Origin: Umbelopsis ramanniana AG
Lineage: Eukaryota; Mucoromycota; Umbelopsidomycetes; Umbelopsidales; Umbelopsidaceae
DNA length: 64,000 nucleotides
Direction of reading: 5' to 3'
Assembly: GCF_025399195.1 (NCBI RefSeq)
Contig: NW_026252125.1
Coordinates: forward strand, 62,001-126,000
In this document: one piece after another, positions 1 to 64,000 of the stretch
How the letters are laid out: each line of letters starts with the position of its first letter
Position numbering within the stretch: position 1 is the first letter of the stretch
Notes under the pieces: generated by a model
Seen by the model: the letters and a program-made list of their open reading frames with translations, nothing else
Told to the model about the DNA's origin: nothing
Databases searched by the model: none
Made by a program: the position numbers and the translations under genes

Positions 1-109
1 TGGCTTGGTACCCCAGGTTTCCCCAGTCATTGTGGCCATTGGTGTACCCCGTCGGTCACTGAGTTTCCCCCCAACCTTAATGAAAAAAAAAAATTGTTAT
101 TGAACTTAC

Positions 110-417
110 TTTCGAATAGCAGGCGACTGTGGATTTGGTTTTCTTCCAGGGCGCTTTCTTATTTTAATAGGGTTGCCATGTTCGTCTACCTGGTTTTGTG
201 ACATGGGGGAAGCATAAGGCTGTTGCATGGAATGCTGCTGGTCGTGTGGGTCATTAGATTGTGGCGAAAATGGTGCAGACAGAAAGTCATCCAAGTAATT
301 GACATCGGCAGGGATGTAAATTTGCTGAGGAGGCAGAGCCCAATCCTGCTGTTGAGAATTTTGCATCTGCTGGAACAACAGCTCATTGGTCAAGTCAAAT
401 ATATTATTGTCGGCCAT
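110..417 (-). CDS. AP-1-like bZIP transcription factor, N-terminal exon only (partial)
   Basis: The first exon starts at the ATG at 417 and ends at a GTAAGT donor at 109, leaving two bases of a Lys codon. It encodes about 102 residues, rich in Gln, Asn and Pro, and ends in a basic Pro-rich stretch (KIRKRPGRKPNPQSPAIRK). That stretch closely matches the divergent bZIP gene at 878, whose next exon opens with the bZIP basic region. Both genes break at the same codon and in the same phase, so this is a paralog of that gene. The expected basic-region exon (K-AQNRAAQRAF type) is not visible in the remaining 109 bases, so it lies outside the window or has been lost. A longer start at 453 (MCPLFLSLSSS) is possible, but MADNN looks more natural. 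The role is inferred only from the paralog: a nuclear DNA-binding regulator. Confidence 0.7.
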
Positions 418-877
418 GACTGAAGAAGAGAGTGAAAGAAAAAGCGGGCACAAGCAGCAAAGCGAAAGAAAATACTACGATCGAAATTCAGCCTTTCGGG
501 GTGTCGAAAAAAAATGTTGACTTTCAATGAGCAATCCCCTAACCCATCTAGGCACACCTTTGAACTTCTTGAATGTTCTCATAGAAAGTCATCGACTGCC
601 CGCCTTTCCGGGTAGGTCTGGGGGGTCATCTGCGCTTCCCACACTTTTTTTTTCACTCGGGATGGATTGGGGGGAGGAGTTTTGGGGATCCCAGTTAAAT
701 TCCCCTGGTCTTTCCCTCCCCCCGCAAAGACGTCGCACACACAGACAATCGGGTTTAGGAGGTCGCTGCTTCTGCGGGGGAACAATATCATTAGACACGC
801 TCTCGTACTAAAATAGAACCGCCGCTGTGGAAATTTTCTTTCCCCTATCCCCTCTCTCTTTCTCTTCCAGATTGCAC
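418..877. promoter_or_regulatory. Shared bidirectional promoter region between two bZIP paralogs
   Basis: This 460-bp interval separates the two head-to-head bZIP start codons and must hold both promoters. It contains pyrimidine-rich runs, including one ending in TCTTCCAG just before the 878 ATG. That looks like a 3' splice site, so a 5'-UTR intron of the right-hand gene is possible. No convincing TATA box was seen. Confidence 0.45.
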
Positions 878-2561
878 ATGTCATGCTCTCAGGTAGATCA
901 CGACTTCATGTCCACCGAGATTAGCTTTGAACACTTTGACCCCACGCTGGAGCTAGGCACTTTGGATGAAAATGGCAAGCCTATTCGTCCAAAGAAGAAA
1001 CCTGGAAGGAAACCCAATCCTCCTAGTCCTGCACAACGAAAGTAAGTCCTTTGCTCTTATTTGAATTCGTTTATTGGCGTTTCACTTGCTGACTACGTTT
1101 GATTCTCAGAGCTCAAAACAGAGCAGCACAGCGCGCGTTTCGCGAAAGAAAGCAACGAGAAATGAGAGAAGCCGAGCATACCATTCGACGAACCGTGTTT
1201 GCTCGAGAAAAGGCTCTCAAAGACTTGGCGGAAGCCCAAAAGCGAATCAAACAACTAGAATATGAAAGTCAGCATCTGAAGGGCATGCTATTAACCTATA
1301 AGGTTGCTTGCTTTTCTCATGGCGTGGATGTGCCCAAGTTCTGGGCTGAAGCTGGTAATACCACCGATGCCTACGGTGCTGAAGTCCTCAGTTACTCAAA
1401 GTGCAAGACGGTTCCACATGCTTTAGAACTGTATCTTGATAAAGATCTTCATATTATCACCGACACCGACGAAGACGATCAAACTCAAGTCTATAAGCCT
1501 ATTCCTGGAGCTTTCCCTATGCCCGAATTGGATCCAGAAAACATGCAACTGACATTGACCAATTTCCCTATACCGTTACCGTTGACGGCTCATCATTTAG
1601 AAGCCCTTCTTAGCTGCAACATTTTCCCGAATATCGTCCAGCAATTAAATGCCGGAGATCTCAAATTTTTCACCAATCCCAATATTCAGACCACTACCCC
1701 AATCGGAGCAGCACGTGAATCCTCGGTAGCCAAAGAGGAACCACTGGATGATGAAGCAGAGTTGCGGCGATTGAAGCAAGAAAATGACGAAGGTTACAAA
1801 GTTTTGCCTCCTATGACACCGGTGGATGCCCTAAAATATATGCGCCAAGAACCCGATGCCCAACATAGTGAATTTACTGCATTATTCGAGCCTAGTAAGT
1901 ATCATCATGCTCCCCCCCCCTGCCTTCACATTGGTATTCACCTTTGCCTTTGTAGCTGAACTGCAGATGACGGTTCCCCACGATTCTCGCATCGACATTG
2001 TACCTGGAGCCGGCATGCGAGATCGAATGATCATCTTCAGAGATCTCTACGATGCCAACGAACTTTTCACCGTTCTGCTCGAATCTTCGTTCTTTTTGGG
2101 TGGTCAGATTGGAGACCCTGACTGTTGGTATGTGCCGCCATCCTTCCTCAAAAAGTTTTGGTACCTCTGCCCCAATCATTTACCCATGCGACGAGCCGAC
2201 AACTCCATGGAAATTATGATCAACCTTGGGCATAGGATGACGGAGAAGTTATGGGAACGCAAAGGAATGCATACTGAACGAGAAAAATACGTGGATCATT
2301 TCCCTGCGATTACCAAAGGCTTCCAGGGATTGACCATTGCTGCTCCCTCTTCTATTTCTGAAATGACTTCGGCCGGTACCGAAAGCGATTCATTTATCAA
2401 AGAAAGCAGCGAAGAGTTGCCTATGGGTAAGTTTACACTCTTCTCAGTCGCTTCCTGTACAAAGTTGGTTTAATCGCTAATGTATGTGCCTTGCAGATGT
2501 GGTAATGGATATCATGGAGTCCATGCCTCCCTTGACTTCACCCCTAGTGCAATTCGTGTAA
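878..2561 (+). CDS. AP-1/Pap1-like bZIP transcription factor with conserved C-terminal domain
   Basis: Four exons (878-1041, 1110-1894, 1956-2426, 2497-2561) give about 494 residues. Residues 40-55 are a basic Pro-rich lead (KKPGRKPNPPSPAQRK). The Pap1/Yap1-type basic region with KAQNRAAQRAFRERK follows at once, and then a heptad zipper to about residue 110. The C-terminal part (VPHDSRIDIVPG, RDRMIIFRDLYD, DPDCWYVPPSFL) resembles the C-terminal domain found in many fungal bZIP proteins (DUF3425-like). It should act in the nucleus as a dimeric activator or repressor. No paired cysteine-rich redox domains of Yap1 type were seen, so a direct oxidative-stress role is not supported. The start at 878 follows a splice-acceptor-like sequence; 908 is an alternative. 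It is transcribed divergently from the partial paralog at 110-417. Confidence 0.85.
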
Positions 2562-5265
2562 AGGAAAAAAAAATTCTTATCCTTCGGTTACCCTGCTGCT
2601 TTTCGTTCTGCCATATAAACCTCATACTCCTTTGTCTATAGCTTGCTCACTCCCGCTCATCTTGACCTTTCTTCCAGACGTTCTGCTCTTTCATGTAATT
2701 ATTTATGACCCAATTTATTTAAAAAAAAAATACCAATTACTTGCGTACACGGATGATGTCAATCCCAGTGTGTGGATAAAATGAGAAGGATTTTTTCATT
2801 GTTTCCTAAGGGTCTGGTTTGAGCACGGAACCTCCCCCAACTTTGACGTTGAACACAACGTCGTCGTTACTTTCACATGTCAGTCCCAACCTTTGGGTTT
2901 TTTCTGTAACCGATTGTGTGATGACAGAGTGACACGGGTGCAACTACTGTCTAAACATCACTCGTGTTATAGCCTCACCTTCGGAATATCCAAACGACAG
3001 GAAAAGTGGTTATGGGCCTGTATGACGCCAAAGTCTGTGCGTGGGGGGATTTTGCATAGCGCCAGCCAACTCCGAGGTGGGAAAAAGAGTGTGGCCTATT
3101 TTGGGCGATGAAGAAGTGCATTTCAGCCAACGCAGTGGTTGATTTGATTTACCTTGTAAAGTGGCGGAAGCGAAACAGAGATCGACTATTTGCGCCAAAC
3201 CCCTTTGGAACTGCACTGCTCTGCACTAATCGCATGTAAACGGGATGCTCAAATTGGTAGAACCAGATCAGCGCAAAATTCGCAATGACTTCGTCGTTGC
3301 AAGCCCTCTTTCCGCATTTCTGCTGAACGTATTGCCATTCTTAATTTGTGCCTTGCGTGACCAGTACGACGGGATAGTGTGTGTCCTAAAAAATGAAACG
3401 TCCTATTGCGTGTTTCTTCTTTTTCTTGCTGCTTTTCCATAAACAATAGATGTCTCCGTCCTGAGTATACATCCCCTAATGCCATGGCGACCTATACGAG
3501 CTCCTTTATTAGCGTACATAATCATTTGGTTGTGCAAAACAATGATACACGCGCATAAAACAGCTGCGCAGTAATATTCTACGGAGTGGGGTGGAAGTCC
3601 CCCACGGTAAAGTGGCGGTCGTCATGTGGGGACCAATGAGGTTTGACACGATTGGGGTCTATATGATTTTTCACGGCCATGACAGACGTGTAGCAACTTT
3701 CTACAAAGCGGCTATGGCAGCATAATTCTTTGTCGTTTTCAGAGGTGAATACATTGCTAATGGGTGTCATAACTCGAGTTATTTTTTGTTTCGGTCAAAG
3801 GTTTTTAAATGGCCATTACCTTTGTCTGGTGAAACAGTAGGGTACCACAAGGAAACCCAAACACGACTAGGAGTAGTGACATGTGCTACTAACACCATTT
3901 GTTTGGGGGACCTATCCAGACGAGCCTATGGACTATCGGCGATCATTTTCAAGTACATTCTTTATCCGTGCTCAAATCAGGGACGGTATCCTAAACAAGG
4001 CATTTCCGAGAGCTGTAAAGTGCTCCGCCCTGAACATACACGAGCGTATCCAAGCGCAAGGCGTGAATGTAAGGAGGATATTATTAGTTATAATAACAAA
4101 GTACAAAGGTTGTGCTAAGCTTGGTAAAGACGATAAACTGACAATCCGGAGTAAGTAAGAGCAAAAGAATGAACCTTGTCAAAACAATCATAATTTTCAT
4201 CGCCCGCTTACCCAGTCAATTCCACCATTTGCTTATTGTTCACAAGGCTATGAGACTTCTCCATTTGGAATTGCGTATTGATCTGCATGTTCTTCGATTC
4301 AAGACTTCTTCTCATTGCTCCCAGAATCTCATTTATGCAAGGAAACATTGGTGCTAGCGAGGATATGGTAAGGCTGTGACGAATGCTGGGATTATGTCAG
4401 ATACTGCTTCCACGTTTCCCGATGAATGACAAAACGAGCAAATGCACATTGATTACATTGTCTCTTTGGTATTTCCGTTTTACATGCGCTTTAACACACA
4501 AAACATGAGGCGCAACGTCTGAGATCATGACAGGGGTGCACGTTGCTGCACTACAAGCAGCGACAGGTTGGCCCATGCCAAAGTACTGGCATGGGCCACA
4601 AGTATATGCAGAACAGCTACTTCCGGCGTGGTGTATAGGGTCCCAGAACGCAATTGGATGTATCCTGTATGCGATCGTCAACCACCTATGAGCAACAGGC
4701 TTCGCTTCACACCCCTTGTAAAACCAAAATGCTGGCTTCTCAAGGGTAGATCGCCGGGATTCCAGTGATGTATGGTGCTCTCGAAATATGTTTGATTGAA
4801 AGGAGATATCAATCCCTTTGCGGGTTTCTTAGGTGATTTTGGGCGGCTGATAAAATGAGACAGGGGTGACTGGAAATCAATTAGGAGCAGCAGCGAATCC
4901 TTAGCATGTTCAGAAGGTGAAAAAAAAAAAAACATGCACAGGACATGTAAAGTACCTTCCCTTTCAATCATCGCTTCCATCAACGTCAAAAATTGAAAGA
5001 AATGTGTTGCCCATACTGAACTTTTCTCTCGCCAGGAAACAGTGAAGACGTAGTGAAACGAAGTAAAATTTATTTGCTTACATATGCTTGCCATGTATTG
5101 TATTGACTTTTTGTTGTTGTTATTGTTTATCCTTCTCACTCACACAATGGATTGAAAATAAATTCATGTAGAGACAAGCGGAATTTTTTTTTAAAAAAAA
5201 AGCCAGGTGTTAAATGTATTGGGGATGAAGGGTGCTCGAGCACAGATTATGGTGGAGGTAGGGTC
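2562..5265. other. Long intergenic region, no supportable gene
   Basis: About 2.7 kb separates the bZIP gene from the cysteine-rich protein gene. Only short, unconserved reading frames occur, with no splice pattern joining them and no recognisable domain. The one clear structure is a perfect inverted repeat at 4569-4598. Several A or T tracts occur, for example near 4920 and 5190. Confidence 0.5.
4569..4598. repeat. Perfect 12-bp inverted repeat with 6-nt spacer
   Basis: The arms TGGCCCATGCCA (4569-4580) and TGGCATGGGCCA (4587-4598) are exact reverse complements around AAGTAC. It could be a dyad binding site or a DNA/RNA hairpin. No gene adjoins it closely. Confidence 0.8.
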
Positions 5266-5999
5266 TTAGAAGTAGACAGCAGCGGCGGCAACAAGAGCGA
5301 TAGCAGCCACAGCAGCCTTTTGGATCTGAAGATCATCAGCGCCAGAATGGGTAGCGGAAGCAGATGGTGGGACAGTAGCACTGGATGCAGCACTTTGCAA
5401 AGACTTACTAGCCGATGCCAATCCCGAAGTCATCATGCTCTTCAAGCTGGAAGAAGCTGACAAGAATTGGCTGGAAGCAGTGGCCAAAGCGGATGCGGCG
5501 CTAGGACCGGCAGAGCTAGCAGTGGCCAAAAGAGATTCAGTAACGGCGGATTCGGTTGCAGTGGCAGTAGCCATGCTAGAAGATGCATCGGTGCTAGTAG
5601 AAGCGTCGGTGCTAGTTGAAGCATCGGTACTAGCAGAAGCAGAACTGGTCTGACCTGGCCAATTGTTTTGAATACAGTTTCTAAATACCAAAATTCACGT
5701 TAGTTGATCTCAGCTCAAAAATCAATCATGTATGCATTGCCCTTTGAAACTTACTGATAGCAGGAGTTATCTGAGCAGTCAGTGATACAGCTACTGGTAT
5801 TCTTGACTGTTGAAAAAAAGGGGAAAACGTGTCAATAGGGTAGAAATGAAAAAGGTTATAGGGGTACATTCACTGTCAGGTACATACCACAGTCGGCAAG
5901 GCAGGAGTAGTCGGAAGGATCACAGGTACATGAGTTTTGTGCTTGAGCAGCAGCAATAAGGGCAACGAGAGCAACTGAGGTAGCAGCAGTGAACTTCAT
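5266..5999 (-). CDS. Small secreted cysteine-rich protein with predicted GPI anchor
   Basis: Three exons (5999-5888, 5806-5755, 5680-5266) give 192 residues. Residues 1-20 form a classical signal peptide (MKFTAATSVALVALIAAAQA). A compact cysteine-rich head follows (about residues 23-60, eight or more Cys in CxC, DC and SC patterns, with CADC-like spacing and an NNWPG end). The middle is a long Ser/Thr/Ala-rich stalk with a short repeated unit (STDAST), suited to O-mannosylation. The C-terminus is hydrophobic (AAVAAIALVAAAAVYF) and preceded by small residues (SGADD), as in GPI-anchored wall or membrane proteins. I infer a cell-surface protein; its biochemical role is unknown. CFEM is an alternative family, but the Cys count and spacing do not clearly fit. 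Confidence 0.8.
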
Positions 6000-7853
6000 A
6001 CTGAATGGAACGAGAAGAAGAGAAGGTGTAGAAGCAAAGATAATCGGAACGTTCTATTTATTTGATGCGAAAAAAAAAAAAACCGCAGAAGATGATGTAA
6101 ACGTCGCTATGGCGGACTTTTTGAGCAGAGAAAGAGTGGATTCGCTTGAGCTGTTTCACTTTGACCCTTCCGCGCGCAAGTTCATGACGTCGGAGGACTG
6201 CCTCGAATCATGCCTCCATTCCTGGTATAGATTTTTGTCAACAGAAACATATGAACCAATGTTGTGTCCATCCATAAACTGCTTTGGGCGTCGCTGCTAT
6301 TGATTGACAAACAGAAACAGTCCCAAAATTCCGTCCGGTAGAAGGATCAAGTTATCACTCCTGACGATCATTGTCTCCTTGGGAATATGATCTAGTTTGA
6401 TTTGATTTGATACAGGAGAACAAATCGTACGTTTTCAATTTCCAAGACCAACGAGTACTGAAGGTTAGCATGACCGTCGTCTAAAAATATCTACCCACCT
6501 TTCAAGTCGGTCAGGGCACACTTGCTTTTGTCGACTGTTCTATGACCGGTAAATGAGGTTGTGCAACATGTACGCCAATGATACGGTATCGGTTTCGCAC
6601 CGTGTGGTCTCACCATAAATATTCGCTGAACGACAAACCACACAAAGCAGTATGGCTCGACACACTTTATATACATATAATTACTCCGAACATTTCAATA
6701 GGAGGTGAAGGTACTGGGAAAAAAATGTCTTGACCGCCCTTTGAACTTTCTGAGAGACGGTGTTGCCTGGTTTTTTTGCGCACTCATATGATAACAGTGC
6801 CTTGTCCTGTGAATCAAAAATCAATGCTGGGATCCTGAAACAACACCACTATCTTTAAAATCAAATTACAAGTGTGCCTCCTGAAATGTCTTAAGACAAT
6901 ATTGTTAAGCTGCTCATAACTGGCTAACCCCGGAAGTACTGAAATGTAATATTCACCAGGTAATATTTGTTAGGAATTATTCCCACCTACATAATGAGGC
7001 TCGAACTCGGCGATAGCTGGGCACTACGTTAGTGTAACGGCTCAACAACAATAGCATTGCCCGTTGCGGACCTATCTGACTTCCGTAAAGATGGACATGG
7101 ATCGCTCGTTGCATGAAATGAAGTCAAGCCAAGGTCTTAAGCTGTCTGCCTGGCTCACTGGAACATGCCCTGGCGTTCGCATTCATCTTTTCAGCAGCCG
7201 ACTTGATCTCCGAAATAGACCCTCAAGATTCTCTCGCGCTATGGAAAACTGAATACATTTAAACCAACCATAGAGAAAAAACATTTAAAAATTCAGTACC
7301 ATGAAGAGAAATGCTCCTATCTAATTGCTTGTACTTTTTAAACGATTTTTTTCGCCACCGCCACTTGTTGTTGGGCGCGCGCACAAAGCTGTTCACCATA
7401 CAAAAAGATCTACGCCCTGCTTCATGCAAATTCACAGACTGGATGTGCTGTATATGATTTATTTATGTACTGTTTGTTAGTATAAACATCATAAGTTTAT
7501 CTATTTTGTCTGTAACGCCCTTCATTCCACACTTTTTGTCGTTGTGTTTGCTGATTCATTCGCCCCCGGCACGTGACTCATCTCCACAACATTTTTTTTC
7601 CTTGCAAGCCAGAGGGCTGCTTACGGTGAGAATGCTTCTCAATCCAGAAGCATCTTCACGAAGCTATAAACATACCTGGTGAGACACCATGAAAGAGGTA
7701 GGGAGAGTTAGAAGGAATGCAGACACTCGGAATGGCGTGTAAATAACCTTTCGTTCGTTATGTTCTGTCTTTAACAGCAGGGATATCCTGACGGTAAGGA
7801 GCAGCAAAAAATTGGACAGCGCTTGCTACCGTGGCTAAACTACGGCTCATCCT
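6000..7853. other. Intergenic region, no supportable gene; one tRNA-like relic
   Basis: About 1.85 kb without a convincing coding region. It serves as upstream DNA for the cysteine-rich protein (minus) and DSN1 (plus). A CACGTG box lies at 7570-7575. A tRNA-like sequence on the minus strand around 6985-7060 is listed separately. Confidence 0.45.
6985..7060 (-). repeat. tRNA-like / SINE-like remnant (tentative)
   Basis: On the minus strand, AGTTCGAGCC (complement of 6998-7007) matches the pol III B-box pattern GWTCRANNC. A weaker A-box-like segment (GAGCCGTTACACTAACG) lies about 40 bases upstream. The T stem is only partly paired and no good anticodon loop forms, so this is not a working tRNA. 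A degraded tRNA-derived element is the best reading. Confidence 0.25.
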
Positions 7854-9337
7854 ATGATTATAATACCTCCAGAAATAGACGATGAAGGCTTTACGTATCG
7901 GAAAAGCAAAAAATTCATGGTGGTCCCCGAACCAATGCCAACACCAGTCCGAAAATCCGTTTTTACCTCTATCACACCCACTGCCTTGAAAGACATTGAG
8001 CAGGCTGTTGCCAGAGGTCCACCAGGGAGGGAAATAGATCACAGTATTTCTATTAGCACTTTGAGCAAGGTAAGTTGTGTAGCCAACGTGCGTCGTAATC
8101 ATCTCTACATGCGATTTTAACAACATACTTATGGGCAGAGTACCAAACTCACCACCCCAAAGCGACCAGTCGATATGGACGCGGCTATGCCTCCCGCCAA
8201 AAAGCAAGCAGCACATACAGCTCAGGATTATGTCGTCCCACTAAATGACCGTGTTTCGACCATACATAGGCGCAGTGGTCGGAAATCTAGCTGGATGCCC
8301 TCTAACATGAGAACATCGTCATTCGCCAGCAATTCATTTCTAGGTAATTGTTACGCATATTAATAGTCCAGCCAGGAAAACATCGACTCACATAACTGGT
8401 ATTGTTATCTAGATCAACCGCCACCCAATGTCAAGCCGAGTGACTATTACCTGTATACACCGTCGAGAGTTCCTGATCCCCTTCGCATGCGCCAAGTGTT
8501 GGCATGGTGTGCTCGGAATGTGACAGACAAACAATGGAAGCTGGGAAGAGAAGGCGTTATAGACAGCAAGGCAGCTACGGCGGCATCACATATTCAAGAT
8601 ACCCTCATCAAAAGTTTATTGAACGGTCAGATCAACACGTCATGGTATCATCGACCGGTGAGCAATTATTGGCAATGGACTGCATAGCAATGAAGTGGGC
8701 TAAAATCGTTCTAATTTTCTACGGTTTTGCAGCTTGCGCGGCGAGAGAATGAAACCGACCGATCGGCATCGCCCAATCCAGTCAATGTAAAAAATGCGAA
8801 AATTTTGCAAAAGTGGTCATCCATTATAGAGAATTTTGACGCAGAAGATAGGGTGTGGAATCAGACAGCCGCCAAGTACAGTGCCATGCATGCGAAGGCT
8901 CTGGATACGTACACGAACATTGAGGACGACAGCCAAATCTCCGCCAAATGGCATACATCATGGTTAGAGGCGCTCTCGCCTATAGAACAGCAGTTTCTCA
9001 ATCATCACTGCTTTAATGATGAGGGTGTTCAGGTACTGGATTTGATAGATCGTGCTGTTGAAGACCTACAGGCAAAGGTACGTTAGCGTTGTGTTGAACG
9101 TCGCGATGGACTTGAACTTACACGGTGCTACAGGTCGACTTGATTGAACACGCAACTAGTAATGCAATGGCGCACATGAAGAACACTGACCACACCGCCC
9201 ATGATATCTTGAAAACGCTCTCATTTGCCCTCAATCGAAAATTAAACGCCCCTCACAACCGAGACCACGCGCCGGATGGCAAGCCTCTATCCCCAGATCC
9301 AAGCCTATTGTTGCGAATGATCAGTAGCAAAAAGTAG
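7854..9337 (+). CDS. DSN1: Kinetochore MIS12/MIND complex subunit Dsn1 (Mis13)
   Basis: Five exons (7854-8069, 8139-8343, 8413-8657, 8733-9077, 9134-9337) give 404 residues. The hallmark is the block PSRVPDPLRMRQVLAWC at about residues 150-170, which is the conserved Mis13/Dsn1 signature. It is followed by a helical, coiled-coil-prone C-terminal half ending in an LLLRMISSKK tail. The N-terminal 140 residues are basic, Ser/Pro-rich and probably disordered. Known family role: Dsn1 joins Mis12, Nsl1 and Nnf1 in the MIND complex, which links centromeric chromatin to the Ndc80 microtubule coupler. All introns are short with clean GT-AG ends. Upstream DNA has a CACGTG box about 280 bp before the ATG. 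The length is normal for the family. Confidence 0.88.
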
Positions 9338-9661
9338 ATGCTGGTGTTGTACCGACTAACGCAGCATAACAATTTTGTGAAATACCCCCAGTATTTTTAC
9401 AGCTGTAAATAATAACCTTTGAAATATTGCACAACGTGAACTCAGTCACCGTTTTGATTCTGAGCACAAGCCAATTGGCGGGTCACACCATGTTGCAAGT
9501 GTTGGTAACACCAGGGGCAAATTGAGAAGATCTGGAATCATGGAGTATCAGATCAGCCGAGCAAACCTCCACACTGCGTGGTAGAAACGTGTGCCCAGTT
9601 GTTGTTGTTTATAATTCCGGTGGACTCCCACTCTTCTACCTCTTTTGCTTTGTTGCCTGGA

Positions 9662-11143
9662 ATGACCTGTACTCGAATGTTGCACTGGGACATAATGTCG
9701 ACAGTGTCGCTGTATTTGGATGATATGGATCTGATATCACTGTGTGTTTCCTATCCGCCGCTTCAGCCCTACTTTTTCTCTCAGTTGAAGAACCTCGCTA
9801 TTCTCACTCACCCGTTCTGTCTCATCGAATATGACATAGATCGATGTCGACGCTTAACTCACCTCTTGGCTTTATCGTCGGAAGAAAACTTCACGGCATT
9901 TCACAGGATACCGAAAACTCTGCGGATTCGTCAGCTCCACTTGGGATGGTCAGGACTCCCCGAATATTCCTTCAACATAGAGGAAGGAGGAAACATAGGA
10001 TGGATTGAAATGTTTTCAACTATCGCGGCGACTTGTCCTAATATAAATCAGTTCGTTTATGAGGCGGGTTCCCCAACAGGAGCTCATCGACCGCCGTCGT
10101 CAGATCAAACACAAGGATGTCAGTGTGATGACTGCGCCATGGCGCTTATTATGAAATCCTTACCTCCTATGCCAAATCTTAAAAAACTCTGTTTGTACAC
10201 CGATACTCAACCCGACATACAATTCTCCATCGCCAACATCATATCGCGGGCTCGAATTGAGGAGTTTAAATACATTAGCAGCGGCCATCCGTATGTTCAC
10301 CGAGAGCTTATTTCTAAAATACAAAGTACACAGTCATTACAGTCTTTAGTATTACTCAGTCGCTCGCCTGCTGCGACCTTGACGTTGCTTACCGTGAAGC
10401 TATGCACGGCGTTTTCCACCATCCATCACTTGCAACTGGACGATCATTCTTGGCAAAGCCCTGATCGTGCCCATGCTCTGGAACTGATCGCAACGTTGAA
10501 CTTGACCAACCTTAAGTCTTTTAGATACGAAGCTACATTGTACCGAGGTGTAACCACTAATGTGAACCGAACAACAAATCTTCCTGGCTGGCCCGGTGTC
10601 GGGCTGAGAGATGTGTCACGCATCTTACCGGGAGAGACGCCGCCGCCCAGGGATGCATACGACCTTCGCAGGTACCCCGAATACATTGGGTACCTAGAAA
10701 GCAACAAAGGTATCGTGTTGACCAAGTTTTTCATGAGCTTTTCCAGTCTGACTCGTGTCGAGTTAAAGAACTGCTCGTTTTTGAACGATACTTTTTTCTC
10801 AAGTATCTGGCAATGTTTGCCCTTTTTGTCGGAGCTGCTGATACAGGATTGTCCCGATATTACGGGCACATCAATTGAATCGTCCTGCGGGAAAGGATGG
10901 TCACAGCTGACGAAGCTGGACATTTCGACGTGCAAAAACTTGACTGATCAATGTATATATGCCATTGCTGAAACAACCAAAGCGAGCCGCGTTCAACTTT
11001 TGGTATATGAACGACCAACGGCTTTCTTAAATCCAGTTGTGAACGGTATAATCGAACTGGGATATAGAATCGGCCGTACACATAAGCCGAGTAGTACAAT
11101 TTTACTCCGAGGATTTGGGAATGACGAGGCAGGTACTGAGTAA
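9662..11143 (+). CDS. F-box/LRR-like protein (hypothetical)
   Basis: A single uninterrupted reading frame of 493 residues. The N-terminus (LHWDIMSTVSLYLDDMDLISL) resembles an F-box. Leucine-rich segments follow. The last third carries AMN1/F-box-LRR-type repeats (SFLNDTFFSSIW, LSELLIQDCPDITGTS, LTKLDISTCKNLTDQC). I infer a substrate-recognition subunit of an SCF ubiquitin ligase, as is common for large fungal F-box families; the substrate is unknown. The frame is open up to 9578 without an ATG, so the start at 9662 was chosen (9677 is also possible). No intron is needed, unlike most neighbours. Confidence 0.75.
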   Translation: MTCTRMLHWDIMSTVSLYLDDMDLISLCVSYPPLQPYFFSQLKNLAILTHPFCLIEYDIDRCRRLTHLLALSSEENFTAFHRIPKTLRIRQLHLGWSGLPEYSFNIEEGGNIGWIEMFSTIAATCPNINQFVYEAGSPTGAHRPPSSDQTQGCQCDDCAMALIMKSLPPMPNLKKLCLYTDTQPDIQFSIANIISRARIEEFKYISSGHPYVHRELISKIQSTQSLQSLVLLSRSPAATLTLLTVKLCTAFSTIHHLQLDDHSWQSPDRAHALELIATLNLTNLKSFRYEATLYRGVTTNVNRTTNLPGWPGVGLRDVSRILPGETPPPRDAYDLRRYPEYIGYLESNKGIVLTKFFMSFSSLTRVELKNCSFLNDTFFSSIWQCLPFLSELLIQDCPDITGTSIESSCGKGWSQLTKLDISTCKNLTDQCIYAIAETTKASRVQLLVYERPTAFLNPVVNGIIELGYRIGRTHKPSSTILLRGFGNDEAGTE

Positions 11144-11429
11144 TAGGATAAGACGTCGACCCATATTGGCAAATAGAACAGATCTGAAACGAAGCCATCC
11201 GTGGGAGGACACAGCTGTGTACCATTGAATATCTGCAATGTATACATAATCTATTCTATATGTATTTTTTCTAATGCTAATAAGTAATCGCAAAAATCGT
11301 CTGAGCTTTGCCTGCCAAAAGAATTTGTGGCTGTTGACAAGTCACGTGCCATGAAGTTTGCTTGTCGAAATTGACTTGGATAAAAAAAAAGTTGCTCCAT
11401 ACTTGTGTTGTTGGTATAATTCGACAGAC

Positions 11430-11884
11430 ATGCAACGAGCATTCTCCATACTACCACGTCTTCAACCAATATTAACGCCTGCTCGCTCGGCGTCTTGGAC
11501 GTCAATGCGATGGGCATCGTCGACTGCTGCACCCAACACCTTGGCTTCAGTCAACACTTTGCCTCTGTCGTTCGCTACCCCAGGTAAGTGCTGATGGGCC
11601 AGGACAGCCGTGTTCTGTATTCCAGAGGGGTTAAAACCCCATTTTCATCATTAGTATAACATTGTTTTCTAACATGTCGCTGGTTGGTAGCGGTACAACC
11701 TATCAAAACATCTTCCCTAACACAGTACATGGCGACCCTGAAACCATTCCAGGCTCCTGCTGCACCACAACCTACTATGCATGCCACCAGTGTGCTTCGA
11801 AAGCGCAAACTGAAGATGAACAAGCACAAGCACAAGAAGTTGATGAAGAGAACTAGAGCACTACGCAAGAGAATTGGCAAATAG
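11430..11884 (+). CDS. COX24: Mitochondrial small ribosomal subunit protein mS38 (Cox24 family)
   Basis: Two exons (11430-11583, 11691-11884) encode 115 residues. The last 33 residues (SVLRKRKLKMNKHKHKKLM, then KRTRALRKRIGK) are the diagnostic mS38/COX24/AURKAIP1 tail, a very basic helix that binds mitochondrial rRNA near the decoding site. The N-terminus is Arg/Ser/Ala-rich without acidic residues and looks like a mitochondrial presequence. The middle is low in conserved content. In yeast Cox24 is needed for COX1 mRNA maturation and translation. A TCACGTG box lies 82-88 bp upstream of the ATG. The gene is convergent with COA3 just downstream. Confidence 0.9.
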
Positions 11885-12093
11885 ACGTCGCACTACGTGT
11901 TGAAATTAGATTCAACGCCTTGTAAAGAATTAACAGTACATGGATTAAACCCTCATTCCATAATTATCACTCAATGCTCCAATAGCAAACCCTACTGATA
12001 CATGTTTATTGTTTTAATTTTTTCTACTACACGGCGGGCCGGTATATGTTGTTCTTTGGTACGAATCATTTATCAATATATACAGTGAAGATA

Positions 12094-12396
12094 TTATTTC
12101 TTATCATCCACAACGGAGGTGACGCCGGCAACAGTATTGGGAAGGGGTACGTCGCTAAAGTCGTCTTGCTTAACAGCCATAATCGAGTATGAATCTATAT
12201 GGAATTAGGTTAATGGTATGGAATGGCAGCAGGTCGGATGGGGTGACAACTTACAAACTCCACCGACAAAAGTCAACAAAGCACCAAGAGTCAATAGGTT
12301 ACGGGCTTGAAATGGCTTTCTAGTACGCTGCAAGGCAGGAGTAAATCCATAGCCCTTGGAAGTAGTATATAGTTTTTCTCTTGAATTGGCAGCCAT
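12094..12396 (-). CDS. COA3: Cytochrome c oxidase assembly factor 3 (COA3)
   Basis: Two exons (12396-12255, 12194-12094) give 80 residues. The pattern KGYGFTPALQRTRKPFQARN, followed by one membrane segment (LLTLGALLTFVGGVYSYSI) and the post-membrane motif MAVKQDDFSDVP, is the COA3/CCDC56 signature. The family protein sits in the inner mitochondrial membrane and binds newly made Cox1 as part of the MITRAC/Cox14 system. The intron interrupts the membrane segment. An in-frame upstream ATG at 12447 exists, but MAANS fits the family better. It is convergent with COX24 and divergent from SNU13, with only 167 bp between the two start codons, so COA3 and SNU13 probably share a promoter. Confidence 0.9.
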
Positions 12397-12563
12397 TGTT
12401 GGGTGGACGGACGGACGGACAGTGCAGGGCAGTCTTTGTGGTTTCATTTTTCGAAATTCGTGACTGGCTTTTCCGTTGGCAAACTTTTTTTCTTTCCTTG
12501 CAGCGTCAACATTTTTCTTTCACAACTCAACCTTCTTATCGCCACTTTGAACGTTTTGCCATA

Positions 12564-13106
12564 ATGGTAGGCATGCATTTACCTTCTTGCTGCTAGATCA
12601 ACACTTCTCTAACTAACTATTGCGTCTATAGTCTGCCCCCGTGAACCCCAAGGCTTTCCCTCTCGCTGATGCTAGCTTGACCAACACCATTTTGGATCTT
12701 GTTCAACAGGCATCCCACTACAAGCAACTCAAGAAGGGTGCTAACGAAGCCACCAAGACTCTTAACAGAGGTATCTCTGAGTTCATTGTCATGACTGGTA
12801 AGTTATAGCTGCTAGGATGTTGACTAGCAGAGCAGTCACATCAACGAAAAAAAAAAAGCTGGTTTGACTGACAACGGTTGTTCTATTCTAGCTGACACCG
12901 AGCCTATTGAAATCCTTCTTCACTTGCCCTTGTTGTGCGAAGACAAGAACGTCCCCTACGTTTTCATTCCTTCCAAGACTGCTCTTGGTCGTGCCTGCGG
13001 TGTCTCCCGCCCCGTTATTGCTTGCTCTGTCACCACTAACGAAGCTTCAGACCTCAAGCCTCAGATTTTGACTCTTAAGACTCAAATCGAGAAGTTGTTG
13101 ATCTAA
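12564..13106 (+). CDS. SNU13: U4/U6.U5 snRNP and box C/D snoRNP protein Snu13 (15.5K)
   Basis: Three exons (12564-12566, 12632-12797, 12892-13106) encode 127 residues, essentially the yeast length. The first exon is only the ATG codon; the 65-nt intron carries a CTAAC branch-point sequence. The L7Ae fold motifs are plain: [20 protein letters not shown] (K-turn RNA binding) and [20 protein letters not shown]. Snu13 binds the kink-turn of U4 snRNA and of C/D snoRNAs in the nucleus and nucleolus. Nhp2 is a related L7Ae protein, but the sequence follows Snu13. The coding bias (AAG, ACC, GCC) suggests high expression. A possible AATAAA poly(A) signal lies at 13295-13300. Confidence 0.95.
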
Positions 13107-13912
13107 GTTAACAGCTGATGAAACCAAAAGGTTTCCAACGGTTTTCATTTTTTTGAATGCTGGAACCTTTTAAAACGGAGTGAGGGGCTTCTTTTCATAT
13201 CACTCACCAATTTTATGGTCGTTTCAACCCGGTTTTTTTCCATTTTCTTGTTTACTTAATTGAAATGAGACGGGATAACCGGTTTGGAATTTGCAATAAA
13301 ATACACTTTTTATTTGGCGATACAACAAAAACTTATTAGTACGTACGGTTTTGATGGGAGGGAAAGTTAATTCGAGGGAACGCGTGAAAGTGAACGGGCG
13401 GTAGAAAAGAATGCCGCGTATAATCCCCACGCTACATAATGTGACCAAAAGAGCAAGATCTGACAAGATAAAAAAGGGCATTTGGCACTTATGAAATCAA
13501 ACATTTGTGCGCACCAAATGTCTTTAGCTCTCTCGAATACATCATTAGTCCAGTGTGTTTACTCCCTTAGTCATAGACTTTGAGCATACTATGACTTGCT
13601 ACTAGATATCTAGTCACCCCTTACAAAAGACAACAACATCCTACCCATTCATAATAATGTGCTCGGCTATAGCGCGCAACGCAACTCCAAACTGTTAAGA
13701 AAATCCCCAATTGCTGATATTCAAAATTACATTCTAGTGGGCGGTCGAATGACATGGTTCGGTGGACGGTAACGACCAAACTCCCACATGTACTACAAGA
13801 AATACACCACAGTCCATTTTTCACACTGTAGTACCGCCAGCTGATTGATATAAATACACTGCCACCTTTTCCACTCTTTTTCTTCTTTACCTTTCAATTA
13901 AACACAAACAAC
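13107..13912. other. Intergenic region with TATA box of the downstream SDR
   Basis: About 800 bp with no supportable gene. It holds the SNU13 3' end and the SDR promoter, including TATAAATA at 13849-13856. Confidence 0.55.
13849..13856 (+). promoter_or_regulatory. TATA box of the 15-PGDH-like SDR gene
   Basis: TATAAATA sits 57-64 bp before the ATG at 13913. It is followed by a C/T-rich leader and an A-rich start context, a typical strong fungal core promoter. Confidence 0.55.
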
Positions 13913-15047
13913 ATGAAGATTGACGGATCTGTAGCAATTATTACCGGTGGAGCTTCTGGTAGGTCTTGCAGCCCATAGGCTTTGCTCTTACTTCGACGTT
14001 TAGATTAACGCTCCGACTAGGCATGGGGAAGGCTTTGGCCGAGAAACTCGTCTCTCAAGGGTGAGTAGGTGTATGTAATTACCACAGCACGATGGTGTAT
14101 TGACTGTGTTCATTTCATGCAGTGGCAAGGTTCTCATTGCTGATCGCGATACCACCAAAGGCCCAGCAGTAGCGGACGATTTGAACGAACGTTTCGGGTA
14201 AGTCAAAGCGAGCGGCGAGCGAAACCAATGGGCGGGCGGTTCAACTGACTTTTGGTTGGACGAACAGGGCAGGCAAAGCTATCTTCCACGAAACGGATCT
14301 CACCAAATGGAAGACACTCGAAGCGGCGTTTGAGAAAACCAAGACAGAGTTTGGCAAAATCAATATCGTCGTGAACAATGCGGGCATTGTCGAGACCTCC
14401 AGTTGGATCAACGACAATGACCCTCGGGAGGACATGTGCGACTACTTGGTCCTGAATGTGGATCTGACGGCTGTTGCCAAGGGATCCCGGCTGGCCATCC
14501 AATACTTTGCTAACAACCGAGACGTCGGTGAAGGTGTGGTCATCAGCACCAGCTCGCTGTACGGTTTGTTCAATTCCGGCATCGTTCCCCTTTACGCTGC
14601 AGCCAAAGCCGGTGTGGTTTCTCTGGTGAAAAGCCACGCTATGCAGAAGGAATTCACCAATACCAGACATGTGGCTATCTGCCCATGGTTCGTCGATACC
14701 CCGCTCCTTGAAGAGCATTTCCGAGGGGCCCTGGCTTATAACAAGGTCGAATTGATCCAGCCTGAACGCGTGGTCGAAGCGTTCGTCATGGCCATTGAGA
14801 ACGACGACTTGAACGGTAAGGACAGAAGGAAAACGCCATAAGAGTGGAAGAAACCACGCGCTCATATATTTTATTTTCTTATGCTTTTCTTATAGGTGCT
14901 ATCCTCAAGGTGTTCCCGGATCAGACTTCAGTACAAGAAGAGGTGTTGAGCACGGAGGATCTCACCCTAGCGAAGCATGTTCGGGTCATGGAGCAATTTA
15001 TCCTCAAGCGACAAGATGAAGCTAGGTTGAATGAGACCAAGCCATAG
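13913..15047 (+). CDS. Short-chain dehydrogenase/reductase, 15-hydroxyprostaglandin dehydrogenase-like
   Basis: Five exons (13913-13958, 14021-14060, 14123-14197, 14268-14815, 14896-15047) give 286 residues. The Rossmann motif is TGGASGMG (about residues 11-18). An Asp after the second beta strand (IADRD) predicts NAD(H) preference. NNAG lies near residue 90, and the catalytic Ser (STSS, about 147-150), Tyr163 and Lys167 (YAAAK) are all present. Overall it resembles the human HPGD-type SDR family, which oxidises secondary alcohols of lipids. The natural substrate here is unknown. The promoter has a TATA box, and an AATAAA lies 36 bp past the stop (15083). It is convergent with the first G-alpha gene. 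Confidence 0.85.
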
Positions 15048-15082
15048 TCTGTAATAAGGGCATTTGGGTGTTATAGTGAGTC

Positions 15083-15088
15083 AATAAA
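15083..15088 (+). terminator. Poly(A) signal of the 15-PGDH-like SDR gene
   Basis: AATAAA lies 36 bp after the stop codon, in the 280-bp convergent gap with the G-alpha gene. Confidence 0.45.
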
Positions 15089-15326
15089 ATACGCTATTGT
15101 ATAATCGAGGCGTGGCAGTAACGGATGGGTATTGGGCAGGGCATCTACTGAATTTTTTTATGTAAAAATTGAAAAAACACACACTCACAAGATTAACATT
15201 AATAACATGGATGATTGTACGCTATTGCTAAGATGGGGAACAGAGCATACAGAGAGAAAAAATATAGGGTGCATGGAGTAAAAGGACAGCACAGATATTG
15301 CATTGGAATGAGCTTCAACGAATCTA

Positions 15327-16624
15327 CTACAACAGACCGACATCTCTCAAATTGTTTTGAATGATGATATCATTGACAGCGGCCATGACAAACTTGATCT
15401 GCTTTGTATCGGTTGCACAAGTGAAGTGAGTGTAGATCTGCTTTGTGTTCGACTGATTGAGCGAAACAAATCGGTTCAAGATGTATGAGCTGGCATCTTC
15501 ATAGTTGTTTCGACCGGTGTAATCCGGGAAGTAGTTTGATAGAGGAGAATGTGGCAATTTTTCTTGGAAACGATCAATTTTGTTCAAGAAGAGAATGACA
15601 GACGTCTTTACAAACCATCTTGAATTGCAAATTGAATCGAACAAGGTCAAAGCCTCCTGCATACGATTCTATAAAAACAGTGGTGGGGTGAGTCAAAGTG
15701 GATCGATGCCGGATTCCGACGAGTAGGTTCACCTACCACAGACTCATCTTCAATGAGAGTTTGATCGTATTCTGATATTGCCACCAAGAAAATAATGGCT
15801 GTCACACTTTCAAAGCAATGGATCCACTTTTTTCGTTCACTACGTTGACCTCCAACATCAAACATGCGATAGGTCAAATCTCCAATGACAAACACAGTTT
15901 CTGTAATGCCGGTGGTTTTGACACGGGATCGAAGGACATCCTGATTGCTGGGTGTATACTGAAGGTCGCCAATACGATCAATGGAATCAAAGTAACTACA
16001 GGGAGGGCAGCGGTGTCAGTCACTGGGAGATGCTATTTCTCTTTTTTTTTCTTTTTTTTTTTGGAGAAGGGGATCAACCCCCTTCCACCCACTTACTATT
16101 TGGCCGAATCGTTCAATTGATACTCTCGACTTCGCTCAAACACAGATAGAAGGTTGGAATCATTCCAAAGCGAACGGATGGCATCGGTGATTTCTGGTGC
16201 CAGGAACTCCTTTTCAATTTGTGAAGGTTGCTCCATAATAATTTCTGCATGGTGCCTGTTATGTTGTTCACGCAGGGGCACAGAAAGGGTCTCCATAGCT
16301 TCAAGGATCACACGCATCGACTGGACGGTATTGCTGTAGATGATTTCTCTGAACGCTTCTCGTTCGTCTTCAGAGTATCCACCGTCATGTATGAGTTTCA
16401 TTTGTTTTAAAATGGTTGATTTTCCCGATTCACCAGCGCCTGGCCGTCAAATTTAAACATGAGTTTCAGAAAGGTCAACCCGTTCATCATTTTTTTTTTT
16501 TTTTACCTAGGAGCAGCATCTTGATCTCATTCTTGAGATTCACCTTGTCTCTTCTGATCTGATCATCGATTTGGTCATTGCGAGATTTACCCTCTCGATC
16601 GAATGTTGATTGACAGCAACCCAT
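15327..16624 (-). CDS. Heterotrimeric G protein alpha subunit (copy 1)
   Basis: Four exons (16624-16507, 16439-16097, 15995-15737, 15668-15327) give 353 residues. Visible motifs are the acylation start MGCCQS (Gly2 myristoylation, Cys3/Cys4 palmitoylation), P-loop GAGESGKST, switch I with SRVKTTGI (catalytic Arg), switch [15 protein letters not shown] (catalytic Gln), FLNKID and TCATDT. It should be a membrane-attached GTPase coupled to receptors. The C-terminus is NNLRDVGLL, without the Cys four residues from the end that marks pertussis-toxin-sensitive Gi proteins. It is one of three G-alpha genes in this window and the most divergent, lacking the intron that the other two have after KKW. 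It shares exon sizes of 343 and 342 nt with copy 3. Confidence 0.95.
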
Positions 16625-17316
16625 GATATATCGATTGGTTCTTTGTGTGTATCTGCAAATATCCGATTAGCTAGGGCTATTTTTCTGCTTCCATCGGTTT
16701 CTTATTCTTTACCTTTTGAGAATATAGAATAAAAGCTAGCAGTAATAGAGTAAGCCTAGGTGAAATTGACGCAATGTATAAGTACAGGGCGGGTTGGTAG
16801 ACTACGGTTTTGCTGTTCATTACCTTTGTGGATAAAAAGTACAAATGGTGGTAAGAGAGACTTGAAGAAGATCATATGGCGTTGGTGTACATAGAGTAAA
16901 GAAAAGGGAGAGATCGCAAGAGAAATCAGGAGAGAAAAAAAAACACGGCATAGGGGGGTTGCCCAGTATCCATGGCCCAACCAGTATGGCTGTAAAGTTC
17001 GGGACAAGCTAAAAATGTAGAGTTTCTTGATACGCGCTTAATCCAATGCCTTGGCATACCTCCTTGACCTGTTCTTGGTCAATGGCACCCGATGACGCAG
17101 AACCTAACCTCACCTCCCCCATCTCCTTTATCATGACTCCCCGGTCCACTAGTACTTACCGACCTTGCCCGTACAAGCAATAAGCTTCTCCTGCGAACCC
17201 ACCCGCCCCCTCACAAAAAGCCTTGGATGTAAATTTCCATAGTCCGCACGCTGCTGCTCCATTTATTTGAATGATCCCGAAAAAAAATCTCATGTAAAAG
17301 AAACCCTGCCCTATCA
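16625..17316. other. Intergenic region upstream of G-alpha copy 1, downstream of BRO1
   Basis: About 690 bp with no gene. It holds the G-alpha promoter and the BRO1 3' region. Confidence 0.5.
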
Positions 17317-20300
17317 CTAATCCATAAGAGAGTTACCACCTGGACCGTTGCCTTGGGGTGGTGGCCAGTACGGTTGGTTCTGCTGTGGAGCAGGAGGTGG
17401 ACCACCATGGTATTGGCCAGGGTATGGCTGATGCTCGGCAGGCTGCTGCTGCTGCCACTGCGGAGACGCTTGGTTATGCCCTTGATTCCAACCTTGAGAC
17501 AGAGGAGGTGGCTGCTGTTGAGGTACATACGATGAATATCCACCATACGGCGCTTGCGGTGCAGGTGATTGATACCCTGGCGTAGAATAACTAGGTGTTT
17601 GCGGCGGCTGTTGTCCCGGAATGGGCGGAGGAGGCTTCGCACCGTATCCTGCGGGTGGAGCCTGTTGCTGCATATAACCATACTGATGATATTGAGTAGA
17701 AGGTGTAGAGGAATATGAACCTGGTCGTGCAGGTGAATAAGGCTGTTGTGGTGGTGGATGATAATCATATTGACCTTGAGAATAATTGGGTTGCGGTGGA
17801 ACCGGTGGAGGAGGATTACCCGGGATGGGTGGGGCTTGGCTAACCGGTTCCTGTCTGTATGGCTGCTGTCCCATGGTTGAAGGCGGTGGTTGATACGGTG
17901 CAGGACGTTGATACACCGGCGACGTTGGAGCTGGCACATTCCCATACGAACGATATCCACTTGACATGGTTGAATTAGGTGGTAGCTGAGGTGCAGCACC
18001 GTAGGGGGATGGCGTTGACTGATAACCGTAACTACTTCCACCTGATGCCATTGAATTAGACCTCTGAGTCGGTGGTAGTGGTGGGGGAGCGACAGGATGC
18101 TGGTCAATAGGTTGAGAAGGAGCAGCGGTATAAGCATTGTACAAGGATTGTGGTTGAGGTGGTAGACTAGGTGGAGAGCGGAGAGCTGTGGGAGATAGCG
18201 GCGGTGCAGATCCATGAGGTGCTGGAGGGGCATGATTGAGATCCATTTGTCTTGTTCGGTCGGCAAGTTGATATATTGACGCATCGTGAGGTGCAGATGG
18301 TCCCGAGTCGTATTTACTTAGCTTTTCCTTCAGCATTTGTTGTTCCATTTGACTCTTTGAACTGTCTATGCTTACGACTAAATCATCGCGTTCTTGAGCT
18401 CGGCTATTTGCAAAGTTTTGCGTGTTGCGCAAGAGCGTCTCTATCACGTCGGTCAAGTTTGAATAAAACTGGATTCCTTTTCTGTAACACGTTGTTAGCA
18501 TTCATCGTAGCTTTTCCATCGTCATCATGGGCGAGATTTACTTACGTCAAGCCATCTTTGACTTCATGATAGCCTTCGTTGGCACGGCGGAATCTCTCAA
18601 CAACACTTTTTCTCTGTTTTTCTGCCCTCTCCCATTGAGTCTGCACTTTTTTGGCATCATCACCTTCCATCAGGGCTTTGAAAGCGGCGGTCAATTCCTT
18701 CAAAAGCTGTTGCTGTTGATGAATAGTGGATGCAATGCGTTGTTGGTGAGGGCGATATTTTTCCAATTCGGAAGCAAACAGTTGAGGCTCGACATTGGTG
18801 GTTTTTTTGTTTAGAATGAGAAGATTAGAGATATCGTCTTGATGTGTCTGTGGAGCATGAATGCATTTAGTTTATGCTCGATTCGCTAAAATGCCAACAA
18901 GCTGTCTGTTACTTGGAGAAACAAAGAATCCCATGCCTACCTTTTCCTTCAAATCCTCCAGTGTCTCCCTCCTTTCGGTACGAATTTGATGCAACTTTTC
19001 CAAGGTAGTCTCAACTCGCTTCACCTTTTGTGCTGTGCTGCTCTTGTTAACACCGCTGTCAATGTCAATATCCAATAAGCTGCCACCACCATTTGGTTTC
19101 TCTGGGGTGATAATTCCAGCCAAGCTTTCGGCAAAGATTCTGGATAAATCATCACCACCAGAACCTTGGCGTAATATGGCAACATCACGAGCAGCAAGTT
19201 CCCATCGTTGTAAAATCTGACGGTCAGAATTATTGCCTTGGTCAAAAGATACACGGTGATTTCGGAGGTCGTCGCGGAAAGATGTGGTCAATGTACTGGA
19301 GGGTTGTTGAGTCCATTGATCACCGTATTTGACACGCATTTGTTCACATCCTCTCATCTCTTCATCCAAAGTCAAAGAAACCTTGTCCATCATTTCTCTT
19401 GCACGACTCTTGAGGGCGTCCAAAGTGTCGACCAAGTCGCCAATCTTCGATTTGGTGGTTTCTTCATCTCGAATACGGTCAGCCCAATCCCGAACTTCTC
19501 TTGTGGGGGTGGCGAATTCGTCCAATGATAAGTCTTGACGATCATCTTGATGCCTAAACTTCTCCAAAGCGGATGGCAACTTCATATAGTCCAATGACGC
19601 ATCCAATTCGCCATTGGCAAGATCACATCGTTCAGTCTCTGATCTGACCAGCTTTGCCTTTTCTTCAGAATACAACGAAGCACTTTCGTGAACGCTAAGA
19701 GGGATGAGCTTGCCGAAAATGTCAGGACCAATAACTTTGTTGATCTCATTGGCGCCATATAGCTCGGAGATGGAGACGGACTTGACAGCTTTGAGACGAT
19801 CGATAGGCTGGATGACAGATTCCTGGGGAACTGTGTCGCTGTAAATCATGTCGTTATCATGAGTAGCAAGCTTGAGCTTTTCTGAACAAGTGGCAGCAAA
19901 TGTTTTGGTGGTTTCTTGCAAGACGGATGCAGCATCGGCAGGAAGTGAGGCATTGGCCGAAGCAGTGGGTACAGACTGAGCCAGTTTACTAGCTTCCTTT
20001 GCAGATGTTTCAGCAATACTCAATCTTCCTACCGCTTCACCATATTTTCCTTCCGCCTCACACGCTAATGCTCTGTGATATTGAGACATGGCTTGGAAGT
20101 ACTTTTGCTTGACTTGACAAACCGTAAGCCAAGATTTATCAAAAACGGATTTGGTGAGACCCTCTGTAATGCCGTCAACACAATTGCCGTAGGTCCATGT
20201 GGCGTGACTTGCCAACTTTGCGATCAAAGCGTCCTTCTTCTTTTCACGCAGGCTGTTTTCGATGAAGCATTCTTGTGCTTGAGCCAAAGTGAGTTCAACC

Positions 20301-20941
20301 AAGACCTTGACATTATCACGTCCCAAATCAGCCGATGGAGCATGTAAAAAGTTGTCGTTGATGTATTGATACATTCCTGCTGCGGCTTGTAAAAAGTTGA
20401 AGGCACGCTTTCGACCCTCCGCTTCGGCACGATTCTGCTGCGCTGCGATGGCGGATAATGTACTGGCTATATTGAATATGGTGCTAGCTTTTTCGAAGGC
20501 CAAAGAGAACTGAGATGTCAAACGAAGACTAAATGCGTCATACCTAGATGTGATATGACCATGAGTACGATGCTTTGGTACGATATGGTGAAGGGCTTGG
20601 CGCGACTCCAATTCGCGCAAGCCCAGGTACCAGAAAAACTCTTGGCCATAAGTAACTTACCATGAAAAAGATATTTTGATGTGCTTTTCATCTATAGGAA
20701 ACCTAAGGTCCAACAGCTCCAGCTGACCATAGTAGCGATAGAGCAAATCTCTGCCAGTTAAATCTTTACCAGCGCCACGCATGTCTTGTCGAAGGCGATT
20801 GATTGTGTTCGTCTCCTCTGCATATTTTTCTGGGTCTTCTTGATAAACTTGTTCGATATATCTCTTGATTGGATGGACCCAATCTATCTCGTCAGTCCTT
20901 TTTGTAGGAACCGAGATTAAAGGTGTTTGAGGGGATGCCAT
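17317..20941 (-). CDS. BRO1: BRO1-domain ESCRT-associated protein (Bro1/Alix family)
   Basis: Four exons (20941-20661, 20543-18941, 18847-18546, 18481-17317) encode about 1116 residues. Residues 1-390 form a BRO1 domain (start ISVPTKRTDEIDW; HIKISFSW-YDAF joined across intron 1; SLAFEKASTIFNIAS; ALACEAEGKYGEAV). A helical V-domain follows (about 400-810, many coiled-coil stretches). The last 300 residues are a Pro/Gln/Tyr-rich tail with many PPPP, YxPP and QPY motifs. Bro1-family proteins bind Snf7/ESCRT-III on endosomes and recruit the deubiquitinase Doa4 or, for Rim20, pH signalling partners. The long Pro tail favours Bro1/Alix over Rim20. The length exceeds yeast Bro1 (844) because of the tail. 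Intron 1 is open in frame, so a false start at 20620 could mislead gene callers. Confidence 0.88.
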
Positions 20942-21605
20942 TATGCCAACACCATGTGAGGAACAGCAGCGGAGGGGCTACAGCATGCCGTCAGTTAGCG
21001 GAGTTTGAACGGATGTGACGTTGAAGTCCATAGGCAATAAGGTAAAATGTGAGCAAAGGGGTCTTACTTTCTCAATGTGATAAACGCTATGGTAATACGC
21101 TTCGTGCCAAATGAGTTCTATGATTCATTATCTAGATATAAGATTATGCTTTGTGGATGACCTACTTTCGGCAATATGCTCAAATCTGATTTTGGCAAAC
21201 GCTGGCTATGACGCACGGTAATCAACCGCTTAAATCAAGAACGACACTTTTTAAGCATTAATGAAGAACCAAAGGAATGGAAAGGTAAACCCAATTTATT
21301 AGATCCATGGAATACCTCAGATCAAAATGTACGCCCTCGTTTTAAAGTGTCATCACCCATCTAGAAGCTATGATGCTGTCTGAGTGGTCTTTGAATATTA
21401 AAGTGAGATCGCCCTAAACCTTTCTGGAAATCGCGCTGCCAATTGTTTCCAAACCGTTCATGGTGCTAAACCAAACTGATTCTGAGTACTGCTTTAGAGA
21501 TCATGATGTCACACGTGATGGAATCCAAGGTTATATAAACGCAAGCTAAAATCCCCCATTTTGAAAGTCTACACTACTCGCTTAATCAAAAAACTTTAAC
21601 ACATC
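20942..21605. promoter_or_regulatory. Divergent intergenic region between BRO1 and a small orphan gene
   Basis: 664 bp with no coding sequence. On the orphan-gene side it carries CACGTG at 21512-21517 and TATATAAA at 21532-21539, 67 bp before the ATG. Confidence 0.55.
21532..21539 (+). promoter_or_regulatory. TATA box of the small orphan gene
   Basis: TATATAAA lies 67-74 bp before the ATG at 21606, with CACGTG 15 bp further upstream. This core promoter is the main support for the short reading frame being real. Confidence 0.55.
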
Positions 21606-21827
21606 ATGGGCATTCAATTCAAAGAAAACACCCAATACTCACCCATTACTAAGGATTGTCTGGACAATGCGAAGAAAGAGTATACCCTTCAAATGAGATT
21701 GTGGACCGCCAGACAGATCAGCGCAACCAAGGGTAACACAGGCAGATATCCTGAACACTCTATGCTTGGACAGCAATCCAAGGTCAAGACCTCCAACATG
21801 AAGAACTGTGCCGTTGAGGCCACATAA
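21606..21827 (+). CDS. Small orphan protein (73 aa, unknown)
   Basis: A single-exon frame of 73 residues, fairly basic and polar, with no signal peptide or membrane segment. Two cysteines (in KDCLDNAKK and KNCAVEA) lie near either end. The reading frame is modest in size, but the setting is convincing: a CACGTG box, a TATA box 67 bp upstream, a C/A-rich leader (CTTTAACACATC) right before ATG, and a T-rich 3' region after the stop. I do not recognise a family. It could be a stress- or spore-related small protein; nothing in the sequence proves it. A leader or uORF transcript is the alternative. Confidence 0.5.
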   Translation: MGIQFKENTQYSPITKDCLDNAKKEYTLQMRLWTARQISATKGNTGRYPEHSMLGQQSKVKTSNMKNCAVEAT

Positions 21828-24374
21828 ATGGTTTTTCTTAGCAACTGGAGGATCTTCCAATATGTCGCATCATTCTCGTCTCGTACCGTGGGGGCCAAGT
21901 TATAGGATATTTTGACAATAATTCCAATCCCCCCTCATGCCATCTTCTTTGTATACTCCTTTTCTTTCTTTTCATCCATTACGAATGACTATCTCTGTTG
22001 CGATTGTACAGCATGTAAATTTTGAATACTTTTTTTCTGTTATATAGATCGGATGCACTTTTTGGTTTTTTTTGTACTGTTTTTCATACAGCATACCGCT
22101 TCACACTGAAAATATAAACGTAACTTGTACCATACAATTTGTTCTGTGAGTACCCCCGTAGCAGTAAAGTTTATTGGGAGGCGCATACAACAACTCGGAA
22201 CCCTCTGCCAAAATTGTCCATGACGAATGCCTCCGGAAAACAAAAACAATGATTCATAACGACACTTGGACTATTGTAGAAGGTATTTGTCATGGTACGT
22301 CTGTGAGGTCACCGAACGGGCATTTCATTGGCGATCATTTTCGCCATGCCATATCATTGGCAAACCCGCCAGCATAGCTACTAGCTAGCTTGTGTCAAAT
22401 AATGGGCGTACGGCCATGTCATGCTAAACTTTACACACAACGCCTACGAGCGAAGACTAAAATGAAACACAGTTTATACCCCACCAGGGTTGGACATTAA
22501 GACGAACGATTGGACAGCGATTTGCTGTTTAGAAACCCTAAAAGACTTAGACATATGGAAATCATATTGTTCTTCTCTCTTCATCGGCTTTACTTGTTTT
22601 ATCGATTTGGCCCATTCCTCTTGTACTTATTGGGCAGGAGAGCGGTGGCGGCTCACTCATGTGCTGGAAAGTAACGAAAGAATAAAATGTTTATCTTTGT
22701 ATTTCATTTTTCCATGGTACCTTTTTCAACAAAGTATAAGATCTTTTCTTTCTTTCTATATTGACTGTCAATGAACGAATGTATAGATCGTGAAGTTGGA
22801 TGCGATCACCGCAACGTCACCTTTTTACCCATAATGTAAATCACTGTTCTCCCAAATGATAAAAAGTTCTTTCGTGTTCGAAGAACATTTAGCTTTTTCA
22901 CGTTTCAGTATTTTATGCGAGCGTGGCCGATAGCTTAATCCCGGTTAAGCTTGCTGAGCTGTGTCAACTTTCAAAAATGGTAATTGACATGACGACTGTA
23001 CCTTGGTAAACCGACTAAATGATGTTTCATTGATTCCATTGGATCCAAGCATCTTTGTCGTTACAAATTAGTCTATTTACTCACTATGCTATGAATTTGC
23101 CCAACACTCCCTGTTATTGTTCCAAAATTTAAACACCGTCCATCAAAAATGGCCCTCCGTAGCACAGTTGTATGCTTTAAGCAAGTGGCTAGCGTTGCAC
23201 TACAAATCTGCGGATATCGACAATCGAATAATTTATTCGTCAAATCAAGTGTGCGTAGAGTCGTAAATTTTTTGAGGTAGGCAGGGCTTGCTTGCTGTGG
23301 GAGTCGTCATCGGAGAATGACAAAATATGACGGCGGCTGGAAAATATGAAGTGCGCTAGTTTCAGAATGGAGAAATGTCTTTGAAGTCATTGCCGATAGC
23401 CTGGCCTGTACAGTAAAAAATAGTTCAGTTATATGAACGGCTTTCATAAGAACGATGACCTCAATAATCTATCACGTTTAGTAACAGCAGCCACGTAATG
23501 AAATTTCGAATATTGCAGCCATTATTTGCAGAGATTATGTCATTCTATAGTGAGCGTTCTATGCAACGCTAACATTAAACCATTGGATTGCTACACTCTC
23601 ATTCATTTCAAGGCAGTGCTTCCGCCACACATGCTGTAGTAACAATGGCCTGCCGAATGATAGGTATTCATTCATTAGAGAAATGGTTGTATTCATTGAA
23701 ACAGAAAAAAAAAGTGGTGTAAATTCTCCTTTCAATTTACTAGTAGATTTGCGTGTCAAGTATTTCATTGCTTCGATATTTATTCAGTGAACGAGTCACA
23801 GCAAACCAAACATTAGTGAGCAGCAATGTGTTGATGAAAAGCCTGAGCTTGCGTTGCATCTGTCACATGCATTGAGGCGCAGCTATATAAATGGACAACG
23901 TCCGCTAATGTTCTAGAGCCTCGGATTCGGTCTACGCAGTTATGCCTTTAGAGTTACAGCTTTGCACTTGATTTTCCCATGTTGGGAGATACCTCTTGAA
24001 ACCAAAGGAGCTTTAGGAAATATTGCCTTGGGTAAGCGTGTCTTGGAGTGGACTTATTTTTACGGTCGGGGTATGTCTGTGCGCTAGCGACTCCAAGAAC
24101 TTTAGGTTTGGGGGAAGGATTGTCGGGCCAAATGGTTCTGCTGGTTTCCATTGAGTCTAGCGCGAGTGCTGCAATCAATGATACACAGCATTCTGGAGCT
24201 ACGTAGTCCTTTTCAACCCCTTCTGCGGGAATGGATCACAGCTTGGAAAAAGGTAAGCAAACCTGAAACCCACAGTCACACAATGTCGAGCATCGTCCAA
24301 GTCGCCTTTTTTTACTCGTTGGACAGGCAAACAAACAGTATTTTTTTTTTTAACCTTTACTATTTTCCTTTGCC
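21828..24374. other. Gene-poor intergenic region with a tRNA-Cys-like relic
   Basis: About 2.5 kb. No reading frame shows a domain, a plausible splice chain or biased codon use. A degraded tRNA-Cys-like sequence lies around 23155-23230, and a short perfect inverted repeat GCTTAA/TTAAGC lies near 22934-22951. Confidence 0.45.
23155..23230 (+). repeat. Degraded tRNA-Cys-like / SINE-like sequence (tentative)
   Basis: AGTGGCTAGCGTTGCACTACAA (split: AGTGGCTAGCG, then TTGCACTACAAATCTGCGG) parallels the D-arm and anticodon arm of eukaryotic tRNA-Cys, whose loop reads TGCAAA; here it reads TACAAA. The expected B-box region is only weakly kept (GACAATCGAAT). A C-to-T or G-to-A decayed tRNA pseudogene or SINE head fits best. 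Confidence 0.3.
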
Positions 24375-26409
24375 ATGGCCAATTACGATCGACCGGGCAT
24401 AGTGTCTGAAAGCCAGAAAAACGTCATTCTGGCATGGTGGAAGAAGGTCACTGCAGCCAATCCCAAAGCTGAGAATTTTCAACGGCTCAGAGTTCCTGTT
24501 GTTGGTAAATGTCCCATTTGATTCAAAAATGAATTCATGGCATTGTTTTCTGTTACCTTTGCTGATTGAAACGTTCCAATAGAAAAAGGCGTTTTCGGCA
24601 TACCTCTAGTTGAATCGATTAAATATGCTTACTCAACAATTTCATATATGGACGACGAAACCCACGAACAATGCTATGGGGTTATACCGACCATCGTAGC
24701 CAAGTGTGGCTCATTTCTTAAGGAAGAAGGTATGGCAGCACAGCCTCGCATTCGGGGGAGGGGAACACAGACGACTGACCTGTTTTCTTTCTTCATAGGA
24801 TTATATGTGGAGGGTATTTTTCGGCTTTCAGGTAGTGCCAAGCGAATAGCGATGTTGCAGACATTTTTCGACACTCCTCCACATTACGGCTCTCAGCTTG
24901 ACTGGCGTGGTTACACTGTTCATGATGCTGCCAATGTTATGAGGCGTTTCTTAAATTATCTCCCCGACCCGGTCATACCACGTCAGTTCTATCACACTTT
25001 TAGAGAGCTCATTGGTAAGGCGCGGGCATGCATAGGTTGGTTGTGGTGGCATGGCATTCTTCTAACCGTGGTCGCTTTTCATCAGATGACCAATCGCTAC
25101 CGAATGACGACGCATTGATTGAAGCGTTTCAACGAATGATTGAACGGTTGCCTTTACCCAATCAGTTTCTTCTGTTGTATATTTTGGACATGCTTAGCTT
25201 GTTCGCTTTAAATTGCAAGTCCCATCGGATGGATGCTTCGAATTTAGCCGCCGTCTTTGCACCGGTAGGATACGATGGGAGATTTGGGGAGGGTCAGTCA
25301 ATGACTGTTATTCATTCGTCTATTTATAGGGTATACTGTCACATCCAGATGACCAAATGAGCCCTGCACAGTACCGAAGATCGCAGCGAGTGTTAGAGTT
25401 CCTCATTGACCATCAAGGCAGTTTGACCATGCCTCCAGCTTGCGTGCTTGACAATCAGTTCATACCAAATGCTAGCCGCTTGTTTACACCTCCTCCAAAA
25501 TCTTCTACTCCCACTATACCACCTGTTACCTCCACTACTCCCACACCAGAAGCTGCCAATTTACCTCTGTCCCCTATTGAGACATTGGACTTGTTGGTCG
25601 GCCCATTACCTTCATCGCAACGACCCACCACCATTGCCGCTGAGTCACCACATCGACCTACCCGATCCAATACTATGTTTGAGCCAACACACTTCAAGGA
25701 TACCGATTTGAGCAACTTTGAATTGGACATCCCAGTTCGACCTAGTCCATTGAAACGATCACTCACTTTACCCAGCAAACGACAAAAGTATGGCGAAAAT
25801 GAACCTACCCAAGTGGTTCATGTCGGACGAAATGGTAGTCAGGCGTCGAAGCGATCTGGTTGGAAGCATATTAAAAGAGTATCCTCCGAGCGAAGAATTA
25901 ATGATGGCACATCACCTGAACCCCTCTCACCGACCACTCCACCATTGCCACAACCATCTGCATCGAAATCAGAAGACAGTACGACTCATATCGCACCACC
26001 ACCACCGCCCGCTCAGAAATTTTTATGGGATGTGTCCCTTGACGAAGAAGAGGAAGACGATCAAAAACTGTCCCAGAATGTGTCCAATCCACCTGCTTCT
26101 AGTCAAGAGAGCCTACCTCGTACCTCAGTGGACAGCACACCGGATCCCCCGACGGATTCGTCCAGTCCTCGATCTACAAACGGAGTCAAGCTTCTGTATC
26201 AGAAAATGAGTCATAGAGACTCGGTATCCGAACACAGCGACAGTGCAGAAAAACAACCGGTTCAGATGGCATCACCGGAAGGTAGTGGTGAAGGTGGTGT
26301 TGGCTTCAGAGCGGCGATGCGTCGTAACACGATTGGAAAATTGTTTGGCAAACACCCAGTGCGAAGATTGTCGGAAGGCGAGGAATTAGAAAAAGGTCCT
26401 AGCCCATGA
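24375..26409 (+). CDS. RhoGAP-domain protein
   Basis: Five exons (24375-24504, 24583-24729, 24799-25014, 25086-25264, 25330-26409) give 583 residues. The RhoGAP domain spans about residues 44-260: entry EKGVFGIPLVESI, arginine finger in EGIFRLSGSAKRI (Arg near residue 101), the FLNYLPDPVIP block, and NLAAVFAPGILSH across the last intron. The remaining 320 residues are Ser/Pro/Thr-rich and disordered, with a basic end (RRNTIGKLFGKHP). RhoGAPs switch off Rho/Cdc42 GTPases controlling actin, wall synthesis and polarity. The layout, a short N-terminus plus GAP plus long tail, resembles Sac7/Bag7-type proteins; the target GTPase cannot be read from sequence. The first intron lies just before the domain. 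Confidence 0.9.
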
Positions 26410-28108
26410 TCGTCGTTAGTTCCATGCCCTCATTTCTTACCTACTTGTAAAACTCCTTTCTTGCGCGCTGCCATACCTAATGCCTTGCACTATTTGTAAT
26501 TACTTTTGTTCTCACCCCCCATTTGCTTGTCTATCTTACACTACTTGCTAATATAAGAGCCGCGGTTAATCTAATGGAAAGTGATGAATAAGTTGGAGTA
26601 AAGAAAGGACGGAGCGCGGTAGAGAACAAAGTTCTGTAATTTCCGCCTAGCAACTTAAGCTCCACTTGGCCTAGTGCTTTGGGTATGTGCAACAGAACCG
26701 CTTGCGTTTGACACTATTGGTGTCTTTACCAACACCATATATGCTGCAGCGCTCGGGCCGCAATGCAATGCAGTGATCAACCATGTTGGCTTCTTCATAC
26801 CATACAAACCCCCTTGGCGGGGTTAGGAAAAAAAGGGCAACCTTTGGTTGGTGAAGTGAATGGGAACATCCTTTTCAAGAATCCCCTATATTTATTACTT
26901 TTGGGTATTTGGTTTAGATGGAATGACACATCGGTCAGCGTGGGTAGCAAGGTCTCGATACGGTGAACCTTAAGTTTTCCAACAGAAATGCCAGTAGAAG
27001 CTGAAGAAATCCTCAAGGAAAATCCATAAAGGCAAGATCTCACCTTCACCTTTACCTGTTTTTTCTTGGTGAATCATTCAAGATCTTTTGTTTTTGTTTT
27101 TTTTTTTAGATGAGTGGGAAAAGCCAATCCTAGCACAGTGCAGCGCAATAAACCCCGCCAAATCAAAGAAACTCTGTGTCCCCCCTGTCATAATTGTGTG
27201 AATATCCTCAATTTTCCCGCTTCTTCCAGACAACGCCATAACATATTGCGTACAGCACATCCACTAACAAGTAAAACCATGCTCGATACATACATTACAA
27301 GTGTCGGTTTTCCACGTCGTGTCAGCAACGCGGGTACAGGCTGCCATTGGTTTATTGCGTGCGCGTGGTCTTGTCCATTTTAGACCTAATTACACCTGCC
27401 CATCGACGGTATATCCTATAGAACAACAACTCATCTACTTTTTTCCGGATCGAAATCACAGCAACGTTCAGATAGCTGCGCCTAGGTCTTGGTAGCTGTG
27501 GTGATTCCTGGCGTTTCAGAGCGCCGAGAGCTGCGTATCCAAACTCAGTTGGTCCCACATGGCATTGTGACCGGTTGTACCAGGATTTGTTGCTCCGTCC
27601 ATGGGTTTATACCAACTATATCACTCTTGTGCGGGGTGTTGAAACCTTGCATGGTGAGGAGTTGCTGAGGTAATTCAATATGAGAGAAAAGCCAATCCAG
27701 TTGAGGGGGGGAGAGAAATTTTCAAACCCACTAGGTGGACTTCGTTTTGGCTCTCACAAACTATGGGAATGGAGGACGGGATATTCATGTGTGAGCTCTG
27801 GCGGGGGCTGCTTGATAATAAGCGTCTTCAATGACCAACTTGTCATGAGAGGCAAATGGTGCCACTTTTCCTGGGTACACATTCACTATACCGGATGTTG
27901 AATAGCGTACCCAGCGCACGAACCTACCTATGTCACCAGCCTCTCGAATGATTCTCATCTCACACAATTATTCTTGCAAGAGAACTCGTTTTAGCCATAC
28001 GTCCTGTGATCACTGGCTGGTACATTTTGTCAGTGGTCTTGGGAAGATCCGGTACCTCTCAGAACCCCGCCATGCACAGCAAAAAGCGTGGCAAGCCTCC
28101 ACTAAAAA

Positions 28109-28208
28109 NNNNNNNNNNNNNNNNNNNNNNNNNNNNNNNNNNNNNNNNNNNNNNNNNNNNNNNNNNNNNNNNNNNNNNNNNNNNNNNNNNNNNNNNNNNN
28201 NNNNNNNN
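28109..28208. other. Assembly gap (100 N)
   Basis: Exactly 100 N bounded by A-rich tracts. This is the conventional length for a gap of unknown size, so true distance and content are unknown here. Confidence 0.98.
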
Positions 28209-28864
28209 AAAAAAAAAAAAAAGAGAAAAAAAAATAATATTTGATCATTCCAAGTTCCGCGGCTCGGTATCCTTTCCCAAAAGCAAGTGATAGCATCTTC
28301 ACGCTAAAGACGATCAAGGCAATGATGACTACGATGAATCGTAGAAAAGACATATACGAATAGCCATCGATCGTGAAGAAACAAAGTATAGATTGCAGTG
28401 GCTGTATGTTAGCAGAGCGGATCGATAGCTGAGTGAATTTTCAATCATCGCCGTGCATCACCATGGCAAGCTACTACGCATCACTAGCGCTTATTTTCAT
28501 CACCGACGTAGTTCACTACAAGAAATAGGCTAGTTGGACGGGTGATGCTATTATTTTTAAGGAATAGCAATTCCAATGAAATGAAATGTTTCTACTCCTT
28601 GGTGCGAAGGATAAAAAACCTGGGCTCTCCACGTTGTACAACCCAATGCAGCTAGCGAGGGGAGATTTGTATCTACCCACCTGTACATTTCCCTTTATTA
28701 GACATAATTCCGTCCCGTCCATTGTTTCATTGGTGGGCTGGTAATTGTCAGTACAGTTTACCGCACGAAGAACAGGCCACTGATTGGCTCCATTGTGGGG
28801 AAACTTCCTGTGTGGGGGGTGGCTGAATGTACTGGGAGAAAACAAAATTAAGATGTATCCCGGC

Positions 28865-28870
28865 TATAAA
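28865..28870 (+). promoter_or_regulatory. TATA box of the hexose transporter
   Basis: TATAAA lies 116 bp before the ATG at 28986. It is followed by a long T/C-rich leader and a CAACAACACTATC start context, as in strongly expressed fungal genes. Confidence 0.6.
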
Positions 28871-28985
28871 ACGAAGTCTTCATCACTCGAGGTAGTTCGC
28901 CCTTTTTTCCACCTACTTTCTTTTTTTATTTTATTTTATTTTACTCTTCACTTGATTACACTCTCCCTCTCACAACAACACTATC

Positions 28986-30464
28986 ATGTCTAACGGTCTC
29001 GTGTATGCCGTGACCAGTTTTGCCGCCATTGGTGGTTTCTGTTTTGGCTATGACACCGGTGTCATCTCCGGTGTATTGTCGATGGAGAATTTTGTTGGTT
29101 ACATGACAGAAGGACAGACAGCATTCACCTCGTTGCAGTCCTCCACCATCGTTTCTACCTTGCTTGCAGGTTGTTTCGTGGGTGCTTTACTTTCCGGTCC
29201 CTTCTCCGAACGTATTGGTCGAAAGCGTACCATTTTGGTCGGATGTATTATCTTCGTTATTGGCGCCATCGTTCAAACCGCTTCAATTGGGTATACCATG
29301 ATTTGCGTCGGTCGTCCCTTTGCGGGTGTAGGCATCGGTATGCTTTCCATGGTCGTCCCTCTTTACCAATCCGAATTGGCTCCCAAGTCTATCCGTGGTC
29401 GTCTCATTTCCCTACAACAATTCGCTATCACCATCGGTATCATGGTGTCATTCTGGATCAACTATGCCACCAACGTCCATCTCACCGGTACAGCCACTTG
29501 GAGAGTCCCATTGGGTCTCCAATGTGTGCCTGCTATCATTCTTGGTTTCGGTACCATGTTCCTTCCTTACTCTCCTCGTTGGTTGCTTCAACAAGGCCGT
29601 GAACAGGAAGCCCTTCAGGTGCTTGCTAAGCTCCACGGTAACGGTGATCGCAACCACCCCTATGTCATTGAAGAATATCATGAAATCTGCGAACAAATTG
29701 CTCTTGAAAAGGCCATCCAGATCCATTCCTATGGCGAACTTCTTCGGGGTACCATTCGCCGACGTGTCTTCCTTGGTGTGTTGATTCAGATTTTCCAACA
29801 ATTGACCGGTATCAACGCCATCATGTACTATGCTCCTTTGATTTTCGAAGCCTCTGGTATCAGTGGCAGCAACTCTCAACTTTTGGCCACTGGTATCAAT
29901 GGTGTTGTCAACGTTCTTGCTACCATTCCCGCTATCCTTTGGGTCGATCGATGGGGTCGTCGCTGGACCTTGATCTCTGGAGCCATTGTCATGGGTTTTT
30001 CTATGCTGATCGCCGGCATTGTCCTTGGCGTGTGTGCCAAGACGGTCTACCTCCCCAATGGAGATAAATCCATTGATATCAGTGGAAACCAGGCTGCTTC
30101 TTATGTCGCTATTGTTATGATCTACCTCTTTGTTGCTGGTTTTGCCTATTCTTGGGGTCCTTGTGGCTGGATCTACCCTGCCGAGATTTTCCCTCTTCGC
30201 ATTCGTTCCAAGGCTACTTCCGTCACCACGGCTGCCAATTGGCTTTTCAACTTCGTTGTGGGTGAAATTGTTCCCATTATGTTGGTGAGAATCACCTATG
30301 GTACCTTTATCTTCTTTGGCGCATGCTGTGCCATCATGGGAGTCTGTGTCTTCTTCTTCTTCCCGGAAACGAAGGGCAAGTCCCTTGAAGAGATGGAGTT
30401 CATCTTTGGTGAACGTGAATATCACCAGTGGGAAATGGCCACTAGCGAAAAGTATTATCATTAA
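28986..30464 (+). CDS. MFS sugar (hexose) transporter
   Basis: An intronless frame of 492 residues with twelve membrane segments. Sugar-porter signatures are all present: GYDTGVISGVL, the GRKRTILVG loop, GRPFAGVGIGM, APKSIRGRL, PYSPRWL, QQLTGINAIMYYAP, a DRWGRRW loop, and PETKGKSLEEME at the end. It should import glucose or related hexoses at the plasma membrane by proton symport, as for fungal HXT/RGT-type carriers; exact substrate is unknown. Codon choice is strongly biased and the promoter has a TATA box, both suggesting high or inducible expression. The strong bias also creates a long antisense frame, which is an artefact. The lack of introns contrasts with neighbours. Confidence 0.95.
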   Translation: MSNGLVYAVTSFAAIGGFCFGYDTGVISGVLSMENFVGYMTEGQTAFTSLQSSTIVSTLLAGCFVGALLSGPFSERIGRKRTILVGCIIFVIGAIVQTASIGYTMICVGRPFAGVGIGMLSMVVPLYQSELAPKSIRGRLISLQQFAITIGIMVSFWINYATNVHLTGTATWRVPLGLQCVPAIILGFGTMFLPYSPRWLLQQGREQEALQVLAKLHGNGDRNHPYVIEEYHEICEQIALEKAIQIHSYGELLRGTIRRRVFLGVLIQIFQQLTGINAIMYYAPLIFEASGISGSNSQLLATGINGVVNVLATIPAILWVDRWGRRWTLISGAIVMGFSMLIAGIVLGVCAKTVYLPNGDKSIDISGNQAASYVAIVMIYLFVAGFAYSWGPCGWIYPAEIFPLRIRSKATSVTTAANWLFNFVVGEIVPIMLVRITYGTFIFFGACCAIMGVCVFFFFPETKGKSLEEMEFIFGEREYHQWEMATSEKYYH

Positions 30465-32423
30465 ATCTGTATATATCCCCCCTAAGATCTCTTGTACTTC
30501 GTTATAAATAATATTATATTCCAAATACTTACATGCTTGTATGCAGTAAATTTTTTAATTACGTATAAAGTTCTGGCCCCAGTGGATTTGCGATTTTAAA
30601 GCTGTGGGTAGCGTCTGCCTCGGGGAAGGCCATATGGTTTTGGAGCGATAAGGTACCGATCATTTCGGGGTTCAAAAGATACTGCTTGTCAATTCAAGAC
30701 AAAGAAGAAACGGAAAAACTCTTGGAACGGAGAACATTCGCATCTCTGCCGCTGAATTGAAAATGCCAAGCTATCAAAACAAAAACTGGTTGTAAACATT
30801 GAGGAAATGAAATGCAAAAACACTCACCTGCGCTATAAAATAGGATCTTGCAACGCACACCATTACTTATCAGTGGCTTTTTTGACAACCGCACACTTCT
30901 ACAGCCCTTGTGACCCTCCACATGCTCCTTAGCTTTTCAATAATCTTACTTAGATTTCAGCTGAGACGAAGTTTTATAGCATTCCATCCTGTTACCTTGC
31001 CATTTTCTGACATTAGATCCGTCATCCACGTGGTCTGCACGGTCATAAAATAACTTGCCTGCAGTGGGACCCAAACGAAATTACATGCACCAGTCAGTGC
31101 TTATACGACCGACGCAAACATAAGGATCAGCAAGGGGGCAAAGCAAACTGTTGACGTCGGTGGAGATTGGAAGGTACGGTGTTTGACGCCACCACGGTGC
31201 CGCTATTCCGACACCAGAAGTGCGTCTCAAAAGAAAGCACGCTCTCTGTTGCAACGGTAAAGATTTTTCCAGAGTGTTTCAAAACCTGTTGGTTTGAATA
31301 ACAAAAGCATGAAACGAAAGAGGTGAAAATATCTAAAAGCGGCACGTGATGAAACCAACACGTGCCTTATTGTCAAAACCAAACCCTGTACCTAAAAAGC
31401 CAGCTGAAACCTCTTGGTAAAGCAGGGTTGATGAGAAGAGAAACAGGACCCATCGTCGAATGAAGTTAATATGCTCCATGTTCGGCACGTTTGACATGAG
31501 TAGAATGCAGCAGAAAGAACACTGGATCACACCACCTCACTCACTGGATGGATTTCAAATTGGCACTGACTGACCATACTCGAAGGACATTAGTATGAAA
31601 CAAATACCTGCATGCCGTACGTGTTTTCATAACGTAGCTCTGTCAACAAAGAGGTGCCCGTGGCGGATGGTCATCTGGCAATCCACGTATGTTGATTAAA
31701 GTTAAGGGTAAAGGATATGATGCACCACTCAAGAATTCAGATCCTGCAGGCTTATTATGGCGTTTTATTAGTAGAGTAGTACAAAGAACCGGACGATTTT
31801 TCATGTTTAGATGAGATCCATGATATTGGATTCAGTATGCATGTTGGGGGGCCTTGGTGCAATGTAACGTGGTAGTGGGTTGATGGCTATAAAAAACCCA
31901 TTGGATATGCATCGTCAAATCATGCCATGCCATCACCCACGCACCTACTCCTTACATGGCGCACGGAAGTTTCAGCTCTAGTGACAAGGTGCAGCTTCCC
32001 AGACGATGGTAAAGTGCTGTATTGAAAAATCAAAAAAGTTTGGATGTCTAAACGTAAATAAAAAAGTTTTATTTATATCCAATGTTCTTTAGAATAAGCA
32101 GTTGTTAATGGTTACTAATAGAGCATATTCCATAGACAGGTAGTTTAGAAAATTCCATAACCATTCTCGCTACAGACGCCTCTTCCTAACCATCGGTTGA
32201 CTGAGCCGAAACAAAGGCGTCACTTTTTTTTGTGAGACAAAGCCGGTTCGTACTTCATTTCGATAGCTGGCAGAGAAGAGACTTTTTCGACTACTCTTTC
32301 TTGCTGCACCTCTTTCTTTTCCTCTTTCTCCACTTTTCCTCTGTCACAGAGTACAATTTCCTTTACTCCTTTATCCCAACCCTATCTTTTCTCACACTCC
32401 TGTCAGATTGACGCATCACGGTC
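30465..32423. other. Intergenic region with E-box dyad, upstream of G-alpha copy 2
   Basis: About 1.96 kb without a supportable gene. It contains CACGTG at 31027-31032, a palindromic pair of E-boxes at 31341-31366, and a pyrimidine-rich leader (32280-32400) ahead of the G-alpha ATG. Confidence 0.45.
31341..31366. promoter_or_regulatory. Palindromic pair of CACGTG E-boxes
   Basis: GGCACGTG and CACGTGCC are exact inverted copies separated by 10 bases. CACGTG is the site of bHLH regulators such as Cbf1, Pho4 or SREBP-like proteins. It is about 1 kb from the G-alpha start and 0.9 kb past the transporter, so the target gene is uncertain. Confidence 0.5.
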
Positions 32424-33936
32424 ATGGGCAATTGTGGCAGTTCCGGCAATGTCGAATCTAGCCGGAGTAAGCAGATTGACAAACAACTCAAAGCCGATGA
32501 GAAAAAAGCCAAGACCGAAGTCAAATTGCTTTTGTTAGGTAGGGGAGATTTTTTTTATCGAATATTTTTATTTTGTGTTCTGTTGCCGGAAATAATAACG
32601 GTCGATTTAAAAAAAAAAAAAAAGGTGCTGGAGAATCCGGCAAATCCACTGTTCTCAAGCAAATGCGCCTGATACACGCTGCTGGTTTCAGCTCTTCAGA
32701 AAAAGAAGCATACAGAATAGTGGTTTTTGAAAATATAGTTTCCAGTATGCAATCCATGCTTGAAGCAATGGAGATTCTACGTATTGAAATGAATAATCCA
32801 CAAAACATGGTTAGTTACTCGGCGACTGGGCTGGTCCTCTCTCGATCTGTATGCTAATATCCTCCACTTAGGCCTACATACCATTATTTCACGATATCCC
32901 AGTCGTCAAAAAGGGTCAGCCTTACCCAGACGCTTACCTTCAACCCATGAAAGATTTATGGAACGACTCGGGTGTTCAGCAATCCTACAAAATGGGCAAC
33001 ACGTTTGCACTTAACGACAATGTCACATAGTACGTATCCAAGCATCTCCAGTTACATCACGGACCTGACCTACTCACTGCTTGCCCATTTAGCTTTTATC
33101 ATAATTTGGATCGACTATTTGCCGTAGACTATATACCAACTGACAGTGACATCATACGATGTCGCATCAAGACAACAGGCATTGTGGAAACTGTCTTTCA
33201 CCTTGGGCCCTTGACATATCGCATGTTTGACGTCGGGGGCCAGCGAAGTGAGCGTAAGAAATGGTAAGTTTCCCAAAAACGAATCAGCCAGTTGCTACCA
33301 TGCGAGAGACTCAACCCACATCATCATAGGATACACTGCTTTGAAAATGTCACAGCTCTTATTTTCGTCGTGGCCATCAGCGGATATGATTCTTGCTTAG
33401 TGGAGGACAAAGATTCGGTATGTGGTCTTGGCAAAAACCAACCCCTGTGGGATTCCCCAGATATATCTCTAATACCAGATTTTGAAACCATCCTTTAACC
33501 TTTGATTTCCTAGAATCAAATGCATGAAGCGCTCATGTTGTTCGACTCCATATGCAACTCGTCATGGTTCACCAACACATCGATGATTCTATTTTTGAAC
33601 AAAGTGGACATCTTTGCACAAAAGATCCAACATTCGCCGGTGTCTAAATACTTTCCAGATTACAAAGGTAGGAATCTATTTTCGTATGGTAGGAAGCTTA
33701 CGGATTTGATGGTCGCAGGTACTAATTTTTGGTTTCGGGTAATCATAGGACCTGACGAGGACTTGGAACAGACCAAAACATACTTTCGAAAACGCTTTGA
33801 ACGATTGAATCGTTCTGAAAAGAAACAGTTGTACCCACATTTCACAGATGCCACCGACACGAAGCAGTTGGCTCATGTCATGACAGCGGTTTCGGATATT
33901 GTCCTGAATGATAACTTGCAAACGCTACTATTGTAA
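32424..33936 (+). CDS. Heterotrimeric G protein alpha subunit (copy 2)
   Basis: Seven exons (32424-32538, 32625-32809, 32872-33029, 33093-33263, 33330-33417, 33514-33667, 33749-33936) give 352 residues. Motifs are MGNCGS (Gly2 myristoylation, Cys4 palmitoylation), [17 protein letters not shown] (switch I Arg), [19 protein letters not shown] and TDATDT, ending in NLQTLLL. It has the same total length and the same exon breaks (171 nt and 88 nt exons) as copy 3 at 43-44.7 kb, plus two extra introns, so the two are duplicates. Like copy 3 it ends in LLL rather than a Gi-type Cys motif. Intron 1 ends in a long A tract (AAAAAG|G) instead of pyrimidines, which is unusual. It should act in receptor signalling at the plasma membrane. 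Confidence 0.95.
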
Positions 33937-34409
33937 CTTACTACCCGTGGTATCCACTTTACAAGATCACTTCACCTTCCTTTTTTTTATTTCTTGCGTT
34001 GACTGGATAGCCCTCTCCTTCGCTTTATTGTAAACCCTTTGATGGCGGCGACATTTTTCTTCCTGTTTATTAGATGTGCTCTCTCACCAGCCTTTGATTT
34101 GTTCTTCTAATTGTTTCCTTAGTTAGCAGCACTCATAATGTATTACTCATTCCTCTTATTATTATTATTATTCTCTCATATGTTGAGTTCTTATTCTCTG
34201 TTGTGCTATACTATAGGGGATTTGTGTTTCTCGTCGTCGACGAATATGAGTCGCATATTTTTTGTCTTCACCTCTTCCCCCCCCCCCACACACAAAAGCA
34301 CGTGACTGTTGCCAAACAATGTTGGATTTCCGTCCTATGGTGTCCGCTGCTGAGGAAGTTGATCTTCTGTAGTGTGTGAGCGTGCGTGTTCGTCAATAGA
34401 GAACCCATC
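33937..34409. other. Intergenic region between G-alpha copy 2 and YME1
   Basis: About 470 bp without a gene. It contains a short ATT repeat (near 34160), a C-rich tract (near 34280) and CACGTG at 34299-34304, about 106 bp before the YME1 ATG. Confidence 0.5.
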
Positions 34410-37306
<2,897 letters not shown>

Positions 37307-37558
37307 CCACTCTATTCGTTTTTATCTTTATTATTTGCACATAGCCATGTTTTTTTTTTTGTAAAACCTTGTCGACATCGGATGCCATAGATGGAGAATA
37401 CAGTACTCTTTTCACAAAGAAAAAATAAAAAAGAAATGAAGAGAGCACGCGCTTAGGGTGAGATGCAACATGTAAAATGCTGCTCAACATCACGTGCCTG
37501 ACGTTTTTTCTCCCTCACGCACTGTCAACGAGCGGCCCCTGTGTTATCCCCCGCTGCA

Positions 37559-39398
37559 ATGCCAGAGGACAACTATGCAATGTCAGAGACTGAGCGGCGA
37601 GTATTGCTTGATTCTATTCCAGAATTCAGTGCATTTGAGTCCCATAAAGAAAATATCACTCAAAAACGCCAAGGTCGGAAAGCCATGGAACTGGCCCATC
37701 TATTCGCCATGAACGACCACGACCGAATAAAGCATCTCGAGGAACAGCGCACTGTTTTTCACACGGCTGTGGAGCATCTCGACGAGCTAGACGACCCTTT
37801 AGAGCCCTATCTTGTGTATATCGACTTCATAGAGGCGTGCCATACACAAGGTCCCAATAGCGAGCTGGTGGAGGTGTTGGAAGAAGCCACTCGACGATTC
37901 GAGCAGGACGAAATGTACCAACACGACATTCGGTACCTTATTTGCTGGACCAAATTTGCGCGTCTTGCCGAAGATTGGCAGGCTATTTTCAAGTTTTTAG
38001 CCGATCATGGTATTGGGTTGACCCATGCGCGTTACTATGAGGAATATGCCCAGATCCAAGAAGAGAATAAGAGGTAAACCCGTCAGGAAAACGGTCGTCG
38101 GTGGGAAAGTCTTTGGGATGAATGGTATTGACGTTGTGCGGCTTTGTGTAGGTACGATGATGCTCTGGCCACGTATCGGCAAGGGATTGCTAAAAACGCA
38201 CGCCCCGTCGCGCGACTGAAGCGGCATTTCGAAGACGCGAAGGTTCGGATACAGCAAAAGAGAGAAGGCGATTCGGGCCAGCGATCAAGGTCTGTTCTGG
38301 GCGAGAAATCCGTTTCGGCACTGGGTAATGCTGGCATTCGCCCACCTTCGTTACATGACGCCCTGGATATGTCGGCTCCTCGAGAAAAATTCTCGGTATT
38401 CGTGCAGTCGGACAACACCTCCAGTGGATCTTCTTCAATCAGCAGCCCTGCCGCCAGTCAGAAACTGGCATCCGATGTCTACCGCCGCAAGGAAAATGTA
38501 CTTGAGAAATCCATGTTCAAGGGTTCCATCCTTCCGCAAAAAACCACCTCCAAACCATCTCCTGCTAAATTTGCTGTGTTTCGAGACGATGTAAGTTCAA
38601 AGACGCCGTTTATATTTGAGAAAATCACAGAGGTTTTTTACTCAAACATTATTTTTTCTATTTTAGATGGGAACAGATAATGATACATCTCAGTCCTCTG
38701 CTTCTCCTCAAGCTAAAGGGTCCAGCAGCAGTGACCATGACGCCGCCGCCCTGAACAACCATGCGGACGGTGCTTCTTTTGCATACTACATGGGTTCAAG
38801 AAGCATATCCTCTTCCATTCCAAACAGTTCGGATCGATTCATGGAGTGGTTTTCATCTGTAAAGTCCACGATCATTCGATCAGAGGACTCACGCGGTAAA
38901 CCTGAGTGGGTAGCAGCCATGCGGTCAAACGATAACGAAAACGGTTCGGAGATGAGCTTTGAGGAAATGAGGACGCTGCATCCCAAATACAAACTGAACA
39001 TGGCTCCAAGCACCTCGTTTGACACTGGTAAGACACTTCAACGCTTGTACAGTACAATAGCTACATGTTGCTCACCTAAGTGAAAATTAGACTTTGAAGA
39101 GAAACCAGTCACGCCGGATTCGCCAACCATCGAAACCAAGGCTGCCATGAAGATAGTCGGCGAACTCTGGACAACAGCTGTCCCTGACTTTGATGAGGAC
39201 AGTATGGACTTGGACGATCGACCGAGGCGGCCTGTACTCAACACCATTTCAGATGAAAACGGCGATGCTCGTCTACCTCTTGGTGAGGTACGTACGCCAA
39301 CGCGACGGCCGCTATCCATTGTCGACCACCGGTCGCCCCTTGACGAACGACTCTTTGGAAGCCCTAGTAAACGACGGCATATCGACTCAAAGCCATAG
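37559..39398 (+). CDS. MAD3: Spindle checkpoint protein Mad3 (BubR1-type, no kinase)
   Basis: Four exons (37559-38073, 38152-38590, 38667-39027, 39091-39398) give 540 residues. The first KEN box (SHKENITQ, about 30-32) is followed by the Mad3/Bub1 homology TPR region (about 40-200; LDELDDPLEPYLVYIDFIEA, RYLICWTKFARLAED). A second KEN box lies near 285 (RRKENVLEK). A GLEBS-like Bub3-binding motif is around 412-426 (EMSFEEMRTLHPKY). No kinase domain follows, so this is Mad3 and not Bub1. Mad3 with Mad2, Bub3 and Cdc20 forms the complex that inhibits the APC/C. Starts at 37559 or 37580 are possible. A TCACGTG box is 63 bp before the ATG. Confidence 0.9.
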
Positions 39399-39702
39399 AT
39401 ACCCCCTCTCATGTTTCCACACCTACCTTTTCGACCATCATTTACTGTTTCCCCAAGTATTTCACATCAACCCTTCCTTTACATACATCCTACTTAGCAA
39501 AGTAATAAATACAGAACAACACAACCATTCGGCGCAATGATACAGTGAAATTTGCATTGATGTTCAGCGGTAAAATTGGGACAGCCTTAAGCTCCAAATT
39601 TTGGAGAATTTACAAATACTGCTTCTTCAGTGCATCGGAGTTTGTAACTAAATTTTAAAAATTTGAAAAAAGGTAAACTTCGCTAATCTGCTCAGTTCTT
39701 TT

Positions 39703-40566
39703 ATGTTCCTTCTTATTCAACACCTCACTGTTCATCGTCTGAAAACCCATCTCAAGTCCCCATCTTCTAATTTCTATCGATTCACCTCTACCATTAATAC
39801 CTCCTCCCTCATGACCGCTGACATCAACTACAAACCTTACGTCCTCTCCGAGAAGCAAACCGACTGGGTCGCTGATCTCGAGTTGGATTCAGCATCGCAG
39901 TCGGGAATGGGCCAAGATCCCGTAAAGGTTCTGGTTTTGTACGGTTCGCTTCGCAAGACTTCGTATTCACGATTCCTAGCCTATGAATTTGCTCGCATTT
40001 TGGATAAACTTGGGGCTGATGTCAAAGTTTTTGACCCTACTGGATTGCCGGTCAAAGACGATGTGTCTCAAAACCATCCCAAGGTACAGGAAATCCGAGC
40101 GTTGAGCACATGGTCGCAAGCGCAAGTGTGGGTTTGTCCTGAACAGCATGGAGCCATTACTGCCGTGTTCAAAAACCAGATTGACTGGATTCCCTTGTCC
40201 ATTGGATCCGTGCGTCCTACCCAAGGACGAACGCTGGCTGTTGCTCAAGTCAGTGGGGGATCTCAAAGTTTCAACACCGTGAACACCTTGCGACTTCTCG
40301 GAAGATGGATGCGCATGTTCACCATTCCAAACCAATCATCTGTTCCCAAAGCATGGACTGAGTTTGATTCCAATGGGAGGATGAAGGAGTCTGACTTGCG
40401 GGATCGGGTGGTGGATGTTGCTGAAGAATTATTCAGAATGACGCTTGTGCTTCGTCCCCATGCTGATCGTTTAGTCGATCGATACAGTGAACGCAAAGAG
40501 AAACTTGAGAAAGGACGCTTGCTCACTCAACAAGAGAAGGAAGAATTCAAAACCATGGCGAAATAG
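39703..40566 (+). CDS. arsH: ArsH-type NADPH-dependent FMN reductase (organoarsenical oxidase)
   Basis: An intronless frame of 287 residues from 39703, or 251 from the internal ATG at 39811. The ArsH core is clear: [20 protein letters not shown] (FMN phosphate loop), [58 protein letters not shown], and an acidic/basic helix tail. ArsH proteins oxidise trivalent methylated arsenic to the less toxic pentavalent form and reduce quinones or metal ions. Residues 1-36 before MTADIN lack acidic residues and are Arg/Lys/Ser/Thr-rich, like a mitochondrial presequence; they could instead be untranslated leader. It lies next to ArsC and ACR3, forming an arsenic cluster, and is convergent with ArsC. Confidence 0.9.
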
Positions 40567-40706
40567 CCCGGATAACCCGCTCGCTCGCCATGCCAATAGA
40601 ATACACTCAGCATCGCTTGTCGGTCATTTCACATGTACAAAGTCAGTCCCTAGATTCATCATTTTTGATTTATAAAAATATATTATGGAAAACACACGGC
40701 CCCACA

Positions 40707-41183
40707 TCATTTGTTTGGCATGGCACAGACATCGCCATAGTATAGAGTATAGGTTGGCGCACGGTCTTCTTTTATAGAGGCTACCAATTCGTTGACTCTT
40801 TCTTGAATTTCGTTTCTTGCTACTTCAAAGTCATGTTCACTACCGCCTGTGGGATCCACAACGTTCCAATCTTCAAATCGTTTGCCCTGCTTCCAACTTT
40901 CAGGCACCGTAGCTCCACAACCACACATGGAGATGATGATGGAGAAGTCATCGGCGGAAAAAGTGTCTATCATTTTAGATGACTGAGTAGTAATGTCTAT
41001 GTGAAGATTTTTCATGGTTTTGATAGCATCTGGATTAAGTCGGCTTTGTCCTTCCAGTGCAGCACTCTCTACGCGGCTGAAAAAAGCGTTTCCAGATTCA
41101 GTTCCGTACAAATGCCGTCCGAATCCCTCGGCCATTTGCGAGCGGCAGGAGTTATGGCGGCAGACAAAGAGCACACTTGACAT
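40707..41183 (-). CDS. arsC: Arsenate reductase, bacterial LMW-phosphatase-type ArsC
   Basis: An intronless frame of 158 residues. The P-loop phosphatase start VLFVCRHNSCRSQMAEGF contains the CX5R motif (Cys8, Arg14). A CGC pair (MCGCGAT, Cys87 and Cys89) lies where family members keep their redox cysteines, and WNVVDPTGG supplies the catalytic Asp region. It should reduce As(V) to As(III) in the cytosol. This is the thioredoxin/LMW-PTP lineage common in bacteria, unlike the Cdc25-like Acr2 used by yeast. The CxC spacing recalls cyanobacterial (Synechocystis) ArsC, so glutaredoxin/GSH coupling is possible. The lack of introns in an intron-rich region suggests transfer or retroposition. It shares a promoter region with ACR3. 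Confidence 0.9.
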   Translation of the reverse strand: MSSVLFVCRHNSCRSQMAEGFGRHLYGTESGNAFFSRVESAALEGQSRLNPDAIKTMKNLHIDITTQSSKMIDTFSADDFSIIISMCGCGATVPESWKQGKRFEDWNVVDPTGGSEHDFEVARNEIQERVNELVASIKEDRAPTYTLYYGDVCAMPNK

Positions 41184-41325
41184 TGTGAAATGAACTGGAA
41201 AGGAATGTTTGGCAAGTGAAGGGATCGATCTTCAGTCGCCTTTTTACATTTTCGAGTTCCGTTAGCCACGTGCGACAGTGTCTGATTGTTTTCCTCAAAT
41301 TAAGCTTCCGCTTGTTTAAAGTGGC

Positions 41326-41459
41326 CCAATCACAGCGCTCTTGACTCAGCATTCTTACCGTTTATCCTCTATTTAAACGTCACTTACCGCAGACCAATCA
41401 CAGTCTATTGACTAAGCATCCCAATTTGGTTTTTTGCCGTCTAACCTTTTTATTTAAAA
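41326..41459. promoter_or_regulatory. Duplicated promoter module between arsC and ACR3 (CCAAT + AP-1/Yap-type sites)
   Basis: Two imperfect tandem units of about 68 bp occur. Unit A has CCAAT (41326-41330), TTGACTCA (41341-41348) and ATTTAAA (41371-41377). Unit B has CCAAT (41394-41398), TTGACTAA (41408-41415) and TATTTAAAA (41451-41459). TGACTCA is the AP-1 core, and TGACTAA is the reverse of TTAGTCA, a known Yap site. The module lies in the 314-bp gap between the divergent arsC and ACR3 start codons and could control both. Confidence 0.6.
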
Positions 41460-41497
41460 CTTCACTTTCCCGCTCCAGCTTTGATCCTGTCAACGCA

Positions 41498-42860
41498 ATG
41501 TCTTCATCTAACCAACCTTGCTTGAAAACAGCAGAATGCAATTACGATTATTGCTACGCCGAAACAGTAGAACCTGCCGTCGGGGCTAAAGGTAGGATCA
41601 TATCAGGCGGATTCACAGTATCATTTCGCCATTGACACCGTTTTCAGATCTTGTCAAGAAACTGGGATTTTTAGATCGCTTTCTGGCTCTATGGATTATC
41701 CTGGCCATGATCGTGGGTGTCCTCATTGGATATTATGTGCCTGGCGTTCAACCAGCATTTGCCACCGTCGAATTCAGTTCAGTGTCCGTGCCCATTGCCA
41801 TTGGACTGCTGGTCATGATGTACCCGGTTCTGTGCAAACTAGAGTACGAGCAGCTACCGAAAATATTTTCACAACGTGAAATATGGGTCCAATTGGCTCT
41901 TTCGTTCGTCTTGAATTGGATTGTCGGTCCTATCCTCATGACGGGTCTCGCATGGGCCACTCTGTTTGATTTGGAAGGATATCGCACGGGCGTGATCATG
42001 GTCGGCATGGCTCGATGTATTGCTATGGTCTTGATCTGGAATGAAATTGCTATGGGCAATCCAGACTACTGTGCCATTCTCATGGTGTTCAATTCTGTCT
42101 TGCAAATTGCTCTGTACTCACCCCTCTGTGTGTTGTTTATCAACATCGTCCCTACTTGGTTCGGTGGACATGTAGACGCAGAAATTCAATTGGAAATGTG
42201 GCCGGTCGTGCAATCCGTCCTGATCTACCTCGGCATTCCTTTAGCTGCAGGTTTCTTAACACGCATACTCCTAATCCGTCTGGTGAATAAGCACTGGTAC
42301 GACACCAAATTTCTTCCACGCATTGGACCCTTTGCCTTGATCGGACTGCTATATACCATCATCGTTATGGTAAGTCGAGCCTGAAGAACACCATTCATCG
42401 AATGTTAAGCTAATGCTATACTCTCCTTTACATCGTATAGTTTGCTAATCAAGGCCATCATATCGTGACCAATATTGGCTCGGTGTTCCGAGTCATGGTC
42501 CCTATGCTCTGCTATTTCATCATCATGTTCTTTGGAACATTCATGGTCTGTCGCCTAATGGGCTTTCCATATACTCAGGCAGTCACCCAATCGTTCACAG
42601 CTGGAAGTAATAACTTCGAATTGGCCATTGCTGTCGCCGTAGGGGTGTATGGCATCAACTCTGATCAAGCTTTGGCCGCTACCATTGGCCCACTTATAGA
42701 AGTGCCAGGTAAGGTTTATCCTATCAATTTAAGTTCTAACGCAACACTCCGACAATACTGACGCAAATTCATTTTAGTATTGCTCATTCTCTCTTATTTG
42801 TCACTTTGGCTGAGGAAGAAGCTCACTTGGAAGAAGGTCGAAACCACCGAAGTAGCATAA
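41498..42860 (+). CDS. ACR3: Arsenite efflux transporter Acr3
   Basis: Four exons (41498-41591, 41648-42369, 42441-42708, 42778-42860) give 388 residues with ten predicted membrane segments. Family blocks are present: LALWIILAMIVGVLIGYYVP, MMYPVLCKLEYEQLPKIF, the ARCIAMVLIWNEIAMG segment with the essential conserved Cys, and FTAGSNNFELAIAVAVGVYG with the conserved Glu. Acr3 exports arsenite (and in some species antimonite) across the plasma membrane by proton antiport. The N-terminus holds four cysteines (CLKTAECNYDYCYAE), which could sense or bind As(III); that is inference. Transcription is divergent from arsC. The last exon is only 83 nt and encodes the final membrane segment and a basic tail. 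Confidence 0.95.
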
Positions 42861-42890
42861 ATGTGTATATAGTACAATTTGTAAATACGA

Positions 42891-43094
42891 TTAGTTTGTT
42901 TTGCATTTGGCAAAATGGCGTCCTCTGTCTGAACGTAACAGGATGGTGTATTCATTGAAGGGAAGTTGGAGAGGGACAGACTTTTCCAGTGGGACCTGCT
43001 TGACAAAACGCCACTGGGGTAGGTTGGCAACGAGATAGGTTTCCTGATACGGAGCACTTGGCAGACCGAACCCCTTGTACAGACGCAGTGACAT
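42891..43094 (-). CDS. Possible small protein (67 aa, unknown)
   Basis: The frame from the ATG at 43094 reads MSLRLYKGFGLPSAPYQETY and continues with varied, protein-like composition to KCKTN at 42891. It lies antisense to the 3' flank of ACR3 and downstream of the third G-alpha. There is no domain, no clear promoter and no splice context. Treat as hypothetical; antisense noise is a real alternative. Confidence 0.22.
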   Translation of the reverse strand: MSLRLYKGFGLPSAPYQETYLVANLPQWRFVKQVPLEKSVPLQLPFNEYTILLRSDRGRHFAKCKTN

Positions 43095-43313
43095 GATGCT
43101 GCAGCGTCCATGCTTTGGCCGCACAAGTCACCATATTGTCTGAATGGCAAGCTTGGTGGATGCGCACTTCTTTAAAGTGTGATCTCAGCACAGCCTCTAA
43201 AACAATTCTCTCAACATTTGTGTATGCTACATGAAACCTTCTGAAACTCTGAAAAGCGGAAAGATTATCTATTTGTACTTTTACTCTTTACAGATTCCGC
43301 TGTGATATTAATG

Positions 43314-44670
43314 TTACAGTAACAAACTCTGTATGTTTTCGCGAAGAATCGTGTCGTTAACAGCATTCATAACGTGCCGTAGTAGCTTGGTATCCGTTGC
43401 GTCCGTGTAATGGGTGTAGATGACTTTTCCCGGATTCTTATTGAGGCGTTCAAACCGGTTGCGGAAATATACTTTGGTATCATTCAGGCTTGTATCGTCG
43501 CCTGCAAAATCCGTGAAGAATTTCGATACGGGAGACGTTAAAATTTTTCGACTGAATACGTCGATCTTGTTCAAGAATAAAATCATCGATGTGGCTTTGA
43601 ACCATTGCGAATTGCATATAGAGTCAAACAACATGAGAGCCTCATGCATTTGGTTCTACCGTGACACACACAGGTTATAAGAGGTTGAACAATGCCCCAG
43701 GTAGCCATTCGGAAATAAAAACTTACAGAATCTTTGTCTTCTACTAAGCAGGCATCGTATCCACTGATAGCCACAGTAAAAAGCACAGCGGTTACATTTT
43801 CAAAGCAATGAATCCTGTACGGACATGGTAATGAATTAGGCAAAAAAAGTTTTAGTCAGCCACACATGCATTATGTTACGTTACCATTTCTTGCGTTCAC
43901 TTCGTTGACCACCGACATCGAACATTCTATAAGTCAACGCTCCTTCTTTGAAAACTGTCTCTGCAATACCCGTCGTCTTCACTCGACTTCGAATAATATC
44001 CTCATCTGTGGGTGTGTAACCTGCCATAAACAACCTGTCTACTTGATTGAAAAAGCTGGTTCACCCAAATAAAAAAAAAAGGCGTCAGGGTTAGGGGTGT
44101 TACAATGGGGTGATACGCAATCGACACTTACATGTTGGCATTGTCGTCCAAAGCATAGCTGCTGCCATGACCATACGCCGCTTGAACACCTTGGTCGTTC
44201 CACAGTGTTTTGATTGGCTCCAGTAGATGGGCTGGATAGGGTTTCCCTCGTTCGATCGCCGGGACGTCTCGAAATAAAGGGACGAGTTCAGCATGATGAT
44301 CGTTTTGCAGCGGGATACCCAAATGGTCCATCGCCTCTAGTATGTTCTGCATTGACATCATGACATTTTCAAATACCACCCCTCGAAACGTCTCTCGTTC
44401 GTCGTCTGTGAAGTGATGCGCATGAATCAATCGCATTTGCTTCAATATCGTGGATTTGCCCGATTCTCCGGCGCCTAGAAACCGTTGAAGTATTAGTCAT
44501 GCAGACGACGAAGAATGCATCTCCCATGTGGAACTACCCCTTGAATGGGCCTTACCTAATAACAATAATTTGACTTCGCGTGCCATACGATACTTTTCTT
44601 CTTTGAGCGCCGAGTCAATGGCCTTCGATCGAGCCGTGGTTGGAGAAGGGGTGGATGCGCAGCTACCCAT
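43314..44670 (-). CDS. Heterotrimeric G protein alpha subunit (copy 3)
   Basis: Five exons (44670-44556, 44474-44132, 44055-43885, 43814-43727, 43655-43314) give 352 residues. Motifs are MGSCAS (myristoylation and palmitoylation), [36 protein letters not shown] and TDATDT, ending in NIQSLLL. It matches copy 2 in length, in the first exon (115 nt), and in the 171-nt and 88-nt exons around switch II, but lacks two of copy 2's introns. Its 343-nt second exon and 342-nt last exon match copy 1. This makes it structurally intermediate and a likely parent or sister of copy 2. It should act in receptor signalling at the plasma membrane; the receptor and effector are unknown. Confidence 0.95.
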
Positions 44671-45716
44671 GTGTGTGGATTATTATGCAGTATGTTGTGC
44701 TATGCAGAGAGAAAGAAAATTGTCCGTGCTCGATGCTGGTGGAATTCAAGGAATGGAGGATGTTGGAGGAGCAGGAATGAGTGGAGACAGTGTGCTATGA
44801 GAAAGAAAAAGGCGAACTGGGAGATTGTCCAGGCGAGTGTTTTTTTCTTTTTAACAAAAAAAAAAAACGGGCAATTAAGATAAGTATTTTGTTTTACCAT
44901 GGCGGTCTTCACGTGGAGTTTAAACGCTTGTCATTCGGTATATTATTTCTCCTACCTCTTTACAGTGTAAGGTATGGAGCCTTGCTTGCTCTCTCAAAAT
45001 AACACTGCTCACTCTGTCATGTATGGGCTGCACCACTCAGCTTGACAAAGGAAGAAACTGCCATCAGCTATGACCTCCGGAGTTGTCACCATGTCATGTC
45101 CGCGATAATGACCACAGGAGAGTCCGAACATGTAGATAAACTATCACATTAGCTTTCAACTGTCACGATCAGGTTTTCTTTTTTAATTCGAGGCTTCTAT
45201 GGCCTATGACATATGCAGAAAATGTAACATCACTAAACCCTTTGTGGGTTCATTTTTCTCGGGCAACGAATCGAGTCGAAAGCCGATGGCGCCTTACCCG
45301 TCCCTTTTTAAATGCATTCTCCAAAAGAGCGGTCAACATAATAGCGATCGACACTGCAGCCCTCTCCACATTTTCACTTCTACACTTTCTCAGCTGCATC
45401 GCATCACTTGCACACGTACGGGCACTTCATACACAAAGTTCATTGTGGATGGATGGCCAGGAGGAACCTCCATTGCCATTCACTATCACGAAGGGGCGAT
45501 GTCTTCCTACGGATCCACTACCATATGTGGTAAAGTACTTCTTTTCATCTCAGAGATCCCAACCTCAGCTCCTATTAATGTATATTGCTGAGAACCCAGC
45601 TCAGCTCAGCTCAGCTACAATGTTTGGCGTTACAAATGTACATTTTTATCATGTGTTGTTATGCAACACCATTTGCTTATGATACATAGGGATTTAAAAC
45701 TACAAAACATGGGAAC
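44671..45716. other. Intergenic region upstream of G-alpha copy 3
   Basis: About 1.05 kb. Two overlapping frames of 130-158 codons (45199-45682) show no domain and skewed composition and are not called. A short AGCTC repeat (about 45598-45617) and CACGTG at 44910-44915 are present. Confidence 0.45.
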
Positions 45717-47158
45717 CTACACCTTCCACCGCCAAGCACCTGTTCGCTTGCCTACTTCCAAGCGAACCATAAGCACAGCGCCACTTGACACCATGAGAAG
45801 AACGCCAACCATGGTGATACAGCTTGTGAAGCTGGAGGGTAACTTGCTGACTGACGACGAACCATTCCGAATAAGTGCTCCAGCCACCGGGGTCCCAACT
45901 AGAGTACCTAATCCACGCAGCATGTACAAAAATCCATTGATACTGGCGAAATGCTGGACACCGAAGATCTCGGCCAATACCGTTGGAAACAAAGACACAT
46001 AGACACCGGCTGTGACACCATAAATGATAGTGAACACAATGAAGATGGCTGAAACATTGGCGCCACTACCAAGTACGCTGGATGGAAGCCAAAGTGCAAG
46101 GATCGAAATGGAGCTGATCAAGGTGCAGATCAGTAAAATATTGAGTCGCCCATAGCGATCGGCAGCATGGCCAAGAACCACCTTTCCAGCTGCACTGAGA
46201 CCATTGCTCATGGCGATGAAATTGGCTCCAGCCACAGCGCTGAAACCCAGAGCTCTGGCATAGGAGGAGAAGAAATAAATCGGGGTATAGTAAGCAGCAG
46301 CTTGAAGAGTAGCAGCTGCTGCTTTGATCATGAACAGGCGACTACGAGCAATGTTCCAATTGACCAGCGGGATTTTAAATTTGTTTTGAGCGTTCATTTC
46401 ATTGCGACGTTGACTTTCTGGATCCCACTTTAATACAAAGGCCGAACCACAGATGAGGATGAAAGAGACGCCACCCGTTATTCGAAGCGTGGTTCTAAAT
46501 CCAAATGCGCTGTTGAGCGCTCGCAAGGTAGGTGCCCACACCAGTCCACCCACACCTGTTCCACTGAGAGCAATGCCCAACGCCAGGCCGCGTCGTTTGT
46601 TGAACCAAGCAGGGGCCACCGTCACCGAGGGGATGTACGTAAGGCATGTCCCGCACCCTAGCAGCACACCTTGCGCGAGGATGAAGTGCCAGAGTTGTGT
46701 ACCGAAGGACGCAAAAACATTGCCAGCAGCGAATAGCGTCCCTCCCAACAGAGTGACTCTGCATGGACCATATGTCTTGGCCCATGCCGATGCGAAGGGA
46801 GCTCCAATGGTCATCAACGATACTCCCAGTGTTCCAATGAGATCAATTTGCGCTGGACTGACACCTTGAAAGGGTCCTCCTAACGTTTCGTACAATTCCT
46901 GATACACACCGAACGCAAAATTTAATCCACATCCAGTGAAAGTCAATGTGAAAGCTGCCATAACGGTTAACACGGCCTGTCTGTTGATGTACTTTTTAGT
47001 ATTTTTCCAATGCTACGTTGATTTGGATGGCTCGTCCCTCACCTTTTCAGTTGTAGAACCGTATAAGTCGGTAGAGTCGACACTTCGGCGTTGGAAACAT
47101 GGTCGTCGGTCCCGAGATCGGATGACAATGGAATGGCATGGAGACTAGGATCAGACAT
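45717..47158 (-). CDS. MFS transporter, monocarboxylate-porter-like
   Basis: Two exons (47158-47043, 46980-45717) give 459 residues with about twelve membrane segments. The N-terminal cytoplasmic part is 38 residues (MSDPSLHAIPLSSDLG...). The first helix region reads AFTLTFTGCGLNFAFGVYQE. Further blocks are GVLLGCGTCLTYIPSVTVAPAW followed by FNKRRGLALGIALSGTGVGG, typical of the fungal MCH/monocarboxylate-porter family. GHAADRYGRLN is the central MFS loop. Substrate is unknown: monocarboxylates, riboflavin or other organic anions are handled by relatives. The 62-nt intron sits just before the first membrane helix. The gene is followed by the G-alpha copy 3 promoter region. Confidence 0.9.
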
Positions 47159-48090
47159 TCTGGAAGCAATGCAATTTCAAGTCCAAAGGTGTATGAGAGG
47201 CCGCTGGTTCATACAAGCTTGTAACAGCTGGAAAATCCAAAAGTTATATACTGTAACGGCTATGAAGGGTATAAAAAAAGGGCTTGCCCAAATTAGATAA
47301 ATATTCAGATGGAGTCGGAACCTTGTCCTGCCACATCTTCCTCAACTAACCAAGCTTACATCATCATAGCATCCTCAATAGAACCTGCTAATGGCATTAC
47401 GGACAGCTCAAACCCCTTCAGGTGACGATGAAGACACCCGTTTACTGACGCTCTCCTCTAAATGATGCTGACATCTAGAACTCTTAACCTAAAACTATGC
47501 CATGGGCGGAGGAAGATAGACTTTGTCCATGACTCAATCCGACATAAAGCTCAAGTCATGCTTCCATTGAAAAGATCGAGTGCTGATCCGTAAGCCTCAT
47601 CTTTGGAAATACAGTTTTACCATGCGGACGTTCCCGGAGGAGAAGTCAGCATGGTAGAACGTGTGAGAAATTTCATAGCCCAATTTTCAAACACTAGAAA
47701 TCATTTACGTATACCTTGATTTTGATCTTACAAACTGGACTTGTTAAAGAATAGTATTCAAGAAACCCTTTACCAGTAAAATATAACCGGTCAAGGCATT
47801 AGAGTGGAGCCTCTGTTGCAGCTTATTTTATGGATGTATAGGATGGGTCCACTCCTTTTGTCTTCGCATTATTTTGGGTACTGCTTTATTTTATTCGTTA
47901 GCTATGTCCACCAGGTTAAAGTACATCATATTCCATTATTAATACTTCTTGTAAAAATGGTTCATATCATTGTTAACCATACACTTGATTGATGCCTATG
48001 TAGTGTGTCGCTCTCAAAAATTTTGGGTCAGTGTTCTTCACTGACTTAAGGGCTAATCTTTTTCCAAGCAGGCTCCGCTATACCTAGGTC
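47159..48090. other. Intergenic region between the MFS transporter and the MOB gene
   Basis: About 930 bp divergent gap, A/T-rich, no supportable gene or RNA. Confidence 0.5.
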
Positions 48091-49054
48091 ATGTCTGCCA
48101 GTCCAAAATGGCCAAGGTACGCAACAGTTGCATTAGCTTGCTGACCCCGAAATATAAACTGTAGCAAGTCTGACATGCTCTACTTTCTTTCCACAGGTCC
48201 CAATCTAAACGGTCCTTGAACAGCCCTGAATTGAACGTCAATGACGACGCAGATCAAAATATATCGTCGAGCAGTTCACCCAGCATGAACCCGAATTCGT
48301 TAACATCCATGCGTAAAAAGGCGGCACAGATGCTAAGCACTGATAACCTGAGATCCATATCACAACTACCAGACGGTGAGAGTGAGCAGGATTGGGTTAC
48401 CGTGAACTGTGAGTGCTTTTATGAATCCATGCATCACATATAGTCTATCGCTTATCATGCCAACTTTTATCTGCAGTGCTGGAGTTCTTTCAACATATTA
48501 TGGCACTCTATGGAACGATATCAAGCTACTGCACGCCGTCCTTATGTCCCTCCATGACAGCAGGACCCAAGTAAGTAGCCTAAGCTTGCGGTCATGCTGT
48601 AGATTGGGTAACTCACCATGTTGCAGTTACGAATTCTTTTGGGCTCAGGATGGTAAAAAGCCGATCAAAGTATCAGCGCCTCATTATACGGAGCTTCTCC
48701 GCTCTTGGGTCATAAGGAGTCTACAAGATGATCACCTCGTACCAGACCACCCCGGCAAGTATCTAAGCTATTGATCTATGTAGTATCCAGGCAGGCTTGC
48801 TAATTTAATGGACGTTCACAGGTGAAGAATTCAGCAAAGACTTTATGAAGAAAATCTCGCCTATTTACAAGCGACTGCTTCGCATTTATGCCCACATTTA
48901 CCATTCTCATTTGGAACAAATCCAAGCACTGGATGAACGACTGGCTTTCGACATAAGTTGCAAACATTTTATAGTATTTTCCAAAGAATTTTCCCTCATT
49001 GATCAAAACTCCTTAGCCCCGCTGTCTGATCTCATTGCATCATATGCCATTTAG
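48091..49054 (+). CDS. MOB1/phocein-family kinase activator
   Basis: Five exons (48091-48116, 48197-48408, 48477-48570, 48627-48754, 48822-49054) give 230 residues. After a Ser-rich 75-residue N-terminus, the Mob fold shows the zinc ligands Cys98 and Cys103 (YCTPSLCPSMTAGP), then YEFFWA, KKPIKVSAPHYTELLRSWV, and the His pair in AHIYHSH (His178, His183), followed by HFIVFSKEFSLID and LAPLSDLI. Mob proteins bind and activate NDR/LATS kinases in mitotic exit and polarity networks. Which Mob subgroup is uncertain; the long N-terminus recalls Mob2-type proteins. Intron 4 starts with GCAAGT, a non-canonical GC-AG intron; no GT alternative keeps the frame. Confidence 0.9.
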
Positions 49055-49887
49055 GCATACCATGCGTTTATCTCATGTACATACAACCTTTGACCTTTTT
49101 CTTTCTTTGTGTTAAGGAATGACATACCGTAATATCCTTAAACATGATCAGGTGTTACGCTGGTTGTTCTTCATTTTTGGGTTTTCTGGGAGAGGGGATA
49201 ACCTACCCACCGAAAGGGGGAAGGTCAATGAAAGTATTGAATTTGCTCCCTGTGGCAGATGAATAGACTACCACCACCACCACCACCACTGGGGATATTG
49301 GACGTCGGTAGAAAGCGAATGTGTATCAAAAACCTGCATATCTATAAGTCCTCCTGATTTCCATCTGAAAAATGGGTAGAAGGTGCCGAATGAGCCGGTA
49401 CGAATGCAAGCGGCATACCCATTTTATGAAATTTCAACCACACAGGACTACGGCTACTTACTTTTTCTGTTTCCTTTTGGCACCAGCGAATTCTTGTCGA
49501 CACCCTCACCTACGGTTTTTAGAATTTTCGACGACAAATACTGTAGGAATTCGTAAACATCCCGCCATAGTGTTATTAGAATATTGCAACCTCTTTTGTA
49601 CCAGACACTTCGCCCCCTTACAGCTCCGCCTTTTTCTCCCTTTTGCCTTTTCTCACAAGAAAGGTTTGCTCCGTAATTACTTTTGCAAATAGATTTGTAA
49701 AAAGATCAGTCATACAAGCGACTCTTTTATTTTCCTGATTCTTTTTTTTTTGGGGTCGCCAGCTATCTTCTTCTTTCCGATTTGCAGTCGCTCTGTTTCA
49801 CTCCTCCATACATTCCTTGTACGGCCGATAATACCCACATAGGAGACAGGCCACTGATCACTTTCCTTCCTCTCGGCTTATGCAACA
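49055..49887. other. Intergenic region between MOB and NIPA-like genes
   Basis: About 830 bp without a gene. A CAC triplet repeat (near 49271-49288) and pyrimidine-rich sequence ahead of the transporter start are visible. Confidence 0.5.
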
Positions 49888-51981
49888 ATGACAGGCAGTA
49901 CTCCAATCGACTTCGTTATTGGATTCTTAGTATCGCTAGGTGCAAGCACACTGAATGCGTTAGGATTGAATCTTTTAAAACTGGATCACGTTCGAAACGC
50001 AAAAAAACTAGATACAGAACAGCGACATGATTGTGGTCGTCCAATGTGGCATTTTGGCCTGTATTTGTACATCGCTAGTCAACTGATTGGCAGCACCATT
50101 GCACTGAGTAAGTTGAACCATCATTCCTCAAAATCAGCCAGGCAGGCCCTAAATGAATAGCTACTAACGCACCCTTTCATAGACTATCTCAAAACTCAGG
50201 TATACATACTTGTCCGAAGCATAGTGTAGTCATCTTAACGTACTGACCATTGTGTTCTTATTTACTCTTGATTGAAACAGTGGGTTGCTCCCCTGGGTAG
50301 TGCGGCCCTTATTTTCAACTTCATATTTGCAAAAATGCTGGTCGGCACAAATATTGAGCGCAAGGATATTCTTGGCACATTTGTAGTCGTAGCCAGTGTT
50401 ATATGGATTGTTGTATTTGGAGGCATCAACGGCGGCGATGATCGTAAGTGTTTATTTCATTTCATTTGATTTGAGCCTGACCAACCTTTCTATTTCATTC
50501 TCTAATTGATCTTTACCCTGCCGCAGCCGAAGCAAACCTCTCCTTAGACTCTCTCAAAGCACTTTACCTACGGCCATTATTTGCAGTATACTTTGGAATC
50601 TTGAACCTCATCACGTTGACCGGATTAGTCTTCTCCATCTATGCTTCCTGGCTTATTTCAAATGATCGACGACGAAGTAGATTATACATTCTTCGAGACC
50701 TCCCTAACGACACCATGAAGAAACTGGTTGGAATATGTATGAGCATTGTCGGTGGACTGCTCGCTTCAGAGACTTTACTACTTGCCAAGAGCGGGTAAGT
50801 GTAGCTTTGATCAATGTCTTTCTAGATATTCCCGTCTCGTTTCTAAAGTATCCCATTTTTCTCAGGGTCAAGCTATTTGTCATTTCTGTATCGACCGGTG
50901 ACAACCAGTTCACCGACTCTATTAGCATCTTCATTCTAATCGCATTGTTAGTAACTGCTATATTACAAGCAAGTATCTAACTACTATCAGTGAATGTTTC
51001 TCTACCATTTTCGAAGTTTTCTAACCCACATTTACTACCTCGAATGTTGATATTGTTTCTCAATCGCCTCTTTAGGTATACTGCTTAAACACAAGCTTGA
51101 AGCTTCACTCTTCCATGGTGGTTGTTCCCACTTTCTATGGAACATACACCTGTATGGGCTTGATCAATTCAATGATTTACATGGATGAAATTGGAACTTA
51201 TCCAGCATGGGCCATCGTTCTCGTCCTTATCGGAGTTGCCTTCCTCATTTATGGAGTTATGTTATTGAGTGCAGAGAAAACCGAAAAACCAGTGGAAGAG
51301 CAAGTCGCCGTGACTGAGACGCATATTCGAGGCGCTGGCGATGATGAAGAGCTGGGAGACATTCGAACCATACAGCTACCCAATGTACCCGCCACTGCCA
51401 AAACGTATATCCCATCCGACTCAACTCGTGGCAAACATATTCGCATGTTTTCAGAAGACCATGATGATTTTGTATTTGATATACCCGAAAGCACTTTGCG
51501 CGACTCTGGCGAATCCCTTACCGGCACTTTGCTACGAAAAGATGATAAGGGCAGAATCATTGTTGATTCCACTAACACTGGATACTTCCGAAGAGGTAGC
51601 AAAGCCAAGCTTAAGGGCGTCAAAGGAGTGGCTTCTGGGTTTCGATCCATGCTCAATCCTCAGCGATACAAGAATATCGATAAATCCTCCCCTCGCCCTT
51701 CCACCACCATCCCCATGGAAGTTTCTGCACCTGATTATGACCAAATAGAGACTACATCTACCAGCTATACAGTCGCTCCTCATGTTGTCGAAAATGGGAG
51801 CCATGTATCACCTGGACTAGATGATACTCTACGACGAAGGAATCCAACCGATGCAGTACCAGAACAAGATGCTTATAGGGCATCCGATCTCCACCTTGAC
51901 ATGTTGGCACACCCTTTACCATCCGCCAACACTAGTCCAACCCCATCTCATATTACTGGCGATCATGTCATTAAAGGTTAA
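49888..51981 (+). CDS. NIPA-like magnesium transporter
   Basis: Six exons (49888-50107, 50183-50199, 50281-50443, 50527-50794, 50866-50968, 51076-51981) give 558 residues. The first 380 residues carry eight to nine membrane helices with NIPA/DUF803 signatures: GASTLNALGLNLLKLDH, WVAPLGSAALIFNFIFAK, NTSLKLHSSMVVVPTFYGTY and YPAWAIVLVLIGVAFLI. The C-terminal 200 residues are cytoplasmic, Ser/Thr-rich and variable. Family members move Mg2+ across plasma or endosomal membranes. Exon 2 is a 17-nt microexon encoding NYLKTQ with its flanks. Intron 5 is GC-AG (GCAAGT donor at 50969). Both junctions are forced by reading frame and conserved sequence. The start is the first ATG after a pyrimidine-rich leader. 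Confidence 0.88.
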
Positions 51982-52885
51982 ATTTAAATTACTCGCTCTT
52001 TGTCCATATTTATAGCTGCTGTACAGTCCTATGAGAAATAATTTGCGCGCTTATACCATACAAGTTTAAGCTCCTTATCAAATGTTGAACTCTGCCAAAA
52101 TGAAGTAAAACAGGTTTTTATCTTCCAGTATCGTGTAGAAGCCTCTATTTTATATTGCATGGGTGTATATTGCAGTGGGTATGTAAGCTTCCATTTTATT
52201 GGATCTGATGGACTTGCGTCAGCAACTGCTGGAACCAAGCATTCCCCACCATCTCCAGTGAATACACGGCAAAAGAAGCCTACTTTATTCCAACCTATAC
52301 AGCAGTGTCTTCGCCCTTATTATGCTTGTGAGCTGGATATTATGAGAATGGTTGAAAGGTTATCTCATCATCACGTCTTGATTTTTGAAAATTGTTCGCA
52401 CAGTCTGGTAACCTGATACCAATGCAAGCAGAAATCTGTATTGGATCGCACATTTGGTGTGGACAGGTGAAGGCCAGCAAATTTACAATGCGCCACAGCC
52501 GGTGTAGCAACCTCAACATAATTGCTGCTACAATTTTGTTCTCTCCCTTATGAGGTATTGAGATCACTTTATGCTAGTCGGTAGGGCAATTTTCATAACA
52601 TAACAGGCAAGCAAAATTTATTCAAACTGGAATGCACAGATCCCAGCTCTCGTGCGTTATCGAAACCCGTACGCTTATAATAAACGTAGTAGTATTACAT
52701 GGAGTTGTTGTACATTTGATTTTATAAGCTGGTAGCAGTCTGTTAGGAAATCAGGGCAAGTGGTCTGAGCCACGCATCCAACTTATCGCTCACCTGACCT
52801 GACGGGGCAGCACTGACCAAGACCAACGGTTGGTCAGAGAGCTATTACTTGCCTTGTCCCTTTACATTTCTCCCCAAGCAAGTGA
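51982..52885. other. Intergenic region between NIPA-like and PROPPIN genes
   Basis: About 900 bp, no supportable gene; short frames lack conservation features. Confidence 0.5.
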
Positions 52886-54431
52886 ATGAATCTGACCCAT
52901 TCACCGTCTTCTCCACACGATGCCTCGGGCCTTCTATTTGCTGGATTCAACCAGGTTCGTCCTAATCCTCTCATTTAAGCATTATTCTCCGCTACTGACG
53001 CTTCATGTCGCAGGACTTTGGTTGCTTCGCTGTAGGCTTGCGTAATGGCTTCCGTGTGTTTAATGCTGACCCTTTGGTCCAGCAAACAAGGAAAGGTAAG
53101 ATCCTACACCTGTAGCCTATGGTGGGTTCCAGCTCAACCAACGTTTTTTTTGGGGGGTCACCCTTACAGAGTTCGACGACGGAGGTGTGTCGATCGTAGA
53201 GATGCTCTATCGTACCAATTATCTCGCTTTGGTAGGAGGCGGTAGAAATCCAAGATACCCTCCCAATCGAGCTATCATCTTCGATAACATTAAAGGCAAA
53301 TCGGTGGTTGAGCTCGAGTACAAAAGTGATGTGCGGAATGTGAAGCTTAGAAGAGACAGGCAAGTGACTAGGGCAAATCATAGACTTCCTTGGCAAGCAA
53401 GCTATGCTAAATATGTTGTTTCGTAACAGGCTTGTTGTGGTCACTGCAAACAAAGTGTTTGTCTATCTTTTCAGCCTTAATCCTCAAAAACTTCATACGT
53501 TTGAAACCATTGATAACCCAAATGGTAAGTTTTCCCGAATGAACATGACGACGTTGGACAAATGTCGTGGGTGGCTAAAATTTGTCCCTTTGTCGACCTC
53601 AGGTTTGGTGGCTCTCTCTCCGTCTCAAGAACATGCCATCTTGGCTTTTCCTGGTCGTCAACAAGGCCACATCCAAGTGGTTGATCTGAACAAGATCAAC
53701 TCTACCACCGCCGTCCTATCCTCCAATAACAACGCTCTCAAAACGATGCAGTCAACCACCACCAACGTCAGTATTATTGCAGCCCACTCTGGACAATTGA
53801 GTTGTCTGGCTATGAACTTTGATGGAACGAAATGTGCAACTGCCAGTGAGAAAGGAACGTTGATACGGATATTCGATACAGCGACAGGTCAACTCCTGAA
53901 CGAACTTCGTAGAGGCATGGATAGAGCCGAAATATATTCCATCGCATTCAACAAGGAGTCGACGCGGATCTGTGTCTCGTCTGATAAAGGAACCATTCAT
54001 ATCTTCAACTTGGATGCTTCTGTTGTCACTTCTGCTGAACGTACACCACGTGGCCCAACGTATGGAGAAGTCACCACTAGCACCTCTTCCACCCCTCAAG
54101 GATTCACTCACAGTGGTAACCGCGGCAGCAGTTTTCGATTTATGAAAGATTTATTGCCAAAGTATTTTTCGAGCGAATGGAGCTTTGCCCATGCGAAAAT
54201 ATCGTCCGAAACTCGCTGTGTCGTTGGATTTGGAGAGCAAAAGAATAGTATCATTGGTAAGAAGGAATGCTGGTTATTTTTGCAACTGTTTATGGAATTT
54301 TGACCCCATTTCATTTGGTAGCATTATGTGCGGATGGTGCGTGTTACAAGTTCTTGTTTGATCCAAGAAAAGGCGGAGAATGCTCTAGGGAAAGCTATGA
54401 GCGGTTTTACTCTCCTTTTGACGACGACTGA
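52886..54431 (+). CDS. PROPPIN-type WD40 protein (WIPI3/4, Hsv2-like)
   Basis: Six exons (52886-52954, 53014-53095, 53170-53359, 53430-53524, 53603-54256, 54322-54431) give 399 residues. It is a seven-bladed beta-propeller: [18 protein letters not shown] and [10 protein letters not shown] at the start, [27 protein letters not shown], and [20 protein letters not shown]. The PI3P-binding motif is LRRG (residues 247-250; FRRG in many relatives). PROPPINs bind PI3P/PI(3,5)P2 on pre-autophagosomal and vacuolar membranes; Hsv2/WIPI4-like members assist Atg2. The long loop after the motif ([14 protein letters not shown]) is low complexity. Intron 3 is GC-AG (GCAAGT at 53360), needed to keep Arg-Leu-Val in frame. 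Confidence 0.9.
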
Positions 54432-54764
54432 TAGATTCTCCAATATTATATTCCCCCTCCATGTTACCTTCGGCTGTTATTTTCCCACCTGTCAATTTAT
54501 TTTTTTACCAGTAGCTGAACATTGTACAAACCCACAAAGTAAACATTTACGAACCAGAGCCACTTGTGGTGTAGTTTTGAGAAACTGGGAGCTGCTATGA
54601 TTTACAGTCTGATGGGACCTCTACCTCGGCAGCAAACTCATTCATGCTGCGGAACGTCTGTTGTGGAATTCTAACCTTTCTCCACCTCGCTGCCGGAAGA
54701 GCTGTTGTCTCCTCGGCGCGTATGAGTCAAATCACCAGTGCACTGTCCTAATTTAGCTCCTCCC

Positions 54765-54770
54765 TATATA
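54765..54770 (+). promoter_or_regulatory. TATA box of the P450 gene
   Basis: TATATA lies 56-61 bp before the ATG at 54826, in a C/T-rich setting; the rest of the 394-bp gap after the PROPPIN gene shows nothing else. Confidence 0.45.
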
Positions 54771-54825
54771 GTGCGGACACTGGGTTTCTCATGGCCCGGC
54801 AAGCAAGCATTCCCTCCATTCCAAC

Positions 54826-56853
54826 ATGTCCCTCACCCAACGTGCTACCGACATCTGGCAATCCGCCTCACAATTAACTACAAAAAACAATGTCATTATC
54901 GCCGGGGTGTCCGTTGTATCTATCTCCATCGCTGTTAGATGGTATCGTAGACGATATAACGATAGCGCTCCTCCAGGCTACAAAGGCCGAAAGGACTTAC
55001 CCTACCCCCCTGGTCTCCCAGTGTTAGGAAATGCTCTCCAGTTATCGATCAGCAAAATAATTGCGAACTTCGAAAACTGGGCATGGTAAGCTTTCGATTT
55101 GGATGTGTTGACCCTTTGATTTTTATTGATCTGGATTTCCGCAGGGAATACGGTACAGAATATAAAGCTTATGTTGGTCCGTTCCCCATCGTCGTCCTCT
55201 CGTCCACCACTGCTATTGATCAGGTCTTCAAGGAACGACCATATAACATCCGTCGCTCCGCCAATACAGAAAAACTCTTTGAGGACTGCAACATCCCCGG
55301 GTTGTTCTCAATGGAAGGTATGTCCACATGTTGCCACATATGATATGATCTGCAGTAAAACGCTCATGACAGCCTCTCTCAGGTGAGCGCTGGAGGCATA
55401 GTCGTAACTGGATGGCTCCTCAGTTGACTCAAGCAAAGACCAACAAAGCTGGCCCTGTGATGACAAAGCACGTGGTCAGTTTGAGAACAGCATTACAAGA
55501 AATTTCAAAGACCATGGAAGAGCTCAACGAGAAATTCTACCCAAGTATCACTTCACAGGAGAGTAGCCATCAAACCAACGTCTTCTATAACCCCAAGGAT
55601 CTTAAAATCGATATTACGCCGTTCCGCGAGTACGCTTTTTCCGTCATGATTGACTTTGCCTTTGCTCACGGTATGTTGTCACCCACCCTTTTCTGAGTAC
55701 ACGGCTGCGAAACACTAACCATCCCCCCCCCCTCAGAGAACAACACCCATTTCTCGCCTACATTGTTCCAAGATCTCAAAATCGTGTTTGACGTCATCCG
55801 TCGTCGCGCCATCACACCTATCCCTTTATACAAATATGGCATACGCGACTCCATGGATCGAAAATATGACCGAACCATCACTGATCTCAAGAACTCTATT
55901 AAGCGAATTATCGAGGAATACACACCTGAAGAATTCAAGCAAAACGAAGATAAGATGAGCACTATGCTGGAGTCGCTGTATATCGCCGCACAAGAAGAAG
56001 AGAATGAAAAAAGCAATCTGAAAACGGCCACCAAGGCTGCCAAGCGTGTCACCATCGACGACATTGTTGGAAACCTCATCACAGCCATTGTTGCAGGTTA
56101 TGGTGAGTGAATGCTATGGCAATCACTGGCATGATCTGATCTAATCTAACGGGTATGCTGCTTTTGTAGACACTACCTCTAATTCTTTGTACAATATCGC
56201 CTACATGCTAGCCTGTAATCCAGAGGCTCAGAAGAAGCTACAGGAGGAAGCGGATAGCATATTTGGTCCACCCGAGAAAAGGGCCACTATGTCGGCAGAA
56301 GAGCTGTCTGCAGTGTTTAATGACGATTACATAAAGCAATTTCCCTACACCAATGCGGTCATTCAAGAAACCAATCGTCTTTTACCTGTCGCTTCTCTGT
56401 TGGACGGACAGTTGACAAAGGACTTGGTTATTGACGGTCATTACTACAGAAAGAAGACCGTCTTTATTGCTCTGACCAGAGTAGCAGCTCTACGTTCATG
56501 TCCCACGCCAGACCCTTTCAAGTTTAAGCCGGAACGATGGATTGAATGCACTCCAGAGGAACGTCGACTCCATGACAAGATGGCCTGGGGATTTGTAAGT
56601 GTTTATGGCGGCTAAATTGAAACAGTCTACATGGTATCTAATTTTCTTTCTGTTTACTCAGGGCGGCGGTCCAAGAGTGTGTCCTGGCAGACATTTGGCA
56701 ACCATGGAATTGGTTATTGCGTTGGTGGCGGTGTTCACTTTATTTGATATCCAACCAATTGAAAAGCCCTGGACTGCCCCTCACGCCGTAGAGGCTAATC
56801 CTACTACATCTTTACTCGATAATGTTCATCTTCGTTATATTCCAAGATATTAG
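54826..56853 (+). CDS. Cytochrome P450 monooxygenase
   Basis: Six exons (54826-55085, 55145-55317, 55383-55670, 55737-56102, 56170-56594, 56662-56853) give 567 residues. An N-terminal membrane anchor (about 22-40, NVIIAGVSVVSISIAVRW) is followed by a Pro-rich hinge (LPYPPGLPVLGN). The oxygen-binding I-helix reads AIVAGYDTTSNS (about 357-368). The ExxR of the K-helix is in IQETNRLLP. The heme-binding loop is GFGGGPRVCPGRHLA with Cys near residue 511. It is an ER-bound, CPR-dependent monooxygenase; the substrate is unknown, and E-class fatty-acid or alkane hydroxylase-like families fit as well as secondary metabolism. It is slightly longer than average (500-540) because of a charged linker near residue 310. 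It lies 160 bp before an SDR gene in the same direction, a possible functional pair. Confidence 0.94.
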
Positions 56854-57015
56854 CAGTAGTAAATCCATAAACTGGCAATAAGAGTCCGCTAACACATGAA
56901 AGCATTTTGTGGGGCAGCATCGCGGAAATTCAATGGGAGGCAGTCACACTCAGCAAATCCATGACTGAGCAGAAATACCTAAATGATAGACCTCACTCTC
57001 TCTTTACTCTCTATA

Positions 57016-58064
57016 ATGAATATCAACCAGCTTTTCAGTGTTAAAGACAAGGTTGTTCTTGTTACCGGTGGATCTCGCGGCATTGGTGAGATGATCGCCA
57101 CTGTAAGATATAGTTTGCTCTTTCGTCGTATTCCTTAAAGCCAACCGTTGAAACTGACCATGGATTCTTAGGGCTTCGTCCAAGGTGGTGCCAAGGTCTA
57201 CATCAGCAGCCGGTCTGCTCAGGCCTGTGACGAGGTGAGTAAAGGTGATGGGATAGAGAAATATCTGGTTTCTCTCCTAATGATTATGTTATCTAGGTTG
57301 CTGAAAAGCTCAACAAACTCGGCCCTGGCTCTTGTATCCCTATCCCTGCCGACCTCCAAAAGAGCGAAGATGTCAAGAGATTGGCTGCTGAGATTGGCAA
57401 GCGCGAGAAGCGTAAGTACCACTCTTATCGTGTGTTCAAAGTGTAGATACTTATATACGGCTTTTTCCAGATCTCGATGTCCTCGTCAATAACGCCGGTG
57501 CCACTTGGGGAAGCCCTATTGAAGAATACCCAGACGCTGCTTTCAGCAAGGTTATGAACCTTAACGTCAAGAGCATTTTCACCTTGACTCAAGCGTGAGT
57601 GACTCGATCGATGACAGAACTCGCCCAGCTTCTATTAATTAACCCCGTTTTCCATCATTTTCAGCTGCTTGCCTTTGTTGGAGGCCAAGGCTACCGCAGA
57701 CGTCCCATCCCGTGTCATTAACATCGGATCCATCAACGGTATCAACATCCCTGCCCACGAAACCTATGCCTACTCTGCTTCCAAGGCCGCTGTCCACCAA
57801 CTTACCAAGCATCTTGCTGGCAAGCTCGGTCATCGTCATATTACCGTCAACGCCATCGCTCCTGGTTCTTTCCAATCCAAGATGATGAAGGAGACCTTGG
57901 AGAAGTTCGGTGATATCATTGTCGCTAGTGTGCCCGTTGGTCGTATCGGTAGTCCCGAAGATATTGCCGGTACTGCTATTTACTTGTCATCTCGCGCTGG
58001 CCAATATACCAATGGAGCTGTTATTGTTGTTGATGGTGGCGTCATTGTCAGTGCCAAGATGTAA
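57016..58064 (+). CDS. SDR-family oxidoreductase, RhlG-like 3-oxoacyl reductase type
   Basis: Five exons (57016-57102, 57172-57234, 57297-57411, 57471-57594, 57665-58064) give 262 residues. The cofactor loop is TGGSRGIGEMIA. Arg after strand 2 (ISSRSAQACDE) predicts NADP(H). NNAGATWG follows near residue 91, and catalytic Ser152, Tyr166 and Lys170 (NIGSINGINI; YAYSASKAAVHQLTKHLA) are present. The C-terminal YTNGAVIVVDGG is typical of FabG-like SDRs. Closest visible likeness is to RhlG/gluconate-type fungal reductases; the substrate cannot be fixed. Codon bias is strong, suggesting good expression. An AATAAA at 58112-58117 follows the stop. It is convergent with the mL60 gene. Confidence 0.88.
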
Positions 58065-58111
58065 AACAGTTTGCTTACGAGAACAAATATTTTCTTCCAT
58101 TTAAATGTTGT

Positions 58112-58117
58112 AATAAA
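58112..58117 (+). terminator. Poly(A) signal of the RhlG-like SDR gene
   Basis: AATAAA lies 48 bp after the stop codon, in the 338-bp convergent gap (58065-58402), which shows nothing else. Confidence 0.45.
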
Positions 58118-58402
58118 GATATCTTAAACTACCTTACACTCATGTTTGCTGTACGCCGCCGTACATCGAGGCGTGCGAAACACGACAATGCAATGACGCA
58201 GGTCAAGTTTATGTTTTGGTTTATATCAATTTTTCCTGATGTAATGTACAAAGAATAACGTCTCAGAGAGAAAAAAAATCTAGGGTCGAGAGATGGTGGT
58301 TGTGACGAAAATTACAAGGTGGTATGGAAGGTTTGAATTGGATAATTAGATTCTCAAGAAGAAGAATTGAAAAGAACGTGAGTTGGTAACACATAATACG
58401 AT

Positions 58403-58792
58403 CTAGAAACCAGGAGGACTGGTGCGGATGGTCTTCTTGGTGAACTTGGGGACCTTGTGCAGGGACTTGCGGTGACCCTTGCTGTGGCGGCTGAACACAG
58501 AGTACTTGTCTCTTGCGAGCATTTCGCTTTCGCGCGGCAATTGCATAGCCTGATCCAATGCTTTGCATTCAACACCTGAGGCCGAAACAGTTGCAATCAC
58601 GTCGTCAACAGCCTTCAGTCTCTTGCGAACGTTAGCTTTACGAGTGGCCGACATTCTAAAGGGATTTTTCCTGCCATGACAAAAGCCATCAGTATATTCA
58701 TCAATGCAGTAGTGGAGTATGACAGTTTTTCATCAGTATTACCAGAGGAGACCGCTCTGAGCGACAAAGGTTGAACGGAATGCACCAAACAT
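58403..58792 (-). CDS. MRPL31: Mitochondrial large ribosomal subunit protein mL60 (Mrpl31 family)
   Basis: Two exons (58792-58743, 58670-58403) give 105 residues. The start MFGAFRSTFVAQSGLLWKNP, with WK split by the intron, followed by RMSATRKANVRKRLKAVDDV, is the mL60 signature. The C-terminus KYSVFSRHSKGHRKSLHKV, PKFTKKTIR is likewise conserved. It is a fungal-specific, strongly basic protein of the mitochondrial large subunit. A gene caller could miss exon 1 and start at the internal MSATRK, so the spliced model is important. It is divergent from RRP1 with 188 bp between start codons, so the two probably share a bidirectional promoter of ribosome-biogenesis type. Confidence 0.92.
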
Positions 58793-58980
58793 AACTGGGA
58801 GACAATGCGAGTTATTATTGTGTTTTCGGGTTCAAAGGTTTTTGGTCGGTTGGCCCTCCACTTCAATACAACAGTCACATTTTGCTGCAGTGGCTTGTCG
58901 GGAGATTGGCCGCCGTTAATCTGGCAAAAGAAGAAGAAAAAAAAAAATTAGCTTTTTAAAGCCTGTTCTCCTTTACCACC

Positions 58981-60980
58981 ATGTCAGCAGCTACTATGAC
59001 AGACTCAGACATCGTTCTGCCTTTCGGAAAGCAGCTAGCAGCAAACGGTACATTGCATCGTTGTCCAATACATTGCAGCTTGCTTCACCGATCCACTTGC
59101 TAATGACTTTCTTTTTGTACTTTTACAGAGAAGAAAACTCGTGATAAAGCTGTTCGCTCTCTCCAGCAATTCCTGTCGTCCAAGGCAGAATTAAGTGAAA
59201 AGGACCTCCTTAAGCTTTGGAAGGGTCTTTTCTACTGTACGTTTTTAGTGAATGATTTGAACCTTTGGATAACCTTTGTAGCTGACCGCTTTTCTTCCAA
59301 TGGATAGGTTTCTGGATGTCGGACAAACCATTGATTCAGCAATCTCTATCAGAGACTCTAGGATCGCTCATCATGAGCTTGCAGCAACAAAATGCAATCG
59401 CTTTCTTGGGTGCTTTCTGGCAAATTCACTGTGAGGAGTGGCATGGAATCGATCGTATCCGGTAAGTCCCCTGTTTGTATGTATCGATTTAATATCCTCG
59501 CATATAATCTGACCCTACTCCCATCCCAGATTGGACAAATATTATATGCTGCTGAGACGAGTTATATTCTACACATTCAAGTATATCAGTGAGCACAACT
59601 GGGATTTAGGCATCATTGATGACTACTCAGAACTTTTGAAAAACGGCCCACTAAAGTAAGCCAACAACAATGCACCGACACAGACCTATTTGATCCGCCT
59701 TGTACTTACTTTTCTCTCGCTCATCAGTCCTACAAACAATAAGATCCCCGATTCAATTCGGTTCCATTTGTCCGATATTTATTTAGGCGAACTCGAAAAG
59801 GTGGTGAATGCACAACTAGACACATTGGATGAAGATGAAGATATCGAAATTCCAACTACCGAACTGTTGGATGCCTTCATAAATCTTCTTGCTAAGACTC
59901 CAAACAAGGTCACAGCAAAGAAGGTCACTGAAAACACTTTTATCCCAATATTGGAAAAGTTTGCCGCCGGTAAGTGTCCGATTCATTCATCTTTCATATT
60001 AATCCGGTCTACTCATCCCACTTTTTTTTAGAGCTTTTGTTCGTTGAAAATCAAATACAGCGAGAAGAGAGTGAGGACGAGGATCCAGAGGATGAAAATC
60101 GCCCACCTTTCATTTACGATGTTGAGTCATTGGAACAAGCTTTAGGCAAGGCCGCAGAAGACCCCGAAACATACAACCCAAATAGAAAGAAGTTGACTGA
60201 ACTTCGAAAGCGCTTCAGCGAATTAATACCAGGAGAAGAAGGCGATAGCGACGACGAAGAAGCACCAACCCTTGTTGATGCCTTAGAAGAAGAAGAACTA
60301 GAGGATATGGAGGAAGATGATGAGGAAGCAAGGAAGGGTGGATGGACCAATGAGTTCACCGCTGGCGATATCATTGGCGACGAACTCGTAGAAGAAGAGC
60401 AACCCAAGGACACGAGAAGAACAAGGAAGGACAATGGATTGCTTGGCGGGAAAATGGTCTCTGTAGATTCCAGCACCATAGATATTAGTGGACTGGAGAC
60501 CGAAGTAGCGCCATCCGCTGCGGAGGAACCCAAGATAAAAAAGAAGAAGGCCAAGAAGGCTGCTGCCAAGCAACCTGAGGTTGAAGTCGTCGAGGAGGAA
60601 GAAGAAGAGATTGCATCTGTTGTTGATGACGAAGACGAGATGGTCACTGCTATCTCCAAGAAGAAGAAGGTGCAGTGGGTTCTTGACCAGAACACCGTCC
60701 GCCGTAAGTTTTTTCTTTCGACTCACCTTTGCCTTTAAGATGTCGTACTAAATCCTTGCTTTTCTCAGGCTTTCAAAAACAACGACCAATAACCTCAGTC
60801 GCTACTGCTATTGAATCGAAGGTGGCTCGGCCCATGAAATCAGCCATCAAGATCCGTGCGACCGAAAATGGCGATCAGGACGAAGCATCAAAGACCAACG
60901 GCCATGCTGCAACCAAAAAGAGAAAGGCTTCAGCTAAAAATGGTGATGCTAAACGTAAAAAGGCTACCGATTTCTTCTGA
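58981..60980 (+). CDS. RRP1: Ribosomal RNA processing protein 1 (Rrp1/Nop52)
   Basis: Seven exons (58981-59047, 59129-59236, 59308-59461, 59530-59655, 59728-59969, 60032-60703, 60769-60980) give 526 residues. The N-terminal 260 residues form the Nop52 domain: FGKQLAANEKKTRDKAVRSL, LWKGLFYCFWMSDKPLIQQ, WHGIDRIRLDKYYMLLRRV. The second half is acidic (runs of Glu/Asp), then very basic (KKKKAKKAAAK, KKRKASAKNGDAKRKK), typical of nucleolar proteins. An IQREESEDED stretch lies at the border. Rrp1 is required for 27S pre-rRNA processing in 60S assembly. Seven short introns crowd the conserved half, while the acidic tail is one exon. Confidence 0.93.
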
Positions 60981-62321
60981 TCTGTTTTGTTAAGTTGAGG
61001 GCTGTTCTATTTGACCAAAAGAAGAGAAGAGCATGAAAAAGTAGTGTATGTAACTCGGCGCAGTGTTCTCTACGTCGTCATCGTCTTTGATGGGGCTCCT
61101 AATGTGTGTAGGCCCAATTCTAGTCATTCCTTCCCTGTACAAATTACCATAAAACACTCATTAAAGCATGATATCTTCTACTAAAATAGAATTATACGCA
61201 ATGTGCTGCTGCTCCACGGCCGCCGCCCTACCATCATCAAATTTACCTTAGCGTACTTTTACTTCGCTTAACGTCCCGAAACATCGCAAAATTTCGGCCG
61301 GTGTGTATCTTGCATGTCAGAAGATAATCATACGATATGGCCGATACGGCACAGTCTTAAGTGCTATTCCATTGCACAGCATAATCAATGTCGATTCATA
61401 CTTAGGCAATGCTAAAGGCGCTTGTGGTTTCGTTGACTTGTGATCAGGAACAAGTCAAATTATTCTACTTCTTTCATAAAAGAATTAAGGTTATTCTAAA
61501 AAGGAAGTAATTGTTTTTCACTTGAGATATCCATTAGAGTGTTCTCATTCTCTGCCATCAGTTCACTACAAATCCAATTGTTTGACTAAAATCAAGTCAC
61601 ATATCAGACTAAAACATTGCTTGGTCTAGTGACTTCAAGGTTCTCCGGGCTGTAACATTTTTGAATGTTTTCTGTCGCAAGTTGCCATTGACGTCAAAAA
61701 CAACCTTGCTTGAACTGGCGTTTCTTGCCATGATACATGAGCGTCAAAATTTGAACGCATAAATGTGTCAATATCCGTAGAACGGTTGACAATATCATTC
61801 ACTGCATTCACGTTGATGCAAGGAATAAACATATCCCATATTTTTACAAAAGTGTAATGCACACCCTTTATTTTGATGAAGCTTTGGGGAGGTATGTCCA
61901 ATATGGAAACTTCTCCATGTTGAATTCTACCACTTCTTCTCATCAGTAATCACGTTGACCCTCGCATACCATGGTTGCCCTTAACATAGCTCCGTAGGCT
62001 CCTGTCAACATCTTGACCCAGCGTCTTTTATAAGGTGTGGTTAATGGTTACTATGCAACATTTAAAGTGAGACGGTTCCATTTCGCGGCAGCCACAGCCC
62101 CAGCAATGCTAGTAGATTTTTAGTCAAACGAGTGGCTAAGTTGTTTATTACATCAGCTTGTCGAAGCGATATGCAACGAGGCTCAGTTGTAACGGTAAAA
62201 CAACAGCCCGGTTCAACTATGCACTTTTCAGATCTAACATACTGCTGTTGGTCTTTTATAAAAAGACCAGACTTGATGATCCGTCGTAGAGCATCACAAC
62301 CTCGTTCAAGAGACACTTATA
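60981..62321. other. Intergenic region between RRP1 and the questin-oxidase-like gene
   Basis: About 1.34 kb, A/T-rich. One 102-codon frame on the minus strand (61635-61943) is listed separately as doubtful; nothing else is supportable. Confidence 0.45.
61635..61943 (-). CDS. Doubtful 102-aa reading frame (hypothetical or gene remnant)
   Basis: The frame reads MRRSGRIQHGEVSILDIPPQ and ends in MLQPGEP. The composition looks protein-like (mixed hydrophobic and charged, e.g. KGVHYTFVKIWDMFIPCINV), unlike the low-complexity shadows elsewhere. No family is recognised, and no promoter or splice sites were found. It may be a remnant of a mobile or domesticated gene. Confidence 0.25.
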   Translation of the reverse strand: MRRSGRIQHGEVSILDIPPQSFIKIKGVHYTFVKIWDMFIPCINVNAVNDIVNRSTDIDTFMRSNFDAHVSWQETPVQARLFLTSMATCDRKHSKMLQPGEP

Positions 62322-63691
62322 ATGACCATTGAAAACGCTTCGCTCTTCTCTACCAAACATGCCTATAGCTTTTCTCTTCCTGGCATCACCTTGGAGTCTC
62401 GCAAAGTCCTGGAAGAGCTGCTCCTGGACAACCATAAAAAATAGTATGTATCATGATGAAACCCTGTATGAGATGTTGCGCTTTTACTTACCCGCCTATA
62501 GTCATATCTTCTTCAACGTGAAGCAATTTCACAATCACAATCCACATATATTGCTTGCTGCCGCTGCATTAGGCGCATCACCAGAGGCATTGAGGAAAAT
62601 ATACGACATCCACATCACGTATCAGAAGCCATTGATTGCTCCCAAGTATGAGATCACTGACCAGAACTTCACGGATTACCTCTTTGAAGATGAAGCCTAT
62701 AGCTCGTACCTTGCTTTCTTCGATAAGAAACTAGAGACCATGTCCATTGAGGAAGTATTTACCAGCTATGCCATCAAGGAGGCCGTTTTGGACAACTTGT
62801 TTGCTGGACTTTTCCACCCTTTGATCCATTTTTGCTATGGCCTTGAATTCTCACAAAAGCTTGTCGCTGCTGAAGGTCTGGCTATGGCTTGCGTTCATGG
62901 ACAGGACAAAGGGTTCCGCGTACAAGAACTGAATGACATGGAGTACATGCACTTGCAAGGCAAATCCATCAATGACATCTTGGAGGATATTCGCAACGAC
63001 CCTGTTCTCAAACGTTCCCGAAAGTACGATCCAACTACTGACGGCTTTGGCAATATCTCCAGTCCCGAGGAAAGCAAGAGTTTGCTGAAGCATATTGCAC
63101 AGTGGCAGGTTGCAGGTAAGGGAGATATATGTGTCATTTCCACCATCTCAAGCATTTTCTAATTTGATTCTAGCCGACGCAGAAGATATTGATGCTAAAA
63201 TAAAAGAGCTCTATATAGCTTCTGTGGACATCTATGCCGCTTCTCAACGACCTGGAAAGAAGCCTTTACTTGATTTCTACCTCATTCACTTGCTGACCTC
63301 CGTCTACTTTGTTCAAATTCTACTACCTTCACTCCATGTCAAAGATCAAGCCAAGCTACTTCGTGCGTATTTTGCAAAGTTTGCTCAGTGGTACGCAGCC
63401 CGTGGCTCTCCAAAGTTTGACCGCGCAGTGATTTACAACTACCAGTCGACATCTCCTGCAAAGGAGAATCCATGGTTTGAGGTGTGGGACATGGGTATCA
63501 AGAACATGGACTTTCACGTCGTCAAGGTTGTTCGTGCGCTTTCTATGGCCGATGAAATGTTCTCCCCTGAAGGAGATCATTATTATCTCAAAGCCGCTCA
63601 AATGACGGTGGAATGCACTGTTCATGGCGACCCACTTATCCATAACGCCTGGACCCGTAAACCCCCTGGTTATGACGAAGCATGGGAATAA
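62322..63691 (+). CDS. Questin oxidase-like protein (DUF4243 family)
   Basis: Three exons (62322-62443, 62502-63115, 63174-63691) give 417 residues. The family block LLLDNHKKYHIFFNVKQFHN, then HNPHILLAAAALGASPEAL, is restored only when the 58-nt intron is removed, which supports the model. Later blocks are HPLIHFCYGLEF and FDRAVIYNYQ, with several conserved His. Questin oxidases and relatives (GedK, AflY/HypA type) perform Baeyer-Villiger-like ring opening of anthraquinones in filamentous ascomycetes. Here no polyketide synthase is in the window, so the substrate is unknown. Intron 1 is open in another frame (MYHDETLYEM), so an unspliced caller would start the protein wrongly at 62329. Confidence 0.85.
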
Positions 63692-64000
63692 GTGGGCTCG
63701 TTTTGAAGAAATATATTTCTAGGGTCTTAGCTATGTGTGCTTGTAGCGTCCTTTTTTTTTTTCACTATGTATTCAGACTATTAGCATACCTCTTTTCTAT
63801 GTAGAACATTTATATTTTTTGACTAAACCCATTCGAATCAATCTCCCTTACGTTCAAATCAAAGGCAATTCATTTCCAGTGAATAGGAAAAATACGGGAA
63901 TATGAATCACGAATATTTTTCCTTCGGTTGACCACGCTCATGTAGTGTCCTTGTTACCCAAAGTCATGTAGACTCCAAAAATGGACTAGAAGAGTTACTC
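63692..64000. other. 3' flank to window end, nothing seen
   Basis: About 310 bp, A/T-rich, after the questin-oxidase-like stop; no gene start is visible. Confidence 0.5.

What the first reader, a model, noticed from the sequence alone, without database searches (positions are those of the whole stretch)
39703..42860. Compact arsenic-resistance cluster (arsH - arsC - ACR3) in a putative early-diverging fungus
Three adjacent genes cover a full route: arsenate reduction (ArsC), arsenite export (Acr3) and oxidation of trivalent organoarsenicals (ArsH), all within 3.2 kb. Yeast pairs ACR3 with the Cdc25-like ACR2 and regulator ACR1; this set uses ArsC and ArsH, as in bacterial ars operons. arsH and arsC lack introns while ACR3 has three, suggesting different histories. 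Gene identities follow from motifs; the transfer history is inference.
Basis: partly seen in the sequence, partly recalled or inferred. Interest (0 to 1): 0.75.

Follow-up and report, generated by a model that had tools for sequence, protein, structure and literature searches.

The report
Fungal arsenic-resistance gene cluster in Umbelopsis
A soil fungus carries side by side an enzyme that reduces arsenate, a pump that expels the product and an enzyme against toxic organic arsenic; related fungi carry linked copies too, and the reductase is a fungal version, with an added tail, of a type otherwise typical of cyanobacteria.

Summary
In detail: arsH (+), arsC (-) and ACR3 (+, four exons) lie exactly at 39703-42860 in an Umbelopsis genome. 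It is not operon-like: arsC and ACR3 are divergent over 314 bp and arsH converges on arsC, the reductase/pump layout of yeast ACR2/ACR3 with an unrelated reductase. Histories differ: ACR3 is the ordinary eukaryotic family; ArsH falls in one eukaryotic clade beside cyanobacterial ArsH; ArsC is of the glutaredoxin-type class of cyanobacteria, forms one fungal clade, and has a C-terminal tail with a cysteine in 21 of 21. Best reading: an inducible detoxification cluster of mixed origin: As(V) reduction, As(III) export, oxidation of methylarsenite made by an unlinked ArsM-like enzyme. A mitochondrial-type N-terminus on ArsH and a duplicated CCAAT/AP-1-like promoter element are inferences. Algal arsBHC-like clusters and bacterial-type ars genes in fungi are in print, so this is a new variant of a known kind.

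The parts
39703..40566 (+). arsH, 287 aa, intronless; NADPH:FMN oxidoreductase, organoarsenical oxidase type
   Evidence: TIGR02690 344.1 bits over its cut-off; PDB 2q62, 2fzv, 7ple; one copy found in this genome
39703..39810 (+). 36-aa N-terminal extension of ArsH before a second in-frame ATG (39811); mitochondrial-presequence-like (4 K/R, 0 D/E, 11 S/T)
   Evidence: present in 5 of the 11 best database models (P0121, P0122, P0123, P0125, P0126), absent from 5, unclear in 1. Targeting is inference
40707..41183 (-). arsC, 158 aa, LMW-PTP-fold arsenate reductase of the glutaredoxin-type class; Cys8, Cys13, Cys87, Cys89, tail Cys153
40710..40757 (-). C-terminal tail PTYTLYYGDVCAMPNK of ArsC, seen in the fungal clade only
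   Evidence: tail motif with Cys in 21 of 21 (window, 11 named fungi, 9 unnamed environmental proteins); motif in 0 of the next 100 listed hits
41184..41497 (.). shared intergenic region between the divergent arsC and ACR3 start codons, 314 bp
41288..41352 (+). first copy of an imperfect ~65-bp tandem repeat, with CCAATCACAGCGCTCTTGACTCAGCAT at 41326-41352
   Evidence: self-alignment score reached by 1 of 400 dinucleotide shuffles and by 2 of 203 314-bp tiles of the window
41360..41419 (+). second copy of the repeat, with CCAATCACAGTCTATTGACTAAGCAT at 41394-41419 (TGACTAA is listed as a Yap1 site in PMC6545440)
41498..42860 (+). ACR3 arsenite efflux transporter, 388 aa, exons 41498-41591, 41648-42369, 42441-42708, 42778-42860
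   Evidence: TIGR00832 401.8 bits over its cut-off; splice sites by prediction

Best explanation
A eukaryotic arsenic-detoxification cluster. ArsC reduces arsenate to arsenite, probably with glutathione/glutaredoxin; ACR3 exports arsenite; ArsH oxidises trivalent methylated arsenic, which an unlinked ArsM-like enzyme of the same genome would make. arsC and ACR3 are probably co-induced from the shared promoter by AP-1-like (Yap-type) and CCAAT-binding factors, as yeast ACR2 and ACR3 are by Yap8/Yap1. ArsH is probably made in two forms, cytosolic and mitochondrial. The cluster is of mixed ancestry: eukaryotic ACR3; ArsH and ArsC of cyanobacterial affinity that recur together in Umbelopsis, Bifiguratus and Apophysomyces. 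Shown: gene identity, layout, linkage in other assemblies (from contig lengths and tags), tree positions. Inferred: activities in this organism, regulation, targeting, direction of transfer.
For: Family scores; ArsC matches solved glutaredoxin-type arsenate reductases best, by sequence (2l17, E 1.5e-32) and by fold (E 1.9e-11, TM 0.88 by target length, model pLDDT 91.4). Cys87 and Cys89 are invariant in 39 sequences; Cys8 is kept wherever the gene model is not N-truncated (9 of 9). 63 of the 80 nearest prokaryotic arsC loci have arsH and/or an ACR3 within 6 kb: 26 both, 22 arsH only, 15 ACR3 only, 17 none. Linkage in 7 of 11 named ArsC-bearing fungal assemblies. Glutaredoxin matches (10) and an ArsM-like gene at C112:4693-5351 exist in the genome. 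ArsH and ArsC trees both place Apophysomyces next to Umbelopsis, the ACR3 tree does not.
Against: No expression, enzyme or phenotype data. ArsC scores below the TIGR02689 cut-off. ArsH of Synechocystis is said to have no clear function in resistance (PMC4010505 passages). The promoter element is absent upstream of arsH (304 bp) and of the second ACR3 (800 bp), so one regulon of three is not shown. In U. isabellina the ArsC tag (INT43_006904) is about 40 numbers from ACR3/ArsH (_006945/_006946). Linkage was not shown in 4 of 11. The ArsM-like gene is below the NF008823 cut-off (67.2 of 263 bits for the best exon).
Confidence: 0.82

Rival explanations
1. One bacterial (cyanobacterial arsBHC-like) operon was transferred whole, then rearranged and given introns.
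For: Gene content equals arsBHC; 79 of the 80 nearest prokaryotic ArsC loci are cyanobacterial by title and 26 of 80 hold all three genes; ArsH is beside cyanobacterial ArsH.
Against: ACR3 sits in the eukaryotic family; even the nearer cyanobacterial ACR3 type (44-46% identity) lies outside it, and the Synechocystis type is far. ArsH of fungi and algae is one clade (100/98) apart from 12 cyanobacterial rows. Bacterial sampling in the ArsH tree was 12 cyanobacteria and 3 proteobacterial PDB chains only.
Confidence: 0.1
2. Differential loss: an old fungal or eukaryotic cluster inherited vertically and lost or split in most lineages, with little transfer between fungi.
For: Algae have arsBHC-like clusters (PMC7826186 passages); ArsH and ACR3 share a contig in Fennellomyces and neighbouring tags in the alga Coccomyxa elongata (g5229/g5230); the fungal ArsC clade with Heterosigma has 99/96 support.
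Against: ArsC was found in only 6 named fungal genera among the listed hits; Umbelopsis ACR3 groups with three basidiomycetes (95/88), apart from Bifiguratus and Basidiobolus.
Confidence: 0.3
3. ArsC is not an arsenate reductase but an LMW protein-tyrosine phosphatase recruited beside ACR3 by chance.
For: PF01451 family; below the TIGR02689 cut-off.
Against: Best solved relatives by sequence and fold are arsenate reductases; CGC redox pair kept in all 39 aligned; recurrent linkage to ACR3/ArsH; a separate ordinary PF01451 match lies on contig C6.
Confidence: 0.05
4. Assembly artefact or contamination.
For: None found; a bacterial-type gene in a fungus always raises the question.
Against: Flanked by fungal genes (Mad3/BUB1 and G-alpha) on a contig with intron-bearing ACR3; near-identical proteins in several independent Umbelopsis assemblies.
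Confidence: 0.01

Closest known systems
Cyanobacterial arsBHC operon (Synechocystis; PMC4010505, passages seen)
   Same: Same three functions: Acr3-type pump, ArsH, glutathione/glutaredoxin-type ArsC
   Different: Not co-directional, each gene has its own promoter or a divergent one; ACR3 of another subfamily; ArsC has a Cys tail; no ArsR expected
Green-algal ArsH-type arsenic neighbourhood (Chromochloris, Coccomyxa, Klebsormidium; PMC7826186, passages seen)
   Same: Eukaryotic three-gene set with homologs of arsBHC
   Different: Algal ArsC proteins are said there to be nearer to various bacteria than to each other; the fungal ArsC here is one clade with a tail
Yeast ACR1-ACR2-ACR3 cluster (PMC6545440, passages seen)
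   Same: Reductase and pump divergently transcribed from one promoter; a Yap1-type site (TGACTAA) is present here
   Different: Reductase unrelated (LMW-PTP fold instead of rhodanese/Cdc25); no bZIP gene beside it (nearest match about 40 kb away); ArsH present
Bacterial-type ars genes of Aspergillus fumigatus (PMC5552862, passages seen)
   Same: ArsC, ArsH and other bacterial-type ars genes in a fungus, ascribed there to operon transfer
   Different: Not compared here by sequence; Ascomycota, no cyanobacterial-type ArsC in the listed hits

Membership tests
ArsH (TIGR02690) | score over the curated equivalog cut-off | tested here: met
   344.1 against 292.25 bits
ArsH | oxidation of methylarsenite | not testable with these tools
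   needs an enzyme assay
ACR3 arsenite efflux transporter (TIGR00832) | score over the curated equivalog cut-off | tested here: met
   401.8 against 282.8 bits
Glutathione/glutaredoxin-type arsenate reductase (TIGR02689) | score over the curated equivalog cut-off | tested here: not met
   128.6 against 157.6 bits; so it is called 'of this class', not an equivalog
Glutathione/glutaredoxin-type arsenate reductase | LMW-PTP fold with P-loop Cys and a CxC redox pair (roles of the Cys recalled) | tested here: met
   Cys8 and Cys87/Cys89, fold
Glutathione/glutaredoxin-type arsenate reductase | glutaredoxin as electron donor | not testable with these tools
   only that glutaredoxin-family matches exist in the genome
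Cyanobacterial arsBHC operon | co-directional transcription unit | tested here: not met
   arsC is on the minus strand
Yeast ACR cluster | divergent reductase and pump genes | tested here: met
   314 bp between the two ATGs
Yeast ACR cluster | Yap8-type regulator gene beside the pump | tested here: not met
   nearest bZIP match C39:61797-61958, about 40 kb away
Yeast ACR cluster | Cdc25/rhodanese-type Acr2 reductase | tested here: inconclusive
   not in the cluster; 10 rhodanese matches in the genome, none recognised as Acr2 by an HCX5R look at 8 of them, introns may hide one

The most novel reading that the evidence does not exclude
Early-diverging fungi hold a distinct arsenate reductase subtype, a cyanobacterial-type ArsC with a fungal C-terminal tail whose conserved cysteine (Cys153 here) acts as a built-in resolving thiol, changing the redox relay; it travels linked with an ArsH that is dually sent to cytosol and mitochondria, so that the cluster also protects mitochondria from methylarsenite. 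Its divergent promoter would be a case of the yeast reductase/pump layout evolved again with an unrelated reductase.
Probability: 0.25. Interest if true: 0.6.

Novelty: new variant of a known kind. Interest (0 to 1): 0.4.

Why it matters
If true it shows how an arsenic detoxification route is assembled in eukaryotes from genes of different origin and kept linked over a deep split among fungi, and it gives a small test case (ArsC with and without its tail) for how a reductase changes its electron relay. It also names a genetically simple target for arsenic studies in common soil fungi.

Tried and rejected
Tried: (1) Whole-operon transfer from cyanobacteria: rejected as sole history, because ACR3 is eukaryotic. 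(2) Intron content as evidence of origin: not used; 12 of 21 ArsC-clade models lack the N-terminal P-loop part, which may mean an intron there in other species or annotation errors. (3) The element TTGACTMAGCAT as a genome-wide regulon mark: not supported; it occurs 4 times in the genome (reversed control: 1), about what base counts give, though 2 of the 4 lie in this promoter. The longer CCAATCACAGN{2,8}TTGACT occurs 3 times, 2 here (reversed control 0); the third lies some 0.9 kb before an ORF that looks by eye like an acyl-CoA dehydrogenase. The other two TTGACTMAGCAT sites are, by eye, one inside a coding ORF and one in no ORF of 90 aa or more. Both patterns were chosen after seeing the promoter. 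(4) Acr2 search: inconclusive. (5) Origin of the fungal ArsC: holding cyanobacteria and Ascophyllum together (AU p 0.405), or cyanobacteria, fungi and Ascophyllum together (p 0.266), is not rejected, so donor and direction stay open. (6) Position of Cys153 relative to Cys8 could not be measured: no coordinates are given by the tools (looked for a file and found none); its block has mean pLDDT 69. (7) Literature: ten searches listed no paper that I recognised from title and abstract as describing this cluster in Umbelopsis or other Mucoromycota; only listings and passages were seen, and most subscription papers are not held.
Full report
WHAT IS THERE. The window is part of a 22.8-Mb, 123-contig genome (G000:C39:62001-126000) of an Umbelopsis species: the best named matches of all three proteins are Umbelopsis. 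arsH (+, 39703-40566), arsC (-, 41183-40707) and ACR3 (+, 41498-42860, three introns of 56, 71, 69 nt) are intact and over the Pfam or NCBIfam thresholds, except that ArsC stays below the TIGR02689 equivalog cut-off (128.6 of 157.6 bits). Upstream lies a Mad3/BUB1-type gene and downstream a G-alpha gene on the other strand, so the cluster sits among ordinary fungal genes.

LAYOUT. arsH and arsC converge with 140 bp between stop codons; arsC and ACR3 diverge with 314 bp between start codons. The intergenic region holds an imperfect tandem duplication (41288-41352 and 41360-41419) whose copies share CCAATCACAG-N4/5-TTGACT(C/A)AGCAT. Its self-alignment score was reached by 1 of 400 dinucleotide shuffles and by 2 of 203 tiles of 314 bp over the window; tiles over the promoter itself were not taken out. 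One copy holds TGACTAA, which a review lists as a Yap1 site, and the same review describes yeast ACR2 and ACR3 as divergently transcribed from one Yap8-bound promoter (PMC6545440, passages). No Yap8-like half site (TGATTAAT) was seen, and the element is missing upstream of arsH and of the second ACR3. No bZIP gene adjoins the cluster.

LINKAGE ELSEWHERE. The protein search gives no genomic context, but contig lengths and locus tags do. ArsC, ArsH and ACR3 share a contig in U. ramanniana (1,277,525 bp), U. nana (2,008,878; ArsC _03747, ArsH _03748), U. isabellina (1,665,568; ACR3 _006945, ArsH _006946, but ArsC _006904) and Bifiguratus adelaidae (206,518; ACR3 _01598, ArsC _01599); ArsC and ArsH in U. 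sp. PMI_123 (306,621); ArsC and ACR3 in U. vinacea (1,986,733) and Basidiobolus ranarum (a 4,305-bp contig). That is 7 of the 11 named fungal assemblies with this ArsC; for U. sp. AD052, U. isabellina NQZ79, Apophysomyces ossiformis and Jimgerdemannia no shared contig appeared in the listed 120 hits per search. Outside this set ArsH and ACR3 share a contig in Fennellomyces and have neighbouring tags in the alga Coccomyxa elongata. These are inferences from lengths and names; the contigs were not read.

HISTORIES. ArsC: a scan of 84,980 prokaryotic species' genomes kept the best 80 of 253 relatives; 79 are cyanobacterial by title and one is a 'Gracilibacteria' MAG contig (the scan patterns came from an alignment of fungal, algal and cyanobacterial rows, which favours this class). 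Of these 80 loci 26 have both ArsH and ACR3 within 6 kb, 22 ArsH only, 15 ACR3 only and 17 neither (contig ends cut some). In a tree of 53 rows (19 of the 20 best hits, the fragment P0016 dropped; 25 of 80 cyanobacterial) the fungal ArsC are one side of a branch (95/86), apart from thioredoxin-type outgroups (100/100). Without tail columns and with 33 rows the clade stays (98/80) and joins Heterosigma (99/96), but alternatives on the donor are not rejected. ArsH: 42 eukaryotic rows (the window and 41 of 120 listed proteins; the kingdom of the unnamed ones is inferred) form one clade (100/98) beside 12 cyanobacterial rows, rooted on 3 proteobacterial PDB chains. ACR3: 57 rows (45 of 120 listed, 2 of this genome, 10 cyanobacterial); the window's copy groups with U. 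ramanniana inside an Umbelopsis clade (100/99) within the eukaryotic family, and the Synechocystis-type pumps are very distant. A result that does not fit simple descent: Umbelopsis ACR3 groups with three basidiomycetes (95/88), while Bifiguratus and Basidiobolus ACR3 group elsewhere (88/84). ArsH and ArsC trees agree with each other in placing Apophysomyces beside Umbelopsis (ArsH 99/92, ArsC 99/88), whereas Apophysomyces ACR3 groups with Mucor and Rhizopus (85/89). So ArsH and ArsC may have moved or been kept together, with the resident ACR3 as partner; this is an inference from one genus, and the ArsC and ArsH rows come from different Apophysomyces isolates.

THE REDUCTASE. Nearest solved proteins are arsenate reductases, first those that the depositors call glutaredoxin arsenate reductase (2l17, 2myu, 2l19; from Synechocystis by recall) by sequence (E 1.5e-32) and by fold (E 1.9e-11). 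Cys87 and Cys89 are invariant in the 39 aligned sequences. New here is a tail, (P/A)(T/A)Y(S/T)LY...C, in 21 of 21 proteins of the clade (the window, 11 from named fungi and 9 unnamed environmental ones) and in 0 of the next 100 listed hits; only 1 of 80 cyanobacterial proteins has any Cys at its end. The predicted model is confident (pLDDT 91.4), the tail's first part too (block 141-150: 90), its end with Cys153 less so (69). A resolving or metal-binding role of Cys153 is a proposal.

ARSH TARGETING. The reading frame starts 36 residues before a second ATG (39811) that matches the usual ArsH start. The extension has 4 K/R, 0 D/E and 11 S/T. Of the 11 best database models P0121-P0131, five have such an extension, also without acidic residues (35-41 aa), five start at or near the second Met, and one (P0129) is unclear. 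Acidic residues make up 13% of the rest of the protein, so their lack is notable, but the rows are related. The first ATG has T at -3 and the second C, so leaky scanning is possible. Dual targeting is therefore plausible, not shown.

REST OF THE PATHWAY. The genome has one ArsH match, one TIGR02689 match, a second ACR3 (C33:2170-3138) without ArsC or ArsH among the ORFs of at least 120 aa in its 10-kb stretch, ten glutaredoxin-family matches, and an ArsM-like gene on C112 (4693-5351) whose first exon matches arsenite methyltransferase structures (5evj, E 1.5e-34). ArsH thus has a likely internal source of methylarsenite.

KNOWN OR NEW. An arsBHC-like three-gene neighbourhood in green algae and the presence of related ArsH in fungi are described in PMC7826186 (passages). 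PMC5552862 (passages) reports transfer of ArsC into fungi and proposes transfer of an operon to an ancestor of A. fumigatus. PMC8618186 (passages) says fungal arsM genes usually lie in clusters with other arsenic genes. PMC11370035 (passages) finds arsH in 47.6% and acr3 in 85.3% of its fungi. Hence the kind is known; the fungal ArsC clade with its tail, and this trio in Umbelopsis, Bifiguratus and (in part) Basidiobolus, are a new variant as far as the searches listed in 'tried and rejected' show.

Noticed in passing
G000:C112:4693-5351 (L106, L107, L108): ArsM-like arsenite methyltransferase gene in at least three exons, with an ORF that looks by eye like a Zn2Cys6 transcription factor nearby on the same strand.
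   Followed up: partly
G000:C33:2170-3138 (L009): Second ACR3 gene of this genome near a contig end; its relatives are U. vinacea copies.
   Followed up: partly
P0216, P0231, P0240: Environmental proteins in which ArsH is fused to a PF22784 (one also PF00782) phosphatase-type domain.
   Followed up: no
   Followed up: no
P0004-P0020: 12 of 21 ArsC-clade models lack the N-terminal P-loop part and 11 of these start at MAEG: possible intron or annotation error.
   Followed up: no
L027: A contig titled Candidatus Gracilibacteria carries a cyanobacterial-type ACR3, ArsC and ArsH set; it groups with cyanobacteria and may be misbinned.
   Followed up: no
window 43314-44679 (-) and 36829-39398 (+): Flanking genes: G-alpha subunit; Mad3/BUB1-type gene and an M41 peptidase exon.
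   Followed up: partly
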